Source: Lentisphaeria bacterium (GTDB taxonomy: Bacteria; Verrucomicrobiota; Lentisphaeria; Victivallales; Victivallaceae). From it: a stretch of 64,000 bases of DNA. Positions 1-64,000 of the stretch are shown in pieces (the first letter of the stretch is position 1; every line of letters starts with the position of its first letter). Location of the stretch: the NCBI GenBank assembly GCA_017504435.1, contig JAFVRD010000053.1, forward strand, positions 1 to 64,000. Direction: 5' to 3'. Under the pieces are notes generated by a model. The model did not search any database and was not told the origin of the DNA. It saw nothing but the letters and a program-made list of their open reading frames with translations. Position numbers and translations under genes: made by a program.

Positions 1-524
1 CAGTGGCGATTTCACTTACCGGTTCTGCAGATGCGGATTACATTTTCCTCAGCAGTAAACATGCCAACAGCAAGGTTTACGGTGATGTCACACTGACCAT
101 CAGTGATTGTGACAGTGACAAAGGATTTGACTTCATCCGTATTTCCGGTATGGCAGGCTGCGGTGTTGATAACACCTCCGGAACTACCAAAGTGGTGCTT
201 GGATCCGATCTTTCGCTGAAGTATCTGGATTTCGTGGATGAGCTGCAGATCGCTGAAGGATGCACGCTGAACATCGATGAAAAACTGCTTGTTGAATACA
301 ATAACGAAATGATCGTCCGCCTTGCTCTTGACGGTGATGATACCAATAACGGTGACTGGACTGTCATGAGCGGTGCTGCTCTCAATGATTCCTGGCAGCT
401 TGGTCATGTAAAATTCATGCTCGGCGATAATGAATTGGAATTCGCAACCAGTGGCGAAGGCCTCTTCAAAGAAACCGATGAAAACGGCAATGTCATTGCC
501 ATCAAATACGGTATACTCAGTTAA
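1..524 (+). CDS. C-terminal fragment of a large adhesin-like protein (5' end outside window)
   Basis: The reading frame is open to the first base, so this is probably only the 3' end of a longer gene; the GTG at base 3 has no visible ribosome binding site. The 173 visible residues are acidic and rich in Gly, Asp, Ser and Thr, with alternating hydrophobic residues that suggest a secreted beta-rich (beta-helix or adhesin-like) fold. I recognise no catalytic motif. It lies 59 bases upstream of a 41-aa peptide gene and no terminator separates them, so the two may be co-transcribed. Product class is inferred from composition only. Confidence 0.5.
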   Translation, partial: VAISLTGSADADYIFLSSKHANSKVYGDVTLTISDCDSDKGFDFIRISGMAGCGVDNTSGTTKVVLGSDLSLKYLDFVDELQIAEGCTLNIDEKLLVEYNNEMIVRLALDGDDTNNGDWTVMSGAALNDSWQLGHVKFMLGDNELEFATSGEGLFKETDENGNVIAIKYGILS

Positions 525-583
525 AATATTTAACAAATAAGGTTAAAACCAAAAAAAAAGACCATAACAGAAAGGGTAAAAAA

Positions 584-709
584 ATGGAAAAGTTCAAGTA
601 CAACAAACCGTCTTTGGAAGAAGCTGATTTCGGTAAATTCGTAGCCGGAGCATCTATTCAGGATGGTACCACGGAGGGTGCAGGTAGCGAAACCCCTGAT
701 GAATTATAA
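584..709 (+). CDS. 41-residue peptide, possible modified-peptide (RiPP) precursor
   Basis: The frame runs ATG to TAA and encodes 41 residues. An AAAGGG ribosome binding site lies about 7 bases upstream. The N-terminus is basic and carries Y6-N-K-P9-S-L11, which fits the YxxPxL pattern of leader peptides that bind PqqD-like recognition domains in lasso-peptide systems. The C-terminal half is acidic, rich in Gly, Thr, Ser and Glu, and ends in DEL. There is no Cys and no signal peptide. A perfect terminator hairpin follows 19 bases after the stop, so the transcript ends here, which supports a real gene. No modification enzyme is visible nearby; the upstream neighbourhood is cut off. A RiPP role is a hypothesis. 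Confidence 0.5.
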   Translation: MEKFKYNKPSLEEADFGKFVAGASIQDGTTEGAGSETPDEL

Positions 710-728
710 GCTGCGATGAGTATCACGT

Positions 729-762
729 AAACGGACAGAAGAAATTCTGTCCGTTTTCATTT
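729..762 (+). terminator. Rho-independent terminator after the 41-aa peptide gene
   Basis: A perfect 12-bp stem (729-740 with 745-756) closes a GAAA tetraloop and runs into a T-rich tail. Confidence 0.85.
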
Positions 763-829
763 TATTTATGTAAATTCTCTATGAAAGTTTCATAAACACG
801 GAACATAGACCATTTTAAGCATCTTGCAT

Positions 830-857
830 TTGCTTTTATCTCCAAAGACAGTATATT
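830..857 (+). promoter_or_regulatory. Sigma-70-type promoter for the DUF362 gene
   Basis: TTGCTT (830-835) and TATATT (852-857) are 16 bp apart. The start codon at 883 follows a short leader containing GGAG (869-872). Confidence 0.55.
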
Positions 858-882
858 ATCTGAAAAGTGGAGATATACTGAT

Positions 883-2028
883 ATGAATAAGGTTTTTTTT
901 ATCCGGCAGTATGATTACACCCCGGAATTACTCCGGCATGCACTGCAGCAAATATTAATGCCGGTTGCGGCAAAATACGGAGGATTTCATAATAAAAAAA
1001 TTATGATCAAACCCAATTTGCTGGAATATCGCAAACCGGAAGATCCGGCATGTGTTCACCCGGCAATGTTGAATGTATTATGTGAATTGCTCCGAGATGA
1101 AGGTGCCGCAAAAATCTCGATTATTGAAAATCCGGCAGTACACACCGCACCGGCCATCATATCCGCAATGGGTATCGGAGAAAAATTGCAGGATTTACAA
1201 ATTCATATTGCCAATTGTGAACGTTATGAGAAAATTCCGACTCATAAAAATGCCATATTTCAACAATTGGAAATCGCCACCGAATTCCGGGAGCACGATT
1301 TGATCATCGACTTTGCCAAAGCAAAAACTCATGCCATGATGACCTTGACTCTGGCAGTTAAAAATCTTTTCGGCTTGATCCGGGGCAGTGAACGGCTGGG
1401 CTGGCATCTGGCGGTCGGCAAAGATTACCATAAATTCGCCGATCTGCTGCTGGATATTTATACTCTGGTCAAACCGCATATATCATTACTGGATGCAGTG
1501 ACCGGCATGGAAGGCAACGGTCCGGGCAGCGGTGATCCGGTCCAATTGGGATTTATTGCTGCAGCAGATGATGCTTTGGCTCTGGATATGTCGGTCGCCG
1601 GAATCCTCGGCTGCCCGGATATCCCGATACTCTCCCGCGCCGCAGAACGGAATATGCTTCCTCAATATGAAAACTGCGGAGATATTCCCGCCCCCCTGAA
1701 TATTAAATTGCCCGAACCGCCCCTGCCAACTCTGGAATGGGGAGTGTATTTCCCGGTGAAATTACGGGACTATCTGCGTAAAAAAATGGTTTCTTATCCG
1801 GTCGTTGATAAAAATACATGCATCGGATGCGGATTATGCGTACAAAAATGCCCGCCGCAATCTCTGAAACTGAAAAAAGGGAAACCCCGCTTCCACTATC
1901 CGGAGTGCATCCGGTGCTATTGCTGTCAGGAATATTGCCCGAAAGGAGCAATAACTTCCGGAAAAACATTCCTGATGCGCTGTGCCGATATATTTGAACG
2001 GCTGTTCAGGATCGGCAAACGGCACTGA
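883..2028 (+). CDS. DUF362 domain protein with C-terminal 2x[4Fe-4S] ferredoxin
   Basis: This 381-residue protein has an N-terminal DUF362 domain (about residues 40-250, with KPNLLE and AKAKTHAMMT segments) and a C-terminal bacterial-type ferredoxin region. The two cluster motifs are CIGCGLCVQKCPP and CIRCYCCQEYCPKG, giving eight ligand cysteines. It has no signal peptide, so it should be cytoplasmic. Family members are presumed redox proteins, but no reaction is established for this architecture. It is a single-gene unit with its own promoter and converges on the lipoprotein gene, whose stop lies 3 bases away. Domain assignment is solid; substrate is unknown. Confidence 0.8.
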   Translation: MNKVFFIRQYDYTPELLRHALQQILMPVAAKYGGFHNKKIMIKPNLLEYRKPEDPACVHPAMLNVLCELLRDEGAAKISIIENPAVHTAPAIISAMGIGEKLQDLQIHIANCERYEKIPTHKNAIFQQLEIATEFREHDLIIDFAKAKTHAMMTLTLAVKNLFGLIRGSERLGWHLAVGKDYHKFADLLLDIYTLVKPHISLLDAVTGMEGNGPGSGDPVQLGFIAAADDALALDMSVAGILGCPDIPILSRAAERNMLPQYENCGDIPAPLNIKLPEPPLPTLEWGVYFPVKLRDYLRKKMVSYPVVDKNTCIGCGLCVQKCPPQSLKLKKGKPRFHYPECIRCYCCQEYCPKGAITSGKTFLMRCADIFERLFRIGKRH

Positions 2029-2030
2029 CT

Positions 2031-3251
2031 TCAGAGTTTATCCGGAGTTTCAGTGATTTTGTAGTCTTCCAGTTTGGAGTACTGCAGCTTGTGGGAAAGT
2101 CTGCCGTAAGGTACCAGATGTTTGCCGCGGCGTACTCCGATGCTGTTGAGATATACGGTTCGGTCAATATCGCCTTTTTTCAGCATCGTATATACCGCAG
2201 CTGCCCCGTTGTATGAACGGATGGTACGCCAGTTCTTATCAAATTCAAAAAGATTCCCGGCATTCTGCAGCGCGATCGCCAGAAATTTAAGCGCATCATA
2301 ACTCTGCGTTTCACATGCTCCGGGATTATGATAAAAACGTTTGCGGAAACTCTGCCGGAACCTCTTGAATTCCGGACTGCGGTTTTCAGGAGAAAAGAAC
2401 GCAGTGTAAAGACAGTCCCCCGGTTCCGTGTCCAGTAATGCATCCATAAAGCGCAGATCATCCCAGCTGTCCGCACCGCAAATTATTCCCGTAAAACCTT
2501 TTTTACGGAGTATTTTCAGAATATCAGCCGACCGTTTGCCCTGCGACGTGACCAGAATGAATTCCGGATCATGCGCCAGCATATTCAAAATCACCGGTTC
2601 CGGAATTTCTCCGCTTTCCGGCAGGATCACCGTATCAACGATCTCGCCGCCCAGATCCTGCACACTTTGAGCAAAATCACGCGCCACTTCCCGGGAATAT
2701 TCCGTGGCCCCCGTCCGGTCGATAAATACCGCCCCGCGCCTGACCGTGCGCCAATGATAAAGATATGCCGCCAATACTGCCATCTGCTGCGCATTGGAGT
2801 AACAATTGCGGTAAACAAAAGGTGAAACGTCCTGATGCAGATTTGAAGTTGCCAGCGGAATAACTGTCGGCGTCCGCAATGCGGCAGAATATTGAATGAT
2901 ATTGGAAACCTCCTCCGTACTGTATCCGGCGATCATCGCTGCGGCATTGACCTCCTGAACCCGGTCGACAGCAGTGCGGGTCCCCATTGCAGTACCGCAG
3001 GTGTCAATAAATTCCAGCTGCAGCTGCCGTCCCTGAATTCCGCCATTGGCATTGATATCAGTTGCCGCCGCCAGCAAACCCTCGCGCATTTTTGCAGCAT
3101 ATATCCGGTTACTGCCGGTCAAAGGCAGCAATGCCGCCACTGTCACCGGAGTCCGGGCCCCCGGATCAACGCGAAGCACATATTCAGCAGGCACGCAGCC
3201 GCAAAGAAAAAACAGTACCGCCGCCACCGGAAACAGGAGCTTTTTTATCAT
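2031..3251 (-). CDS. Periplasmic binding-protein-like lipoprotein (Peripla_BP_6 / LivK type)
   Basis: The 406-residue product starts with a lipoprotein signal: basic MIKK, a hydrophobic stretch and a lipobox ending at Cys19 (FLCGC). The mature part reads as a type 1 periplasmic binding fold of the amino-acid/urea (LivK) kind, with PLTGSNRIYAAKMREGLL near the N-terminus and an NGGIQGRQLQLEFIDT segment. No ABC permease or ATPase genes accompany it, so it may be a sensor or a cell-wall regulator of the LpoA kind instead of a transporter subunit. It follows pyrH on the same strand by 27 bases and is probably co-transcribed with it. Confidence 0.75.
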   Translation of the reverse strand: MIKKLLFPVAAVLFFLCGCVPAEYVLRVDPGARTPVTVAALLPLTGSNRIYAAKMREGLLAAATDINANGGIQGRQLQLEFIDTCGTAMGTRTAVDRVQEVNAAAMIAGYSTEEVSNIIQYSAALRTPTVIPLATSNLHQDVSPFVYRNCYSNAQQMAVLAAYLYHWRTVRRGAVFIDRTGATEYSREVARDFAQSVQDLGGEIVDTVILPESGEIPEPVILNMLAHDPEFILVTSQGKRSADILKILRKKGFTGIICGADSWDDLRFMDALLDTEPGDCLYTAFFSPENRSPEFKRFRQSFRKRFYHNPGACETQSYDALKFLAIALQNAGNLFEFDKNWRTIRSYNGAAAVYTMLKKGDIDRTVYLNSIGVRRGKHLVPYGRLSHKLQYSKLEDYKITETPDKL

Positions 3252-3278
3252 AGTTCAAATACCTCGGAGTGATATGAC

Positions 3279-3989
3279 TTAATGAACAATAGTTCCGCAG
3301 GAGGTGTCTCCCGCCATGATCCGTTCCAGATCAGCCGTAAAGAAATCAAATACCACGATCGGCAGATCATGTTCCCGGCAAAGCGAAAATGCCGACATAT
3401 CCATGACTTTGAGCTGACGTTCGATGGCTTCATCGTAGGATAATTCATCGTAACGTTCGGCATCAGGATATTTTTTCGGATCTGCCGAATAAATGCCGTC
3501 AACTTTCGTGGCTTTCAAAACTGCATCGCAATCCGTTTCCAACGCCCGCAATACACTGGCGGTATCCGTCGTAAAGAAAGGATTACCCGTTCCTCCGGCA
3601 AAAACAACCAGTTGTCCGGCTTCCATCGCTTTTATTGCGGCTTCACGGTCATAAGCCGGCAAAAAACCACCGGTGGGAATGGCACACTGCAACAATACCG
3701 GAATTCCGATGGCATTGCAGTAATTTTTGATAGCGATCGCATTCATAGCCGTAGCAAGCATACCCATTTTATCCGCATCGACCCGGTTCATTTCCCCACC
3801 GGCAGCACCGCCGCGCCACAAATTGCCGGCACCGACGACTATCGCAACTTCCACTCCGGCATCCATAATGGCACGCACCCGTTCCGCTACGAAACGGCAT
3901 GCATCAGCTTCAAAACCGAGATCCTGTGAACCTTTGAGTGTCTCACCGCTCAACTTGAGCAGTACACGGGAATAAAGAGAATTTTTCAT
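3279..3989 (-). CDS. pyrH: UMP kinase
   Basis: This hexameric amino-acid-kinase-family enzyme phosphorylates UMP to UDP in pyrimidine nucleotide synthesis. Visible motifs are VLLKLSGETL at the N-terminus, VVGAGNLWRG for phosphate binding, and DAVLKATKVDGIYSADP. I chose the ATG at 3989 because CGGAGG stands just upstream and the resulting 236 residues match the family length; a longer frame to 4052 would run into the promoter region. The usual partner frr is not next to it; a lipoprotein gene follows instead. Confidence 0.95.
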   Translation of the reverse strand: MKNSLYSRVLLKLSGETLKGSQDLGFEADACRFVAERVRAIMDAGVEVAIVVGAGNLWRGGAAGGEMNRVDADKMGMLATAMNAIAIKNYCNAIGIPVLLQCAIPTGGFLPAYDREAAIKAMEAGQLVVFAGGTGNPFFTTDTASVLRALETDCDAVLKATKVDGIYSADPKKYPDAERYDELSYDEAIERQLKVMDMSAFSLCREHDLPIVVFDFFTADLERIMAGDTSCGTIVH

Positions 3990-4060
3990 CGTAAACCTCC
4001 GATTTTTTACTTTACAGTACTTAATATAACCGCACTTTGATAAAATCGCCACAAAAAAAC

Positions 4061-4089
4061 TTGCAAAGTAGAGGTTTATTTTGTATATT
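4061..4089 (+). promoter_or_regulatory. Sigma-70-type promoter for the Gfo/Idh-ispE-gmhB-kinase operon
   Basis: TTGCAA (4061-4066), a 17-bp spacer, then TATATT (4084-4089). The upstream TTG frame start at 4081 falls in this -10 box, which argues for translation from ATG 4135. Confidence 0.7.
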
Positions 4090-4134
4090 ATTACACAAAT
4101 TTTTGATCAATATTCAAAACAGGGAACTTTAGCT

Positions 4135-5154
4135 ATGGAAAATATGCCGAAATTAAAAGTCGGAGTCATCGGAACCGGAGCATTGGGACGCCATCATGCC
4201 AGATTGTATGCCCAGAGCCCCAACGCTGAAATGATCGGAATTTTTGACGTTCAGCAGGATGCCGCCAAAAAAGTCGGTGCTGAATTCGGATTGCCGGTTT
4301 TTGATAAATGGGAGGAACTTGCCGCCCAATGCGATGCACTCAGTGTCGCCGTACCCGCAAATTATCACGCTTCAACTACTATCCCTTTGCTGGAAATGGG
4401 AAAACATGTCCTGGTGGAAAAACCCATCGCCGCCAGTGTCGATGATGCCCGCGCCATGTGCGAAGTTGCTGCCAAAAATCAGCTTGTCCTCGGCGTCGGT
4501 CACGTGGAACGCTTCAATCCCGCCATGGATTATCTGGAAACACACCTCGATAGACCCCGTTTCATCGAAGCCCGCCGCCTTGCCGCTTATCCTCCTGCCC
4601 GGCCGGGCATGCACCGCCGCGGGACTGAAGTCAGTGTGATTCTGGATCTGATGGTCCATGACCTTGATCTGGTTCTGCATCTTGCAAATTCAGAGGTGGA
4701 AAGTTTTGAAGTCTCCGGTTCACCGATACTTTCCGACAGTGAAGATCTCGTTTCCGCCCGGATCAAATTTGTCAACGGCTGTTGTGCCAATGTCACCGCC
4801 AGCCGGGTGAGTTCAACCCCGGTCCGCCGTCTGCAAATGTACCAGAATGATAAATGCTATGATATGGATTTCGGGCAAATCACCGGCAGTACGGTAACTT
4901 CCCGTGAAAAATCCGGTCTGGTCACTGCCGAGGTGACACTTGAAGCAAAAAATGCCCTGGCTGCCGAATTGGAAGACTTTATTGCCGCTGTACAGCAAAC
5001 CCGGATTTCCGGCCGGCTCCACGATACCCGTGTACCCGGCATTCAAGGTTATAACGCATTGAAACTTGCAGTTGCCATCGAAAACGAAGTGCGCCGCAGC
5101 AACAAACAATACGGCTTTGAACTCCCCCCGTGGTCTCCTGATGAATTGGCATGA
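4135..5154 (+). CDS. Gfo/Idh/MocA family NAD(P)-dependent oxidoreductase
   Basis: The 339-residue protein has the N-terminal Rossmann motif KVGVIGTGALGRHHARLYA and the family's EKP motif (HVLVEKPIA), followed by the substrate-binding alpha/beta domain. Family members oxidise or reduce sugars and related polyols; this substrate cannot be read from sequence. GHVERFNPA resembles the paralogs found beside lipid A and LPS genes, and gmhB (heptose phosphatase) lies in the same operon, so a nucleotide-sugar or LPS role is possible. Its 3' end overlaps ispE by 14 bases. The start follows a weak GGGAA site. Confidence 0.8.
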   Translation: MENMPKLKVGVIGTGALGRHHARLYAQSPNAEMIGIFDVQQDAAKKVGAEFGLPVFDKWEELAAQCDALSVAVPANYHASTTIPLLEMGKHVLVEKPIAASVDDARAMCEVAAKNQLVLGVGHVERFNPAMDYLETHLDRPRFIEARRLAAYPPARPGMHRRGTEVSVILDLMVHDLDLVLHLANSEVESFEVSGSPILSDSEDLVSARIKFVNGCCANVTASRVSSTPVRRLQMYQNDKCYDMDFGQITGSTVTSREKSGLVTAEVTLEAKNALAAELEDFIAAVQQTRISGRLHDTRVPGIQGYNALKLAVAIENEVRRSNKQYGFELPPWSPDELA

Positions 5155-6016
5155 GCAGAGCAATTGCGGATGTAAAATCAATCTGCGTTTGAAAGTCACC
5201 GCCAGACGTCCGGACGGATTTCATGAATTATCCACTTTGTTTTATCCACTGGAATTCCCGGGAGATGTATTGGAAATATCCGGCGGCAGTCCGGGACTTT
5301 CACTGAATGTCCCCGGTTTCCCGGAACTGGAAACCCCGGGTAATCTGGTGCTGAAAGCGGCACAGCTTTTTGCCGGACTTTCCGGGATTGATCCGGAGTG
5401 GAGTTTTACATTGCACAAATACGCCCCGATCGCCGCCGGCATCGGCGGCGGCAGTGCCGATGCCGCATGCGTTTTGCGGATGCTCAATGAGCATTACCGG
5501 GTGTTCACACCGGAAAAACTGGCAGAAATAGCGGTATCTCTGGGCGCGGATGTCACATTTTTTTTGACCCGCAAACCGGCGTGGGCGACCGGGATCGGCG
5601 AAAAACTGGAATTTTTGGAAACCGATCCTGTCCTGCCGGAAGTGTTGCTGGTCTATCCGGGATTTCCGGTTTCGGCAAAATGGGCTTATGTCAATATGGC
5701 TCCGGAATTGATTTCTCCGGATGACCCGGATATCAAAAACAGATTTGACAGGGCATTTTCTGAACCTGCAGCGGCTGAATGGGACAATTTGTGCCGCAAC
5801 GATCTGGCTCCGGCATTATGGAAAAAATTTCCTCTGCTCCGGAATATCCGGCAGAAATTGATCTCTTCCGGAGCATTGACGGTGCAGGTATCCGGCAGCG
5901 GATCGTCACTGTTTGCATTGTTTGCACATGGCGCGGAGAAAGCCGCCGGAATGTTGAAAAGTGAATTCGGCAATATGAAACAAATGAGAATTTTTACCGG
6001 AGATAAAGAGTTGTGA
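5141..6016 (+). CDS. ispE: 4-diphosphocytidyl-2-C-methyl-D-erythritol kinase
   Basis: This GHMP kinase catalyses the ATP-dependent fourth step of the MEP isoprenoid pathway in the cytoplasm. The substrate-site segment CKINLRLKVTARRPDGFHEL and the GHMP phosphate loop APIAAGIGGGSADAA are both intact, and the C-terminal VSGSGSSLFAL motif is present. The start at 5141 gives 291 residues, normal for the family, and overlaps the upstream oxidoreductase gene by 14 bases, which suggests translational coupling. Confidence 0.92.
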   Translation: MNWHEQSNCGCKINLRLKVTARRPDGFHELSTLFYPLEFPGDVLEISGGSPGLSLNVPGFPELETPGNLVLKAAQLFAGLSGIDPEWSFTLHKYAPIAAGIGGGSADAACVLRMLNEHYRVFTPEKLAEIAVSLGADVTFFLTRKPAWATGIGEKLEFLETDPVLPEVLLVYPGFPVSAKWAYVNMAPELISPDDPDIKNRFDRAFSEPAAAEWDNLCRNDLAPALWKKFPLLRNIRQKLISSGALTVQVSGSGSSLFALFAHGAEKAAGMLKSEFGNMKQMRIFTGDKEL

Positions 6017-6546
6017 ATAAAGCATTTTTTCTGGATCGGGATGGCGTGATCAATTTTGAAATCGGTTATCTGCATGAACCGGATAAAACGGAATTATTGT
6101 CCGGAGTGGCTGACGCAATTATTGCGCTCCACCGTGCCGGTTATCTGGCAGTGGTAGTCAGCAATCAGGCGGGAGTCGCCAAAGGTTATTATCCGGAAGC
6201 GGATACGCACGCTGTCCATGCCCGTTTGCAAACTATGCTGTTGAGTACCGGCGGCAGGGAGGCATTGATCGATGCGTGGTATTTCTGCCCTCATCATCCG
6301 GAATTCACCGGCAGTTGCAGTTGCAGAAAACCTGCCCCGGGAATGTTGCTGCGGGCGGCTGAAGCATTTGACATCGACCTTAAACACTCCTTTATGATCG
6401 GAGATCGCATGAGTGATCTGGAAGCAGGTGTAAATGCCGGATGTGCGGCAAGCTGTCTGGTAACGACCGGATTGCTGAACGAAGCCGACGGATTTGCCGT
6501 GGCAAATTCGCTTCCTGAAGCGGTAAAATTATTGTTGGATCGGTGA
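6013..6546 (+). CDS. gmhB: D-glycero-beta-D-manno-heptose 1,7-bisphosphate 7-phosphatase
   Basis: This is a HAD-IIIA phosphatase of 177 residues. Visible motifs are FLDRDGVIN (catalytic Asp pair), VVSNQAGVAKG, the zinc-type Cys/His cluster CPHHPEFTGSCSCRKP, and MIGDRMSDLEAG. Such enzymes remove the 7-phosphate during ADP-heptose synthesis for LPS; the kinase partner hldA lies at 41781. Translation starts at a GTG that overlaps the ispE stop (GTGA). A histidinol-phosphatase role is possible for this superfamily but less likely. Confidence 0.85.
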   Translation: MNKAFFLDRDGVINFEIGYLHEPDKTELLSGVADAIIALHRAGYLAVVVSNQAGVAKGYYPEADTHAVHARLQTMLLSTGGREALIDAWYFCPHHPEFTGSCSCRKPAPGMLLRAAEAFDIDLKHSFMIGDRMSDLEAGVNAGCAASCLVTTGLLNEADGFAVANSLPEAVKLLLDR

Positions 6547-6549
6547 AAA

Positions 6550-8436
6550 ATGATCAATGATATGGCTTTGCGTTTAAGTGTCGCCGCGTTTGAAGGAATA
6601 TTTATTTTTGTTTTTCTGGCGGCACTGTTGCACCAGAGAAACAAAATCGGTGATTTCGCATTTGGCATGTCATTCTGCGCGGTGCTGTTTTTTGGATGTA
6701 TCGCCGCTGCTGCCGATTTGAAACTGCCGTGGCCGGGAGGTGTGGAAACTGATTTCCGCCAGACCGTCATCCAAATACCGCTGATGACACTATTTTTACT
6801 GACCTTTATATCCTGCGGTGTGTTAAAAAGCCAGCAATTGCTGATCGGTGCAGTTTGTGCGTATTTATTATTTATTTTCTTTTCAGCAAGTGTCAATCTG
6901 CAATGTTCTTTTCTGCCGGAAGACAATATCCGGGCAGTGATATTTCTGCTGCTTTCAAAAGTCAAAGATTCTGTCAATGTGAATGCTGTATGCAATTTGC
7001 TGGCATTTTTTACTGTCCCGATGTTTTATTCGGCATTTCCCAGATGGAAAATCCGTTTCTTTCAAATCGCTCTGGCACTGACCTGCGCTCAAACCGTGGC
7101 ATTGATTCCGGTAATGATCCTGAAAAATATCAACGGCGAAAAATTACTGATGTTTCATCCGGTAAATGCGATCGCATTGATCTCAATTCTGATAATGGCA
7201 CTGCTGCTGAGCATATATTTGCGGCTGCTCGGCAAAGAGCTGCCCATGCATAAATCCGGAGTTTTTGACTTCATGTTCGCATTTTTCGGCAGCTACAGCC
7301 GGGTAATGGAACTGGAAGAAGATTTGAGCCGTTGGGAAAACCGTTATCATCTCGTGCTGCAGCATACCGCCGATGCCGTGGTAATCTGTGATGTCACAGG
7401 AAAAATCACTGAAGCAAATATTGCCGCCGGAAAAATTTTTGCCAACGGCAATGCCGATATTCTGATCGGTAAGGAATTATATTCGCTTTTCACCCCGGAT
7501 ATCCCGCTGACTCCGGAACTTGCCGTATTGAAACCGCAATACTTCAACTGCTCTGTGAAATCCGGCAATACCGAAAAATACCTTTCTGCCTCCATAACTC
7601 CGGTACGTCTGAAAAAACAACTCCTGATGGTCATGGTCGCCAGAGATTTTACCGCCGAAAGAGTGCTCGCGGAAGAAAAAGAACAGCTTACTGAACAGCT
7701 TATTAATTCACAACGTATGGAATCTCTCGGCGTGTTGGCCGGAGGTATTGCCCATGACTTCAACAACTACATACACGCTATCCTCGGTCACGCCGATGTG
7801 GCAATGATGATCTCCGGCGATGACCGGGAAAAAGTCGAATCCCACCTGCGGAAGATCACTTCCATTGCTGAAAAGGCCGGTAAACTCACCTCTCAACTCC
7901 TCGGATTCGCCAGAAAAGGCAAATATCATATCGTGGAAATAGATATCAAAGAGTTGTTGGAGGATTGTACCGGTTTACTGGAACCGCTCCGGCTCCGGGA
8001 TATTTCGCTCCGCAGCAAAGAACTTAAACATGTCACCATCCACGGCGATCAGCTGCAAATGCAGCAGGTCGTGATGAATTTACTGATCAATGCTCTGGAT
8101 GCCGTTGAAAATGCACCGGATAAAATAATTTCATTAAGTTCCGGTTCTGCCGCCAGCGCACCGCTGCCTTTCAATCCGCCGCCGGACAGAAGTGATGCAC
8201 ACGCGGATGGATTCATCTACTTTGCGATCCGCGACAACGGCAACGGTATGAGCGAGGAAACCAAACGGAAAATATTTGAACCGTTTTTCACGACCAAACC
8301 GGTCGGTCAGGGTACCGGCATGGGGTTGGCGATGGTGTACGGAACCGTGACCCATCACAAAGGCTGGATAGAACTGGAAAGCGATCCGGAACACGGCACT
8401 TGCTTTTGCGTATTTCTGCCCGGACATACGGTCTAA
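6550..8436 (+). CDS. Multi-pass membrane PAS sensor histidine kinase
   Basis: The 628-residue protein starts with about six to seven hydrophobic segments (residues 1-230). A PAS domain follows (about 265-380, with ADAVVICDVTGKITEAN), then a dimerisation/phosphoacceptor helix with His402 in GGIAHDFNN and an HATPase domain (NLLINALDAVENAP, RDNGNGMS, GQGTGMGLAMVYG). It lacks a receiver domain and no response regulator gene is adjacent. It begins 3 bases after gmhB and probably shares its transcript. Its stop overlaps the convergent OppF gene by 4 bases. The signal sensed is unknown. Confidence 0.9.
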   Translation: MINDMALRLSVAAFEGIFIFVFLAALLHQRNKIGDFAFGMSFCAVLFFGCIAAAADLKLPWPGGVETDFRQTVIQIPLMTLFLLTFISCGVLKSQQLLIGAVCAYLLFIFFSASVNLQCSFLPEDNIRAVIFLLLSKVKDSVNVNAVCNLLAFFTVPMFYSAFPRWKIRFFQIALALTCAQTVALIPVMILKNINGEKLLMFHPVNAIALISILIMALLLSIYLRLLGKELPMHKSGVFDFMFAFFGSYSRVMELEEDLSRWENRYHLVLQHTADAVVICDVTGKITEANIAAGKIFANGNADILIGKELYSLFTPDIPLTPELAVLKPQYFNCSVKSGNTEKYLSASITPVRLKKQLLMVMVARDFTAERVLAEEKEQLTEQLINSQRMESLGVLAGGIAHDFNNYIHAILGHADVAMMISGDDREKVESHLRKITSIAEKAGKLTSQLLGFARKGKYHIVEIDIKELLEDCTGLLEPLRLRDISLRSKELKHVTIHGDQLQMQQVVMNLLINALDAVENAPDKIISLSSGSAASAPLPFNPPPDRSDAHADGFIYFAIRDNGNGMSEETKRKIFEPFFTTKPVGQGTGMGLAMVYGTVTHHKGWIELESDPEHGTCFCVFLPGHTV

Positions 8437-9407
8437 ACGTTTGTCAAAGGATGCCAGCAGGCGCAGAACCGGCCGGCTTCTCCCGGCAATTCCTGTAAAA
8501 ACGGCTTCTCTTTGCGGCACTGCTCTGAAGCATAAGGACAACGGGGATGAAACGGACATCCTGCCGGAGGAGCCAGCGGCGAAGGCACATCACCGGTCAA
8601 ATGCGGCAGATGCCGGTCACGCTTATCCAGATTCGGCACTGCATTCAGCAACGCCTGAGTATACGGATGCCGGGGAGAAGCTGCCAATTGCCGCGACGGA
8701 GCCAATTCCACAGCATTGCCCAGATACATCACCATTATCCGCGTAGAAATATGTTCCACTACCGCCAGATCATGAGCAATGAAAAGCAGTGCTGTCCCCG
8801 ATTCTTTCTGAATATCCTGCAATAAATTTACGATTGAAGCCTGCACACTGACATCCAATGCGGAAACCGGCTCATCCGCTACAATAAATTCCGGTTCTGC
8901 CGCCAATGCCCGGGCAATACCGATGCGCTGACGCTGACCGCCGGAAAACTGGTGCGGATAACGGCTCAATGCTTCCGGAGACAAACCAACTTTTTCCATA
9001 AGTTCCGCCGCCCGTTCCAAACGCTGGCTGCGGCTGCCGGGAAAATGCAGGGCAATGACTTCATCCAATGCGGAAAATATATTCAACCGGGGATTCAGAG
9101 AACCATACGGATCCTGAAATATCATTTGAAATTTTTTCCGCAGTTCTTTAAGTTCTTTGCCGCGGGCAGTCACCAGATCTCTGCCGTCAAGCAGGATCCC
9201 GCCCCGGTAAGGCGTTTCCAGTTTGACCAACGCCCTGCCTAAAGTACTTTTGCCGCAGCCGGATTCTCCGACCAACCCCAGTGTTTCCCCTTTTTCCAGC
9301 GTAAATGATATCCCGTTGACAGCATAAAGATAACGCTGACGGCAAAATAACGGTGTTCTGACCTTATAACGCACCGCAATATCTCTGACTTCAAGCAGCG
9401 GGGTCAT
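8433..9407 (-). CDS. Oligopeptide-type ABC transporter ATP-binding protein (OppF/DppF family)
   Basis: Walker A (GESGCGKSTLGR), the ABC signature (FSGGQRQRIGIARAL) and Walker B (FIVADEPVSALD) are all present. The C-terminal oligopeptide-type extension carries the cysteine motif CPFHPRCPYASEQC. Such subunits normally energise peptide import with OppB/C/D, but none of those genes is next to it. The ATG at 9407 overlaps the stop of the phosphatase gene (ATGA) and is preceded by AGGAG, so I prefer it to the frame start at 9437. It may partner permease genes elsewhere. Confidence 0.88.
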   Translation of the reverse strand: MTPLLEVRDIAVRYKVRTPLFCRQRYLYAVNGISFTLEKGETLGLVGESGCGKSTLGRALVKLETPYRGGILLDGRDLVTARGKELKELRKKFQMIFQDPYGSLNPRLNIFSALDEVIALHFPGSRSQRLERAAELMEKVGLSPEALSRYPHQFSGGQRQRIGIARALAAEPEFIVADEPVSALDVSVQASIVNLLQDIQKESGTALLFIAHDLAVVEHISTRIMVMYLGNAVELAPSRQLAASPRHPYTQALLNAVPNLDKRDRHLPHLTGDVPSPLAPPAGCPFHPRCPYASEQCRKEKPFLQELPGEAGRFCACWHPLTNV

Positions 9408-10159
9408 AGGTGTTCCATCTCCTGCGCTCCGGCACATATCAATGACACATTGTCCCTTGCTCCGGCAAGCAGAGCTTCCCGCATCAGATTACCGGTAATC
9501 TGCCGTACCGTCATGGTTGAACTGAGTGCATTCAGCAACAACGGTTCAGGTGTCACCGAATAAAGCCCGTCTGAACACATCAGATAACGCGCCTGCGCCG
9601 GACGATCGGATATTTTGCACTCCACGTCCACATATTTTTGAGTCCCCAGTGAACGGCAGACAAAATTGCTGAATTCATCTTTAAGACCATGATGATTTCT
9701 GCCTTCTTTTATTCCCGGTCTGTGATCGGTGGATAATTGCCGGAAATGATGCTCATTTGCCGGGTCATAGACGTACAGACGGCTGTCCCCGGCAAAAGCA
9801 AAAATAATATGATCCAGGAAAAAAATCGCCGCAATGACCGTACATCCCATCGGACGTCTGCGCCGTTCGGCAAAATTGCGCTCAAAAATCCGGCGGTTGG
9901 CACTTCTCAAAGCATCCAGCAAAAATTTATCATCCCACTCCCTGACCGGTTTCATCCAGGCCGCATGAAGCAGTTCTTTGATGCAGATACGGCTGGCGAT
10001 CTCACCATTGCCGTGTCCGCCGATACCGTCGGCAATGGCACACAACACCGCTTCATCACCGGGACGGTCAATGATCAGAAAATTATCTTCATTATGTGAT
10101 CTGCCAGTGCCGATGTTGCTTTCACCGGCAACGGCAATATTGGCACAGTTGATATTCAT
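9404..10159 (-). CDS. PP2C-family Ser/Thr protein phosphatase
   Basis: This 251-residue metal-dependent phosphatase has the bacterial PP2C motif set: SHNEDNF, AIADGIGGHGNGE, FAGDSRLYVY, MCSDGLYSV and ARDNVSLI, covering the conserved metal-binding aspartates. It has no membrane segment, so it should dephosphorylate cytoplasmic Ser/Thr-phosphoproteins. No eukaryote-like kinase gene is in the window. It is transcribed divergently from the murC-like gene and is translationally coupled to the ABC ATPase downstream. Confidence 0.9.
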   Translation of the reverse strand: MNINCANIAVAGESNIGTGRSHNEDNFLIIDRPGDEAVLCAIADGIGGHGNGEIASRICIKELLHAAWMKPVREWDDKFLLDALRSANRRIFERNFAERRRRPMGCTVIAAIFFLDHIIFAFAGDSRLYVYDPANEHHFRQLSTDHRPGIKEGRNHHGLKDEFSNFVCRSLGTQKYVDVECKISDRPAQARYLMCSDGLYSVTPEPLLLNALSSTMTVRQITGNLMREALLAGARDNVSLICAGAQEMEHL

Positions 10160-10178
10160 TTATTTTCCTGTTCTGCAG

Positions 10179-10213
10179 TTGAAAAATTGTACTTTGTTTA
10201 GTATAGTATGCAA
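10179..10213. promoter_or_regulatory. Overlapping divergent promoters for the PP2C and murC-like genes
   Basis: On plus, TTGAAA (10179-10184), 17 bp, TATAGT (10202-10207) drives the murC-like gene. On minus, TTGCAT (complement of 10208-10213), 16 bp, TACAAT (complement of 10186-10191) drives the phosphatase. The two occupy almost the same DNA and should exclude each other. Confidence 0.5.
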
Positions 10214-10248
10214 AGCAGTCAAAATCAAATATTTTTCCGGGATAATTT

Positions 10249-11625
10249 ATGAAAGATTTACATTTTATCGGGATCGGCGGCATCGGCATGAGTGCGCTGG
10301 CAGCAGCGGCTGCCGATTGCAAGTGGACCGTCAGCGGCAGTGACCGGGGGGCAGATAAAAGTGAAAATGCCGCCATATTCAATGCATTAAAGAGCCGCAA
10401 CATCAAAATTTATCCCCAAAACGGTTCCCGCTTTGATGTGTCACCTTTACCGGAAGCATTGGTTTACAGCACCGCTATTGAAAATGACAATCCGGATTTT
10501 CTGGCGGCAGGCGAAATTCCCCGGCTGCACCGCTCTGAACTGCTCCGGATACTGCTGGATGAATTCAACCGGATTTCCATTGCTGTGACCGGAAGCTGCG
10601 GCAAAAGTACCGTCACCTGCTATCTCGCCGAAACGCTCACCCGTCTCGGTGCCGATCCGGTCATGATCTCCGGAGCGTTGGCAAAGCACTTCCGCACCCC
10701 TCAAAATGCCGGGAATTACCGGGGGGGAAACGGAAAATATCTGGTCTTTGAAGCTGACGAAAGCGATAAAAGTCTCCTTAAATACGGTGCTGATTATGCT
10801 TTGATCCTGAATATCGGTACCGACCATTATGATAAAGATGAATTGGCACGGGTGTTTGGAGAATTTCTTGCCCGCATACGTAAAGGAGCCGTTCTTTCCG
10901 GAGAAGTTTATCAGGCGGTGAAAAAATATATCCCTGCCGATTTGCCGATCCGGGTTCTGGATTTCCTGCCGCAGGATACGCTCGTAAAATATATCCCCGG
11001 AAACGGTTCTCCGGCTGCCGCATATTTCGGCGACGGCAGAAAACTCCAATTGCCGGCCCCGGGAAGGCACATGGCTGAAAATGCACTTTTTGTCCGCGCG
11101 CTGCTCAGTATGCTCGATTTTGATGACCGGCAGGTCATGACCACCCTGCCGGATTTTGACGGAGTGTGGCGACGCAACGATTTCGCCGGGAATACCGCCG
11201 CCGGAGCGCAGGTTTTTGATGATTACGCTCACAATCCGGAAAAAATCGTCTCATGTCTTGCCGGAATGCGCGAAAGATGCCGCGGCAGAATATTCGCACT
11301 CTTTCAACCGCACGGATACGGACCTTTCGGATTCATGCGGGATGCGCTTTTTGAAGCAGTCGATGCCTTTCTCAAACCGGATGACCGTTTCATCCTGCTG
11401 GAACCATTCTATGCCGGCGGGACTTCCAGTTTTTCACCCCATGCCGATGAGGTATGCGCCGGTTACCGGAAATCTGCTGCCGTTCCGGAGAAATACCTCT
11501 GTTTCGCCAATCGCAAAAGTGCAGGCGAATTCCTCATCTCACACGCCGGTAAAGATGATCTGATCGTAATCATGGGTGCACGGGACAATTCTTTGAGCGA
11601 TTTTGCACGTTCCCTGACCCGCTGA
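10249..11625 (+). CDS. murC: MurC-family UDP-N-acetylmuramate--L-alanine ligase
   Basis: This Mur ligase adds the first amino acid of the peptidoglycan stem peptide, using ATP, in the cytoplasm. The N-terminal UDP-binding segment HFIGIGGIGMSALA is typical of MurC, the central P-loop is GSCGKST, and FDGVWRRNDF with DDYAHNPEK matches the C-terminal region. At 458 residues it has normal length. It is not in a mur/fts cluster, and DDYAHNP differs slightly from the usual DDYGHHP, so a paralogous or Mpl-like recycling ligase cannot be excluded. Confidence 0.82.
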   Translation: MKDLHFIGIGGIGMSALAAAAADCKWTVSGSDRGADKSENAAIFNALKSRNIKIYPQNGSRFDVSPLPEALVYSTAIENDNPDFLAAGEIPRLHRSELLRILLDEFNRISIAVTGSCGKSTVTCYLAETLTRLGADPVMISGALAKHFRTPQNAGNYRGGNGKYLVFEADESDKSLLKYGADYALILNIGTDHYDKDELARVFGEFLARIRKGAVLSGEVYQAVKKYIPADLPIRVLDFLPQDTLVKYIPGNGSPAAAYFGDGRKLQLPAPGRHMAENALFVRALLSMLDFDDRQVMTTLPDFDGVWRRNDFAGNTAAGAQVFDDYAHNPEKIVSCLAGMRERCRGRIFALFQPHGYGPFGFMRDALFEAVDAFLKPDDRFILLEPFYAGGTSSFSPHADEVCAGYRKSAAVPEKYLCFANRKSAGEFLISHAGKDDLIVIMGARDNSLSDFARSLTR

Positions 11626-11627
11626 AC

Positions 11628-11675
11628 GTGTCATGGCACATGTTTTATGTGTCACAGTGTGTCACTATGGCACAC
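11628..11675 (+). promoter_or_regulatory. Array of GTGYCA half-sites upstream of the dnaK promoter (candidate enhancer)
   Basis: Five copies of GTGTCA or its inverted form TGGCAC lie at 11628, 11634, 11649, 11659 and 11668. The first two form a near palindrome, and 11648-11656 is a perfect 9-nt palindrome. The array sits about 45-90 bp upstream of a -24/-12 element, the usual place for sites bound by sigma-54 activator proteins. The regulator is not known. Confidence 0.5.
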
Positions 11676-11715
11676 TTTTTTTATTTTTCAGTTGTTTTTT
11701 ACGCTGAAATCAATG

Positions 11716-11733
11716 TTGGCACGGTAATTGCTT
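11716..11733 (+). promoter_or_regulatory. Sigma-54 (-24/-12) promoter of dnaK-groES-groEL
   Basis: The sequence TTGGCACGGTAATTGCTT matches the TGGCACN5TTGCW consensus. The invariant GG (11718-11719) and GC (11730-11731) are exactly 10 bp apart. Transcription would start near 11743, leaving a leader of about 50 bases with AAGGAG before ATG 11793. I found no CIRCE repeat and no convincing -35/-10 pair here. Confidence 0.75.
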
Positions 11734-11792
11734 GAATGAATGGTGCTGAAAACAAACAATTATTAAACCTTTAAGAAAAAGGAGAAAAAATC

Positions 11793-13676
11793 ATGAGCAA
11801 GATCATCGGTATCGACCTCGGCACCACCAACAGCTGTATGGCAGTGATGGATAACGGCGAGTACAAAATCATCCCCAACGCAGAAGGCAACCGCACTACC
11901 CCCAGTATCGTGGCATTCACCAAATCCGGAGAACGTCTGGTCGGTCAGACCGCTAAACGTCAGGCAGTGACCAACCCCAAAAATACAGTCTTTTCCATCA
12001 AACGTCTGATGGGACGTAAATTCGCGGAAGTCGGCCGCGAACGGGAGCTCGTTCCTTATGAGATCGCAGAAGCACCCAACGGCGACGCCCATGTCAAAAT
12101 CGGTGATAAACTTTATTCGCCCCCGGAAATCTCTGCAATGATCCTTCAGAAGCTTAAAGCTGATGCAGAAGCATATCTCGGCGAAAAAATCACCCAGGCG
12201 GTCATCACTGTCCCGGCTTATTTCAACGACAGCCAGCGGCAGGCTACCAAAGATGCCGGCAAAATCGCCGGTCTGGAAGTCCTCCGGATCATCAACGAAC
12301 CCACCGCAGCTGCTCTTGCTTACGGTCTGGACAAAAAAAGTGATGAAACCATTGCAGTCTACGACCTCGGCGGCGGTACATTCGATATCTCCACGCTGGA
12401 AATCGGCGACGGCGTCTTTGAAGTGAAAGCCACCAACGGTGACACACACCTCGGCGGTGACGACTTTGACCAGGTCATCATCAACTACCTCGCTGATGAA
12501 TTCAACAAGGAAAACGGCGTTGACCTCCGCAAAGACCCGCAGGCACTTCAGCGGCTCAAAGAAGCTGCCGAAAAAGCCAAATGCGAATTGTCAACCAGCA
12601 TGTCCAGCGATATCAATTTGCCCTTCATCACCATGAATCAGTCCGGCCCGGTCCACATGAATATCACGCTGACCCGTGCCCAGCTGGAACGGCTCTGCGA
12701 TCCCTTGCTGGAACGCACCCGCAAACCCTGCGCGAACTGCATGAACGATGCTGAAGTTTCCGCTGACAAAATCAAAGAAGTCATCCTCGTCGGCGGCATG
12801 ACCCGCATGCCCAAAGTCCAGGAAACTGCCAAAGCGATCTTCAACAAAGAGCCTCACAAAGGTGTCAATCCGGATGAAGTCGTCGCCGCAGGTGCCGCAA
12901 TTCAGGGCGGCGTGCTGGGCGGTGAAGTCAATGACGTGCTGCTCCTCGATGTCACCCCGTTGTCACTGGGTATTGAGACCATGGGCGGCGTCATGACCAG
13001 ATTGATCGAACGCAATACCACCATCCCGACCAAAAAGAGCGAGATTTTCAGTACCGCGTCCGACAATCAGCCCGCAGTGGATGTCCGTGTGCTTCAGGGG
13101 GAACGTGAATTCGCCAGAGATAACAAATCCCTCGGTCTGTTCAAACTCGACGGTATTGCTCCGGCTCCCCGCGGCGTCCCGCAGATCGAAGTGACTTTTG
13201 ACATTGACGCCAACGGTATTCTGCACGTCACCGCCAAAGATCTCGGCACCGGTAAAGAACAGAAAATCACCATCACCGCATCCAGCGGTCTTTCCGAAGC
13301 TGAGATCGAACGGATGGTCAACGAGGCCAAAGCTCACGAAGCCGATGACAAAGCCGCTAAAGAAAAAGTTGAAGTTCACAACCATGCCGATTCCATGATC
13401 TACCAGTTGGAAAAACAACTCAAAGAGCATGGCGACAAAGTTCCTGCCGAAACCAAATCCGCTTTGGAAACTAAAATCGCTGCCCTCAAAAAAGATTTGG
13501 AAGCCGACAATACCGAAGCTCTCAAAAACGGCATGAAGGAACTTGAAGAATTGGCAATGAAACTCGGTGAAGCTGTCTACGCCCAGCAGCAGGCCAATGC
13601 TCAGGGAGCAGCTCCGCAGGATGCCCCCAATGCCAAAAACGATGACGGCGTTGTGGATGCCGAAGTCGTCGAATAA
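11793..13676 (+). CDS. dnaK: Chaperone DnaK (Hsp70)
   Basis: This ATP-dependent chaperone holds and refolds unfolded proteins with DnaJ and GrpE. The N-terminal [17 protein letters not shown], the ATPase segments [11 protein letters not shown] and [13 protein letters not shown], the [13 protein letters not shown]-type linker region and the C-terminal lid are all present across 627 residues. The C-terminus ends in an acidic DAEVVE tail. It leads a dnaK-groES-groEL operon, an unusual arrangement because dnaK more often sits with grpE or dnaJ; neither is in the window. Confidence 0.98.
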
Positions 13677-13690
13677 TTGAAATACATCTG

Positions 13691-13719
13691 CCCTCCTCCG
13701 GAACAATTCCGGCGGAGGG
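13691..13719 (+). other. Intercistronic hairpin between dnaK and groES
   Basis: A 13-nt arm (13691-13703) pairs with 13707-13719 with one internal mismatch around a CAA loop. No T-run follows, so it is more likely an mRNA-processing or stability element, or a partial attenuator, than a full terminator. Confidence 0.6.
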
Positions 13720-13735
13720 ATGACAAAATCGGGTG

Positions 13736-13752
13736 TGGCACACAATGTGCTG
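13736..13752 (+). promoter_or_regulatory. Second -24/-12-like element upstream of groES
   Basis: TGGCACACAATGTGCT has the TGGCAC half intact and GG (13737-13738) spaced 10 bp from GC (13749-13750). The -12 half (GTGCT) is weaker than consensus. A start near 13761 would leave a short leader with AAGGAG before groES. Confidence 0.5.
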
Positions 13753-13779
13753 AAAATAAAAAATAAGGAGAAAAAGAAA

Positions 13780-14070
13780 ATGGCTGACATCAAACCGCTC
13801 GGCGATCGGGTTCTGCTCGAACTCAAAGAAGCAACCGAGGAAATGAATGGCGGGATCCTCATCCCCGATACCGCTAAAGAAAAACCCCAGGAATATGTCG
13901 TGGTCGCACTGGGCACCGGCAAAAATGATGACAAAGGCAACAAGATCCCCTTTGATGTCAAAGTCGGTGATATCGTACTGACCAGCCGTTACGGCGGCAC
14001 GGAAGTCAAAGTTTCCGGTAAAGAGTACAAAGTCGTCAATCAGGAAGATATCCTCGCCATCGTCGGCTGA
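13780..14070 (+). CDS. groES: Co-chaperonin GroES (Hsp10)
   Basis: This 96-residue protein caps the GroEL ring. It contains the family opening [11 protein letters not shown], the mobile-loop region [18 protein letters not shown], and a C-terminal region ending in [11 protein letters not shown] 13780 follows AAGGAG at the usual distance and gives normal GroES length; the longer frame from 13720 crosses the -24/-12-like element. It sits between dnaK and groEL on one strand. Confidence 0.97.
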
Positions 14071-14095
14071 GAATTTTCCGGTAACAATAGAGTAA

Positions 14096-15745
<1,650 letters not shown>

Positions 15746-15777
15746 TTCATTCCCCCGTTTTCTGATTCATACCAAAT

Positions 15778-15817
15778 GCTCCTGTCCGGAATTTTCCGGG
15801 CAGGAGCGTTTTTCTTT
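15778..15817 (+). terminator. Rho-independent terminator of the chaperone operon
   Basis: Arms 15778-15791 and 15794-15807 pair over 14 nt with one mismatch and are followed by GTTTTTCTTT. Confidence 0.85.
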
Positions 15818-15830
15818 AAGAATTGAGACA

Positions 15831-15866
15831 AAAAAAGAGCCTCCCAAACGGAAGGCTCTTTTTTGG
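15831..15866 (-). terminator. Terminator of the small basic protein gene (usable on both strands)
   Basis: An AAGAGCCT/AGGCTCTT stem is flanked by an A-run on one side and a T-run on the other. On the minus strand it lies about 10 bases after the stop of the 51-aa gene. Confidence 0.75.
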
Positions 15867-15876
15867 ATGTGCGAAA

Positions 15877-16032
15877 TTACATTTCCACAGTTTTGGTCTT
15901 GGGCAGACCGAAAACTTTGTCTTCAGGAATGCGGCCTTCGGCACGCAGAACATTCAGACGCTCGAAACGTTTCATCACATTGCGGATTTTGCGGATTTTG
16001 CCGCCAACGCGCAGACTCGGATGCTGAGACAT
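15877..16032 (-). CDS. Small basic protein, PVC-superphylum signature family
   Basis: The 51-residue product opens with MSQHPSLRVGGK, contains the basic core KRFERLNVLR and ends with FGLPKTKT. From memory this matches the small basic protein family of Chlamydiota, Verrucomicrobiota and Lentisphaerota that has been described as a PVC signature protein; a ribosome or RNA association has been suggested. GAGGTGAT stands before the ATG. It has its own promoter and terminator, so it is a single-gene unit. It is the best single taxonomic marker in the window. Confidence 0.85.
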   Translation of the reverse strand: MSQHPSLRVGGKIRKIRNVMKRFERLNVLRAEGRIPEDKVFGLPKTKTVEM

Positions 16033-16082
16033 ATTATCACCTCATTTATGTTAATAATTGACTTTCAAACTTCAAGACTATT

Positions 16083-16110
16083 AATATAGCACATTTTCTC
16101 TGCTTGTCAA
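16083..16110 (-). promoter_or_regulatory. Sigma-70 promoter for the small basic protein gene
   Basis: On the minus strand, a perfect TTGACA (complement of 16105-16110) is 16 bp from TATATT (complement of 16083-16088), preceded by TGTGC. Confidence 0.75.
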
Positions 16111-16230
16111 GCCGCTTTCCGGATTTTAACCGGGTTTTTCCACGGTAAAAATGTACATATAAAAAATTCAGCAGATAACGGCTTACCCGGCAAACCGTTT
16201 TTTACAGTTACTGATGTTAAAAAACAATAT

Positions 16231-16299
16231 ATTTTACAATATAAAATGTTGATTTGTTTAGTAAAACCGCTTGCTTTTTCAGGCATACGAGTATATCTT
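16231..16299 (+). promoter_or_regulatory. Promoter region of the aldolase operon, with an upstream inverted repeat
   Basis: The 314-base gap 16033-16346 holds two promoters and otherwise only AT-rich DNA. For this operon, TTGCTT (16271-16276), 17 bp, TATCTT (16294-16299) is the best match. An inverted repeat ATTTTA-CAATA-TAAAAT (16231-16247) lies just upstream and could bind a regulator. Confidence 0.45.
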
Positions 16300-16352
16300 A
16301 TTTAATAAGATCAGTTGTTTTCAACTCAATTACACTTTAAGGAGAGATGATC

Positions 16353-17117
16353 ATGGACATCAACAATCTTGAACGTTTCAAATCAACCATTGCCTCCGGC
16401 AAGACCGCGATCGGAGCAGTAGTTACAATGGATGACCTCGCAGTCAGTGAATGTGCCGGAGATTGCGGCATGGATTTTGTCTGGATAGATGCTGAACATG
16501 CTCCTCATACATTGACCACGATCAAAGGTCATGTCACCGCCTGCCGCGGTACCGGCTGCGCCCCGTTTGTACGGGTGGCAAAAAATGATGTGGGCATTTT
16601 GAAACCGGTTCTCGATCTTGCCCCGGCTGCGGTGATCATTCCCATGGTCAATTCTGCTGAAGAAGCTGAATATGCCGTCGCCGCCTGCCGCTATCCCAAA
16701 ACCGGAGTCCGGGGGTGCGGCGTGCGCCGTGCCACACGTTATGGTGCAACTGATATATTTGAATACCTCAAAACTTCAGAAGCTGAACCGCTGGTCATCG
16801 TGCAGATCGAACATGTCGATGCAGTAAAAAATCTCGATGCCATACTTAAAGTGCCGGGAATCGACAGTATCTGCGTTGGTCCGTGCGATCTTTCCGGCAG
16901 CATGGGGATCCTCTGCCAGATGGATGACCCGGAACTCAACAAAGTTGTGGATGAAGTTTGTGAAAAAACTAAAAAAGCCGGTCTGATGCTCGGTACTGCC
17001 GGAGGACCTTATGCCGCATGGAAACACCGCAAACTGGATTGGATCGCTCTGGGCAGTGATTGGGGAGCAATGGCTCAGGGATTCCGTGCCATGCTCAAAG
17101 AAGGAGAACGCTTCTGA
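16353..17117 (+). CDS. HpcH/HpaI-family class II aldolase (2-keto-3-deoxy acid type)
   Basis: The 254-residue protein has the family metal-site segments FVWIDAEHAP and QIEHVDAVKNLDAI and the signature VGPCDLSGSMG. Relatives cleave 2-keto-3-deoxy sugar acids to pyruvate plus an aldehyde, with a divalent metal; the exact substrate is unknown. ATG 16353 is preferred over 16347 because AAGGAG is then correctly spaced. The stop overlaps the next gene's start (TGATG), and the operon continues with a 2-hydroxyacid dehydrogenase and a secreted esterase, suggesting sugar-acid catabolism. Confidence 0.85.
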   Translation: MDINNLERFKSTIASGKTAIGAVVTMDDLAVSECAGDCGMDFVWIDAEHAPHTLTTIKGHVTACRGTGCAPFVRVAKNDVGILKPVLDLAPAAVIIPMVNSAEEAEYAVAACRYPKTGVRGCGVRRATRYGATDIFEYLKTSEAEPLVIVQIEHVDAVKNLDAILKVPGIDSICVGPCDLSGSMGILCQMDDPELNKVVDEVCEKTKKAGLMLGTAGGPYAAWKHRKLDWIALGSDWGAMAQGFRAMLKEGERF

Positions 17118-18031
17118 TGAAAACTGTCCTTATTTCCGGCGGTGAAAATGCTGTCCCTGCTGAATATCTGCAGCAGATACGGGATGCCGGGATCGAATTG
17201 GAGTGCAAAAAATGTATCGGGGAAGCCGAAGTTGAAGAATTCTCCAGAGGTGCTGATCTCATTTGGATGTTCGGTCCCAACCGGGGGTTGACGGGAGATG
17301 TTTTGAAACGCCTCCCGGAATGCAAAGGTATTTTTCGCAGCGGCAGCGGTCTGGATGCATTGCCCTGCGCCGAGGCCGAAGCTCTGGGGATCGCGGTGCT
17401 GAACACTCCGGAATCCATAGCCGAATGTGTGGCAGAACATGCCGTGGCTCTGCTGTTTGCACTGATCCGGCAGATCCCCCAGTATGATTCACGGGTCCGC
17501 AAGGGATTCAACTGGGGGGAAACTCCCGGTTTGAATTGGCACATTACCGGCCGCACCCTCGGGCTGGTCGGATACGGCAGAATTGCCCGTCATGTGGAAG
17601 AGATGGTCAAGGGATTTCACATGAATGTTATTCATTACGATCCTTTTGCTCCGGATTCTCTGCCGCTGGATGAGCTGCTTGCCAAATCGGATTATGTCTC
17701 TTTGCATTGCCCGCTGACCGATGAGACCCGCAACCTCATTGACCGCCGCAGATTGAAACTTATGAAAAAGAACGCTCTGCTGGTCAATACCTCCCGGGGA
17801 CCGGTAATTGATGAAAATGCCCTTGCCGAAGCGATCAGAGATGGAATTATCGGCGGAGCGGCACTGGATGTGATGGTGGATGAACCGCCGCAGCCGGATA
17901 ATCCGCTGTTTGGCTTGGACAATGTGATTATCACACCTCATGTAGCAGCTTTTTCTGCTGATTTTGAAAAGAATTTCTGGAGCTGTTCCGCTAAAAAGGT
18001 AATTGATTTTGCTGAAAGGTTGAAAAAATGA
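17117..18031 (+). CDS. D-isomer-specific 2-hydroxyacid dehydrogenase
   Basis: This 304-residue NAD-dependent enzyme has the Rossmann motif GLVGYGRIARHVE, the family signature LVNTSRGPVIDENAL, and the catalytic-His segment IITPHVAAFS near the C-terminus. It resembles phosphoglycerate dehydrogenases but lacks a regulatory ACT domain. Next to the aldolase it could reduce the keto product. Translation is coupled at both ends: TGATG with the aldolase and ATGA with the esterase. ATG 17117 is chosen over a longer frame that would lie inside the aldolase gene. Confidence 0.88.
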   Translation: MKTVLISGGENAVPAEYLQQIRDAGIELECKKCIGEAEVEEFSRGADLIWMFGPNRGLTGDVLKRLPECKGIFRSGSGLDALPCAEAEALGIAVLNTPESIAECVAEHAVALLFALIRQIPQYDSRVRKGFNWGETPGLNWHITGRTLGLVGYGRIARHVEEMVKGFHMNVIHYDPFAPDSLPLDELLAKSDYVSLHCPLTDETRNLIDRRRLKLMKKNALLVNTSRGPVIDENALAEAIRDGIIGGAALDVMVDEPPQPDNPLFGLDNVIITPHVAAFSADFEKNFWSCSAKKVIDFAERLKK

Positions 18032-19377
18032 AAAAATTATTTGTTTTATTGCTGCTGTTGACGGTGACCGTAGTCCAATCGGCAGAAGAACTGCGCATTT
18101 ACGCTAAAGCTGAAAAAACCGATTGCCTTTTCAAAACTGGGGAAAATGCCGTATTCAACATTCAGGTATTGGACAAGGAAAACAAAGTTGTTGCCGGCAA
18201 AAAAGTTGAATATCTGATCGTTGGTGAAAGAGGTTTCCAACGGCAGAGAAACTCTTTTGTTTCCGGAACTGAACCGCAGAAATTTCAGATGACACTGAAA
18301 CAACCCGGATTTATCCGCTTTTTGCTGTGGTTCCCGGAAACTCCCCGAAAACGCACTGAGCTTGGTGCCGGTTTCTCTCCGGAAAAAATCACTCCCGGCG
18401 GCACAGAACCGGCGGATTTTGATCAATTCTGGGCGCAAGAACTTGCCAAAATAAAAGCCCGCCTGCCGGAAATGAAAGTCACCTGCAAAGAATTTCCCGC
18501 CCCGGTCAAGTATCAGGGGGCTGTCCGCTGTTTTGATGTCCGTATGGATAACGGCGAATTGGTTTCGACCGGATTTCTTGCCATTCCTGCCGATGCCCAA
18601 AACGGCAAACATCCTATCATCATGTGCTTCAACGGTGCCGGAAAGATCGGTGCGGATCTCAGCGGGATTCTCAATCAGGCCAGAGTTTACAAGTCAATCG
18701 TATTCAACATGAATCTCCACGGTACAAAAAATCTGATCTCCAAAGAGGAAGCTAAACAGCTCCGCAATGATCCCATGATCTACAAATATTGGCACCGGGA
18801 TGCCGACAGCATTGAAAAGTATGGTACCGGAATGGTTTTCCGCCGGGTACTGCTGACCCGCGAATATCTGAAAACGCGGCCGGAATGGGACGGTGAAACT
18901 ATTATTGCCCGGGGCGGTTCCATGGGCGGTGCGCAAGCAATTGTCGCTTCCGCGAATGAACCCAAAATGAAATTTTGTTTTGCCGGTGCTCCCGCCATGT
19001 GCGATCATTTCGGACATTTGCAGCAAAGAACCTCCGGCTGGCCCGGACTTTTCCGTGAGGAGCAGTATAAAACCGGAGCCAAACATGATGCCGCAGTGAA
19101 AGTCATGCCCTATTTTGACGTAACATCATTCGCGAAACGGGTGAAATGCAAAACGGTCGTATCGGTGGGTTTTGTGGATTACGTTTGCCCGCCGGGCAGT
19201 ATTTATGCCGCTTATAATGTATTGGGAAGTCAGGATAAATTCCTTTACACCGTCCCCCGTGGAAATCATGGTCTGAATCTTGATCCGGAAAGCAAAGCCC
19301 CCGGCGTATTCAGTTACGGCGGCGGCATTGTCCAGCGCACCGCCCTTGATGCCTACCGCAAAGCGATGCAAAAATAA
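18028..19377 (+). CDS. Secreted acetylxylan esterase / cephalosporin-C deacetylase family (AXE1) hydrolase
   Basis: A signal peptide (MKKLFVLLLLLTVTVVQSA) precedes an N-terminal beta-rich region (residues 25-120) and an AXE1-type alpha/beta-hydrolase domain. The nucleophile Ser298 lies in GGSMGG, an Asp is in VGFVDYVCPPGS, and the His is in GNHGLN. Family members remove acetyl esters from xylan and related sugars, here presumably in the periplasm or outside. It is the last gene of the aldolase operon. A paralog with the same layout is at 57583. Confidence 0.85.
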   Translation: MKKLFVLLLLLTVTVVQSAEELRIYAKAEKTDCLFKTGENAVFNIQVLDKENKVVAGKKVEYLIVGERGFQRQRNSFVSGTEPQKFQMTLKQPGFIRFLLWFPETPRKRTELGAGFSPEKITPGGTEPADFDQFWAQELAKIKARLPEMKVTCKEFPAPVKYQGAVRCFDVRMDNGELVSTGFLAIPADAQNGKHPIIMCFNGAGKIGADLSGILNQARVYKSIVFNMNLHGTKNLISKEEAKQLRNDPMIYKYWHRDADSIEKYGTGMVFRRVLLTREYLKTRPEWDGETIIARGGSMGGAQAIVASANEPKMKFCFAGAPAMCDHFGHLQQRTSGWPGLFREEQYKTGAKHDAAVKVMPYFDVTSFAKRVKCKTVVSVGFVDYVCPPGSIYAAYNVLGSQDKFLYTVPRGNHGLNLDPESKAPGVFSYGGGIVQRTALDAYRKAMQK

Positions 19378-19395
19378 CTGTTTTTGACAAAAAAG

Positions 19396-19457
19396 GGCTG
19401 TTGGCAAAATGATTCTGCGGGGAAGATAACCTTTTTTGAAAAAAGGTTATCTTCCCC
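19396..19457 (+). repeat. 3'-end repeat element, copy 1, with a 19-bp perfect inverted repeat
   Basis: Starting 18 bases after the AXE1 stop, 19396-19442 resembles the complement of 60115-60158 (28 of the first 31 positions identical). Arms 19419-19437 and 19439-19457 are perfectly complementary, giving a very stable hairpin without a following T-run. A second small inverted repeat (CTCAAAC/GTTTGAG, 19479-19497) follows. The rest of 19378-19605 holds nothing I can identify. Confidence 0.65.
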
Positions 19458-19605
19458 CGTACCACATCTTCATCTTTTCTCAAACAGACCGTTTGAGGGA
19501 AGGGACAACCGACGTTGAAAATTTGTAAAACAAGCCATTATTTTCTTTTGTCATGATTTTTCGCTCAACAACAGAAAAAGGCTGCTTCAAATATGCAGAT
19601 CAAGC

Positions 19606-20589
19606 TCAGATGATGCCGAAGGCAATATGTTCCAATGTACGGACAATGTCATCCGTACTCAGCACTGCATAATCTTCCAGGACATCATTGAACGGCATCG
19701 GCACATCTTTTGATGCCGCCAGTTCCGGCGGAGCATCCAGATAATCAAATTTTTCGGCGACCGTTTTGCGGATGATATCTGCTCCGACTGAACAAGTCGG
19801 CGGTGCATCGTGTGCAACGACCAGACGGCCGGTCTTTTCCACGGATTTGAAAACCGTTTCCGTATCCCACGGTTTGATGGTACGCAGGTCAATGACCTCC
19901 ACGGAGAGCCGTTCTTTAAGCAGTTCTGCCGCCTGCAATGCTTTTTCGCAGGCGTATCCGTAGGAGACCAGAGTTACCTGATCTCCCGGACGGCGGATGG
20001 CGGCTTTGCCGATGGGAACAAGATATTCTTCTTCCGGAACATCCTGTATATCATAATAAACATGACGGCTTTCAAAGAATACCACCGGTTCATTGGCGCG
20101 GATCGCGCTTTTCATCAATCCTTTGCCGTCGGCAGCGGTGCTGGGAAAAACCACCGTCAAACCGGGCAGGTGAGCAAACCATGATTCCAGAAATTGGGAA
20201 TGTTGCGCCCCTTCTCGGGTTCCGGCACCGCAGGCACACATCCGCAGCACTACCGGCATGGAGGCCTGACCACCGAACATCAATCTGGCTTTGGCGATCT
20301 GGTTGGCGACCTGATCCATGGCAACATGGACGAAATCGCCGTACATGAATTCGACTACCGGACGTAATCCGGTCATGGCTGCTCCGGCGGCAAGACCGGT
20401 GAATGCCCCTTCGGAAATGGGGGTGCCGATGACCCGGCTGCTGCCGAATTTTTCCAGCAGTCCGGCGGTTTCGTTCCATACTCCCCCGTCAATATCCACA
20501 TCTTCTCCGATGACGAATACATTTTCATCACGATCCATTTCTTCGGCGATTGCATCGGTAACGGCTTTGATATAAGTAACTCTTTTCAT
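19606..20589 (-). CDS. 2-oxoacid (pyruvate/acetoin-type) dehydrogenase E1 component, beta subunit
   Basis: The 327-residue protein has the transketolase-like fold of E1 beta subunits, with MDRDENVFVIGEDV, TPISEGAFTGLAAGAAM and the C-terminal VSYGYACEKALQAAE segment. With the alpha subunit it forms the TPP-dependent decarboxylase that passes acyl groups to a lipoyl E2. No E2 or E3 gene is beside it, so those must be elsewhere. It starts 7 bases after the alpha-subunit stop, with GGAG inside the end of the alpha gene. Confidence 0.88.
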   Translation of the reverse strand: MKRVTYIKAVTDAIAEEMDRDENVFVIGEDVDIDGGVWNETAGLLEKFGSSRVIGTPISEGAFTGLAAGAAMTGLRPVVEFMYGDFVHVAMDQVANQIAKARLMFGGQASMPVVLRMCACGAGTREGAQHSQFLESWFAHLPGLTVVFPSTAADGKGLMKSAIRANEPVVFFESRHVYYDIQDVPEEEYLVPIGKAAIRRPGDQVTLVSYGYACEKALQAAELLKERLSVEVIDLRTIKPWDTETVFKSVEKTGRLVVAHDAPPTCSVGADIIRKTVAEKFDYLDAPPELAASKDVPMPFNDVLEDYAVLSTDDIVRTLEHIAFGII

Positions 20590-20596
20590 AATGGGA

Positions 20597-21565
20597 TTAC
20601 ACTCCGAAATTGTTTTTGAATTCAGCCAGATCCGGTGCGGCGGAGTTCAACGATTTGCCGACCGCCTGTTCCAAACGTCCGCCGACTTCGTTTTCCAATT
20701 CAGCGGTCCGTTCTGCGGTAAATATTTCCGGATACCGCCCGGCAAGAACTTTCAATGGGTCACGGTCATTGCGCCATACATCCAGTTCTGCCTGATCGCG
20801 GGTGTCTTTGATGATGCCGCAATGCGGTTCCCAGCGGCAGGTGCGTAAATCAAGCAGAAACGGTCCTTTGCCGCTGCGCAGATGTTTTGCTGCTTTGCAT
20901 GCGGCGGCGTAAACGGCTTCGACATCACTGCCGTCTGCGGAAAGTGCCGGAATATCGTAAGCTTTTGCCAATTTGGTGCGATCCTGCTGTGCAGTGGATT
21001 TTGCCGTCGGAGTGGTGGCGGCAATGCCGTTGTTTTCGCAAACTGCCAGAAAGGGAAGTTTAAGCAGTGCCGCCAGATTGAGTGTTTCATGCAGAATACC
21101 CTGATTGGCGGCACCATCACCGAAAAATGCCGCCCCGATACCGCCGCTGTTTTTATACCATGCGGTAAATGCACTGCCCAGAGCCAGAGAGATGCCGCCG
21201 CCGACGATACCGTTGCCGCCGAGAAATCCTTTGGCATAATTATAAAGGTGCATGGAACCACCGTATCCGCGGGAACATCCGTCTGCCCGTCCGAGCAATT
21301 CAGCAACAGCTCCTTCCACATCATGGGTTTTTCCGATGTAGTGGCCGTGACTGCGGTGGGTACTGAATATTTTGTCTTCATCATTCAGCACGGCGCAAAC
21401 CCCCACCGGTACAGCTTCCTGACCTATGCTCAAATGCAATGCTCCGTTGATTTTGTGATCGATATACAATTCTTTGAGTTTCAGTTCCAGAGTGCGGATG
21501 GTCAGCATCCACCGGTAGAAATATTCCGGAGAATATGGGGAGCCGGAGCGGTTTTTTTCAGTCAT
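20597..21565 (-). CDS. 2-oxoacid (pyruvate/acetoin-type) dehydrogenase E1 component, alpha subunit
   Basis: The TPP-binding motif is visible as GDGAANQGILHETLNLAALLKLP, with the substrate-side segments HRSHGHYIGKT and GYGGSMHLY. Length (322 residues) matches the pyruvate and acetoin dehydrogenase alpha subunits, which sequence alone does not separate. AGAGGAAAATAT provides a good ribosome binding site before ATG 21565. It heads the two-gene E1 operon and has an unusually long leader with an inverted repeat. Confidence 0.88.
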   Translation of the reverse strand: MTEKNRSGSPYSPEYFYRWMLTIRTLELKLKELYIDHKINGALHLSIGQEAVPVGVCAVLNDEDKIFSTHRSHGHYIGKTHDVEGAVAELLGRADGCSRGYGGSMHLYNYAKGFLGGNGIVGGGISLALGSAFTAWYKNSGGIGAAFFGDGAANQGILHETLNLAALLKLPFLAVCENNGIAATTPTAKSTAQQDRTKLAKAYDIPALSADGSDVEAVYAAACKAAKHLRSGKGPFLLDLRTCRWEPHCGIIKDTRDQAELDVWRNDRDPLKVLAGRYPEIFTAERTAELENEVGGRLEQAVGKSLNSAAPDLAEFKNNFGV

Positions 21566-21600
21566 ATATTTTCCTCTGCGTTTTTTATGACGTACACATA

Positions 21601-21715
21601 CTTATGCAGATCATAAGCTTACAATAACACCGGAATTTTCATAATCAGCTCTTGTGTGATCATAAATCCGGAAAATAGTTTACTGCAATATATATTATGC
21701 AATCAAATCTGTCAA
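21601..21715 (-). promoter_or_regulatory. Promoter and long leader of the E1 operon
   Basis: On minus, TTGACA (complement of 21710-21715), 17 bp, TATATT (complement of 21687-21692) is a strong promoter. The roughly 115-base leader contains a perfect inverted repeat CTTATG-N5-CATAAG (21601-21617), a possible operator. The gene-free stretch 21566-21910 also holds the MarR promoter; nothing else is evident in it. Confidence 0.65.
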
Positions 21716-21843
21716 GTCAGAATTTGCAGAAAAAATGTAAACTCTTTTTGGGAAGAGAACATTCCTCCGGTAATCAAATGCAGCATCCGGTTTCATTCGC
21801 AAGGTTTCAGATTAAAAAAATCGAAATAGAAATTAATTTTGAG

Positions 21844-21872
21844 TTGTAAAATGTTAGGAAGTCTGTTATATT
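21844..21872 (+). promoter_or_regulatory. Sigma-70-type promoter for the marR-RND operon
   Basis: TTGTAA (21844-21849), 17 bp, TATATT (21867-21872), followed by GGAGAGG before ATG 21911. Confidence 0.65.
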
Positions 21873-21910
21873 ATAAGCCGGAATATTTTTTTAAGGGCCG
21901 GGAGAGGGTT

Positions 21911-22393
21911 ATGAAAAAAATGGAATCAGTCAATATTTGCCGGCAGATATGCGTGCTTGCCGATGAGCTGCGTGACCGATGGCTGCAGCAGTATTCTCTG
22001 AGTGAAAGACGGGAGATCATGGCGTTGACTGTCAGTCAGCAGCGGATGCTGCGTGTGGTATGGCGGATGACGGAAATTTCTCCGCAGGGGATCATGCTTA
22101 AAGAGTTGGCTGAGCGATTGTCGCTTTCCTGCAGTGCGGTATCCGTCATGGTGGAAGCCATGGTCAGACGCGGAGTTTTTGAGCGGGTGCAGGACGAGGA
22201 AGACCGCCGCAAGGTGTTTATCCGGATATCGCCCGCCGGTTTGCGGCAGGCGAATATTGCCGATCAGGGTTTTGCAGAGGTCAGTGCCGGATTTTTTGCC
22301 GGATTGTCTGATGATGAAGTAACTCAGATGACCAATCTTTTGGAAAAATTTCAACAATATCTTATATCAATAGAAAAGGAGAATAAAAAGTGA
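21911..22393 (+). CDS. MarR-family transcriptional regulator
   Basis: The 160-residue protein has the winged-helix core of MarR regulators: a helix-turn-helix region (GIMLKELAERLSLSCSAVSVMVEAMVRRG) and the wing signature DEEDRRKVFIRISPAG. Family members bind DNA as dimers and are released by small ligands. Its position as first gene of an efflux operon, with its stop overlapping the adaptor gene's GTG (GTGA), suggests it controls its own operon in response to a toxic substrate. ATG 21911 follows GGAGAGG; the longer TTG frame runs through the promoter. Confidence 0.9.
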   Translation: MKKMESVNICRQICVLADELRDRWLQQYSLSERREIMALTVSQQRMLRVVWRMTEISPQGIMLKELAERLSLSCSAVSVMVEAMVRRGVFERVQDEEDRRKVFIRISPAGLRQANIADQGFAEVSAGFFAGLSDDEVTQMTNLLEKFQQYLISIEKENKK

Positions 22394-23493
22394 AAAACAT
22401 CTGGAACAAATTTTTAGTTTGCGGTGCGGTGTTTGCCGCATTGACCGCCGGAGCGGCAGAACGTCCGGCAGCTATGGTGAAAGTTGGTAAATCTGTCGGT
22501 GTCAAACAGTCTGTTTCCAAAAAATATATCGGCAACATTTCCGGTGTGGACGATGTTTCACTGATGCCCCGGGTCTCCGGAATCATCCTGGAGCAGTGCT
22601 TCAACAACGGAGATATGGTGAAAAAAGGTCAATTACTGTTTCAGTTGGAAGACACCACCTACCGTGCCCAGCGGGATGCGGCAAAAGCCAAACTGGAACA
22701 GTGCCGTGCTGAATATGTATTTGCCAAAAAGACTCTGGAACGTATCTCCTCACTCTGGAAAAGCAAAGCCGCCAGTGAAAGCAGCTATGATGATGCCGTC
22801 CGTATGGAAGCTGCCGGCAGAGCTGCCGTTTCCGCTGCTGAAGCTGCCTTGCTTGATGCGGAAAATCAGCTCAGCTATACCAAAATTTACGCCCCGTTTG
22901 ACGGCAAAGCCGGCAAGGCGGCGGTCTCGCCATTCAACTATGTGACTCCGGCGACCGGAGCTTTGGTGAGTGTGGTGCGTCTGGATCAGCTTTATGTTAA
23001 TTTCTGGGTCAGTTCCCGGGATTATCTGACCATGTTCGGTTCTTATGATGAACTGGTGAAAAATGCCGATATCCGGATTTCACTGGCGGATGATTCGATT
23101 TATCCGGAAGCGGCAAAGGTGGTTTTTCTGGACAACCGTATTGACAAAGATACCGACACTATCCGGATCCGCGGTCTGGTCAATAACAAAGATTTCAAAT
23201 TGATCCCGGACAGTCTGGTGACGGTGATCCTTTCCCGTAAAGAGAGTAAAAATGTTCCGGCGGTGCCTTCTTCCGCGGTGATGAATGACGGTAAAAAGGA
23301 TTATGTTTATGTTCTGAATGCTGACAACACTGTATCTCTGCGTCCGGTCATCACCGGTGAATTGCAGGGCAATATGCAGATCATTGCCAAAGGTTTGAAA
23401 GTCGGAGAGACTGTCGTTGTTGAAGGTGTTCACAAAGTCATTCCGGACGGCAAACACAAAGTTGTGCCGGTGACTGCCAACCCCGGAGAGTAA
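22390..23493 (+). CDS. RND efflux periplasmic adaptor subunit (MexA/AcrA family)
   Basis: The 367-residue protein begins with a signal peptide ending near AALTAGAAE. The lipoyl/barrel-sandwich halves are visible (MPRVSGIILEQCFNNGDMVKKGQLLF and KIYAPFDGKAGK) flanking a coiled-coil hairpin rich in Ala, Lys and Glu. It links the inner-membrane pump to an outer-membrane channel. The start is GTG, preceded by AAGGAG and overlapping the MarR stop by 4 bases. Confidence 0.92.
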   Translation: MKNIWNKFLVCGAVFAALTAGAAERPAAMVKVGKSVGVKQSVSKKYIGNISGVDDVSLMPRVSGIILEQCFNNGDMVKKGQLLFQLEDTTYRAQRDAAKAKLEQCRAEYVFAKKTLERISSLWKSKAASESSYDDAVRMEAAGRAAVSAAEAALLDAENQLSYTKIYAPFDGKAGKAAVSPFNYVTPATGALVSVVRLDQLYVNFWVSSRDYLTMFGSYDELVKNADIRISLADDSIYPEAAKVVFLDNRIDKDTDTIRIRGLVNNKDFKLIPDSLVTVILSRKESKNVPAVPSSAVMNDGKKDYVYVLNADNTVSLRPVITGELQGNMQIIAKGLKVGETVVVEGVHKVIPDGKHKVVPVTANPGE

Positions 23494-23499
23494 GTTATC

Positions 23500-26400
23500 A
23501 TGTTTTCACAGATATTCATTGACCGTCCGAAATTGTCGATGGTCATTTCCATTGTTACCGTTATCGCCGGTCTGCTCTGTTTGAGTCAGGCTCCCATTGC
23601 CGAATATCCGGAGATCGCGCCGCCGTCTATCATGGTCATGGCAACTTATGACGGTGCCAGTTCCTCGGAATTGGCAGATACCGTGGCAACTGTTATTGAA
23701 GAGCAGATCAATGGTTTGGAAAATCTGCTTTATTTCAGCAGTACCAGCAGTAATACCGGTATGTATCTGCTGGAGATCACCTTTGAATCCGGTTCCAATA
23801 CCGACATCAATCTGGTGAACGTACAAAATGCGGTGAAACGGGCAGAACCGTTGCTGCCGGATACGGTGAAACGTAACGGTGTCCGGATGTTCAAACGCAG
23901 TGGTGATATTCTTTCGTTCTACAACTTCACCACTGACGGCAGTGTGCTGTCTCTGACCGAATTGTCCAACTTCATCCGTACCAACGTGCGCGATCCTCTG
24001 GCCCGTGTACCCGGCGTCAGTGAAGTTTCGATCATGGGTGAACGTAACTACTCCATGCGTTTGTGGCTGAATGCCGACCGCATGTCCCGGCTGGGGATCA
24101 GTATTGATGATATTGCCGCGGCGGTGCGGGCGCAGAACGTGCAGGCAGCGGCAGGATCAGTCGGTTCTGAGGGCAGTAATCCTTTTGTGCAGTTGAAAAT
24201 TTCCACGCTGGGCCGTTTGCATACGGTTGAGCAATTCGGCAATATAATCATCCGTTCCAAAAGCACCGGGGGGCAGGTCAAACTCAATGATATCGCCCGG
24301 ATCGAACTCGGTGCAGAAAGTTATTCCAACAGCAGCCGTTTCAACGGCAATAACGCCATCGGTATGATCATCTACCGCAATACCGATGCCAATGCCATTG
24401 AGGTGGTCGATGCCGCCAATAAACTTTTGAACGAACTCAAAGCCACCCAATTCCCCAAAGGTGTGAATTACACGGTAGGTTACGATCCGACTGAATATAT
24501 CCGTATCACCATGGCGGAAATTTTTGAAACCCTGATAATGACATTGGTGCTGGTGGTTGCGATAACCTATTTGTTTTTGCAGGATTGGCGGGCGACACTG
24601 ATCCCGGCACTGACGATCCCGGTAAGTTTGATCGGAACATTCATATTTTTGATCCCGTTGGGATTTTCCATTAATTTGCTGACCATGTTCGGGCTTATTC
24701 TGGTGATCGGTTCACTGGTGGACGATGCCATCGTGGTGACGGAAAACTGTATGCGGCTGATCGAAGTTGAGGGGCTTTCTGCCAAAGAAGCCGCCAGCAA
24801 GAGTATGAAACAGATCACCGGTGCGGTTATTGCCACAACGCTGGTTATTCTGGCGATTTATGTGCCGGTCGGATTTTACGGCGGCATGGTCGGTACGATT
24901 TATCTGCAGTTTTCGGTAACGATGTGTATCGCGTTATGCCTTTCCACGGTCAACGCGCTTACGCTCAGTCCGGCTCTCTGTTCTTTGCTGCTGCGTAAAC
25001 CTAAAGAAAATAAAGTTTTCCGGTTGTTCAACGGATTTTTGAATTGGTCATGTTCAGGTTATCTGCGGATATCCAGGGTCCTGGTGCGTTATACCATCGT
25101 GGCACTGGTGATCTTTGCGGCGGTATTGTATATGAATGGTTACTATCTTAAAACCATTCCCGGTTCTTTTGTTCCTCCGGAAGATAAAGGTGCGCTCATG
25201 GGTATGATCGATCTTCAGCCCGGGGCAACTTTGGAACGTACCGCGGCGGCACAGCAGAAACTGGAAGAGAAGATCCGGCATATCCCGGGAGTTGAAAACA
25301 TCATGACGATCACCGGTTACAGTTTTACCAGCGGAACCGGTGAGAACGTCGGTTCGACGATCGTGACATTGAAACCCTGGGCTGAACGCAACACTCCGGA
25401 ATTGCAGTCCACTGAGATCCAGAAAAAGATCCAGATGGCGGCAATGACGATTCCGGAAGCCAATGTAGTGTTTTTCCAGCCGCCGGCGATCATGGGATTG
25501 GGAGTGACCGGCGGGGTGACTTTCATGCTGCAGGCGACTGCCGGACAGACCCCGGCGGAGCTTTATGCGGCGATGAATAAACTGCTCGGTGCGATCCGGG
25601 CGTTACCGGATACGATGCTGGCATTCGGTTCATTTGAGACCGGAACTCCGGAGTTGTATCTGGATATTGACCGTGCCAAAGCGGAAAAACTGGGTGTGCC
25701 GATCGACCGGATATTCAGTGCCCTGCAGGGTAACGTGGCATCAGGTTATATCAACGACTTCAATTTGCACGGTTATTCGTTCAAAGTCAAAATGCAGTCC
25801 GAAGATGCCGCCCGTTCCGATTACAGCGAATTGATGCAGATCATGGTGCGTAACAACAATGGTAAAATGGTTCCGTTGAGTGCATTTACCAAAATCAAAC
25901 GTACCGTCGGCTCCCGGAGTCTGACCCGCTTCAATCAGCTGCTCGCTGCCAAAATAACTGTTCAGAGCAAAGTCGGCGTCAGCAGTCAGGTCATGATGAA
26001 ACACATTGAAAAACTTATGAAAGAGAACTTGCCCCAGGGTTATCAGATCAGCTGGACAGATATGAGCTATCAGGAGCGCGGCAATGAGGGCCGGATCGTC
26101 TATCTGCTGATTCTGGCACTGGTATTCGGATATTTGTTTCTGGTCGGCCAGTACGAGAGCTGGACGATGCCGATTTCGGTGGTGCTGTCATTTTTCTTTG
26201 CCATGCTCGGCGGTTTCTGGGGCATGAAACTGTGCGGATTGGATTTCAGTATTTACGCTCAGCTTGGAATCGTGATGCTGATCGGTCTTGCCTGTAAGAA
26301 TGCGATTTTGATGGTGGAATTCTCCAAACAGGAGCGCGAAGACGGCAAGAGCGTGGAAGAAGCTGCTCAAAACGGATTCAGCCACCGCTACCGGGCGGTG

Positions 26401-26613
26401 TTGATGACGGCATGGAGTTTTGTTATCGGTGTATTCCCGATGGTAGTTGCCACGGGAGCCGGAGCCGGCAGCCGTCAGGCGATCGGAATAACCACATTCT
26501 ACGGGATGTTGCTTTCCACGATTGTCGGAATTGTATTTATTCCGTCATTGTATGCGTTTTTCCAGCGTTCCCGCGAATGGGTCTATGCCAAACTTCATAT
26601 TGGAGAAAAATAA
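23500..26613 (+). CDS. RND multidrug efflux pump, inner-membrane permease (MexB/AcrB, HAE1 family)
   Basis: At 1037 residues this is full length for HAE1 transporters. The family opening FIDRPKLSMVISIVTVIAGL, the proton-relay segment GLILVIGSLVDDAIVVTENCMR (Asp pair in TM4), and twelve hydrophobic segments around two large periplasmic loops are visible. It exports toxic hydrophobic compounds by proton exchange. It starts 6 bases after the adaptor. No TolC/OprM-type channel gene follows, so the outer-membrane partner must be encoded elsewhere. Confidence 0.95.
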   Translation: MFSQIFIDRPKLSMVISIVTVIAGLLCLSQAPIAEYPEIAPPSIMVMATYDGASSSELADTVATVIEEQINGLENLLYFSSTSSNTGMYLLEITFESGSNTDINLVNVQNAVKRAEPLLPDTVKRNGVRMFKRSGDILSFYNFTTDGSVLSLTELSNFIRTNVRDPLARVPGVSEVSIMGERNYSMRLWLNADRMSRLGISIDDIAAAVRAQNVQAAAGSVGSEGSNPFVQLKISTLGRLHTVEQFGNIIIRSKSTGGQVKLNDIARIELGAESYSNSSRFNGNNAIGMIIYRNTDANAIEVVDAANKLLNELKATQFPKGVNYTVGYDPTEYIRITMAEIFETLIMTLVLVVAITYLFLQDWRATLIPALTIPVSLIGTFIFLIPLGFSINLLTMFGLILVIGSLVDDAIVVTENCMRLIEVEGLSAKEAASKSMKQITGAVIATTLVILAIYVPVGFYGGMVGTIYLQFSVTMCIALCLSTVNALTLSPALCSLLLRKPKENKVFRLFNGFLNWSCSGYLRISRVLVRYTIVALVIFAAVLYMNGYYLKTIPGSFVPPEDKGALMGMIDLQPGATLERTAAAQQKLEEKIRHIPGVENIMTITGYSFTSGTGENVGSTIVTLKPWAERNTPELQSTEIQKKIQMAAMTIPEANVVFFQPPAIMGLGVTGGVTFMLQATAGQTPAELYAAMNKLLGAIRALPDTMLAFGSFETGTPELYLDIDRAKAEKLGVPIDRIFSALQGNVASGYINDFNLHGYSFKVKMQSEDAARSDYSELMQIMVRNNNGKMVPLSAFTKIKRTVGSRSLTRFNQLLAAKITVQSKVGVSSQVMMKHIEKLMKENLPQGYQISWTDMSYQERGNEGRIVYLLILALVFGYLFLVGQYESWTMPISVVLSFFFAMLGGFWGMKLCGLDFSIYAQLGIVMLIGLACKNAILMVEFSKQEREDGKSVEEAAQNGFSHRYRAVLMTAWSFVIGVFPMVVATGAGAGSRQAIGITTFYGMLLSTIVGIVFIPSLYAFFQRSREWVYAKLHIGEK

Positions 26614-26616
26614 GTA

Positions 26617-27264
26617 ATGCGGTATCGCGGCATTACAATACTTCTGATCGCAGCGGCAGGGATTCTGCCGCTGTGCGCTCAGGATGAAGTGACCCGGCTC
26701 CGTTCGGAAAACCGTCAATTGCGGGAAAATAATATCCGGCTGGAGCAGGAGCTTGCCGCTGTCAAACTCTGGTTGAGTGGTGTTGCTCAAGATCAATTGA
26801 ACCGCGATGCGGCAGAGCGGGAACGCCGGGTGCTGCTGGCACTGAAAGAGTTTTCCCGCCGGGGAAATAAACTGGTGATCGATGCTGTTACCGCCGGAGA
26901 GGAATTCCGGCGGCTGCTGTCCGGAGTTCCGCTGGGACCGGCACGCAAAGCGCAGTTGCAGCTTTTGATAGATGCGTTGGATGATTCCGCCCGCAAATTT
27001 TCCGCTTTGAGCATTCCCGGTACAGAAACGGTGGAGTCGTGCCGGGTATTGGCGGTAAACCGGGAGTTGCAGGTTGCGGTCATATCTGTCGGCAGCGGAG
27101 CCGGAGTTATGCCGGGAATGGTATTTCATGCGGTTAAAGATCCGGAAGTAAGACTTCAGGTCAATCTGGTGCGTCATGAAGGTGCTCTGGCTTATTTGTT
27201 GGAAGGTGATTTTACCAAAGTTGTTCCGGGTATGGAGCTCAGTGCCTTGCGCCGGAAAAATTGA
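26617..27264 (+). CDS. Secreted coiled-coil protein of unknown function in the RND operon
   Basis: The 215-residue protein has a signal peptide (ITILLIAAAGILPLCAQ) and then a short coiled coil rich in Arg, Glu and Leu (about residues 25-50, RLRSENRQLRENNIRLEQEL). A C-terminal beta-rich domain has VISVGSGAGVMPGMVFHAV, a pattern seen in envelope proteins such as MreC-like or FlgT-like domains. I do not recognise the family. It begins 3 bases after the pump stop with GGAG upstream, so it belongs to the operon and may be an envelope partner of the pump. It is not an outer-membrane channel. Confidence 0.7.
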   Translation: MRYRGITILLIAAAGILPLCAQDEVTRLRSENRQLRENNIRLEQELAAVKLWLSGVAQDQLNRDAAERERRVLLALKEFSRRGNKLVIDAVTAGEEFRRLLSGVPLGPARKAQLQLLIDALDDSARKFSALSIPGTETVESCRVLAVNRELQVAVISVGSGAGVMPGMVFHAVKDPEVRLQVNLVRHEGALAYLLEGDFTKVVPGMELSALRRKN

Positions 27265-27405
27265 CATAGCCTCCAGACTTTGAACTGAATAAATTCCTGA
27301 TAAAAAACTATCGATGTCGCGGATACAATCTGCCATGATTATCAGCTTTTCCGTCAAAGTTTGCGCTCTCCTGCGTTTTTATTTGTGATCCGGTACGGAA
27401 AAAAT

Positions 27406-27433
27406 TTGCTTTTTTGCAAAAGGGGTTTATATT
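27406..27433 (+). promoter_or_regulatory. Sigma-70-type promoter for the arg operon
   Basis: TTGCTT (27406-27411), 16 bp, TATATT (27428-27433). The rest of 27265-27473 shows nothing else, and no arginine repressor box was recognised. Confidence 0.5.
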
Positions 27434-27473
27434 ATCTGATTACCCTGTAACATAATATAAGGAATTTTCACTG

Positions 27474-28676
27474 ATGGGAAAACTTTTTGAAGATACGGCA
27501 CGGAAATTTAATTCTTATGTGATGCCGACCTATAATCCGCAGATGATGTTTGTCCGCGGAGAAAATGCCCGCCTCTGGGATGATGACGGCAATGAATATC
27601 TGGATTTTGCTTCCGGCATTGCGGTCTGTTCTCTGGGGCATTGCAACAAACGCGTGGCAGATGCCGTCGCAGAGCAGAGCCGCAAACTGGTGCATATATC
27701 CAATTTGTATATGAATGAACTTATGCCGGTTCTGGCGGAAAAACTGGTCACTGAATCAGGTATGGACGGTAAAGTGTTTTTCTGCAATTCCGGTGCGGAA
27801 GCCAATGAGGGAATGATAAAACTTGCCCGCAAATACGGCAATGCCACCGGCAGAAATGAGATCATTTCCATGGACAACAGTTTCCATGGCAGGACATTGG
27901 CGACTCTGGCTGCGACCGGCAGAAAAAAATACCGTCAGGGCTTTGAGCCGGATACTCCCGGATTCAAACAGGTGCCTTTCAACGATATTGAAGCTCTCAA
28001 AGCTGCCGTAACAGATAAAACCTGTGCGGTAATGTTGGAAATGGTTCAGGGTGAAGGCGGTGTATATCCTGCCGACGTTGAATATCTCAAAGCGGTCCGG
28101 GCATTGTGTGATGAAAAAGATATTCTGATGCTCTGTGATGAAGTGCAGTGCGGCATGGGACGTCTCGGTACCCGGTTCGCATTCCAGAAATTCGGTGTGA
28201 TGCCTGATGTTATCACGATGGCAAAAGCGATCGCCAACGGATTCCCGATGGGCGCGGTCATGGCGGCGAAAAAGGTCGCAGATGTTTTGACTGTAGGCAT
28301 GCATGCCAGTACCTTCGGCGGAACTCCGCTGGCATGTGCGGCGGCGTTGGCGGTGCAGGAGGCATTTGATAAAGACGGTGTTTTGGAAAATTGTGAAAAA
28401 GAAGGTGAATTTCTCCGGGCTGAATTGACCCGTATCACCGGCAAGTATCCGTTTGTGAAGTGCGTCCGGGGCATGGGATTGATGATCGGAGTGGTGCTTG
28501 ACCGTCCGGCAGGTGCTTTGTCCACGCTTCTGCTCAAGGATAAAATGGTGACATTGACTGCCGGAGAAACGGTGTTGCGTCTGGTTCCACCGCTGACGAT
28601 CACCCGGGAAGACTCCTGTCTGGCGGTCGCAAAAATCGCGGCGGCACTGGAAAAATTTGCTTTGGAGGTTAAATAA
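27474..28676 (+). CDS. argD: Acetylornithine aminotransferase
   Basis: This PLP-dependent class III aminotransferase makes N-acetylornithine in arginine synthesis. The 400-residue sequence includes CNSGAEANEGMIKLARKY (PLP phosphate site), the substrate-side segment SFHGRTLATLAATG, LCDEVQCGMGRLG with the cofactor Asp, and TMAKAIANGFPMGA with the Schiff-base Lys. Its neighbour argF, joined by a TAATG overlap, supports the arginine assignment over other omega-aminotransferases; some ArgD enzymes also act in lysine synthesis. Confidence 0.92.
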   Translation: MGKLFEDTARKFNSYVMPTYNPQMMFVRGENARLWDDDGNEYLDFASGIAVCSLGHCNKRVADAVAEQSRKLVHISNLYMNELMPVLAEKLVTESGMDGKVFFCNSGAEANEGMIKLARKYGNATGRNEIISMDNSFHGRTLATLAATGRKKYRQGFEPDTPGFKQVPFNDIEALKAAVTDKTCAVMLEMVQGEGGVYPADVEYLKAVRALCDEKDILMLCDEVQCGMGRLGTRFAFQKFGVMPDVITMAKAIANGFPMGAVMAAKKVADVLTVGMHASTFGGTPLACAAALAVQEAFDKDGVLENCEKEGEFLRAELTRITGKYPFVKCVRGMGLMIGVVLDRPAGALSTLLLKDKMVTLTAGETVLRLVPPLTITREDSCLAVAKIAAALEKFALEVK

Positions 28677-29584
28677 TGAAAAAAGATTTGCTTACTCTGC
28701 AGGATATCACCAGAGATGATCTGGAGAAAATTTTTGAGATCTCTGCTGATATGAAACAGAACCGCCGTACTGCCGGACGCAACATTCTGGCTGGTAAAAG
28801 CATCGGATTGATATTTGCCAAATCCTCGACCCGCACCCGGGTTTCTTTTGAGGTCGGTGTCAGTGAATTGGGCGGATATCCGCTGTATCTGGATCAATCC
28901 AAAATGCAGGTCGGCCGCGGTGAAACTGTGGCGGATACAGCCAATGTATTGAGCCGTTATCTGCATGGGATAGTGATCCGGACGTTTTCGCATGAAGAGG
29001 TCAGTGAATTGGCTCGGGTCGCGACGATTCCGGTCATCAATGCATTGACCGATGAATATCATCCCTGCCAATTGCTGGCAGATATGCTGACGATCAAAGA
29101 ATATTCCGGCAAGGTGGATAAATCCATCCGGCTGGCATTTTACGGTGACGGCAGAAGCAATATGGCGAACTCATTGATTCTGGCGGCGCGTTTGACCGGC
29201 ATGGAACTGGTCATTGCTGCCCCGGCAGAGGAACGTCCCCGGGAAGATTTGATTGCCGGAGCGGATAACATTCATTGGGAAGTCGATCCGGTCAAAGCTG
29301 CCGAAGGGGTGGATTATTTTTACACCGATGTCTGGGTCAGCATGGGTTTTGAAGAGGAACGTGCCCGGAGAATGGAGTTGTTCCGTCCTTATCAGGTGAC
29401 GGCGGCACTTTTTGACAAAGCGAAAAAAGATGCCAAATTTCTCCATTGTCTGCCTGCTCATCGCGGTGAAGAGGTTGCTGCTGAGGTTATGGATTCGCCC
29501 CGTTCCATCGTTTTTGATGAAGCGGAAAACCGTTTGCATGTTCAGAAAGCGGTCATGTCTCTGCTTATGGGTGACAAAGCATAA
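28676..29584 (+). CDS. argF: Ornithine carbamoyltransferase
   Basis: This enzyme makes citrulline from ornithine and carbamoyl phosphate. The carbamoyl-phosphate site SSTRTRVSFEVG is intact, with HPCQLLADMLTIKE and the ornithine-site segment FLHCLPAHRGEEV. Length is 302 residues, normal for the family. Start and stop overlap argD and the mntP-like gene respectively (TAATG), so translation of the whole arg-mntP run is coupled. Confidence 0.95.
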   Translation: MKKDLLTLQDITRDDLEKIFEISADMKQNRRTAGRNILAGKSIGLIFAKSSTRTRVSFEVGVSELGGYPLYLDQSKMQVGRGETVADTANVLSRYLHGIVIRTFSHEEVSELARVATIPVINALTDEYHPCQLLADMLTIKEYSGKVDKSIRLAFYGDGRSNMANSLILAARLTGMELVIAAPAEERPREDLIAGADNIHWEVDPVKAAEGVDYFYTDVWVSMGFEEERARRMELFRPYQVTAALFDKAKKDAKFLHCLPAHRGEEVAAEVMDSPRSIVFDEAENRLHVQKAVMSLLMGDKA

Positions 29585-30168
29585 TGTTCTGGGGGGAAAT
29601 TTTGCTGATCGCATTTGGAGTTTCCATTGATGCGGCGGCAGTTTCCGCAGCGGGCAGTGCCTGTCCGGGAACGTTTACCAGAAAACATTGTGCATGGAAT
29701 GCGGCGTTGTTTTTCGGCGGCGCGCAATTTATTATGCCGGTTGCCGGTTTTTTTGCCGCCGGTACGGTCAGAGGCAAATTGGCGGCGGTAGATCATTATG
29801 CGGCATTGCTGCTGTTGTGTTTTGTCGGTGGTAAAATGATTTGGGAATCATGGTGCAGCCGGAACGCATGCGAAAATGCCAGGTGTCCGCTGGGGGGTGA
29901 TTTTTTTGCTGCCCGGAATATGTTTGTTCCGGCAGTTGCCACCAGTTTGGATGCGTTGGCTGTCGGGGCTGGGATCGCATTTGCGGGGAACAGCATCTGG
30001 ATTCCGGCGGCGGCAATGGGAATCGTTACCGGGATATGCTCGGCATTGAGTGTGTATGCCGGAAAATTTGTGATGAAAAAGTGTGGTTCATGGTATTTCG
30101 GCATTGCAGGGGGGATCGCGATCATTGCTGTCGGAGTGAAAATTTTTCTGGAAGATATATTGAGTTGA
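29584..30168 (+). CDS. mntP: MntP-family manganese efflux pump, putative
   Basis: The 194-residue protein has about six membrane segments and two internally related halves. Each half carries the family's Asp-containing helix, IAFGVSIDAAAVS near the N-terminus and ATSLDALAVGAGIAFAG in the second half. Characterised members export Mn2+ across the inner membrane. Its overlap with the argF stop is unexpected for a metal exporter; no manganese regulator or riboswitch is seen, so expression would follow the arginine genes. Confidence 0.8.
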   Translation: MFWGEILLIAFGVSIDAAAVSAAGSACPGTFTRKHCAWNAALFFGGAQFIMPVAGFFAAGTVRGKLAAVDHYAALLLLCFVGGKMIWESWCSRNACENARCPLGGDFFAARNMFVPAVATSLDALAVGAGIAFAGNSIWIPAAAMGIVTGICSALSVYAGKFVMKKCGSWYFGIAGGIAIIAVGVKIFLEDILS

Positions 30169-30185
30169 GAAATGAGGTAAAACAA

Positions 30186-30440
30186 ATGAATGTCAGTAAA
30201 GAAATCGTTTTCCGTAAAGAATTTGACGGCAGTGCATTGTTGTTTAATCCCGTTACCGGTGAAACTTTCGGTTTGAACCGGACCAGCACCTTTCTCTGGG
30301 AAAAATTTGCCGAAGGCATGGATGCTGAGGCGGCATTGGCGGCATTGAAAGAGGTGTGCGGTGGAAATTTGCCGGAAAGTGCGGCAGATGATGTTGCCGC
30401 TTTCATTGCCCAGTTGAAAGAAAAAAATTATTTGATTTAA
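30186..30440 (+). CDS. PqqD-family protein (RiPP recognition element fold), orphan
   Basis: The 84-residue protein matches the PqqD pattern: an N-terminal strand region ending in ALLFNPVTGETFGLNRTSTFLWEKF, then helices and a C-terminal FIAQLKEKNYL. PqqD proteins bind precursor leader peptides and present them to radical-SAM or other modifying enzymes. No radical-SAM gene is adjacent; it is the last gene of the arg-mntP run, 17 bases after mntP, and a terminator follows. ATG 30186 has GAGG upstream. The 41-aa peptide at 584 carries a leader-like motif, but nothing links them physically. Confidence 0.8.
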   Translation: MNVSKEIVFRKEFDGSALLFNPVTGETFGLNRTSTFLWEKFAEGMDAEAALAALKEVCGGNLPESAADDVAAFIAQLKEKNYLI

Positions 30441-30492
30441 GCTCGACAGTTGGGAAGCCGCTCGAAATCGGCTTTGAAATAAATCAAAGTAT

Positions 30493-30544
30493 ATCAATCC
30501 GGTGAAAAACAGCAGTAATGCTGTAACCGGGTTGATTTTTTTTT
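30493..30544 (+). terminator. Terminator of the arg-mntP-pqqD operon
   Basis: ATCAA/TTGAT and CCGGT/ACCGG arms enclose an inner ACAGC/GCTGT stem and are followed by a run of T. Confidence 0.75.
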
Positions 30545-30604
30545 ACAGTTGGTGTATTTTTCTTACAGTATCGGAGAAGTATGCAATCGAAAAGGGGCAA
30601 AATC

Positions 30605-31354
30605 ATGGAATTTAAGGACAAACGGGTGATCGTATCCGGAGCCGCATTGGGCATGGGCAATCTGATTTGCCGTCAATTTGCTGCAGCCGGAGCGTTGGTA
30701 ACAGCATGTGATATCAATTTTGAAGCGGTGGAAACGCTGGCACAGGAAATTTGCGCTGCCGGCGGCAGCGCGATCGCGGTGAGAACCGATGTTGAGGATT
30801 ATGATTCCATTCAGGCGGCTGTTGATGCTGCAGTTGAAGAGTTTGGCGGCGTTGATTATCTGATCAATTTCGCCGGCGGTGCTGCGACGAGAACATTTCA
30901 GGATTTTGCTCCGTTCTGGGAACGCAAACCCCGGCTGCTGGAGTGGGGTGTCAATGTGAATTTGCGCGGTGCGCTTTATTTTTCCCGGGCAGTGTTTCCG
31001 GAAATGATGAAAAATCCCGGTGGCGGCGTTATTATCGGTATCGGTTCCATTGACAGTGAAACCGGTACGAACAACGTTGAATACGGTTCATCCAAAGCCG
31101 GTATCAAAGGGTTGATCAAAGCACTTGCCGTAACCGGTGCGCCTTACAATATCCGTGCGGTATGTGTCATTCCCGGACCGGTATTGACCCGTGCCAATAT
31201 GGCAACGATGCCGACACTGCTCGGTCATGCGGCTGAACCGGATGAATTGACTGAATTTGTGATGTATATGTGCTCCGACAAAGCACGCAGTATTACCGGC
31301 AGCAGCCATTTGGTTGATTCAGGCAGAGCATGTGCCGTACCGCTGCTGAAATAG
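30605..31354 (+). CDS. SDR-family NAD(P)-dependent oxidoreductase
   Basis: The 249-residue classical short-chain dehydrogenase has the cofactor motif SGAALGMG, NFAGG in place of NNAG, and the catalytic Ser with Y-G-S-S-K. The substrate is not evident. It is followed 15 bases later by a type I dehydroquinase-like gene, which hints at an enzyme of hydroaromatic or related sugar catabolism. I chose ATG 30605, preceded by AAGGGG, for the usual short SDR N-terminus; ATG 30581 with GGAG is an alternative. Confidence 0.85.
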   Translation: MEFKDKRVIVSGAALGMGNLICRQFAAAGALVTACDINFEAVETLAQEICAAGGSAIAVRTDVEDYDSIQAAVDAAVEEFGGVDYLINFAGGAATRTFQDFAPFWERKPRLLEWGVNVNLRGALYFSRAVFPEMMKNPGGGVIIGIGSIDSETGTNNVEYGSSKAGIKGLIKALAVTGAPYNIRAVCVIPGPVLTRANMATMPTLLGHAAEPDELTEFVMYMCSDKARSITGSSHLVDSGRACAVPLLK

Positions 31355-31369
31355 AAAGGAGCCGGATTT

Positions 31370-32203
31370 ATGCGTCCATCATTTTTTGACCGTCCGGCAC
31401 CGGTAGTTACTTCGATCATCAGAGGGCAGACTCCTGCGGAAATAATCAAATGGGCGGCGGCTTCTGAATCCGACGGCGCCGGCGGTATTGCGGTCGATCT
31501 GGAGCGTTACCGTCCGGAATACCGCACTGAAGCGCACTTCCGTTCGATAATGGATGTTTTTGACATTCCGTTTATGTTTTTTGCCTACCGGGATGATAAA
31601 TTTGCCAAAGTTCAGTCCGATGACGCCCGTCAGGAGGTTTTGCTTGCCGCAGCCTCAGCCGGAGCATCGGTTATTGATGTGATGGCGGATCTTTATGCTC
31701 CCGACCCGATGCAGTTGACTTTTGATACTGTGGCGATCGACAAACAAAAGCGGCTTTTTGATGAGATCCGCAAGCGTGGGGCGGCGGCGGAGTTATCCTG
31801 CCATACTCCGTGTGCGGTGAATTGTGAAAAGACTCTGGAAATGATGAAAGCCATGGAATCGCGCGGTGCCGATCTGGTCAAAATCGTTACCCGTGCAGAA
31901 TCTCCGGATGATCTTGCCGAGGCGTTCCGTACCACCAGCGTTTTGAAAGCGGAGTTGAAAGTTCCTTTCATTCATCTGGTCAGCGGAACGTATGCCCGTC
32001 CGCACCGGATGGCGGGAGCAACTCTCGGCGGAGCGATCGTTTTTGCCGTGCACCACTATGAAGAGAGCAAAGAGATCACTCAGCCGACGGTCAAAGAGAT
32101 GGTCGAGGCGATGCGGATAATAGATTTTCACAGTGATGCACCGGGGATCAAGATCAATCGCAAACCATCACCGTTTCCGCTTTTTACTCCTCCGGCATTG
32201 TGA
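31370..32203 (+). CDS. Type I 3-dehydroquinate dehydratase-like aldolase-fold protein
   Basis: The 277-residue product has the type I dehydroquinase layout: GIAVDLERYRPEYRT near the acidic active-site position, a central His in ELSCHT and the presumed Schiff-base Lys in ADLVKIVTRA. An additional VSGTYARPHRMAG segment resembles the substrate-binding Arg loop. The sequence is divergent and longer than AroD (about 225-250 residues), and it pairs with an SDR instead of shikimate genes, so it may act in quinate/shikimate-like catabolism or on another keto acid. AAAGGAG precedes the ATG. Confidence 0.6.
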   Translation: MRPSFFDRPAPVVTSIIRGQTPAEIIKWAAASESDGAGGIAVDLERYRPEYRTEAHFRSIMDVFDIPFMFFAYRDDKFAKVQSDDARQEVLLAAASAGASVIDVMADLYAPDPMQLTFDTVAIDKQKRLFDEIRKRGAAAELSCHTPCAVNCEKTLEMMKAMESRGADLVKIVTRAESPDDLAEAFRTTSVLKAELKVPFIHLVSGTYARPHRMAGATLGGAIVFAVHHYEESKEITQPTVKEMVEAMRIIDFHSDAPGIKINRKPSPFPLFTPPAL

Positions 32204-32299
32204 ATCCAGCGGCAGGAGAAACTTCTTTGAAACACACCTGTTTTCAGGAGAATAAATAAACTTGATTTATCTCTTTCCGATTGGAACAGAGTGTGTTTT

Positions 32300-33805
32300 T
32301 CATATATTCAAATCGTATCCATCCAGAATGTCATTGGCAGTATTGCCGAACATCACACAGGCATTCACCGGATTTGCCGGATGGAAAAGTTCCACGTGAA
32401 GCAGATGTTTTTCTCCGTATTTCAACGGCAGTGAGAACGCAGCTCCACCCTGCACCCGATGAAATGCCGGAAGCATTTTGTGCCGCGAATGGTTGTTCAA
32501 TATCCGGCGTTCATCCAGATGCACCCGCAAACCCACATCGGCGGTTGCCATAAAAACCAAATCATCGGGATCGCACGAATCATTATTTACGGTGAGTATA
32601 CTCAACAGATGCACACGCTTGCACCCGGCATATTCCGATAAATTCAGATACGGAGAATGGAATATCCTGACATGATCGCGCAGATTTTCCGGACAACCGC
32701 CATGGGCTGAAATTTCCTCTTTTACCGCATTTATATCGACCTCTTCATCGTTCAAAATCAGCCATTTTGCAGTGTAGAGTTCCGGCAAATCAGCTTGAGG
32801 AGCATACGGGATATATGCCGGGTACGGAGTTTCCGGCAATTCCCCGGCTAAACGTTCATGCAGTTGGACAGTTTTCTCCGTCAAGGCTGTGATCGTCAAC
32901 GGCACATCCGGGATCGAGGAGACAAAATCACTCAACACCATCTCATCAGTGACTGCATGGAGATATTTCTCCGGAAATACTTTCATTCCTTTTGCCGCCC
33001 CCAGAAAAGCTCCGGCACTGGCAGCGGTGCAATCGGTGTCCCTCCCGAAATTGACCACATCCAGTATGGTTTTCATAAAATCACCTTTGCCGCGCAGCAG
33101 AGCATTGACGATAAATGCTGTATTCATCACACAATCGGTGAAATTCGGGTGGGGTTGCAATTCAAGCATGATCCGGCAGCGGGCGGATTCATCATCCATT
33201 CCGGCATCATACATCTCAAAAATTTTGCTCAACGTCCGGTACGTCCGGGAATGTTTATCTACCATAGTCAATGCGGAACGCAGGGATTTTTCAATATCTG
33301 AATTTACACAGACTGCCGCTTCTGATGCCGCCATAAAAACTTCGCACCACACCCCGTCGCCCCAGTGGTCGACCTGCGCATCCAAAGAGGCGAAATGCGC
33401 CGCTGCATCCGGGCGTCCGGCAAAAACCAGGGCCCAAATTTCGGACCGGATAGTTGCGCCCATGCCGTCGGCAAAATAATTATTTACATAACCGCTTGCC
33501 GGAGCATCTATGCCATGAGCCAGATTGTATATGGCGATACTGTATTCATCACAGCCGTGAAATATCCGTTTGCGCCAGATATTGCCCATATCCCGGCAAT
33601 TCAGAGTCAAACCGTGTTTTTCCAGAGCTTCCAGCCAGACCAGCTGCAGTTCCAGATCATCGTTTGGTACATTTGCGAGACGGAGATTTTCTTCTTTGAG
33701 TTCCAGAGAGAACGGGACACCTTCAAAAGGCATGCCGATCGCTCCGGCAAGGCATTTGCCGAACCATGCCCCGCGTACTTTATCTGCAAAAAACGGTTTA
33801 TCCAT
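32300..33805 (-). CDS. ADP-ribosylglycohydrolase family protein
   Basis: The first 300 residues carry the DraG-type fold: KVRGAWFGKCLAGAIGMPFEG at the N-terminus and the metal-site motif NFGRDTDCTAASAGAFLGAAKG. In characterised enzymes this site removes ADP-ribose from proteins, but many gut homologs occur with carbohydrate genes and probably hydrolyse other glycosides. The 501-residue length includes a C-terminal beta-rich domain (about 330-501). It stands alone with its own promoter between catabolic genes, so the carbohydrate role is plausible but unproven. Confidence 0.82.
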   Translation of the reverse strand: MDKPFFADKVRGAWFGKCLAGAIGMPFEGVPFSLELKEENLRLANVPNDDLELQLVWLEALEKHGLTLNCRDMGNIWRKRIFHGCDEYSIAIYNLAHGIDAPASGYVNNYFADGMGATIRSEIWALVFAGRPDAAAHFASLDAQVDHWGDGVWCEVFMAASEAAVCVNSDIEKSLRSALTMVDKHSRTYRTLSKIFEMYDAGMDDESARCRIMLELQPHPNFTDCVMNTAFIVNALLRGKGDFMKTILDVVNFGRDTDCTAASAGAFLGAAKGMKVFPEKYLHAVTDEMVLSDFVSSIPDVPLTITALTEKTVQLHERLAGELPETPYPAYIPYAPQADLPELYTAKWLILNDEEVDINAVKEEISAHGGCPENLRDHVRIFHSPYLNLSEYAGCKRVHLLSILTVNNDSCDPDDLVFMATADVGLRVHLDERRILNNHSRHKMLPAFHRVQGGAAFSLPLKYGEKHLLHVELFHPANPVNACVMFGNTANDILDGYDLNI

Positions 33806-33843
33806 AGAGAGTCATCCTTCCGTAAATGTTGAAAAACTGTCCT

Positions 33844-33871
33844 AATTTAGCATCAGAACAGTTTTTTTCAA
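33844..33871 (-). promoter_or_regulatory. Promoter of the ADP-ribosylglycohydrolase-family gene
   Basis: On minus, TTGAAA (complement of 33866-33871), 16 bp, TAAATT (complement of 33844-33849). Confidence 0.4.
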
Positions 33872-33884
33872 GGCAGAGCAATTA

Positions 33885-33926
33885 CATTAAAACAAATTAA
33901 TGCATCATTAAAACAAATTAATGCAT
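33885..33926. repeat. Two perfect tandem copies of a 21-bp unit over a stop codon
   Basis: The unit at 33885-33905 is repeated exactly at 33906-33926. The second copy contains the stop codon and the preceding His codon of the SGNH gene, so the duplication added only sequence after the stop. Confidence 0.85.
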
Positions 33927-34958
33927 CATAAAACAATTCTGCACCACCGCGGCATAGAGACGGTGTCCGTAATCGTTAGCATGATTGACTCCGTTGCCGG
34001 TCATGTCGTAATAATTTTTTTCACTCATCACGGTTCGCCACAAATTATTCACGTCCGCCACACAGCAGTCGGGGCGGGCGGCGGCGATACCGTGAAGGAT
34101 CGCGGCATATTCCGCATGCGGAACGTATTTTTCCGGTTCCCAGTCCGGGTTGCGGGGCATGGATGCGACCAGCAGAAATTCACTCTGCGGGTCAAGTTTG
34201 CTTTTGGCAGTGATGATATCCATGACCATTTTGCCGTATTCCGCCGGAGTATAGTGGATAAAATCGTTCATACCGTAGGCAATGACCATCAGATCGGCAT
34301 GATCATTTGCCCATTGATCATAAATGTCCATGCCGTATTTTACTCCGGTGCTGCTGACCGCCCGGTTGTGCAATTCTATTTCCGCGTTGAATGTCCGGCG
34401 CAGATCATCCACCGCGAATTCCAAATACGGTTTCTGATGCGGCGGACAATCGCAGATGAAAGTGGAATTCCATCCGAAAGTGATGCTGTCTCCGAGTGCA
34501 GTGATCACGGTTTTTTCTCCATTGCGGAGTTTGGCAATGAATTTTTCCGGCATCCGCACCGGAGATGGCAGTTCCGGCAGAGTTTCTCCGGTAATATAAT
34601 CGACTTCGACCCGGTGTTCAGCATACCATGACGGCGGTCCCAGCCGTACAACTTTGCCGTCAATGCACCGCGGCATCAGTGTCGCACCTTTTTCCGGATA
34701 GATGATCCCGTCGGCAGTTGACGGATCGCTTAAAACCTCTACTTCCGGGATTTTTGAACCGGGCAAAAGCACCAATTCACGGCTGCCGGTGTTCCAAAGA
34801 TAATCCCGACCGGCGAGGTATTCTTCGCCGGTCAGAGGTGAATAAACTTTGAGAATACGTTCCGGAGTACGGAGCAGTTTTCCGGCAATTCCGCATCGGA
34901 ACAGTACAGATTCCCCTGTTACTGTTCCGGTGGATGCGTCCCAGAGAAAGTTTTTCAT
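33918..34958 (-). CDS. SGNH/GDSL-family hydrolase (carbohydrate esterase-like)
   Basis: The 346-residue protein has an N-terminal beta-rich domain (about 1-145) and an SGNH hydrolase domain with block I ITALGDSITFGW, block III-type IAYGMNDF and a C-terminal NGVNHANDYGH segment bearing the catalytic His. The two-domain layout resembles acetyl-esterases acting on polysaccharides. No signal peptide is visible, which is unusual for that role and suggests a cytoplasmic oligosaccharide substrate. It follows a Gfo/Idh gene by 5 bases in a two-gene operon. Confidence 0.82.
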   Translation of the reverse strand: MKNFLWDASTGTVTGESVLFRCGIAGKLLRTPERILKVYSPLTGEEYLAGRDYLWNTGSRELVLLPGSKIPEVEVLSDPSTADGIIYPEKGATLMPRCIDGKVVRLGPPSWYAEHRVEVDYITGETLPELPSPVRMPEKFIAKLRNGEKTVITALGDSITFGWNSTFICDCPPHQKPYLEFAVDDLRRTFNAEIELHNRAVSSTGVKYGMDIYDQWANDHADLMVIAYGMNDFIHYTPAEYGKMVMDIITAKSKLDPQSEFLLVASMPRNPDWEPEKYVPHAEYAAILHGIAAARPDCCVADVNNLWRTVMSEKNYYDMTGNGVNHANDYGHRLYAAVVQNCFMMH

Positions 34959-34963
34959 TACGT

Positions 34964-36238
34964 TCAGTACTCCAGTTTGACCGGCATACCGCTGATAATG
35001 GATTCATCGGCACCGATACCGATCATTGCTGATGCGGCACCGGCACGTGATCCGGCGATCCTGCCCAACGGGTCTGCGCCGCCGGCACCGAAGATCTGTT
35101 CAAACATCGCATAATCTCCGCCGCCGTGGGGTGCATCGACCTTGTCGATTTGAATTTCGTTGAGGGTGATATCTTTGCGGTTGGTTCCGGTAACGATCTG
35201 GATGGTGTTGCGTTTCTTGAAATCTTCCGGAGCCGGAGTTCCGTCCGCCATGAAACTCGGTGCGGTATCGATGCAGGAAACTTCCACCACACCTTTAGTT
35301 CCGGTAAAGGTGTAACGGTAGCCCTGCCACGGAGCAAAGGCATTGAGTGCGTAAGACATCTGCGCGCCGTTGCGGTATTTTACCAGCACGTTCATGGAGT
35401 CATAGATATCCACATGATTGCCGAAAACGCACTGATCGCGGAAATAGCCGTCTTCATGTTCGGCATCAAAGTAGAGCTTTTTGAAAATATCGCCGTCGCT
35501 GCCCGGATTCAAATCGGCATCTTCCAGAGTTTCTTTCAATACTTCCGGACATTCGCCGGCATGGGGGCAGGTGGAACAGCGTTCACCGCGGTAGGGGCCT
35601 TTGGCACCGTATTTCTGCAAAGAACCGAATGCGAACACTTCAGTCGGTTCATCATCAATATACCAGTTGAGGATATCAAAATGGTGGGTGGCTTTGTGAA
35701 CCAGCAGACCTCCGGAATATTTCAGCTGGGCGTGCCAGCGGTGGAAATATTCGCGGGCGTGGACGTAGTCCAGATAATACTGGGCACTGACATGTTTGAT
35801 TTCTCCGACGGGTTTTTCCATCATTACCTGCCGTACAGCGGTGGGGTAGGGGATGAAGCGGTAATTGAAACCGACGGTGATTTTTTTATTGTATTTCTTT
35901 TCAGCGGCGAGAATGCGGTGAATGGCATCACGGCTCATGCCCATGGGTTTTTCAGTAACGATATCCAAGCCGGCGGCGAATCCCATGTCCACCAGATCCG
36001 GGTGGGTATAATCGGGAGTACAGATCAGCAGGACGGTCGGTTTGGTTTCCCGGAGCATTTTTTCAAAGTCGGTATAAGAGGGGATCTGTTTGTTGATGAG
36101 CGCGCAGAAACCTTCCATACGTTTGCCGTTGATATCGTACAGAGCCACCAATTCGGAATGTCCCTGACAGCGGTCAATGATTCCTTTTGCCCAGCCCAAT
36201 GCACGCACGCCGGCACCGGCAATCACCACACGTTTCAT
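34964..36238 (-). CDS. Gfo/Idh/MocA family oxidoreductase
   Basis: The 424-residue protein opens with the Rossmann segment RVVIAGAGVRALGWAKG, contains the family motif VTEKPMG and GFNYRFIPYP, and ends with a Gly/Ala-rich helix. A small Cys-rich insertion (CSTCPHAGEC) may bind metal. Family members oxidise sugars or cleave glycosides through a keto intermediate; the substrate is unknown. ATG 36238 is preceded by GGAAAGGG; the longer frame would overlap the -10 box. It leads the operon with the SGNH esterase, fitting deacetylation and oxidation of one sugar. Confidence 0.87.
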   Translation of the reverse strand: MKRVVIAGAGVRALGWAKGIIDRCQGHSELVALYDINGKRMEGFCALINKQIPSYTDFEKMLRETKPTVLLICTPDYTHPDLVDMGFAAGLDIVTEKPMGMSRDAIHRILAAEKKYNKKITVGFNYRFIPYPTAVRQVMMEKPVGEIKHVSAQYYLDYVHAREYFHRWHAQLKYSGGLLVHKATHHFDILNWYIDDEPTEVFAFGSLQKYGAKGPYRGERCSTCPHAGECPEVLKETLEDADLNPGSDGDIFKKLYFDAEHEDGYFRDQCVFGNHVDIYDSMNVLVKYRNGAQMSYALNAFAPWQGYRYTFTGTKGVVEVSCIDTAPSFMADGTPAPEDFKKRNTIQIVTGTNRKDITLNEIQIDKVDAPHGGGDYAMFEQIFGAGGADPLGRIAGSRAGAASAMIGIGADESIISGMPVKLEY

Positions 36239-36313
36239 AAGAAAACCCTTTCCTGTTATGCCCGGAAAATATCCGGATAATGAAATATGTATATTAAGTA
36301 TATATCTCTTTAT

Positions 36314-36342
36314 AGTATACATCTGAATGACGTTTTTGTCAA
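36314..36342 (-). promoter_or_regulatory. Near-consensus sigma-70 promoter of the Gfo/Idh-SGNH operon
   Basis: On minus, TTGACA (complement of 36337-36342), 17 bp, TATACT (complement of 36314-36319). The roughly 70-base leader fits a start at 36238. Confidence 0.8.
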
Positions 36343-36468
36343 TATCAGATTTGAAAAATAAAGCAGTCAGACCGTTTTTTTAGCGTGATTTTTATAAAAT
36401 CATTTGAAAAAATGATTGAATCGTATAATATTAAATAACATCTCAACCCGGAAAGAAAGGCTTTTGTT

Positions 36469-37170
36469 ATGAAAATAAAATCAGGACAGCATTTTTTGAT
36501 GATCGGTGATTCTGTTACCGATATGGGACGGATCCGTCCCTTGCAGGACGGTATTTCTGAAGGTTTTGGCGATCAGCTCGGCAAGGGTTATCCGCATATA
36601 GTCTGCGGTATGCTCAATGCAGTCTATCCTGAACGTCTCATCCGGGTGACCAATGCCGGAAACAGCGGCAACAGCATCCGTGCTCTCAAGGAACGCTGGC
36701 AGCGGGACTGTCTTGATCCGCTGCCGGATTGGGTCAGTGTGCTTATCGGGATCAATGATGTATGGCGGCAGTTTGATACTCCTCACAAACCTTTCAATCA
36801 TATCCTGCCGGACGAGTACGAGGCTACTTACCGGGAGCTGGTGGAGAAAACCTTGCCGCATCTCTCAGGAGGAATGGTGCTGATGACACCGTATTTTATT
36901 GAAACCAACACCTCTGATGCCATGCGTGCCAGAATGGATGAATACGGTGCGATAGTCAAGCGGGTCGCGGCTGAATACGGCACTTTGTTTGTCGATCTTC
37001 AGGCAGAATTCAACCGCATACTGCAATTCCGTCACAGTGGCAATATCGCCTGGGACAGAGTTCATCCCAATCTTATCGGAGCAACGGTGATCGCCAGAGC
37101 ATTGCTCAATGCTCTGGAGTTTGATTATCTGCATATCCCGGAAGCGGACAACGCCCCGTCGCAGCATTGA
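36469..37170 (+). CDS. SGNH/GDSL-family hydrolase (acetylesterase-like)
   Basis: This single-domain SGNH esterase of 233 residues has block I FLMIGDSVTDMGR with the nucleophile Ser, block II-type TNAGNSGNS, block III VLIGINDVWR and the C-terminal DRVHPNLIG with the catalytic Asp and His. It has no signal peptide and resembles cytoplasmic acetyl-sugar esterases. It is divergent from the Gfo/Idh-SGNH operon next door and may share its substrate. A GGAAAG site precedes the ATG. Confidence 0.87.
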   Translation: MKIKSGQHFLMIGDSVTDMGRIRPLQDGISEGFGDQLGKGYPHIVCGMLNAVYPERLIRVTNAGNSGNSIRALKERWQRDCLDPLPDWVSVLIGINDVWRQFDTPHKPFNHILPDEYEATYRELVEKTLPHLSGGMVLMTPYFIETNTSDAMRARMDEYGAIVKRVAAEYGTLFVDLQAEFNRILQFRHSGNIAWDRVHPNLIGATVIARALLNALEFDYLHIPEADNAPSQH

Positions 37171-37226
37171 TCACTGTTTTGGTGTGATGCTGAACAACTG
37201 TTCCGGGGGTATGGCTGCCGGAGGGG

Positions 37227-38867
37227 TTACTTCAATTCATTCTGCTGTGCGACCAACAGATCTCCGCCGTACATTTTGCGGAGTTTGGGTTTTTCGATCT
37301 TGCCGGTCGGGTTGCGTGGAACTGTCGCAAAAATGACTTTGCGCGGCCGCTGGTAACGGGGCAGTGCGCTGCAGAATGAGTTGAATTCATCTTCCGGAAG
37401 TACAGCATCCGGTTTCAATTCCACGATCGCGGCAGCGATTTCTCCAAGCCGGGGATCCGGCAGTCCGATGACGGCGACATCTTTGACGGCATTGTGTTTG
37501 CGGATGTAATCCTCGATCTGTACCGGATAAAGGTTTTCACCTCCGGTGATGATCACATCTTTTTTGCGGTCGACCAGATAGATGAAGCCATCTTCCGATT
37601 CCCGTGCCATATCACCGGTAAAAAGCCATCCGTCTGCAGACAGCACTTCCGCAGTGGCTTTTTCATCTTTATAATAACACTTCATCACTCCGGCACCGCG
37701 CACTGCCAATTCTCCGACATCCCCCGGCTTGACATCATGGTGTTTTTCATCCACGATGCGGGTCTCCCAGCCGTACCCGGCGATGCCGATAGCTCCGACA
37801 TGATCGATATTTTCCACTCCGAGGTGAACTGCTCCCGGTCCGATGGATTCGCTCAGCCCGTAATTTGTATCGTATTGGTGAGACGGGAATTTTTCTTTCC
37901 ATCTTTTGATCAGACTGGGCGGAACCGGTTGAGCTCCGATATGCATGAGCCGCCACCGGGAAAGGTCATATTCATCCAGATTTATTTCGCCACGGTCAAT
38001 GGCGTCGAGAATATCCTGGGCCCACGGGACCAGCAGCCAGACAATAGAACATTTCTCTTCTGCTGCGGCGCGGATGATCCATTCCGGTTTGACGCCCCTC
38101 AGCAGAACCGCTTTGCTGCCGGCAAGGAAACTGCCGAACCAGTGCATTTTTGCTCCGGTATGGTAAAGCGGCGGAATGCAGAGAAATACATCATCCCGGT
38201 TTTGCCCGTGGTGTTTCTGCTCCACCACGCATGAATGAGTCAGACTGCGGTGCCGGTGTACGATCGCTTTGGGGAATCCGGTCGTACCGCTGGAAAAATA
38301 AATAGCCGCTTCATCATCATCACTCAGCGCGATTTCCGGATTTTTACTGGAACAGTATGAAACCAGAGCGTTGTAAGGTTCGGCAAAGGACGGACAATCT
38401 TCTCCGACATAGATAAAGGATTTGATTTTGGGAAGACGGTCGCAAATATCCTCCACCCTGCCGACGAATTCAGGGCCGAAAATGAGAAATTCCGCATCCG
38501 CCAGATCCAGACAATAGCGGATTTCCTCGGCAGTGTAGCGGAAATTCATGGGCACTGCCATCGCTCCGCTTTTGAGGATCCCGAAATAAATGGGCAGCCA
38601 TTCCAGACAATTCATCAGCAGTATGGCGACTTTGTCACCTTTGCCGATGTGTCTGGTCAGCAGAAAGTTGGCGAGCCGGTTGGCTTTGCGGTCAAATTCA
38701 CCCCAGGTCAATTCGGAACGGAAAGAATCGGTACGGCTGGGTTCGATCAACGAGTAATCGCGCCAGGAGATCCGTTTTTGTTCAAGTTCCTGCGGATTGA
38801 TCTCCACTAATGCAACTTCATTACCGTATTCACGGGCGTTGCGGTTCAGTATGTCAGTAATGGGCAT
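37227..38867 (-). CDS. Class I AMP-forming acyl-CoA ligase
   Basis: The 546-residue enzyme shows the adenylate-forming superfamily motifs: AIYFSSGTTGFPKAIVHRH (ATP loop), NYGLSES, LFTGDMARESEDGFIYLVDRKKD (hinge) and the C-terminal catalytic Lys in NPTGKIEKPKLRK. It activates a carboxylic acid to its CoA thioester; chain length and substrate cannot be read. ATG 38867, with GAGGA upstream and a promoter at 38917-38945, is preferred over the longer frame to 38945. It is divergent from efp. Confidence 0.87.
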   Translation of the reverse strand: MPITDILNRNAREYGNEVALVEINPQELEQKRISWRDYSLIEPSRTDSFRSELTWGEFDRKANRLANFLLTRHIGKGDKVAILLMNCLEWLPIYFGILKSGAMAVPMNFRYTAEEIRYCLDLADAEFLIFGPEFVGRVEDICDRLPKIKSFIYVGEDCPSFAEPYNALVSYCSSKNPEIALSDDDEAAIYFSSGTTGFPKAIVHRHRSLTHSCVVEQKHHGQNRDDVFLCIPPLYHTGAKMHWFGSFLAGSKAVLLRGVKPEWIIRAAAEEKCSIVWLLVPWAQDILDAIDRGEINLDEYDLSRWRLMHIGAQPVPPSLIKRWKEKFPSHQYDTNYGLSESIGPGAVHLGVENIDHVGAIGIAGYGWETRIVDEKHHDVKPGDVGELAVRGAGVMKCYYKDEKATAEVLSADGWLFTGDMARESEDGFIYLVDRKKDVIITGGENLYPVQIEDYIRKHNAVKDVAVIGLPDPRLGEIAAAIVELKPDAVLPEDEFNSFCSALPRYQRPRKVIFATVPRNPTGKIEKPKLRKMYGGDLLVAQQNELK

Positions 38868-38916
38868 GATAAATAGAATCCTCAACTGTATTGTTCTTAA
38901 ATTTTGTTTTCCCGAT

Positions 38917-38985
38917 AATATATCCCGGAAGCGGCGACAATGCAAGCGCGGAATCCTTGCATTTTAATTGATGTTGTGCTATATT
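38917..38985. promoter_or_regulatory. Back-to-back divergent promoters: acyl-CoA ligase (minus) and efp (plus)
   Basis: Minus: TTGCAT (complement of 38940-38945), 17 bp, TATATT (complement of 38917-38922). Plus: TTGCAT (38957-38962), 17 bp, TATATT (38980-38985), preceded by TTGTGC. The two -35 boxes are inverted copies 11 bp apart. Confidence 0.7.
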
Positions 38986-39028
38986 ATAAAAACGTTATTG
39001 CATTTTAACACATGTATGGAGAAAAATT

Positions 39029-39598
39029 ATGTTCAGTGCTTCCGATCTTAAAAAAGGCCTTAAAATCCAAATTGACGGTGCTCCGTGGGTCATTACCGAG
39101 TTTGAATTCTGCAAACCCGGTAAAGGAACTGCCCTTTACCGCTGCCGTATGAAAAACATGATCACCGGCGCCGGTATGGAAAAAACCTATCGTCCCACCG
39201 ACAAGATCGAGGAGCCGGATATCGAAGAACGCGAGCTTTATTACTCCTACAACGACGGTCACAACTATGTGTTCAGTGATCCGGTAACTTACGAGGAAAT
39301 GGCTCTGTCTCCGGAAACTCTCGGTGACAAGGTTTACTTCCTGATCGAGGAAAGCCTCTGCAATTTTATTCTTTTCAACGGCGAACCGATCGATATCACT
39401 CTGCCGACTTTCATTGAAAAAGAGATCGTGGAGACTGAACCCGGGGTGCGCGGTGACACTGCCACCAACGTTACCAAACCGGCGAAAATTGATAACGGCT
39501 ATGAAATTCAGGTGCCGCTGTTCATCAATGAGGGCGATATCGTGAAAATCGATACCCGTACCGGTACTTATGCTGAACGTGTCAGCAAAAAGAACTGA
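39029..39598 (+). CDS. efp: Translation elongation factor P
   Basis: EF-P relieves ribosome stalling at consecutive prolines. The 189-residue protein has three barrel domains; the loop Lys expected to be modified is Lys32 in KPGKGTAL, and the C-terminal signature GDIVKIDTRTGTYAERV is present. GGAG precedes the start, and a strong promoter and a terminator make it a single-gene unit. Modification enzymes such as EpmA are not in the window. Confidence 0.95.
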   Translation: MFSASDLKKGLKIQIDGAPWVITEFEFCKPGKGTALYRCRMKNMITGAGMEKTYRPTDKIEEPDIEERELYYSYNDGHNYVFSDPVTYEEMALSPETLGDKVYFLIEESLCNFILFNGEPIDITLPTFIEKEIVETEPGVRGDTATNVTKPAKIDNGYEIQVPLFINEGDIVKIDTRTGTYAERVSKKN

Positions 39599-39613
39599 TG
39601 ACGATTCGCAATC

Positions 39614-39647
39614 AAAACTCCGGAAAACTCCGGAGTTTTTTGCTTTT
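39614..39647 (+). terminator. Terminator after efp
   Basis: AAAACTCCGG (39614-39623) pairs with CCGGAGTTTT (39630-39639), followed by T-rich sequence. Confidence 0.8.
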
Positions 39648-39666
39648 TTAAGGAGGATTACGGGGA

Positions 39667-40551
39667 ATGCCGGTTGATTCTTGGTACATTTCCACCATCG
39701 TTTCAGCGTTTGGGCTCGGACTTTACGATATCTGCAAAAAACATGCGGTCAAAGATAATTCCGTAATGCCGGTACTCTTTTTTGCCACTCTCAGCGGAAC
39801 ACTGTTTTTTGTTTTTATGTCATTGTGCAGTGGAAATACCGCTGCGGTCTGGCGCACTGACTTTACAGAGCAGCTGCTGGTGGCGGTGAAATCGTTGCTG
39901 GTGTCATCCAGCTGGATTTGTGTATACTACGCGATGCGGGAGTTGCCGATTTCTCTGGCATCTCCGATACGTTCCACTTCACCGTTATGGACGATGGCCG
40001 GCGGAATTATTATTTTCCGGGAAATACCGACTTTGTTTCAGGCATTGGGGATGGCGGTGATTCTGTCCGGGTATGTTCTGTTCAGTTTTTTCGGCAGCCG
40101 GGAAGGATTCCCCTGGAAAAGCAAAGGTATGCAGCTGATCATTTCCGGAACACTGTTGGGCGCGGCATCGGCACTTTACGATAAATATCTGCTCAATACC
40201 CTGAATCTTGCGCCGGGGATGGTGCAGTTTTATTTTTCACTGGACATGGTAATATTTCTGGGTGCGGCATGGGGAGTGAGGAGCTGTTTCGGGCATCATC
40301 ATCCTTTTGTATGGCGATGGAGTATTCCGGTGACCGGTATTTTGTTGATCCTGGCGGATTTTTGTTATTTTCATGCGGTAAGTGTGCCGGATGCCCCGAT
40401 ATCCATGATTTCACTGCTGCGCCGGTGCGGCAGTTGTGTAATAACATTTGGTCTTGGAGTGAAAATATTTCGTGATATCAATGTCAAGCGCAAAGCTGCC
40501 GCGTTGGTTCTGTTGATCGCCGGAGCTGTGCTGCTGGCACTGGCGAAGTGA
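39667..40551 (+). CDS. EamA/DMT-family membrane transporter
   Basis: The 294-residue protein has about ten hydrophobic segments arranged as two EamA-type repeats (roughly residues 5-140 and 150-294) with the PLWTMAGGIIIFREIP pattern typical of the drug/metabolite transporter superfamily. The substrate is unknown. It begins a seven-gene run that continues into the heptose/KDO/Lpt cluster, so export of an envelope precursor is a reasonable guess. AAGGAGG lies about 12 bases upstream of the ATG. Confidence 0.85.
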   Translation: MPVDSWYISTIVSAFGLGLYDICKKHAVKDNSVMPVLFFATLSGTLFFVFMSLCSGNTAAVWRTDFTEQLLVAVKSLLVSSSWICVYYAMRELPISLASPIRSTSPLWTMAGGIIIFREIPTLFQALGMAVILSGYVLFSFFGSREGFPWKSKGMQLIISGTLLGAASALYDKYLLNTLNLAPGMVQFYFSLDMVIFLGAAWGVRSCFGHHHPFVWRWSIPVTGILLILADFCYFHAVSVPDAPISMISLLRRCGSCVITFGLGVKIFRDINVKRKAAALVLLIAGAVLLALAK

Positions 40552-40567
40552 TAAAGGAGAGAAGAAT

Positions 40568-41224
40568 ATGGTATTGCTGCATATTTTTGATATGGATCAC
40601 ACCCTTATTGAGGCGGATTGTGATGTAACATGGAAGCAGTTTCTGGTTTCGGAAGGGCTTGCTCCGGCAAGTGCCCTGGCTGAAGCGGACCGTTTTTTTG
40701 ATCAATACAACCGCGGCTGTCTGGATCATGATGAATTCAATGCGTTTCAGCTTCGGGAGATCGCCGGATTGGGTCTGGAGGAAATGGCAGATATCTCCCG
40801 TCGGCACTTTGAAAAAATGATCCTGCCCAATATCCGGCCGGCGGCAGAAGCTTATGTAAAAAGCTGTCAGGCAAGCGGAATTCCCTGTGTGATATTGAGT
40901 TCCACTAATGCCATGTTGGTTGCGCCGGTGGCACATTATCTCGGAATAACCGAGTTTTATGGTTCTCCGCTGGAAATGTATAACGGCAGATTTACCGGGA
41001 AAATCGCTGGCGGTTTGTTCGCCGGTGAAGGTAAAGTCGGGGTGATGAAACAATTGTGCGCAAAATATGCGCTTACTCCGGCATCAGTAGCGGCTTACGG
41101 AGACAGTATCAATGATGCCAAACTGCTTGCTGCAGTCGGAACTGCCTGTGCGGTCTCGCCGTCTGACGCACTGCATGAACTTGCGGTGTCGAACAATTGG
41201 CGGATTCTTGATTGGCGGGCTTGA
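40568..41224 (+). CDS. HAD-IB family phosphatase (SerB-like)
   Basis: The catalytic motif is IFDMDHTLIEAD. CVILSSTNA provides the motif II position and AYGDSINDAKLL the metal-binding motif IV, as in HAD-IB phosphatases. The 218-residue size fits the SerB/HAD-IB group that includes phosphoserine phosphatases and phospholipid-synthesis enzymes. Its position before LPS genes leaves both amino-acid and lipid roles open. AAGGAG precedes the start. Confidence 0.85.
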   Translation: MVLLHIFDMDHTLIEADCDVTWKQFLVSEGLAPASALAEADRFFDQYNRGCLDHDEFNAFQLREIAGLGLEEMADISRRHFEKMILPNIRPAAEAYVKSCQASGIPCVILSSTNAMLVAPVAHYLGITEFYGSPLEMYNGRFTGKIAGGLFAGEGKVGVMKQLCAKYALTPASVAAYGDSINDAKLLAAVGTACAVSPSDALHELAVSNNWRILDWRA

Positions 41225-41313
41225 TAATTCCACCAAGAGAATGTATATTCTCTTTAAGCATGGATGTCAGTGCCGGAATTCCGGTCGTGCCAACAATTAA
41301 TGAAAGTAAAAAA

Positions 41314-41784
41314 ATGGCTCAGAAAATAGTTTATTCAGCAAACTTCAAACGCGATTATGTGGCATTTTTTGCGGTGATTCTCTTTTTTGCAATGATTGCT
41401 TCAGAAGTGTTGCTCGCGGTAAGTGTACCGGCGTACATGAGTCGGGAAAATGTGCTGGCAAATGAGGTTGTGAAACGGAAAATGCTGCTGCGATTTGACC
41501 GTGTCCGGGCAAAATGCAACAATATCAACAGCAGCAATGAAACATTGATGCTGGAAAAAAAGTTGATCAGTGAGCAATTTGAACAGCTGGCAATTTATTT
41601 ACGCGCTGAATCAGACCGTCTGACTCCCGATGAAATACTTAAAATGTCTGATTTGATGCTGGATCTGGAGCGGATAGTTGCCCGTCTGGGAGCTGGCAAG
41701 GCATATTCAAAAGAAAACCGTCTGGATTCTTCAGAGTATGTGAATTCGCTGGTCAAAAAATATGCGTTGGAAGGTGAAAAATGA
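41314..41784 (+). CDS. Single-pass membrane protein of unknown function
   Basis: The 156-residue product has one transmembrane helix (about residues 16-37, FFAVILFFAMIASEVLLAV) and a charged, helical C-terminal region that may form a coiled coil. I recognise no domain. Its stop overlaps the heptose kinase start (ATGA), so it is translationally coupled to LPS genes; a small inner-membrane scaffold resembling LptC in topology is conceivable but not shown. The start is uncertain: the frame extends to 41212 without a better ribosome site. Confidence 0.6.
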   Translation: MAQKIVYSANFKRDYVAFFAVILFFAMIASEVLLAVSVPAYMSRENVLANEVVKRKMLLRFDRVRAKCNNINSSNETLMLEKKLISEQFEQLAIYLRAESDRLTPDEILKMSDLMLDLERIVARLGAGKAYSKENRLDSSEYVNSLVKKYALEGEK

Positions 41785-42797
41785 CAGTGCAGGATAAAAT
41801 TGCTGCGATAAAACGATTTGACCGGGGGCGCATTGCTGTCCTCGGGGATTTGATGCTGGATGTTTATCTTTGGGGCAATGTGACCAGAATATCTCCGGAA
41901 GCTCCGGTGCCGGTGGTCAATGTGGAAAAACGTACATTCTGTCTGGGGGGAGCCGCCAATGTGATGCGCAATATCTCCACACTGGGCGGGAAAGCATTGG
42001 CATTCGGAGCCGTAGGCAGGGACGTTTCCGGTAAAGAGATTATTTCCGGCCTGGATGAATTCGGTATCTCTCATGACGGAATTGTTGCCGCTGACGGCAG
42101 GCGTACTACCGAAAAATGCCGGGTAGTGGCAGGAGCTCAGCAGTTATTGCGGGCGGATTTTGAGGATGCAGTACCGCTGGATGATGCCTTGCGGGAGATC
42201 ATGGTTTGCAAGATCGAGAAATTGATCGCGTCCGGGGAAGTCGATGCAGTGATTTTTGATGATTATGCCAAAGGAGTATTGGATGCTTGGATGTTGCAAC
42301 GGATCATTGCAGCAGCCCGTGAGTCCGGAGTGATCACCATGCTTGACCCCAAACCTAAGGCAGGCGGGGTATCTGCAGTAAAAGGTCTGACGGTACTCAA
42401 ACCCAATCGCAGTGAGGCGTTTGCATTGTCCGGCGTACATGATGATAATTTTTCCGGAGATCCGGCAGAAAACAAAGCTCTGCTGCTTGCTTCGGAACGG
42501 ATTTTTGAAATTTGGGAACCGGAATATTTGCTGATTTCGCTGGCGGCGCAGGGAATGGCACTCTTTCAGCGCGGCAAATTGCTGAAGCGTATTCCGACCC
42601 GGGCCAGAGAAGTTTTTGATGTTTCCGGTGCCGGAGACACTGTGGCGGCGAGCTGCACATTGGCACTGGCGACCGGCAGTGATGCTGTTACAGCTGCTGA
42701 AATAGCTAATTTTGCCGCCGGAGTTGTCGTCGGTAAGATCGGTACAGCACCGATTCTGCATGATGAATTGCTCACTGCGGTTCAGCAAGTAAAATAA
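41781..42797 (+). CDS. hldA: D-glycero-beta-D-manno-heptose-7-phosphate kinase (HldA type)
   Basis: This PfkB/ribokinase-family enzyme of 338 residues has the family opening RIAVLGDLMLDVYLWG, the sugar-binding segment FCLGGAANVMRNI and the catalytic signature DVSGAGDTVAAS. It phosphorylates heptose 7-phosphate at C1 for ADP-heptose synthesis. It matches only the kinase half of HldE; no cytidylyltransferase-like domain follows, so the adenylyltransferase must be separate. The next step, GmhB, is encoded at 6013. Confidence 0.9.
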   Translation: MTVQDKIAAIKRFDRGRIAVLGDLMLDVYLWGNVTRISPEAPVPVVNVEKRTFCLGGAANVMRNISTLGGKALAFGAVGRDVSGKEIISGLDEFGISHDGIVAADGRRTTEKCRVVAGAQQLLRADFEDAVPLDDALREIMVCKIEKLIASGEVDAVIFDDYAKGVLDAWMLQRIIAAARESGVITMLDPKPKAGGVSAVKGLTVLKPNRSEAFALSGVHDDNFSGDPAENKALLLASERIFEIWEPEYLLISLAAQGMALFQRGKLLKRIPTRAREVFDVSGAGDTVAASCTLALATGSDAVTAAEIANFAAGVVVGKIGTAPILHDELLTAVQQVK

Positions 42798-42821
42798 ACG
42801 CAATTGCGGGAGATAACTGTT

Positions 42822-43634
42822 ATGAATAGTGTTAAAGTCGGAAATATGGTCATCGGCGGCGGTAAACTCACGCTGCTGGGCGGTCCGTGTACTGCTGAGA
42901 GTGAAAGTGTGTGTTTGGAAATCGCCGAATATCTGGTGGATTTGTGTGCGGAACTGGACATTCAGTATGTATTCAAAGCATCTTTTGACAAAGCCAACCG
43001 TTCCAGTGTTTCTTCCCGGCGTGGTCCGGGAATGGCAGAGGGACTTAAGTATCTTGCTGCGGTAAAAGAGCGTTTCAATGTACCGGTGGTGACCGATATC
43101 CACGAAAGCAGCGATGCGGCACCGGTGGCTGAAGTGGCGGATATTCTGCAGATTCCGGCGTTTCTCTGCCGTCAGACCGATTTGCTGGTCGCCGCCGGCA
43201 GAACCATGAAAGTGGTCAATATCAAAAAAGGTCAGTTTGTCGCTCCGGAAGATATGCTCGGGGCCGTGGAGAAAGTCCGCAGTACCGGCAATGAACAAGT
43301 CATGCTCACGGAACGCGGTACGACATTCGGTTATCACAATCTGGTGGTGGATATGCGTTCGCTGGTCACGATGCGTGAGCTGGGAGTGCCGGTGGTTTTT
43401 GATGCCACCCATTCCGTGCAGCTGCCCGGTGGTTTGGGGAATGCTTCCGGCGGGAGAAAAGAGTTTGTTCAACCTTTGGCAAGAGCTGCGGCTGCCGTTG
43501 GGATCGACGCACTTTTCACTGAGGTGCATCCGCGTCCGGCGGAGGCGTGGTCAGATGGACCGAATTCTCTGGATTTCAAACAGATCCGTGAAACATTGAT
43601 TCAAGTGAAAGCTTTGCATGATCTCATCGGCTGA
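42822..43634 (+). CDS. kdsA: 3-deoxy-8-phosphooctulonate synthase
   Basis: KdsA condenses arabinose 5-phosphate with phosphoenolpyruvate to KDO 8-phosphate for the LPS core. Motifs are TLLGGPCTAES, FKASFDKANRSSVSSRRGPGM, FLCRQTDLL and MLTERGTTFGYHNLVVDMR. The 270-residue length from ATG 42822 (GGGAGA upstream) is normal. It overlaps kdsC by 17 bases, matching their consecutive pathway steps. KdsB and KdsD are not in the window. Confidence 0.95.
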   Translation: MNSVKVGNMVIGGGKLTLLGGPCTAESESVCLEIAEYLVDLCAELDIQYVFKASFDKANRSSVSSRRGPGMAEGLKYLAAVKERFNVPVVTDIHESSDAAPVAEVADILQIPAFLCRQTDLLVAAGRTMKVVNIKKGQFVAPEDMLGAVEKVRSTGNEQVMLTERGTTFGYHNLVVDMRSLVTMRELGVPVVFDATHSVQLPGGLGNASGGRKEFVQPLARAAAAVGIDALFTEVHPRPAEAWSDGPNSLDFKQIRETLIQVKALHDLIG

Positions 43635-44139
43635 TTTTCAGAATATTTCGGTGCTGATATTTGACATTGATGGAACTTTGACTGATGGCCGGGTTACTTT
43701 TGACAGTTCCGGTGCGGCAGTGAAATTTTTTGATATGCAGGATATGCACTGGTTGAAACTGGCGTTGCGTGCCGGATTGCGGGTGGCTCTGCTTTCCGGC
43801 AGAAAAGACCGGATAAATTCGGTTTTGGCGGATGAGTTGAATGTCAGCGCAACGGTTTTGGATGCCAAAGATAAAATTGCCGGATTTGAGATGTTGTTGT
43901 CCCAGCTTGCCTGCAAAGCTTCGGAGTGTCTTTATGCCGGGGATGATGTGGTGGATTTACCAGTCATCCGTCGTGCCGGTATCGGAGTTGCCGTTGCCAA
44001 TGGGGTGCCGGAACTTGATGAAGCTGCCCGTTGGCGTACTGTTTTATCCGGCGGCAGAGGTGCGGCGGCTGAAATTGTCCGCAGGGTTCTGAAAGAAAAA
44101 GGTCTTTATGACCACATAATGGAGCGTTACCGCCGATGA
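43618..44139 (+). CDS. kdsC: 3-deoxy-D-manno-octulosonate 8-phosphate phosphatase
   Basis: This HAD-superfamily phosphatase of 173 residues removes phosphate from KDO 8-phosphate. The Asp nucleophile motif is LIFDIDGTLTDGRV, and motifs ALLSGRKDRI and YAGDDVVDLPVI follow, as in the cap-less KdsC tetramer. It sits between kdsA and the LptA-like gene, whose start overlaps its stop (ATGA). The first codons lie inside the kdsA 3' end. Confidence 0.92.
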   Translation: MISSADFQNISVLIFDIDGTLTDGRVTFDSSGAAVKFFDMQDMHWLKLALRAGLRVALLSGRKDRINSVLADELNVSATVLDAKDKIAGFEMLLSQLACKASECLYAGDDVVDLPVIRRAGIGVAVANGVPELDEAARWRTVLSGGRGAAAEIVRRVLKEKGLYDHIMERYRR

Positions 44140-46343
44140 AAATCGAAAAATTTTTTACCGCATTACTGTTTATTCTTATTCCGGTATGTTTGCCGGCAGA
44201 AGGTATAGAAGACATGCGCGGATTGGAACTTAAAAATGTGAAGATTCCGTTTTATAAAGATAAAAAGTTGCAATTAGTCGCATTTTCACAGTACGGAAAA
44301 CGTCAGGATCAGATCATGATCGGACACCGGACTTGGTTGGATGTATTATTGGAAAATGCCGATGTGGACAAAATCGTTGACGGCTGGCAGGAAAAGGTTT
44401 ATCCTTTGAATGCCTCTTTGCCGGAAGTTTTGGATTTCTGGAGAAAACGTTATTTGACCAGCCAGTCTGCGCTTTATACGGATCGTTGCTCCATTGATCA
44501 ATCCCGGAATGAGGCATTCGGAGATGATCCGGTATTCATGCGGATGCCGATGCTGGATTTGAACGGGATCGGATTTCACGCTGATTTTGCCAGCAACGTT
44601 ATAGAAGTCACCTCTGAAGTCAAGATAGTTGCCCGTAAATCCGATGCTGATCCGCGTAAACTGCTTACGGGTTCTCCGAAGCCCTCAGTATATCAGTTGG
44701 TGCATGCTGAATCGGATTCTCTGCGCATGGATATGGCCAACAATGAATTGATGCTGATCGGTAATGTAAAAGTCGTAGATGGTAAAAGCACATTGACCTG
44801 TGACCGGCTGACTGTTTTCATGAATAACGATGAAAGTTCTTCCAAAGAACCCATGCTTAAAGGAGTTTCCCGGGTGTTGGCGGATGGCGATGTGGTGTTG
44901 ACTCAGATGCCGGAACGTTCCGGCGATGCGGTGCAAGTGGCAAAAAGCGATCACTTGGATTATACCTTGAAAATCGGCATCATTACTTTGACCGGTGATG
45001 ATCGTGATCCGGAAGTCATGCAAGGACAGGCTAATCGTCTTTCCGGTAAAAGAATTGAGTTGCTTCGAAATGAAGACAGATTGTTTGTGTTCGGTGATTG
45101 CAAGGTCACTTTTGCTTCGGGGGAGGGGCAGAAACGGACTGATCGGATAATAACTTCCCGGCGCGGAGAATTTGACAACCGCAGCCGGTTGAGTACATTC
45201 CATGAAGATGTGGTAGTGGTCGATGGTGATACGATATTGAACAGCGGAATACTGCGGATATATCTTGCTCCTGATAAAAAAAATAACCCGGAGAGGGATC
45301 TCAAAGGCGGCAATGTGGAAAAAATTATTGCTGATAAAGATGTAAAAATAACCAGTTATTCTGAAAAAGCCGATCCCGGAGTTCCCGGGGGTAAGCGGCG
45401 TACTGCCAGTACGATCTGTTCGCAGCAGGCGATTTTGGATTATACCGTGGATAAGATGATTTTTTACAGTGATGTAAAGGTCAGAGATGAGGGAAATGCG
45501 TTGGATTGCGACCGGCTGGATATTTTTCTGACCGACAAAAAGAGTGCTGTTAAGGGAGTGTCATCCAGCGGTGTGCCGGGAGAAAATCTCGGCAGCAGAA
45601 ATAAAACTGTGACTAAAACTATCGCTTCCGGTCATGTGATAATGATCAATAAGCTTGATGAATTGCATACTGATTTGATGACATTGTTCTTCCGGGAACT
45701 TCCCGCTGATGTGAAGCCGACACCCGGAATGTTCCAGTCCGGAGGAACTCAGTTGATAAAAATAATTTGCGATGGTTCTGTTCATGCATTCAGTAATGAA
45801 AAAGATGTCCGGCGGATGCTCAAAGCAGAACACGCTATGAGTGACTTGCTGAAAGATTATTCAGAATTCCATGAAAAAGTTGAAGTTCATGACGGTAACA
45901 ATGAAATATATTGCCGGGATATGTACGTTTTTACCAAACGTTCTGATCCGGAAAGCGAAAAAAATAAAACAGCTGTTCCCAAACCGGTTTCGATAGATGA
46001 TGATCCGTTTGCATTGGATGGTGGGGCAGCTTCGATTCCGGCACGGATTTCCTTGTCAAAAGGTATTGATCTTACCCGTCTTGTCTGCAAACGGGAGGTC
46101 GAATTTGTTCAAAAAAACAGTGATGGTAAAACTCAGCGTGCCGGTGGTGATCAAGCCGTTTATACAGTCGCGGACAAGGAGACCATATTGACAGCGGAAC
46201 CTCCTGCCAGGCCGTGGATGCGCGCCGACGGCAGACTGCAGCATTGCGATATAATTCGCGGTAATATGGAAAGCGGTGATATGCAGGGCATCGGTAACGT
46301 ACAGGTGATACCGGACCCCGGCAGAAATTTGCCTTTACCGTAA
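44136..46343 (+). CDS. Long LptA/OstA-domain periplasmic protein
   Basis: The 735-residue protein has a signal peptide (FFTALLFILIPVCLPA) and several repeats of the OstA beta-strand pattern, e.g. MDMANNELMLIGNVKVVDGKS and the later segments with NEIYCRDMYVF and GIGNVQVI. OstA-like domains form the periplasmic bridge that carries LPS to the outer membrane. Typical LptA is only about 180 residues, so this may be a multi-unit bridge. The C-terminus lacks an obvious LptD barrel. Its place after kdsC mirrors the kdsC-lptC-lptA order of other Gram-negative bacteria. Confidence 0.75.
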   Translation: MKIEKFFTALLFILIPVCLPAEGIEDMRGLELKNVKIPFYKDKKLQLVAFSQYGKRQDQIMIGHRTWLDVLLENADVDKIVDGWQEKVYPLNASLPEVLDFWRKRYLTSQSALYTDRCSIDQSRNEAFGDDPVFMRMPMLDLNGIGFHADFASNVIEVTSEVKIVARKSDADPRKLLTGSPKPSVYQLVHAESDSLRMDMANNELMLIGNVKVVDGKSTLTCDRLTVFMNNDESSSKEPMLKGVSRVLADGDVVLTQMPERSGDAVQVAKSDHLDYTLKIGIITLTGDDRDPEVMQGQANRLSGKRIELLRNEDRLFVFGDCKVTFASGEGQKRTDRIITSRRGEFDNRSRLSTFHEDVVVVDGDTILNSGILRIYLAPDKKNNPERDLKGGNVEKIIADKDVKITSYSEKADPGVPGGKRRTASTICSQQAILDYTVDKMIFYSDVKVRDEGNALDCDRLDIFLTDKKSAVKGVSSSGVPGENLGSRNKTVTKTIASGHVIMINKLDELHTDLMTLFFRELPADVKPTPGMFQSGGTQLIKIICDGSVHAFSNEKDVRRMLKAEHAMSDLLKDYSEFHEKVEVHDGNNEIYCRDMYVFTKRSDPESEKNKTAVPKPVSIDDDPFALDGGAASIPARISLSKGIDLTRLVCKREVEFVQKNSDGKTQRAGGDQAVYTVADKETILTAEPPARPWMRADGRLQHCDIIRGNMESGDMQGIGNVQVIPDPGRNLPLP

Positions 46344-46350
46344 ATTCTGA

Positions 46351-48513
46351 TCACTTGAAACGCTGCAGTCTCAAGGCATTCAGGACAACGGTCAAGCTGC
46401 TCATCGCCATTGCTCCGGCGCAAAATGCCGGATTAAGTGTCCAACTGCCTCCGCAGGCTGCGATTACTCCGGCGGCGAGGGGAATGCCGAGCAGATTGTA
46501 GAAAAATGCCCAAAACAGATTCTGCCGGATGATTTTGAATGCAGCTCTGCTCAACCGTACCATCTGCACTACTGCCTGCAAATTTGCCGAGGTTATGACG
46601 ACATCGGCACTTTCGATAGCCACATCACTGCCGGAACCGACAGCGACGCCCAGATCGCTTGCCGCCAGTGCGGGAGCATCGTTGATGCCGTCGCCGACCA
46701 TGCCGGTACAGCCGGAATTTTGCTGAAGTTTCTTAAGTCCGGATAATTTTTCCTGTGGCGAAAGAGCCGCTTGAAAGTCATCCAGCTGCAGTAGACGGGC
46801 AGTTTTGGCGGCGGCATCATAATTGTCTCCGGTGAACATGTGACATTTTATATGCAGTTTCTGCAATGCTTTGATCACATCTGAACTTTCCGGACGCAAC
46901 GTATCTCCGACGGCAATGAATCCGGCAAATTCACCATCGCATGCACCGCAAATCAGCGTGAGCCCCCGTAAATTTTCCGGGATGTCCGGACAGGAGATTG
47001 AGGCTTGAGACAACATTTTGAAATTGCCGAAGATCCATTTTCTGCCGTTGATGATCCCGGCAACACCGTATCCGGGGTGATCGGCAAACTCTTTTACTTC
47101 CGGGAGCACGCAGTCCGGGGCGGCACTTGTCACCGCGTGAGCCAGCGGATGATTGGAGAATTTTTCCAATGCGGCGGCATGAGTCATGAATTCTGTTTCC
47201 TGCCATAAAGTATGAACCGATTTGACTTCCGGGATCCCCGAGGTCAGCGTGCCGGTTTTATCAAAGACCAGATCGGTAAGTTTGGCGGCTTTTTCCAAAG
47301 CCGCACCGTTTTTGATCAGAATACCCATTGCCGCACCTTTGCCGATGCCGGAGATCAACGCGACCGGTGTCGCCAGTCCCAGCGCACACGGGCAGGCAAT
47401 TACCAGTACGGATAATGAGAAGTTCAGTGCATCAGCACCGCTGCCCCAAATGCTCCAGGCAATAGCAGTTACTGCCGCCGCTGCAAATATTCCCCAGACA
47501 AAATAACCGGAAACTTTATCTGCCAATGCGGCAGCCGGAGCGCGAGAATCCTGAGCTTTTTGAACGATGGCGGCGATTTGTCCCAATACGCTGGCTTCGC
47601 CGGTGGCGGTCAGTTGTATCAGCAATGTTCCATCCACATTGACTGTGCCTCCGCAAACTGCATCATCCTGCCGTTTGGGAACGGGCAGGGATTCGCCGGT
47701 AAGCATTGCTTCATTCACCGAGCTGTTGCCGTCAATGATTTTACCGTCTGCAGGGATTTTTTCACCCGGACGGAGCCGCACGACATCTCCCGGACGCAGA
47801 TCGGCGGTCGGAACGATCAATTCCTGACCGTTTCTGACCAGACATGCCGTCGGCGGGGTCAGATCAAAGAGTTTGCGTATGGCTCCGGAGGCTTTGCGCC
47901 GCGCCCGGTTTTCCAGCATTTTGCCCAGCATGATGAGAGTGATTATCATGGCAGAAGCATCAAAATACAAATGGGCAGCGGCATCGCCGGATATCAAAAG
48001 TACGATGCTGTATATCATTCCTGCCGAGGCACCGCAGGAGATCAGAGAATCCATATTCGGCGTGCCGCGCAGCAGAGCCGGAATGCCCCGGAGGAAAAAT
48101 CCTCTGCCGCAATACAATACCGGGATAAGTAAAACAAGCTGAATTATACCGCTTGAATAAAAATCGGTTTTTTGAATATGACAAATCACGGTCAATGCCG
48201 CCGCGAAAAAGGCACAAATGGCAAAACGGCACAGTTCGATACGGTCATTTTGCGAATCGCGGTTATCCGGTTCAGTACCGGGGACAGAGGCCGTTTCGGC
48301 AAGAGCAGCTTTGAAGCCGGCTTTTTGTACAGTTTCAATGACAACTTCATCTCCGGGATAATCGTTTGTGGAGCTTAAATTCAGCTTTCCGGTGGCGAAA
48401 TTGACATAAATACCGGTTACGCCGGGTAATTTTTTTACTGCCCGTTCCACTGCGGCGGCACATCCGGCACAATGCATGCCGGTCACAGAAAATGTATGCG
48501 TATTATTATTCAT
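46351..48513 (-). CDS. Copper-translocating P-type ATPase (CopA family)
   Basis: The protein of about 720 residues has an N-terminal heavy-metal domain with GMHCAGC, eight likely membrane helices, the metal-passage motif CPCALG, the phosphorylation motif DKTGTLTSG and [13 protein letters not shown]. These features define P1B ATPases exporting Cu+ (or Ag+). The start at 48513 puts it 8 bases inside the thioesterase gene. It is the last gene of a NifX-like/thioesterase/ATPase run; no copper regulator is nearby. Confidence 0.92.
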
Positions 48514-48934
48514 TTTCCTGCTCATAAACCGGGGTGTTACTGACAATAAAACCGGTGATATTTACCGTTGCTGCCAATTTGCCATCGTCGTTGAATACCT
48601 CTACAGAACAAACCGCAGTACTTCTGCCCTGATGAACCATGCTGGCAACAGCTTTCATGCTTTTTCCGCGCCCCGGACGGATGAAATTGGTCTGACAATT
48701 CAGCGAAACTCCGGTGACTCCGGTGGAGTTTACGGCTCCGGCATAAGCAAAATCCGCCAGAGTCATTATCGCTCCGCCCTGAACGACATTCCGCCCGTTG
48801 AGTGTGTCCGGGTTGACGGTCAGTACCGCTTCGGCATAACCGGGCTTTACTACAGTTAATTCAATGCCGCAAAAACGGCAGAAACGATCGTGTTCATTTA
48901 AGAACGCTTTGACTTTTTCACAATCCACAGCCAT
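48506..48934 (-). CDS. PaaI-family hotdog-fold thioesterase
   Basis: The 142-residue protein has the hotdog thioesterase pattern, with [21 protein letters not shown] containing the active-site region and [17 protein letters not shown] following. Relatives hydrolyse acyl-CoA thioesters, notably aromatic ones, in the cytoplasm. It lies 8 bases after the NifX-like gene and overlaps the ATPase gene, so the three are co-translated although no functional link is obvious. Confidence 0.87.
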
Positions 48935-48942
48935 AAAAACCT

Positions 48943-49230
48943 CTAAAATTGCAGTGTTCCATTCAAATAAGAGTTCAATATCCAGTCTGATTTGCCGTTG
49001 ATCCCGGTGATCAGGTTGATTCCGGAATCAAAGAGTTTTCTTTCCAGCGCGACGGATATTTTTCCGGTAATAAGCAAATCAATTTTCAAGTTGGTCAACT
49101 GCCGTTTCAGAGCTTCCACAGAATCCGGGGCAGATATTTCTTCACGCTCCACCGTTCTGCCGTTTTCGATACGGTAGTATACAAATCGGATCAGTTCATC
49201 TCCGAATTCTCTGGATACGGCGATTATCAT
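48943..49230 (-). CDS. Small NifX/NifB-C-terminal-like (Fe-Mo cofactor binding fold) protein
   Basis: This 95-residue protein resembles the dinitrogenase iron-molybdenum cofactor family: an N-terminal IIAVSREFGDEL strand, a middle ITGKISVALERKLFDSGI helix region and a C-terminal YLNGTLQF. Stand-alone members occur in many anaerobes without nitrogenase and are thought to handle metal clusters. No nif genes are present here. Assignment rests on pattern similarity only. Confidence 0.65.
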   Translation of the reverse strand: MIIAVSREFGDELIRFVYYRIENGRTVEREEISAPDSVEALKRQLTNLKIDLLITGKISVALERKLFDSGINLITGINGKSDWILNSYLNGTLQF

Positions 49231-49260
49231 AAATTCTGTTGTTCCTTATGTGATATTTTC

Positions 49261-49297
49261 AAAAAACATCCCCCGCACACCAGATGATGTGCCGGGG
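49261..49297 (-). terminator. Terminator after hpf
   Basis: CCCC and GCACA arms at 49270-49279 pair with TGTGC and GGGG up to 49297; on the minus strand a run of six T follows (49261-49266). Confidence 0.75.
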
Positions 49298-49340
49298 AGT
49301 GCAGTTATAACTTTGGTTGATCAAAACGAACTTGCGGCAA

Positions 49341-49679
49341 TCACTCCGTATCTGCAACTTGCTTTGCATCTGTTGCAGAGGTGGCAGCTGCGCGGTGATC
49401 CTGGATTTTTTCTTTCAGATCCTGGCATTGAGCTTCCAACTTATCGGCTGCGGCATCAAGAGCTTTGTAAAGATCAAAATCTTCGGTTTCCGCTTTCAAG
49501 GTGTGATATTTGCAATTCAGTACCAGTGAGACCTGAAAATGATTTTTTTCACGGGACATCACCGCATTCACTGAAGTGACTTTCAATGCCGGGATATCCA
49601 GCACGGCAAGAACATTCTCTGTCTGGGTTTGAATGGCTGGGGTAATGACAAATTGACGACCGGTAACATTGATGAGCAT
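49341..49679 (-). CDS. hpf: Ribosome hibernation promoting factor (HPF/RaiA family)
   Basis: The 112-residue protein has the short HPF fold with INVTGRQFVITPAIQTQTEN at the N-terminus and the central VNAVMSREKNHFQVSLVLNCK strand region, without the long C-terminal dimerisation domain. Short HPF proteins bind the 30S subunit and inactivate ribosomes in stationary phase. ATG 49679 is correctly spaced from AGAAGGTG; a GTG at 49685 lies inside that site. It follows lptB as in proteobacteria, but rpoN is missing between them. Confidence 0.85.
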   Translation of the reverse strand: MLINVTGRQFVITPAIQTQTENVLAVLDIPALKVTSVNAVMSREKNHFQVSLVLNCKYHTLKAETEDFDLYKALDAAADKLEAQCQDLKEKIQDHRAAATSATDAKQVADTE

Positions 49680-49760
49680 AAGCACACCTTCTTTCGTTTA
49701 CAATACGGGCCCATTCCCGCATTGCGGTAAATTGTCGCACCGGCAGCAATCGCTGCCGGA

Positions 49761-50504
49761 TCACATCGAAAATTGCGGTCCGAGGTAAATTTCTTTGGCC
49801 TGCGGATCATTGACCAGATAATCACTTGGACCTTCCAGCAGTATTTTGCCCATACACATGATATAGGCGCGATCGACTACTGAAAGCGTTTCCCGGACGT
49901 TGTGGTCGGTAATAAGAATTCCCAACCCCCGGCTTTTGAGCTGCAGAATAATCTGCTGCACATCATATACCGCCAATGGGTCCACGCCGCTGAACGGTTC
50001 ATCAAGCATGATAAATGAAGGATTGGTCACCAATGCCCGGGTGATTTCCAAACGGCGGCGTTCACCTCCGGAAAGGGTCATGGCTTTCTGATTTTTCAGC
50101 CGGGTAAGTTCCAATTCATCCAACAGCTCGGTGCACCGTTTTTTCCGGTCGGCACTGCTGAGGGCGAGAGTTTCCAGGATCGCCATGATATTTTCTTCAA
50201 CGGTGAGTTTGCGGAAAATGGAGGGTTCCTGCGCCAGATATCCCATGCCCATCCGGGCGCGTTTATACATCGGAATATTGGTGACATCCACCCCCCGGAA
50301 CGAAACTTGACCGGCATCCGGGCGTATCAATCCCATTACCATATAAAAACTGGTAGTTTTACCGGCACCGTTGGGGCCCAGCAATCCGACAACTTCTCCG
50401 GCACGCACAGAGATGGACACATTGTTGACCACTGTTCTGCCGTGGTAGGTTTTGACAAGATTTTCGGCGTTGACAAGAATGTCGTTGTTTTCGACTTGAT
50501 TCAT
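49761..50504 (-). CDS. lptB: LPS export ABC transporter ATP-binding protein
   Basis: The 247-residue ATPase has Walker A GPNGAGKTTSFY, the signature TLSGGERRRLEI, Walker B FIMLDEPFSGVDPLA and the LptB-like GILITDHNVRETL switch region. With LptF/LptG it powers LPS extraction from the inner membrane. Next to hpf it keeps part of the conserved lptB-rpoN-hpf order. A separate promoter stands upstream at 50553-50580. Confidence 0.93.
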   Translation of the reverse strand: MNQVENNDILVNAENLVKTYHGRTVVNNVSISVRAGEVVGLLGPNGAGKTTSFYMVMGLIRPDAGQVSFRGVDVTNIPMYKRARMGMGYLAQEPSIFRKLTVEENIMAILETLALSSADRKKRCTELLDELELTRLKNQKAMTLSGGERRRLEITRALVTNPSFIMLDEPFSGVDPLAVYDVQQIILQLKSRGLGILITDHNVRETLSVVDRAYIMCMGKILLEGPSDYLVNDPQAKEIYLGPQFSM

Positions 50505-50552
50505 AATTTCGGGTTGACTCTTTATTATTGAAATTCATCTCTCACACTGCAT

Positions 50553-50580
50553 ATTATACACCGCAAAAATCAACATTCAA
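50553..50580 (-). promoter_or_regulatory. Promoter of lptB-hpf
   Basis: On minus, TTGAAT (complement of 50575-50580), 16 bp, TATAAT (complement of 50553-50558). Confidence 0.6.
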
Positions 50581-50609
50581 GCGTTCCGAAATGAAAAAAA
50601 CGATTTTTT

Positions 50610-52013
50610 TCACAAATCATCCCCCCGCAATGCAAAAAACAGCGCGGTCAACCCGCGTCTCAATGCTCTTTCCGAACCGGCGGAAGATACCGAAACTCTC
50701 AAAAAATTCTGTCCGGGACGTGGTTTAACGGTGAAACGTTCTGAATGTTGTACCCGGATGCCGTGTGAAGCAAAGAAATTTTCACACTCCCGGGCATTGC
50801 TCCATTGGTCCGGCAGCGGCAGCATCCGGAAAAAGTCATTCCGCGGACCATCGGCATATTGAGGAAATACCCGGTCAAATATCCGGTTGGCGCGAATGGC
50901 AAGGAGATGTTTTTCTTTCAAAATAGCACTGGCTTTACCGCTGGAGATCAACTCGGTCATGATCTCGGCATCCAGAACGCTGGTTTTTATATTGAGGTGA
51001 AACAGGGCATTGAGCAGCCGGCTGCGGAATTTCTCCGGAAATGCAGCTGCCGCCACTCGCAGCCATGGTGAAAGATACTTCAGAGAACCGCTGATGTAAA
51101 CAGTTTGTTCCGGCAGCCGTGAAAACAATGTTCCGGATTGGTCCGGAATACCGGGCAGACAGGCAATGTCATCTTCAATAAGTATCAACCGGTGTTTGCG
51201 GATGATGCCGGCGATATCATCTTTGCGCTGCTGATCCATTTTGACCGTGGTGGGATTGGCGCATGACGGCATGAGAAATATTCCGGATACCGGATTGTCA
51301 GTGCAATATTTGTCCAGTGCTTCCGGCAGCATACCATGAATATCTCCGGCTATCGGTGCAAGCTGCAGATGTGCCAGATGAGCTGTGCCGATCAAATTGG
51401 CATAGGTGAATTCATCTGCTGCCACGGTTTCTCCGATGTTAAAAAGCGACAGTAATGCGGCACTGATCGCATTTTGCGCCCCGGAAAACAGTGCGGTATG
51501 TTCTTCATCGGTATCTATACCGAATCCGGCAAGATAGCGTACTGCGGCGGCACGCTGATGTAAGTGACCGGAAACTGCGGCGTGTGAGGTCAACCGCTGC
51601 AGATTGCCTTTGGCAAGTACTTGAGAGGCAGCTTCGATGATCGGAATATTTACATTTTCAAATCCCTTGACCACCCCCAATTCAATAATATCGTTTCCGC
51701 CGTCGATATCTGAATCAGGAAATCCCGGCAGCGGAGAAACAAAGGTTCCTCTGCCGGTTATCCCGTAAATCAATTTTTTCTCCCGGCACAAATCATAAGC
51801 CCGGGTCACCGTGGTGAAATTTATATCCAGATAATCCGCCAATTCCCGTTGCGGAGGCAGTTTCGCTCCCGGCGGCAGTTTGCCGGTACGGATGTCAGTT
51901 TCCAGTAAATTGGCAAGAGAGAGATAACGCGGACGGCTCAGTTTGGAAATATCCGGAGTCCAGCTCAGAAAAAAGTTTTTGAAAGAATTTATCGGCATTT
52001 TATTGTAATCCAT
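50610..52013 (-). CDS. pdxR: MocR-type (GntR/aminotransferase) regulator of PLP synthesis
   Basis: The N-terminal GntR winged helix (about residues 25-90, RTGKLPPGAKLPPQRELADYL and TTVTRAYDLCREKKLIYG) is fused to an aminotransferase class I-like domain. MocR regulators bind PLP and control vitamin B6 genes. Its divergent position next to pdxST, with shared operator-like repeats, strongly supports the PdxR name. The ATG at 52013 lies at the edge of those repeats; ATG 51998 is an alternative. The product has 467 residues. Confidence 0.88.
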   Translation of the reverse strand: MDYNKMPINSFKNFFLSWTPDISKLSRPRYLSLANLLETDIRTGKLPPGAKLPPQRELADYLDINFTTVTRAYDLCREKKLIYGITGRGTFVSPLPGFPDSDIDGGNDIIELGVVKGFENVNIPIIEAASQVLAKGNLQRLTSHAAVSGHLHQRAAAVRYLAGFGIDTDEEHTALFSGAQNAISAALLSLFNIGETVAADEFTYANLIGTAHLAHLQLAPIAGDIHGMLPEALDKYCTDNPVSGIFLMPSCANPTTVKMDQQRKDDIAGIIRKHRLILIEDDIACLPGIPDQSGTLFSRLPEQTVYISGSLKYLSPWLRVAAAAFPEKFRSRLLNALFHLNIKTSVLDAEIMTELISSGKASAILKEKHLLAIRANRIFDRVFPQYADGPRNDFFRMLPLPDQWSNARECENFFASHGIRVQHSERFTVKPRPGQNFLRVSVSSAGSERALRRGLTALFFALRGDDL

Positions 52014-52064
52014 ACAATTTTTAAGATTGTATATAATATATCGCTTCAGTATATTATTTGTCAA
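52002..52064. promoter_or_regulatory. pdxR/pdxST divergent promoters with ATTGTAT operator half-sites
   Basis: Plus: TTGTAT (52027-52032), 17 bp, TATATT (52050-52055) for pdxST. Minus: TTGACA (complement of 52059-52064), 18 bp, TATATT (complement of 52035-52040) for pdxR. Half-sites ATTGTA (52002), ATACAAT (52012-52018) and ATTGTAT (52026-52032) form two inverted repeats, one perfect with a 7-bp spacer. The last half-site includes the pdxST -35 box. Confidence 0.7.
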
Positions 52065-52123
52065 GCGTTGAATGCAGTATTTTTCAGGAACACAAATCGT
52101 TTAAAAGTAAAGGAGAACCGGTT

Positions 52124-53002
52124 ATGATACTTACTGAACAACAGAAATTGAACCGCAACCTTGCCGCGATGCTCAAAGGCGGAGTTATCATGGATGTTAC
52201 CACCCCGGAGCAGGCGGTGATCGCAGAACAGGCCGGAGCTTGCGCGGTGATGGCACTGGAACGGATCCCGGCAGATATCCGGGCTGCCGGCGGAGTATCC
52301 CGGATGAGTGATCCGGCGATGATAAAAACTATTCAGGATGCGGTAACTATCCCGGTGATGGCAAAGTGCCGGATCGGTCATTTCGCCGAAGCGCAGATAT
52401 TGCAGGCATTGGAAATAGACTATATTGATGAAAGTGAAGTCCTTTCTCCGGCTGATGATACTTATCACATTGACAAAAATGCTTTTCAGGTTCCGTTTGT
52501 CTGCGGAGCGCGTGATTTGGGAGAAGCTCTCCGCCGCATTGCAGAAGGGGCATCCATGATCCGTACCAAAGGTGAACCCGGAACCGGAGATGTGGTACAG
52601 GCGGTGCGCCACATGCGGAAAATGAATTCAGAGATCCGCCGGATATGCAGTATGACCGAAAATGAGCTTTATGAAACTGCCAAACAGCTGGGCGTTTCAT
52701 TTGAATTGCTTTGGGAAGTTCATAAAAACGGTAAACTGCCGGTGGTGAATTTTGCCGCTGGCGGAGTTGCTTCTCCGGCCGATGCCGCATTGATGATGCA
52801 GCTGGGGGCGGATGGGGTTTTTGTCGGTTCCGGTATATTCAAATCCGGTGATCCGGTCAAACGGGCGGCTGCCATCGTTAAAGCGGTCACCAATTATAAT
52901 GATGCGGCAATGCTTGCGGAAGTGTCATCCGGTTTGGGCGAGGCGATGGTAGGGATCAATGCCGATGAGATCAAACTGATCATGGAAGAGCGCGGACAAT
53001 GA
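52124..53002 (+). CDS. pdxS: Pyridoxal 5'-phosphate synthase, PdxS subunit
   Basis: PdxS builds PLP from ribose 5-phosphate, glyceraldehyde 3-phosphate and ammonia. Visible segments are [41 protein letters not shown] and [14 protein letters not shown] with catalytic lysines, and the [14 protein letters not shown]-type C-terminal loop. ATG 52124 follows AAAGGAG and gives 292 residues. It overlaps pdxT (ATGA), fitting the PdxS-PdxT complex. Confidence 0.96.
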
Positions 53003-53580
53003 GTTTACAGATAGCGGTGCTTGCTCTGCAGGGCGCATTTATTGAGCATGAGCAAATGTTCCGTTCTTGCGGAGCAGAATGTTTTGAACTCCGGCAGAAA
53101 ACGGATTTGCGTCGGCATTTTGACGCACTGGTTTTGCCGGGAGGAGAGAGTACGGCACAAAGTAAATTACTGCGTGAATTGGATATGTTCGATGAACTTG
53201 CCGCCCGGATCAGAGCCGGAATGCCGGTTTTTGCCACTTGTGCCGGAATTATATTGCTGGCAGAAAAAATCGCTGATTCGGAAGTGCATCACTTTGGCGG
53301 TCTGCCCATTACGGTGAAACGCAATGCTTACGGGCGGCAGTTGAGCAGTTTTTGGGCAGAAGAATATTTTTCCGGGGTCGGCGTGGTCTCCATGCCCTTT
53401 ATCAGGGCACCGCAAATCGAGTCGGCGGCTCCGGCAGTGGAAATATTGGCATTTTACGGAGGATACCCGGTGGCAGTACGTTACGGGAATATGCTGGCAA
53501 TGACATTTCACCCGGAAATAACCGGAGATAAGCGTATTCACCAATGGTTTACCAATAATATTTGTACCGGAAATTTGTAA
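52999..53580 (+). CDS. pdxT: Pyridoxal 5'-phosphate synthase glutaminase, PdxT subunit
   Basis: PdxT hydrolyses glutamine and channels ammonia to PdxS. The class I glutaminase motifs are seen: [20 protein letters not shown], the nucleophile Cys in [13 protein letters not shown], and the His/Glu pair in [10 protein letters not shown]. The 193-residue length is normal. No terminator is apparent in the 117 bases before gltS. Confidence 0.95.
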
Positions 53581-53697
53581 ACACCAGCCAGTAAGTGTAT
53601 ATTATAAGACTTTAACTGTCGGGCAATTTTCAAGAGCTTTTTGAAAACTTTTGATATTGCCTTTGTCAATAATAAATAATATCTGGCGTGGGGTTTT

Positions 53698-55056
53698 ATG
53701 AATGCGGTTGTGATTTTTTGTCTTTTGTCGGTGCTTTTGGTTTTGGGGAAACTGGTGCGTCTGGGAGTGCCGGTTTTGCAGCGGCTGTATTTGCCAAGTT
53801 CGGTGATCGGCGGTTTGATCGGATTACTGGTATTCAGTTGTTTTGGTCAATATTTTCCGGCGGAAACAGTCAAAGCGATGGGAAAATTGCCCGGATTTCT
53901 CATCAATGTTATTTTTGCCGCCATATTCCTCGGTACTGTAGCTCCCAAACTCAAAGATGTTTTCAAAATGGCTATGCCGCAGTTGTGTATGGGACAAATG
54001 CTGGCATGGGGACAGTATGTGATCGGTCTGGGCTTGGCAGGATTTCTTTTTCTGCCGCTTTTCGGTGTCAATGCGGCAATGGGTAACTTGCTGGAAATAG
54101 GTTTTGAAGGCGGTCATGGTACTGTCGGCGGTATGACTCAGAGTTTCCGTGACGGTGGCTGGGAAGAAGGTATTGCATTGGGATATACTGTCGCGACCGG
54201 CGGTATGATATTGGGAATATTGGTCGGCATGGCTCTGATAAATTGGGCTTTGAATAAGGGGCATATCCGCAGTGTCCGCACCTTTGATGAGCGTGACCGT
54301 TCCGAGCGTATCGGTATTTATCAGGCTGATGCACGTCCTTCTGCCGGTAAGCAGACGGTATTTTGCGATTCGATCGACTCTCTGGCATGGCACATCGCAT
54401 TGCTGGGAATTTCCATTCTTATCGGTTATGGAATGCTCAAAGGATTGCAATTTCTGGAAGTCACGCTTTTCCCGGATAATGAATCCCGGTTGTTTTCCGG
54501 ATTCCCGCTTTTCCCGCTGTGTATGATCGGTGGGGTGCTGGTGCAGATAATTTTTCAGAAAATGAAAGTTAATTACCTGATCGATCACGGTCAGATGCAG
54601 CGTCTTTCCGGAGCGTCTCTGGACTTTCTGGTCGTGGCTGCGGTGGCGACGATCCGGCTGGAAGTTGTCAAAGCCAACTGGCTGCCGCTGGTCATTATGA
54701 TGAGTGTCGGCTTGTTGTGGAGCGTATTTTTGCTGATGGTTGTAGCTCCCAGACTTTTCAAATCTGCCTGGTTTGAATGTGCTATCGCTGAATTCGGTCA
54801 GGGATTGGGAGTTACGGCGACCGGGTTGATGCTGCTGCGCACCGTTGACCCGGAAAGCAAAACCGTGGCAGCGGCATCATTCGGTTACAAACAGCTGATT
54901 CATGAACCGGTCATGGGTGGTGGTTTGTGGACGGCATTTGCGTTGGTACTGGTTTTTTCCATCGGCTGGTTCCCGGTCTGGCTCATTTGTCTGGGAATGT
55001 TGATGATCTGGGGGATCATTACCGGTATCATTATTGCCCGCAACCGCAAAAAGTGA
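53698..55056 (+). CDS. gltS: Sodium/glutamate symporter
   Basis: The 452-residue membrane protein has about eleven to twelve hydrophobic segments and GltS features such as LYLPSSVIGGLIGL and GFEGGHGTVGGMTQSF, the conserved substrate/ion region. It imports glutamate with Na+. A GTGGGG site precedes ATG. It is separated from pdxT by 117 bases with no clear promoter and ends at a strong bidirectional-looking terminator. Confidence 0.88.
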   Translation: MNAVVIFCLLSVLLVLGKLVRLGVPVLQRLYLPSSVIGGLIGLLVFSCFGQYFPAETVKAMGKLPGFLINVIFAAIFLGTVAPKLKDVFKMAMPQLCMGQMLAWGQYVIGLGLAGFLFLPLFGVNAAMGNLLEIGFEGGHGTVGGMTQSFRDGGWEEGIALGYTVATGGMILGILVGMALINWALNKGHIRSVRTFDERDRSERIGIYQADARPSAGKQTVFCDSIDSLAWHIALLGISILIGYGMLKGLQFLEVTLFPDNESRLFSGFPLFPLCMIGGVLVQIIFQKMKVNYLIDHGQMQRLSGASLDFLVVAAVATIRLEVVKANWLPLVIMMSVGLLWSVFLLMVVAPRLFKSAWFECAIAEFGQGLGVTATGLMLLRTVDPESKTVAAASFGYKQLIHEPVMGGGLWTAFALVLVFSIGWFPVWLICLGMLMIWGIITGIIIARNRKK

Positions 55057-55074
55057 TTGCTCAAAATCAAAAAG

Positions 55075-55130
55075 ACCGGACTGCTGCAGACTTTCGGAAA
55101 TTTTTTGCAGCAGTCCGGTTTTATGTTTTG
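55075..55130 (+). terminator. Terminator after gltS
   Basis: A 14-bp perfect stem (55075-55088 with 55106-55119) with a 17-nt loop is followed by TTTATGTTTT. Confidence 0.85.
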
Positions 55131-55175
55131 AACTGTATTGAAAGCGTCTGAAATCTTTTCGCTCACATCCTTCGC

Positions 55176-55991
55176 TCAAAGATTTTCAATGATTTTGTCA
55201 AAAGCGGCGAAACTGTCTATTTCAGACGGGAGTTCTCCAGAGTCGCACGCAGTCATGAATGCCGGATCCAACGGAAGTTGTGCCAGCAGCGGCAGATGGT
55301 AGTTTTCGGCCATTTTTTTACCGCCGTCTGCGGAAAAAAGGGCATGGGATTTGCCGCAATCCGGGCAAATGAAACAACTCATATTTTCTACGATACCGGA
55401 AACTTTTACTTCGACTTTGCTGCAGAAATCCAGACATTTGCGGCAATCCGCCAGAGAAACTTCCTGCGGAGTAGTTACCACCACTGCCTGCTTTTCTCCG
55501 GGGATCAACTGGCATGCCGAAAGAATTTCATCACCGGTTCCCGGCGGGAAATCCAGCACCAGATCATCCAATTCGCCCCAGCTGGTGTCTTCCAGCAGTT
55601 GTTTCAGTACTCCCATTTTTGCCGGTCCGCGCCAGACGACCGCCTGATCCGGGTCATCCAGCAGCAACCCGACGGACACCAGTGCCACTCCGCTGACCGG
55701 CAGCGGGATGATACCGTTTTCTTCAGAGTAACCCATTTTCTGACTTTGTGCGCCGAAAATAGTCGGCTGGCTCGGACCGTGGAAATCGGCATCGAGCAGA
55801 CCGACTTTCCGGCCTGAGGCGGCAAGTTTCAATGCGATTGCCGCGGCAACGCTGCTTTTGCCTACACCGCCTTTGCCGGAAAGAACAAAGATCTTGCGTT
55901 TGATGAGGGCCATTTTTTTACCGAGTTTGTCCTCCCCGCAGGAAGAACACGATGAACAACTCCCGCAGGAGCCGCTGCATTGACTGGACAT
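55176..55991 (-). CDS. Mrp/NBP35-family iron-sulfur cluster carrier ATPase
   Basis: The 271-residue protein starts with a Cys-rich segment (CSGSCGSCSSCSSCG) followed by the deviant Walker A GKGGVGKSSVAAA. The C-terminal CFICPDCG provides the bridging-cluster cysteines. Mrp proteins assemble and transfer [4Fe-4S] clusters. It is the second gene after a ceramidase-like protein, 13 bases apart; the pairing has no obvious biochemical reason. Confidence 0.9.
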   Translation of the reverse strand: MSSQCSGSCGSCSSCSSCGEDKLGKKMALIKRKIFVLSGKGGVGKSSVAAAIALKLAASGRKVGLLDADFHGPSQPTIFGAQSQKMGYSEENGIIPLPVSGVALVSVGLLLDDPDQAVVWRGPAKMGVLKQLLEDTSWGELDDLVLDFPPGTGDEILSACQLIPGEKQAVVVTTPQEVSLADCRKCLDFCSKVEVKVSGIVENMSCFICPDCGKSHALFSADGGKKMAENYHLPLLAQLPLDPAFMTACDSGELPSEIDSFAAFDKIIENL

Positions 55992-56004
55992 GATATATAT
56001 TCCT

Positions 56005-57342
56005 TTACTTCAAAAGTTTGATTGCACCTTCAATCATATTTTCGCCCACGGTACGGTCAGCCAGGGTCCGGGACGGACTGGTTTCATAACCGCCGTTGCC
56101 GTAATGTTGCGGCAGACCGACATAACCGATTTCACCCATACCGAGGGCTGCGATCATGGTATACGGGAAACGGGATGCTTCGCGGATGGCAAAACCGATT
56201 TCCACAAAAGGTTCTGCCGGCAGTGAAACGATCGCGGCAGTCTCTCCGAAAGAGATCATGATCTGTTTTTCCACCCGGCGTCCGGGGATGGGGTTTTCCC
56301 GGCATCCGATTGCCATTTCAGCAAACAATTTTTTTACAAAAGGCACACCTTTGGCGATATCTTCGCTGGTGAAATCTCTACCGTCTGCCATGACTGCATC
56401 TTTGTTTTCTTCATAAATGCGTTTGGCTTCGGCGTACTCTTCATCGGTCAATTGCAGATAAGGAGCTTCGAATTCACAAGTTGCACTGGCAATCGCGGTG
56501 TTTTCCACTTTTTTCATCTGATACAATGATGCGAGAATGCATCCGGCATAGCCTTTACCGATACGTTTTGCTTCGTCATAACCGGTCTGATTGCCGGGGG
56601 TGTTGACATCAAAGTGATTGATATTGCCCTGAGGAGCAATGATCGTGATGACCGGTAATTCAAAACCGAGTTCATGCTGGATCTCTTTTTCCATGATCCC
56701 CGGCCAGTCTGCAGAAACATAATCTCCGCCGATGGTATCGGTGTGATTGCTGATATTGGCGATCAGCAATGCCGGACGTCCGTGTTGACGGATCTCCAGC
56801 ATGGGAATCAGCGGATCAATGCCGCCTTCCGGGTGATCGATATCGGCATTGAGTTTGCCGGGATTGGTCAGAGTTTTGCCGTTTTTCATAATATAACGGC
56901 GGTTGAATGCCAGAGTTGAGTACTCCGTTTCAGAGGCAAAAAGTTCTGCCGGAGCCAGAGAGGCAAATGCCTGATCCAGGGCAAAGACGGTTTTTTTAGC
57001 CAGATCTTTCATATACTGCGGATCGGGTTCATAACCAAACAATGCGTAAGCATACGGGCCGGTGTGGGTGTGGGTCGCGCAGAACAGCACTTTGCCTGCC
57101 AGCGGAGAACCGGCGGCGGCAAGCGCGGAATCGACTTCATTTACCCATCCGGAATCCACCATACAGAGGTCAAAAGAGACAATTGCTGCACATTCACTGC
57201 CGGTACGGAATACTGCAGCTTTCAGAGCCAGCCGGTCATAAGCACCTTTATTGGGACGGGGATTGAAATACCCGCACAGAGGCACTCCGTAACCGGGAGT
57301 GATATCTTCTCTGGCAAAACCGAATTCAAAATTGCTCATCAT
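56005..57342 (-). CDS. Neutral/alkaline ceramidase-like hydrolase (N-terminal domain family)
   Basis: The 445-residue protein matches the N-terminal domain of neutral ceramidases, with FGFAREDITP, LCGYFNPR, the metal-ligand-like segment FCATHTHTGPYAYA and ISNHTDTIGGDYVSADWPG. Many short bacterial members lack the C-terminal domain and have unknown substrates. No signal peptide is visible, so it probably acts in the cytoplasm. AAGGA precedes the ATG. Confidence 0.72.
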   Translation of the reverse strand: MMSNFEFGFAREDITPGYGVPLCGYFNPRPNKGAYDRLALKAAVFRTGSECAAIVSFDLCMVDSGWVNEVDSALAAAGSPLAGKVLFCATHTHTGPYAYALFGYEPDPQYMKDLAKKTVFALDQAFASLAPAELFASETEYSTLAFNRRYIMKNGKTLTNPGKLNADIDHPEGGIDPLIPMLEIRQHGRPALLIANISNHTDTIGGDYVSADWPGIMEKEIQHELGFELPVITIIAPQGNINHFDVNTPGNQTGYDEAKRIGKGYAGCILASLYQMKKVENTAIASATCEFEAPYLQLTDEEYAEAKRIYEENKDAVMADGRDFTSEDIAKGVPFVKKLFAEMAIGCRENPIPGRRVEKQIMISFGETAAIVSLPAEPFVEIGFAIREASRFPYTMIAALGMGEIGYVGLPQHYGNGGYETSPSRTLADRTVGENMIEGAIKLLK

Positions 57343-57394
57343 TAAAAATCCTTATTTTACAAGTGTTTTTTACAACACGGCGTGTGTTTCTACT

Positions 57395-57543
57395 AAGATA
57401 CTGCATCATTGCTTTTTTTTCAAGTTGTTTTTATATGTACAGCAGTTCATTTTTTCCGTAAAAACTGCTTGTTGTTTTATTATATAAAATTGATTTGTAT
57501 TTTTGTAAAATAATTTGCATTTTGCCGCATTGGCGTATATTTT
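57395..57543. promoter_or_regulatory. Divergent promoters between the ceramidase-like and AXE1 genes, with an inverted repeat
   Basis: Minus: TTGAAA (complement of 57418-57423), 17 bp, TATCTT (complement of 57395-57400). Plus: TTGCAT (57515-57520), 17 bp, TATTTT (57538-57543). Between them, AGCAGTT (57441-57447) and AACTGCT (57463-57469) form a perfect inverted repeat with a 15-bp spacer. Confidence 0.5.
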
Positions 57544-57582
57544 ATAAGTCGTAACTTGAAATACTTGTAAAGGCAGTCGATC

Positions 57583-58890
57583 ATGAAAAAAGTAGTTTGT
57601 GCAGCGTTGTGTACCGGAGCTGCGATTTCCGCAGCTGCTTCCGGGCACAGTTTTTACGCCGCCGAAGGTGCCGGATTGGGCAAAGAACTTCCGGCTCCAT
57701 TAAAAATAGGGGTGTCAACCGGTAACGGGATCGGTAAATGCGGGGAAAATATCGTTTTTACTGTTGATCCGGTGGATATCCCTGCCGGTGCGGAAAAAAT
57801 CCGGATCTCCCGCCGTATTGACAGTGTTATTCAGGGGTACGAGGATTTCCCGGTAAAAAAATTCACCATCGTTATGAGTCTGGACCGGCCGGGGCATCTT
57901 TCGGTTCACGGGGTTTATGTTGATGCCACCGGGAAAGTACTGGTGCCGCCGCCGGACAGTTGTGCGTACGGCAACGGGGTATTCATTGAACCTGAAAAAT
58001 TATCTTTTGCGCGTCATGAACCGGCAGATTTCGACCGTTTCTGGGCTGAACAGCTGAAATTGCTGGCGGCTGTTCCGATGGATGTCAAACGGGAACGCAA
58101 GCGGAATTGTGAAACATGGTACGGAGATGAGGTGGAGATCACTTCTATTGCCGGTATTCCGGTCACCGGATGTTTGCGGATCCCGGTAAATGCCCGTCCG
58201 GGGACACTTCCGGCAGTGGTCAGTTTTCATGGAGCCGGATTCAAGCGGGCTTCATTCCGCAGTGATTACGGAAACAATGTGATCGTATTTGATGTCAATG
58301 CTCATGGTTTGAATAATCACATGCCCAAAGAGTATTACCGTCAATTAAACGAAAATCCTCCGGCAGAACTGGATATTTTTTCCAGTCGGGATAATGCCGG
58401 AAACAGTTATTTCAAAAATATGTTTCTCCGGACTGTCCGGGCGTTGGATTTTATCAAATCCCTGCCGGAATGGGATGGTAAAACTCTGATCGTACACGGG
58501 CGCAGTCAGGGCGGGGCACAGGCGATCGCGGCTGCCGCATTGGTTCCGGAAGTGACGTTGTGTGCTGCCAATGTGCCGGCACTTGCTGATCATGGCGGCG
58601 TATTTGCCGGGCGCAAACCTGGATGGCCCGGGATCAATCCGGAGAAAAATGCGGCAATCGCAGCGGCATCCGATTATGTGGATGTGGCGAATCTTGCCGC
58701 CCGGATCCGGTGCGAAACGCTTTTGAGCATTGGCATGATCGACACGATCTGTCCTCCGGTTTCGGTGTATCTGGTATACAAAAATATCCGGGCTGAAAAA
58801 CATGTAACATTTTTCCCTGCGATGGGGCATAATGCTCCTCCGGTATTGTTGGACGGCAGAGAACGAATAAGAAAAGAGGTGAACAAATGA
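57583..58890 (+). CDS. Secreted acetylxylan esterase / cephalosporin-C deacetylase family (AXE1) hydrolase, second copy
   Basis: The 435-residue protein has an N-terminal signal-like segment rich in Ala (about 1-25), a beta-rich region to about 140 and an AXE1 domain. The nucleophile Ser308 is in GRSQGG, Asp in IGMIDTICPPVS and His in MGHNAPP. It is a clear paralog of the gene at 18028 with the same layout. Its stop overlaps the dehydrogenase start (ATGA). Deacetylation of plant or host glycans is the likely role. Confidence 0.83.
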   Translation: MKKVVCAALCTGAAISAAASGHSFYAAEGAGLGKELPAPLKIGVSTGNGIGKCGENIVFTVDPVDIPAGAEKIRISRRIDSVIQGYEDFPVKKFTIVMSLDRPGHLSVHGVYVDATGKVLVPPPDSCAYGNGVFIEPEKLSFARHEPADFDRFWAEQLKLLAAVPMDVKRERKRNCETWYGDEVEITSIAGIPVTGCLRIPVNARPGTLPAVVSFHGAGFKRASFRSDYGNNVIVFDVNAHGLNNHMPKEYYRQLNENPPAELDIFSSRDNAGNSYFKNMFLRTVRALDFIKSLPEWDGKTLIVHGRSQGGAQAIAAAALVPEVTLCAANVPALADHGGVFAGRKPGWPGINPEKNAAIAAASDYVDVANLAARIRCETLLSIGMIDTICPPVSVYLVYKNIRAEKHVTFFPAMGHNAPPVLLDGRERIRKEVNK

Positions 58891-59915
58891 TTATTTCTGT
58901 AGCGGAACTTACCCGAATATGTCAGGATCTGCTGATGCGTGCAGGAGTTCCGGAAAAATCTGCATTGCGGGCAGCGGAAACGCTGGTCAGTGCTGATGCC
59001 CGGGGGATCAGTTCTCACGGGGTTATCCGGCTGGCACGTTATATAGACTGCATGAAAAGCGGCGGGATCATTCCGGATGCAGAAATAAAGATCATTGATG
59101 AAGGGCCGGCTTTTATCCGGGCCAGTGCCGCCGGCGGTTTGGGGATCCCCGCATCATGCGAGGTCGTGGAACGGCTTATTGCCAAATCCGCATCCATGCC
59201 GCTGGCTGCGGCGTCGATCAATCACAGTGACCATTACGGTGCGGCAGGATATTATGCCATGAAGTGTGCTGATGCCGGGTTGATCGGTTTTTCCATGAGC
59301 AACACCTGTCCATTGATCGCAGTGACCGGCGCGGCGGCGGCAGGCATCGGTAATAATCCTTTTGCATACGCGGCTCCGGCAGGCAGATACCGTGCGGTAT
59401 TGTTTGATATCTGTATGAGCGTAGTTGCCAGCGGCAAACTTATTATTGCGGCGGCGGATAACAAACCGATACCGGAGGGGTGGATACTGGATAAAGACGG
59501 CAGACCGACCACTGATCCCAAAGAGATCTACAATGGTGCGATCATGCTGCCTTTTGGAGGACATAAAGGTTATGGTCTGGCGATGATGGTGGAAATGCTT
59601 TCCGGGGTGTTGGCGGGAGCAGGTACGCTTTCCGGGGTGAATTCCTGGAATACTGTTCCCGGACGAGATGCAGATACGGGGCATTTCTTTTTGACCATCA
59701 ATCCGGCATTTTTCGGTGGTTTGGACAATTTCAATGCCCGGATGGAGGCGGTCATTGAAGAGTTGACCTCCGCCCCCAAGGCAGACGGGGTGAATAAGAT
59801 CTATTATCCCGGTGAGCTGGAGTTTATTTCTGAAGCCAAAGCTTTTGCCGACGGAATAGATCTGCCCGATGCTTCTGCTGCAGAATTGGAACGCGCCGGA
59901 AAAATGCTCAAATAA
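58887..59915 (+). CDS. Malate/L-lactate/ureidoglycolate dehydrogenase family (Ldh2) oxidoreductase
   Basis: The 342-residue protein has the Ldh2-family sequence: ADARGISSHGVIRLARYI, INHSDHYGAAGYYAM with the catalytic His, IGFSMSNTCPL and LPFGGHKGYGLAMMVEML. These NAD(P)-dependent enzymes, unrelated to classical MDH/LDH, oxidise 2-hydroxy acids or reduce keto sugar acids. Coupled to the AXE1 esterase gene, it may process an acid released by that enzyme. Confidence 0.88.
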   Translation: MIISVAELTRICQDLLMRAGVPEKSALRAAETLVSADARGISSHGVIRLARYIDCMKSGGIIPDAEIKIIDEGPAFIRASAAGGLGIPASCEVVERLIAKSASMPLAAASINHSDHYGAAGYYAMKCADAGLIGFSMSNTCPLIAVTGAAAAGIGNNPFAYAAPAGRYRAVLFDICMSVVASGKLIIAAADNKPIPEGWILDKDGRPTTDPKEIYNGAIMLPFGGHKGYGLAMMVEMLSGVLAGAGTLSGVNSWNTVPGRDADTGHFFLTINPAFFGGLDNFNARMEAVIEELTSAPKADGVNKIYYPGELEFISEAKAFADGIDLPDASAAELERAGKMLK

Positions 59916-60031
59916 TCATGGAGCGTTCCGTCACAATAATTTTTTATATCTGCCGTCCGGTCCGGTTTGTTCGCGACGGCTCAGACCTTGATTTTGCAAA
60001 GAAGCTTCGCTTTTCTTGAAAAAGGACGAAA

Positions 60032-60158
60032 GTTCGGGAGAAGGGAAAACCTCTTTTCTCGTGAAAAGAAGTCTCCCCTTCTCCTGAACATCTCCCCTTA
60101 TCGGGAATAGAGCGTTTCAAAAAGGTGTCTTTCCCGCAGAATCATTTGGGCAACAGCC
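60032..60158 (-). repeat. 3'-end repeat element, copy 2, with large imperfect hairpin
   Basis: On the minus strand, starting 22 bases after the lysC stop, 60158 down to 60115 resembles 19396-19442. Further on, arms around 60032-60058 and 60063-60089 form GTTC, GGAGAAGGG and TCTTTTC stems with internal bulges. The rest of 59916-60180 shows nothing else recognisable. Confidence 0.6.
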
Positions 60159-60180
60159 TTTGAAATTCAATCCTGACGGA

Positions 60181-61590
60181 TTATTTTTCCACTAATTCAG
60201 CATGCAGAGCTTTTTGAGCATCGGCAAAATGATCCCGGTCGATAATGAATTGCATATTGACCTGACGCATGCACTGGTCGAGGGCCAGAATATTGATTCC
60301 GGCGGCGGCAAGTGCACTGGCGGCACGGGAAAGGAATCCGGGGATTTTCATATTGCTGCCGATAACGGCAATGATCGCCACATCCCGGGTCGTGATTTTT
60401 GCATTCGGGAATGCTTCCTGCAGTTCTGCCAGACACTTGCTCAGACCTTTACATCTTTCGGAAACGTAGTGAGTAATGGTGTTGGCATTGGTATTTTTGG
60501 CAATATAACTGACTTTATTTGCCGCAAAACTTTCCAGTACCCGGTAATCGTATCCGCTGGCACCGACCATTTCGGTGTCAAAAATTTCAATGGCAACAAT
60601 ATCTTTGCGTCCGCAAATCATATCGACTTTAGGTTCAGGAGAGACAAAATCCTGACTGATCAGTGTGCCGGGATGACCGGGGTCAAAAGCATTGTCTACG
60701 CGAATGGCGATACCGTTGCGTTCCATTTCTTTGGAGGCTTTGGGGTGGATAGCTTCCATTGCCATATCCGCAAGCTGGTCGGCAATATCAAAATTGGTAT
60801 GTCCGATCGTACGGACTTTGTCTACGCCGATAAGTTTCGGGTCTCCGGTGGAGAGGTGGAATTCTTTATGAATAATTCCTTCCCGGGCTTTGGTGACAAC
60901 TGCAATTTTGCTGAAGGTTATTTCACTGTAACCGCGGTCGAATTTCGCCATTACTCCTTCGGCGCATTTGGCATAACCGGTGACGATCGGCATGCAGCTG
61001 CTGAAATCCAATCCCGTCAAGTGATGGGCGATGGTTTCTTCCATTGAGCCGGTCTCCTGATCTTTCCAACCGGAAAGATCGACGAAAACAGCATTGACAC
61101 CGTGTTCTTTGAGAATACATGCGGAGTTGAATGCACTGTGGGCCTCACCGACGGAACTGAGCAATTCCCGGGCGGCGGGGAGATAATTCCCCGGCTGGAA
61201 GTGACCGAAACTGCGCAGCTGCATCAAATGCAGCAGACAATTTTTTATACCGCTCATACGTTCATTGACAAACGCATCGGCACTGGCAAGATCGAGTTTA
61301 AGATTGGCAAAAGAGTGATTCAATTCGATCATTTTGACACGGGTGGCTTCCAATTTTTCCTGCCACGCCCGGTTGTCTCCGGCGGCAAAGCTGCCGTAGA
61401 TACCGGGTTCGCCGGTTTTTTTATCCTCCAACAGCCAGTTGGTCACGCCGCCGTAAGCGGAAACGACAAAAATACGGTTATATAATTCACTGCCTTTGCG
61501 GGAACCGATCAGAATATTTTTCATCAGTTCTCCGAAGCGGGTCATACTGGTGCCGCCGATTTTTTCAACGGTATGCAAATTTCTGTTCAT
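60181..61590 (-). CDS. lysC: Aspartate kinase (divergent, ectoine-type-like)
   Basis: The 469-residue protein has an amino-acid-kinase domain and two C-terminal ACT domains (about 340-469). The opening is VEKIGGTSM rather than the usual VxKFGGTS, which resembles the divergent Ask_Ect aspartokinases. FDRGYSEITFSKIA and STGDPKLIGVDKVRTIGH are also typical of that group. It catalyses the first step toward lysine, threonine and methionine. It follows hom by 2 bases; the pair forms an aspartate-pathway operon. Confidence 0.85.
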   Translation of the reverse strand: MNRNLHTVEKIGGTSMTRFGELMKNILIGSRKGSELYNRIFVVSAYGGVTNWLLEDKKTGEPGIYGSFAAGDNRAWQEKLEATRVKMIELNHSFANLKLDLASADAFVNERMSGIKNCLLHLMQLRSFGHFQPGNYLPAARELLSSVGEAHSAFNSACILKEHGVNAVFVDLSGWKDQETGSMEETIAHHLTGLDFSSCMPIVTGYAKCAEGVMAKFDRGYSEITFSKIAVVTKAREGIIHKEFHLSTGDPKLIGVDKVRTIGHTNFDIADQLADMAMEAIHPKASKEMERNGIAIRVDNAFDPGHPGTLISQDFVSPEPKVDMICGRKDIVAIEIFDTEMVGASGYDYRVLESFAANKVSYIAKNTNANTITHYVSERCKGLSKCLAELQEAFPNAKITTRDVAIIAVIGSNMKIPGFLSRAASALAAAGINILALDQCMRQVNMQFIIDRDHFADAQKALHAELVEK

Positions 61591-61592
61591 GA

Positions 61593-62885
61593 TTAAAAAT
61601 CCTCAATTCTGATCAGTCTCACCGGAGAGTTGTTTACTGAAAGCACGGCGATTTCAGCCAGTGCAGAACGGATCTCTTTTTCTTTAGCCGGGTGGGTCAG
61701 CACCACCAGCGATACGGAACCGTCCTCGGCACGGTGTTCATGCTGGATCAAGCTGGAAATATTAATAGATCTGGATGCCAGTATCTGGGTGATTGAAGCG
61801 ATCACTCCGGCGCAATCTTTGACCTGCAGCCGCAGATAGTAACGGCTGGTGATGTCATCAATGCTCAACTGGGCAGTGAATTGTTCACCGGGAACGAATC
61901 CGGGCAGACGGCGGGTGCAATTATTCGCCATATTCAATGCGACATCGCTGATATCCGCCACGACTGCACTTGCGGTGGCTTTGCGACCGGCTCCGCGACC
62001 GTAGAAAAGAGTCTGCCCGACGGTATCACCCTCGACCTGAACGCCGTTGAAAACATCATTGATGCCGGCGAGCAGGGATTTGCCGGGGATCAAAGTCGGA
62101 TGGACACGCATCTGCACTGCTCCGTTATCACATTTGATGATCCCCAGCAGTTTGATCCGGTAGCCCAATTCATCGGCACAGGCAATGTCGGCAAGTTCCA
62201 GATCGCGGATGCCTTCAACATAAACAGAATCCAATCCGAACCATTTGCCGTAAGCCAGTGAAGCGAGAATGGCGGTTTTGTGGGCGGTATCAAATCCGTC
62301 GATATCCAGCGAGGGATTGGCTTCGGCATAACCGAGTTTCTGAGCATCGGCAAGAACGGGGGCAAAATCGGCACCTTCACGTTCCATGCGGGTGAGAATA
62401 TAGTTGCAGGTGCCGTTCATAATGCCGTAAATGCGTTCGATACGGTTGGATACCAGACCTTCGCGCAGAGCTTTGATAATGGGAATACCGCCTGCAACGC
62501 TGGCTTCATAGTAAATATTCACATTGTTTTTTTCAGCAGCGGCAAAAAGTTCTTCCCCGTGGAGAGCCAGCAGAGCTTTGTTGGCGGTGACGACGGATTT
62601 TCCGGCATTGAGTGCGGTCAGGATAAATTTTTTGGCAATGGTCGTGCCGCCGACCAGTTCCACTACGATATCGCACTCGTCGATGACCTGCTGTGCGTCG
62701 GTGGTCAATACTCCTTCCGGAATGGCGATGCCGCGGTCGGTTTTTATATCCAGATCGGCAATTTTATGCAGAACCGGACGGACTCCGGTGCGTTTGGCAA
62801 TGCAATCATGGTTCAACAACAGATTTTCAGCGACTCCGGCACCGACGGTACCGAATCCGATAATACCTACTTTATACTCTTTCAC
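61593..62885 (-). CDS. hom: Homoserine dehydrogenase
   Basis: The enzyme reduces aspartate semialdehyde to homoserine. It has the cofactor motif VGIIGFGTVGAGVAE, the catalytic region GGIPIIKALREGL and GIMNGTCNYILTRM, and a C-terminal ACT domain (LRLQVKDCAGVIASITQIL) for feedback control. I place the start at GTG 62885, downstream of AAAGGG, giving about 430 residues; the open frame extends to 62936. It leads the hom-lysC operon. Confidence 0.92.
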   Translation of the reverse strand: MKEYKVGIIGFGTVGAGVAENLLLNHDCIAKRTGVRPVLHKIADLDIKTDRGIAIPEGVLTTDAQQVIDECDIVVELVGGTTIAKKFILTALNAGKSVVTANKALLALHGEELFAAAEKNNVNIYYEASVAGGIPIIKALREGLVSNRIERIYGIMNGTCNYILTRMEREGADFAPVLADAQKLGYAEANPSLDIDGFDTAHKTAILASLAYGKWFGLDSVYVEGIRDLELADIACADELGYRIKLLGIIKCDNGAVQMRVHPTLIPGKSLLAGINDVFNGVQVEGDTVGQTLFYGRGAGRKATASAVVADISDVALNMANNCTRRLPGFVPGEQFTAQLSIDDITSRYYLRLQVKDCAGVIASITQILASRSINISSLIQHEHRAEDGSVSLVVLTHPAKEKEIRSALAEIAVLSVNNSPVRLIRIEDF

Positions 62886-62942
62886 GACAGAGACCCTTTC
62901 TTCATAAATTCGGGAAATGACCTGAAATTTAAACATTTAAAT

Positions 62943-62971
62943 AATATAGCACCGACGCCGGAAATTTACAA
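62943..62971 (-). promoter_or_regulatory. Promoter of hom-lysC
   Basis: On minus, TTGTAA (complement of 62966-62971), 17 bp, TATATT (complement of 62943-62948), preceded by GGTGC. Confidence 0.7.
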
Positions 62972-63016
62972 CTGCAAAAATCCGGCATCTTTATATTTTA
63001 TGCTGCAGATAGTAAT

Positions 63017-63391
63017 TCAGCGGGCGGAACCTTTGATCCGTCCTGAACCGTCACGGTAGGTCGTACTGTTTCCGTACTGATATGATGTGCCTTTGATCCG
63101 TCCTGAAGAATCGCGGTAAGTGGTTGTATTTCCATGCTGGTAAGATGTTCCCTGAATTCTTCCGGAAGCATCGCGGTAAGTCGCGCTGTCTCCGGATATC
63201 CGGATGGTGCCGGTGATCCTTCCGGAAGCATCCCGGAGCGTCACCTGATTTCCATACCGGTATGCTGTACCGGTGACCCTGCCGGAGCTGTCGCGGTAGG
63301 TCGTTGTACCATTTTTTTCCGGCAGATGCGGAGCTGCGACTGCGGCAGCGGCTGCCGTAAATGCGAGCAGTATTGCAAATATTTTTTTCAT
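63017..63391 (-). CDS. Small secreted protein with five 20-residue YRDSSGR repeats
   Basis: The 124-residue product has a signal peptide (FAILLAFTAAAAAVAA), a short linker and about five tandem repeats of 20 residues with the core YRDxSGRIxGTxYxxGN; the last is shortened. The matching 60-bp periodicity is visible in the DNA. The motif is known to me from short secreted bacterial proteins, but no function is established. The regular Gly/aromatic spacing suggests a small beta structure. It begins 9 bases after the partial upstream gene, so they are co-transcribed. Confidence 0.75.
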   Translation of the reverse strand: MKKIFAILLAFTAAAAAVAAPHLPEKNGTTTYRDSSGRVTGTAYRYGNQVTLRDASGRITGTIRISGDSATYRDASGRIQGTSYQHGNTTTYRDSSGRIKGTSYQYGNSTTYRDGSGRIKGSAR

Positions 63392-63400
63392 GATATCACC

Positions 63401-64000
63401 TTAGAATTTATCGACCAGAGAGAAAAACATATCCGGATTTTTCCGGTGAAATTCCCGTTTTTTCAGATCGCGCACCAGAACTCTTTCACCATGCATGGGG
63501 TCGTTGACAGACGGAGAATATTCCAGAGCGGCTCCGGCGGTCATACTTTTTTCCAGCAGCATATCGCAGCCGTTTGGTCCGACGGCTGCTTCCACAAATC
63601 CGGCTGCTCCGTTGAGTGACCGGAAACCGGTTTCTGCCAATGTGCCGCTGACTTTTACCGCATATTGTCCGCCGGTGACAGCAAAGGTGAAATCCGGCTC
63701 GCCGAAAATCCGGTTCCAACCGTGGAATCCGGTTCCGGATTTGCGGATGACTTTACCGGGAAATGCGGGCATGGCAGCGTAAATTTCCGCGATCCGGGAT
63801 TTTTCTGTATCACTTAATTCTCCGCCTTTGCGCCAATTCAAAGGAGCAGTTTCCCGGCGGGAACGGGCAAATTGCGCTTCAGGAATTTCGATTTTATGCC
63901 ACGAAACGCTTTCATATACTCTGAATAATCCGGTATACAACGGCAGAGAAATTATTTCCGGTTCATTTTCCGCCCAATCGGCTACATGCCTGCACAGTGC
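63401..64000 (-). CDS. C-terminal fragment of an unrecognised protein (5' end outside window)
   Basis: The frame is open from the last base of the window, with no start needed inside it, so about 199 C-terminal residues are visible. The segment is rich in Gly, Phe and charged residues, has no membrane helix, and includes GTGFHGWNRIFGEPDFTFAV and AAVGPNGCDMLLEKS. I do not recognise a family. It precedes the YRDSSGR repeat gene by 9 bases. Confidence 0.6.
   Translation of the reverse strand, partial: ALCRHVADWAENEPEIISLPLYTGLFRVYESVSWHKIEIPEAQFARSRRETAPLNWRKGGELSDTEKSRIAEIYAAMPAFPGKVIRKSGTGFHGWNRIFGEPDFTFAVTGGQYAVKVSGTLAETGFRSLNGAAGFVEAAVGPNGCDMLLEKSMTAGAALEYSPSVNDPMHGERVLVRDLKKREFHRKNPDMFFSLVDKF

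Follow-up and report, generated by a model that had tools for sequence, protein, structure and literature searches.

The window, by which we mean the whole 64-kb stretch of DNA analysed, carries on its plus strand dnaK (11793-13676), encoding a protein of 627 aa that matches NCBIfam PRK00290 with 1035 bits, followed by groES (13780-14070; assigned by translation) and groEL (14120-15745; 541 aa; assigned by translation, sequence and its position after groES). A probable ribosome-binding site, AGGAG, is located at 11780-11784 on the same strand. The gene upstream of dnaK, likewise on the plus strand, encodes a member of the Mur ligase family (10249-11625; Pfam). Further upstream are found a PP2C-type protein phosphatase on the minus strand (9404-10159), the end of which overlaps an ABC transporter gene (8433-9437), and a membrane PAS histidine kinase of 628 aa (6550-8436) with HisKA and HATPase domains and no receiver.

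Scanning the 103-bp gap between dnaK and groES revealed no strong groES promoter. A separate sigma-54 promoter for groES was considered and rejected, the best site (13736-13751) reaching 10/12 but not being kept in relatives. Neither groES nor groEL showed a conserved promoter, and both are probably read through from the dnaK promoter, the three genes being read as an operon; groES may nevertheless have a separate upstream start.

The sigma-54 promoter element upstream of dnaK

An earlier note on this DNA had pointed to a sigma-54 -24/-12 element some 60 bases before dnaK. The element, TTGGCACGGTAATTGCTT, lies at 11716-11733 on the plus strand and is conserved in aligned relatives. Its GG (11718-11719) and GC (11730-11731) are separated by the 10 bases claimed, and the dnaK ATG (11793) follows its end after 59 bases. 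All 12 fixed positions of the consensus TGGCACGN4TTGCW are identical. When the 167-bp intergenic region was dinucleotide-shuffled 20,000 times, 12/12 was attained once and at least 11/12 was attained 35 times. Within the 64-kb window, TGGCACGNNNNTTGCW is matched exactly at the dnaK site and nowhere else. The looser pattern TGGCACN5TTGCW has eight exact matches across the 2.26-Mb genome, the majority of them intragenic, and a consensus match by itself is thus not proof; it is position and conservation that make the case for a sigma-54 promoter of dnaK. Transcription from sigma-54 promoters usually starts about 12 nt beyond the GC of the -12 box, and for dnaK this spacing predicts a start at 11743 on the plus strand.

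Concerning other kinds of control, a consensus scan of 11000-12200 found no sigma-70-type promoter, and no CIRCE element was present in the 64-kb window with up to three mismatches allowed, so that the earlier note's failure to see either a good -35/-10 pair or a CIRCE repeat is borne out. An Rfam scan of the window gave no matches.

For the comparison with relatives, loci were located by the first 200 residues of DnaK, and the DNA upstream of dnaK was then read. This DnaK-based search yielded few close relatives, but named Verrucomicrobia and outgroups. The taxonomic frame, Lentisphaeria-like and within Verrucomicrobiota in the GTDB sense, is based on those named records whose DnaK is nearest. 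Upstream of dnaK, all 48 further genomes of the family and 29 of 35 genomes from other families of the order have a site scoring 10/12 or better, the conservation among Lentisphaerota that the earlier note had proposed to look for. Shuffled DNA reaches this score in about 2% of cases, a fraction which, like the other shuffle fractions and the periodicity p-values given below, overstates the strength of the evidence, as relatives are not independent samples. When the 83 sites from family and order are aligned, TGGCA and TGC are invariant and the N4 is unconstrained, which is the exact pattern of a sigma-54 promoter.

The site extends well beyond the order. At the same threshold it was found in 7/11 genomes from other orders of the class, in 23/29 genomes from elsewhere in the phylum, and in 6/9 records named Lentisphaerae, Verrucomicrobia, Opitutaceae, Limisphaerales or Pedosphaera; the majority of another 29 genomes read from the phylum have a site as well. 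Not every family of the phylum has a good one (exceptions are, e.g., loci L243, L244, L275 and L333). Outside the phylum 7 of 69 dnaK genes reach 10/12, and the sites that look real there belong to FCPU426 (L127), Poribacteria (L096, L137) and KSB1 (L122). In several Opitutaceae-like and other members of the phylum (L331, L337, L342, L355, L359, L095, L099) the site lies 27-31 bases before the dnaK ATG; such a spacing would place the start at or beside the start codon and give a leaderless dnaK mRNA.

The dnaK promoter could also be a tandem one, with a conditional sigma-54 promoter beside a poorly recognisable sigma-70 or sigma-32 promoter providing the basal or heat-induced level, as at hrcA-grpE-dnaK of Chlamydia. 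Chaperones are required at all times, and tandem sigma-66/sigma-54 promoters are reported at Chlamydia hrcA (PMC7482065, PMC8762339). Against such an arrangement stand the lack of a sigma-70 pair by consensus, a kind of scan that can miss promoters of such lineages, and the aligned dnaK promoter region, which has no strongly conserved block beyond the -24/-12 box and whose remaining columns carry little information. We regard a second promoter as possible, though rather unlikely.

A conserved cluster of dyads

Between the Mur ligase gene and the promoter element, the tandem repeats at 11634-11674, overlooked in the earlier note, constitute a conserved cluster of 17-bp dyads of the form TGTGNCA-N3-TGNCACA. 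The main dyad, TGTGTCA-CTA-TGGCACA (11658-11674), a putative activator site, has its centre about 51 bp before the -24 box and matches this form at 12/12 positions, a score reached by none of 20,000 shuffles. Two weaker dyads, 10/12 each, overlap at 11648-11664 and 11650-11666, and a half-site TGGCACA (11634-11640) marks the upstream end of the cluster. In the own genome the dyad occurs between genes only at dnaK; the three other occurrences are all intragenic.

A dyad of at least 10/12 precedes dnaK in 47/48 other family genomes and in 30/35 order genomes, compared with about 1% of shuffles. Facing pairs of half-sites are separated by N3 in 53 instances and by any other spacer in at most nine. 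The dyad centres in relatives lie about 50, 61, 73, 84, 94, 105 and 117 bp from the -24 box, that is, in steps of about 11 bp or one helical turn; counting unique positions only, the periodicity at 11 bp has p ~0.003, the p-values being otherwise inflated by relatedness. Phased spacing of this kind would be expected of activator sites. The best-kept part of the dyad is the inner CA-N3-TG, and a CA-N3-TG core is typical of NtrC-type sites. The isolated sites upstream of dnaK outside the phylum (L127, L096, L137, L122) are without TGTGNCA dyads.

A terminator-like hairpin with T-run on the plus strand (11656-11676; z-score of the fold of 11620-11700, -3.6) occupies the same place as the main dyad. 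A sceptical reader might see in these inverted repeats no more than the intrinsic terminator of the Mur ligase gene, and only chance in the -24/-12 resemblance, and a stable hairpin followed by a run of T is indeed what a terminator looks like. Yet in relatives both the sequence of the dyad and its N3 spacer are preserved, several copies are present and a long T-run is usually missing; the promoter site is retained in 48/48 other family genomes. We consider this explanation highly improbable and reject the palindromes as a terminator alone; the hairpin may additionally end the transcript of the Mur ligase gene.

The sigma-54 activator and its probable kinase

Both components that control through RpoN and an enhancer-binding activator would need, as the earlier note had supposed, are encoded in the genome. 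There is a single rpoN with AID, core-binding and DNA-binding domains, and one recognisable sigma-54 AAA+ activator (E 3e-65); the ~5% of the genome that is missing may encode another. The activator (G000:C37; locus L002, 1084-2505, minus strand), identified by domain search, has the make-up of an NtrC-family response regulator, namely REC, AAA (Walker A/B, GAFTGA-type loop) and Fis HTH. Its best NCBIfam matches are AtoC and ZraR, below every equivalog cut-off (AtoC, 448 of 714 bits). Orthologues with 51-76% identity are present in nearly all 80 genomes of the order, paralogues showing at most 48% and mostly at most 43%, and in a tree of the activators the orthologues form one well-supported clade (the rows marked 'other' from family f4 being orthologues). 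Twelve of the 80 genomes have one activator and no second, and the dnaK site is present in those that were read.

A soluble kinase with PAS, HisKA and HATPase domains (G000:C7; locus L030, 1752-2912) is present in one copy in 58/60 genomes, and its gene adjoins that of the activator in many. This conserved single-copy kinase being another gene, the membrane histidine kinase of the window (6550-8436) was dropped as partner of the activator. Just 5' of the soluble kinase gene a near-perfect dyad (at least 9.5/10 by that scoring) is found in 9 of 19 genomes, compared with 0.1% of shuffles. All nine have the kinase gene linked to the activator gene, and no such dyad was found in the five genomes in which the two are unlinked. 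A dyad upstream of linked kinase-activator operons is a signature of self-regulation and ties the regulator to the dyad. In many relatives the kinase and activator genes flank one for a xylose-isomerase-like TIM-barrel protein of ~305 aa (L301, L303-L309).

These data also bear on the possibility that sigma-54 drives dnaK and the dyads belong to another regulator, for instance of Crp/Fnr type, the activator acting elsewhere or from solution. The dyad does resemble TGTGA-N6-TCACA, Crp/Fnr-type sites likewise reading TGTG...CACA, and a strong sigma-54 site upstream of dapF (L010) is without such a dyad, though only one activator is known. However, the distance between the outer TGTG and CACA is 9 bp here and 8 bp in Crp sites, it is the inner CA-N3-TG that is best kept, as in NtrC-type sites, and the kinase-activator operon is itself preceded by the dyad, though only where the two genes are linked. 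Another regulator at the dyads is accordingly improbable in our estimation. At the L010 locus (1400-1740; G000:C48) sigma-54 sites diverge, a 12/12 site before dapF and TAGCACACTTTTTGCT before a type III glutamine synthetase gene; between them lie two TTTTTACA-N5-TGTAAAAA dyads and no dyad of the dnaK type, though only one activator was seen.

In the window's sublineage (activators L280-L283, of genomes G000, G054, G053 and G041) GAFTNA replaces GAFTGA in the loop that contacts sigma-54. The same change in NorR, G266N, renders activity fully constitutive (PMC2941729). As a lead, this suggests that dnaK regulation may be loose in this sublineage.

A proposed mode of dnaK control and its relation to known systems

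The DNA itself displays a promoter element, dyads at characteristic spacing and helical phase, the genes required together with their orthologues, and, before linked kinase-activator operons, the dyad again. From these we infer binding, phosphorylation, transcription, a signal and the operon reading. RNA polymerase with sigma-54 would wait at 11716-11733, and dnaK transcription would start near 11743. The REC-AAA-Fis regulator would bind the dyads at 11648-11674, be phosphorylated by the soluble PAS kinase, loop to the promoter and open it using ATP, and the transcript would probably continue through groES and groEL. The whole would stand in place of HrcA/CIRCE. We think it likely, with good confidence, that a sigma-54 dnaK promoter, a dyad-bound NtrC-type regulator and a PAS kinase replace HrcA/CIRCE in this way across the order and most of the phylum. 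Thus it is probably a single conserved two-component activator, and not the usual heat-shock regulators, that turns the chaperones on.

A sigma-54 promoter fires only when an activator is present and usually serves an optional function, and rpoN is normally dispensable. If the proposal is true, the main Hsp70 gene, and probably GroESL, are under sigma-54, and a different logic runs the chaperone response in the order and in most of the phylum, which includes Akkermansia-like and Opitutaceae members. The proposal yields a named regulator, a binding motif and predictions, namely that rpoN and the activator are essential or conditionally so, and that the signal of the kinase is chaperone demand. 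A bolder version, speculative and in our judgement probably not correct as a whole, sees in the two-component sigma-54 system the master control of dnaK-groESL in the phylum, both ancestral and essential, in place of HrcA. With such dedicated master control rpoN would be essential, and GAFTNA, constitutive in NorR as G266N, would turn the sigma-54 promoter into a housekeeping one in the window's sublineage.

The earlier note had called the design unusual and perhaps lineage-specific. Its sigma-54 control is supported, its stress or nutrient control is a conjecture, and restriction to a small lineage is not supported, since the site spans most of the phylum, and chaperone precedents exist. An HrcA-CIRCE regulon differs in both components: hrcA is absent from all 80 order genomes, the own included, control genomes being positive in the search, and no CIRCE lies near dnaK here. 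NtrB/NtrC, ZraS/ZraR and AtoS/AtoC likewise combine a REC-AAA-Fis regulator with a 17-bp CA-N3-TG dyad upstream of a -24/-12 element; the target here is dnaK instead of nitrogen, zinc or acetoacetate genes, and the kinase is soluble. In Myxococcus an NtrC-like regulator, that of HsfBA, is tied to a heat-shock gene as activator of lonD. The HsfBA phosphorelay is named in PMC9109919; its target differs from that of the present system. In Chlamydia, of a related superphylum, a sigma-54 site likewise precedes the hsp70 operon hrcA-grpE-dnaK, within the tandem sigma-66 and sigma-54 promoters of hrcA (PMC7482065, PMC8762339), but HrcA and CIRCE are retained there and the gene order is different. A 2025 survey predicted sigma-54 promoters at groES/EL, grpE, dnaJ and dnaK in Planctomycetota and Bacteroidota (PMC12316311); in the sections consulted the enrichment is given for these two phyla, Verrucomicrobiota is not named, and no activator site or regulator is given. 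A search of open-licence papers brought up neither the dyad nor the regulator, nor sigma-54 control of dnaK in the phylum Verrucomicrobiota or its phylum-wide conservation. Two-component activation of sigma-54 promoters is well known; what is new is its use for dnaK over such breadth, with HrcA absent.
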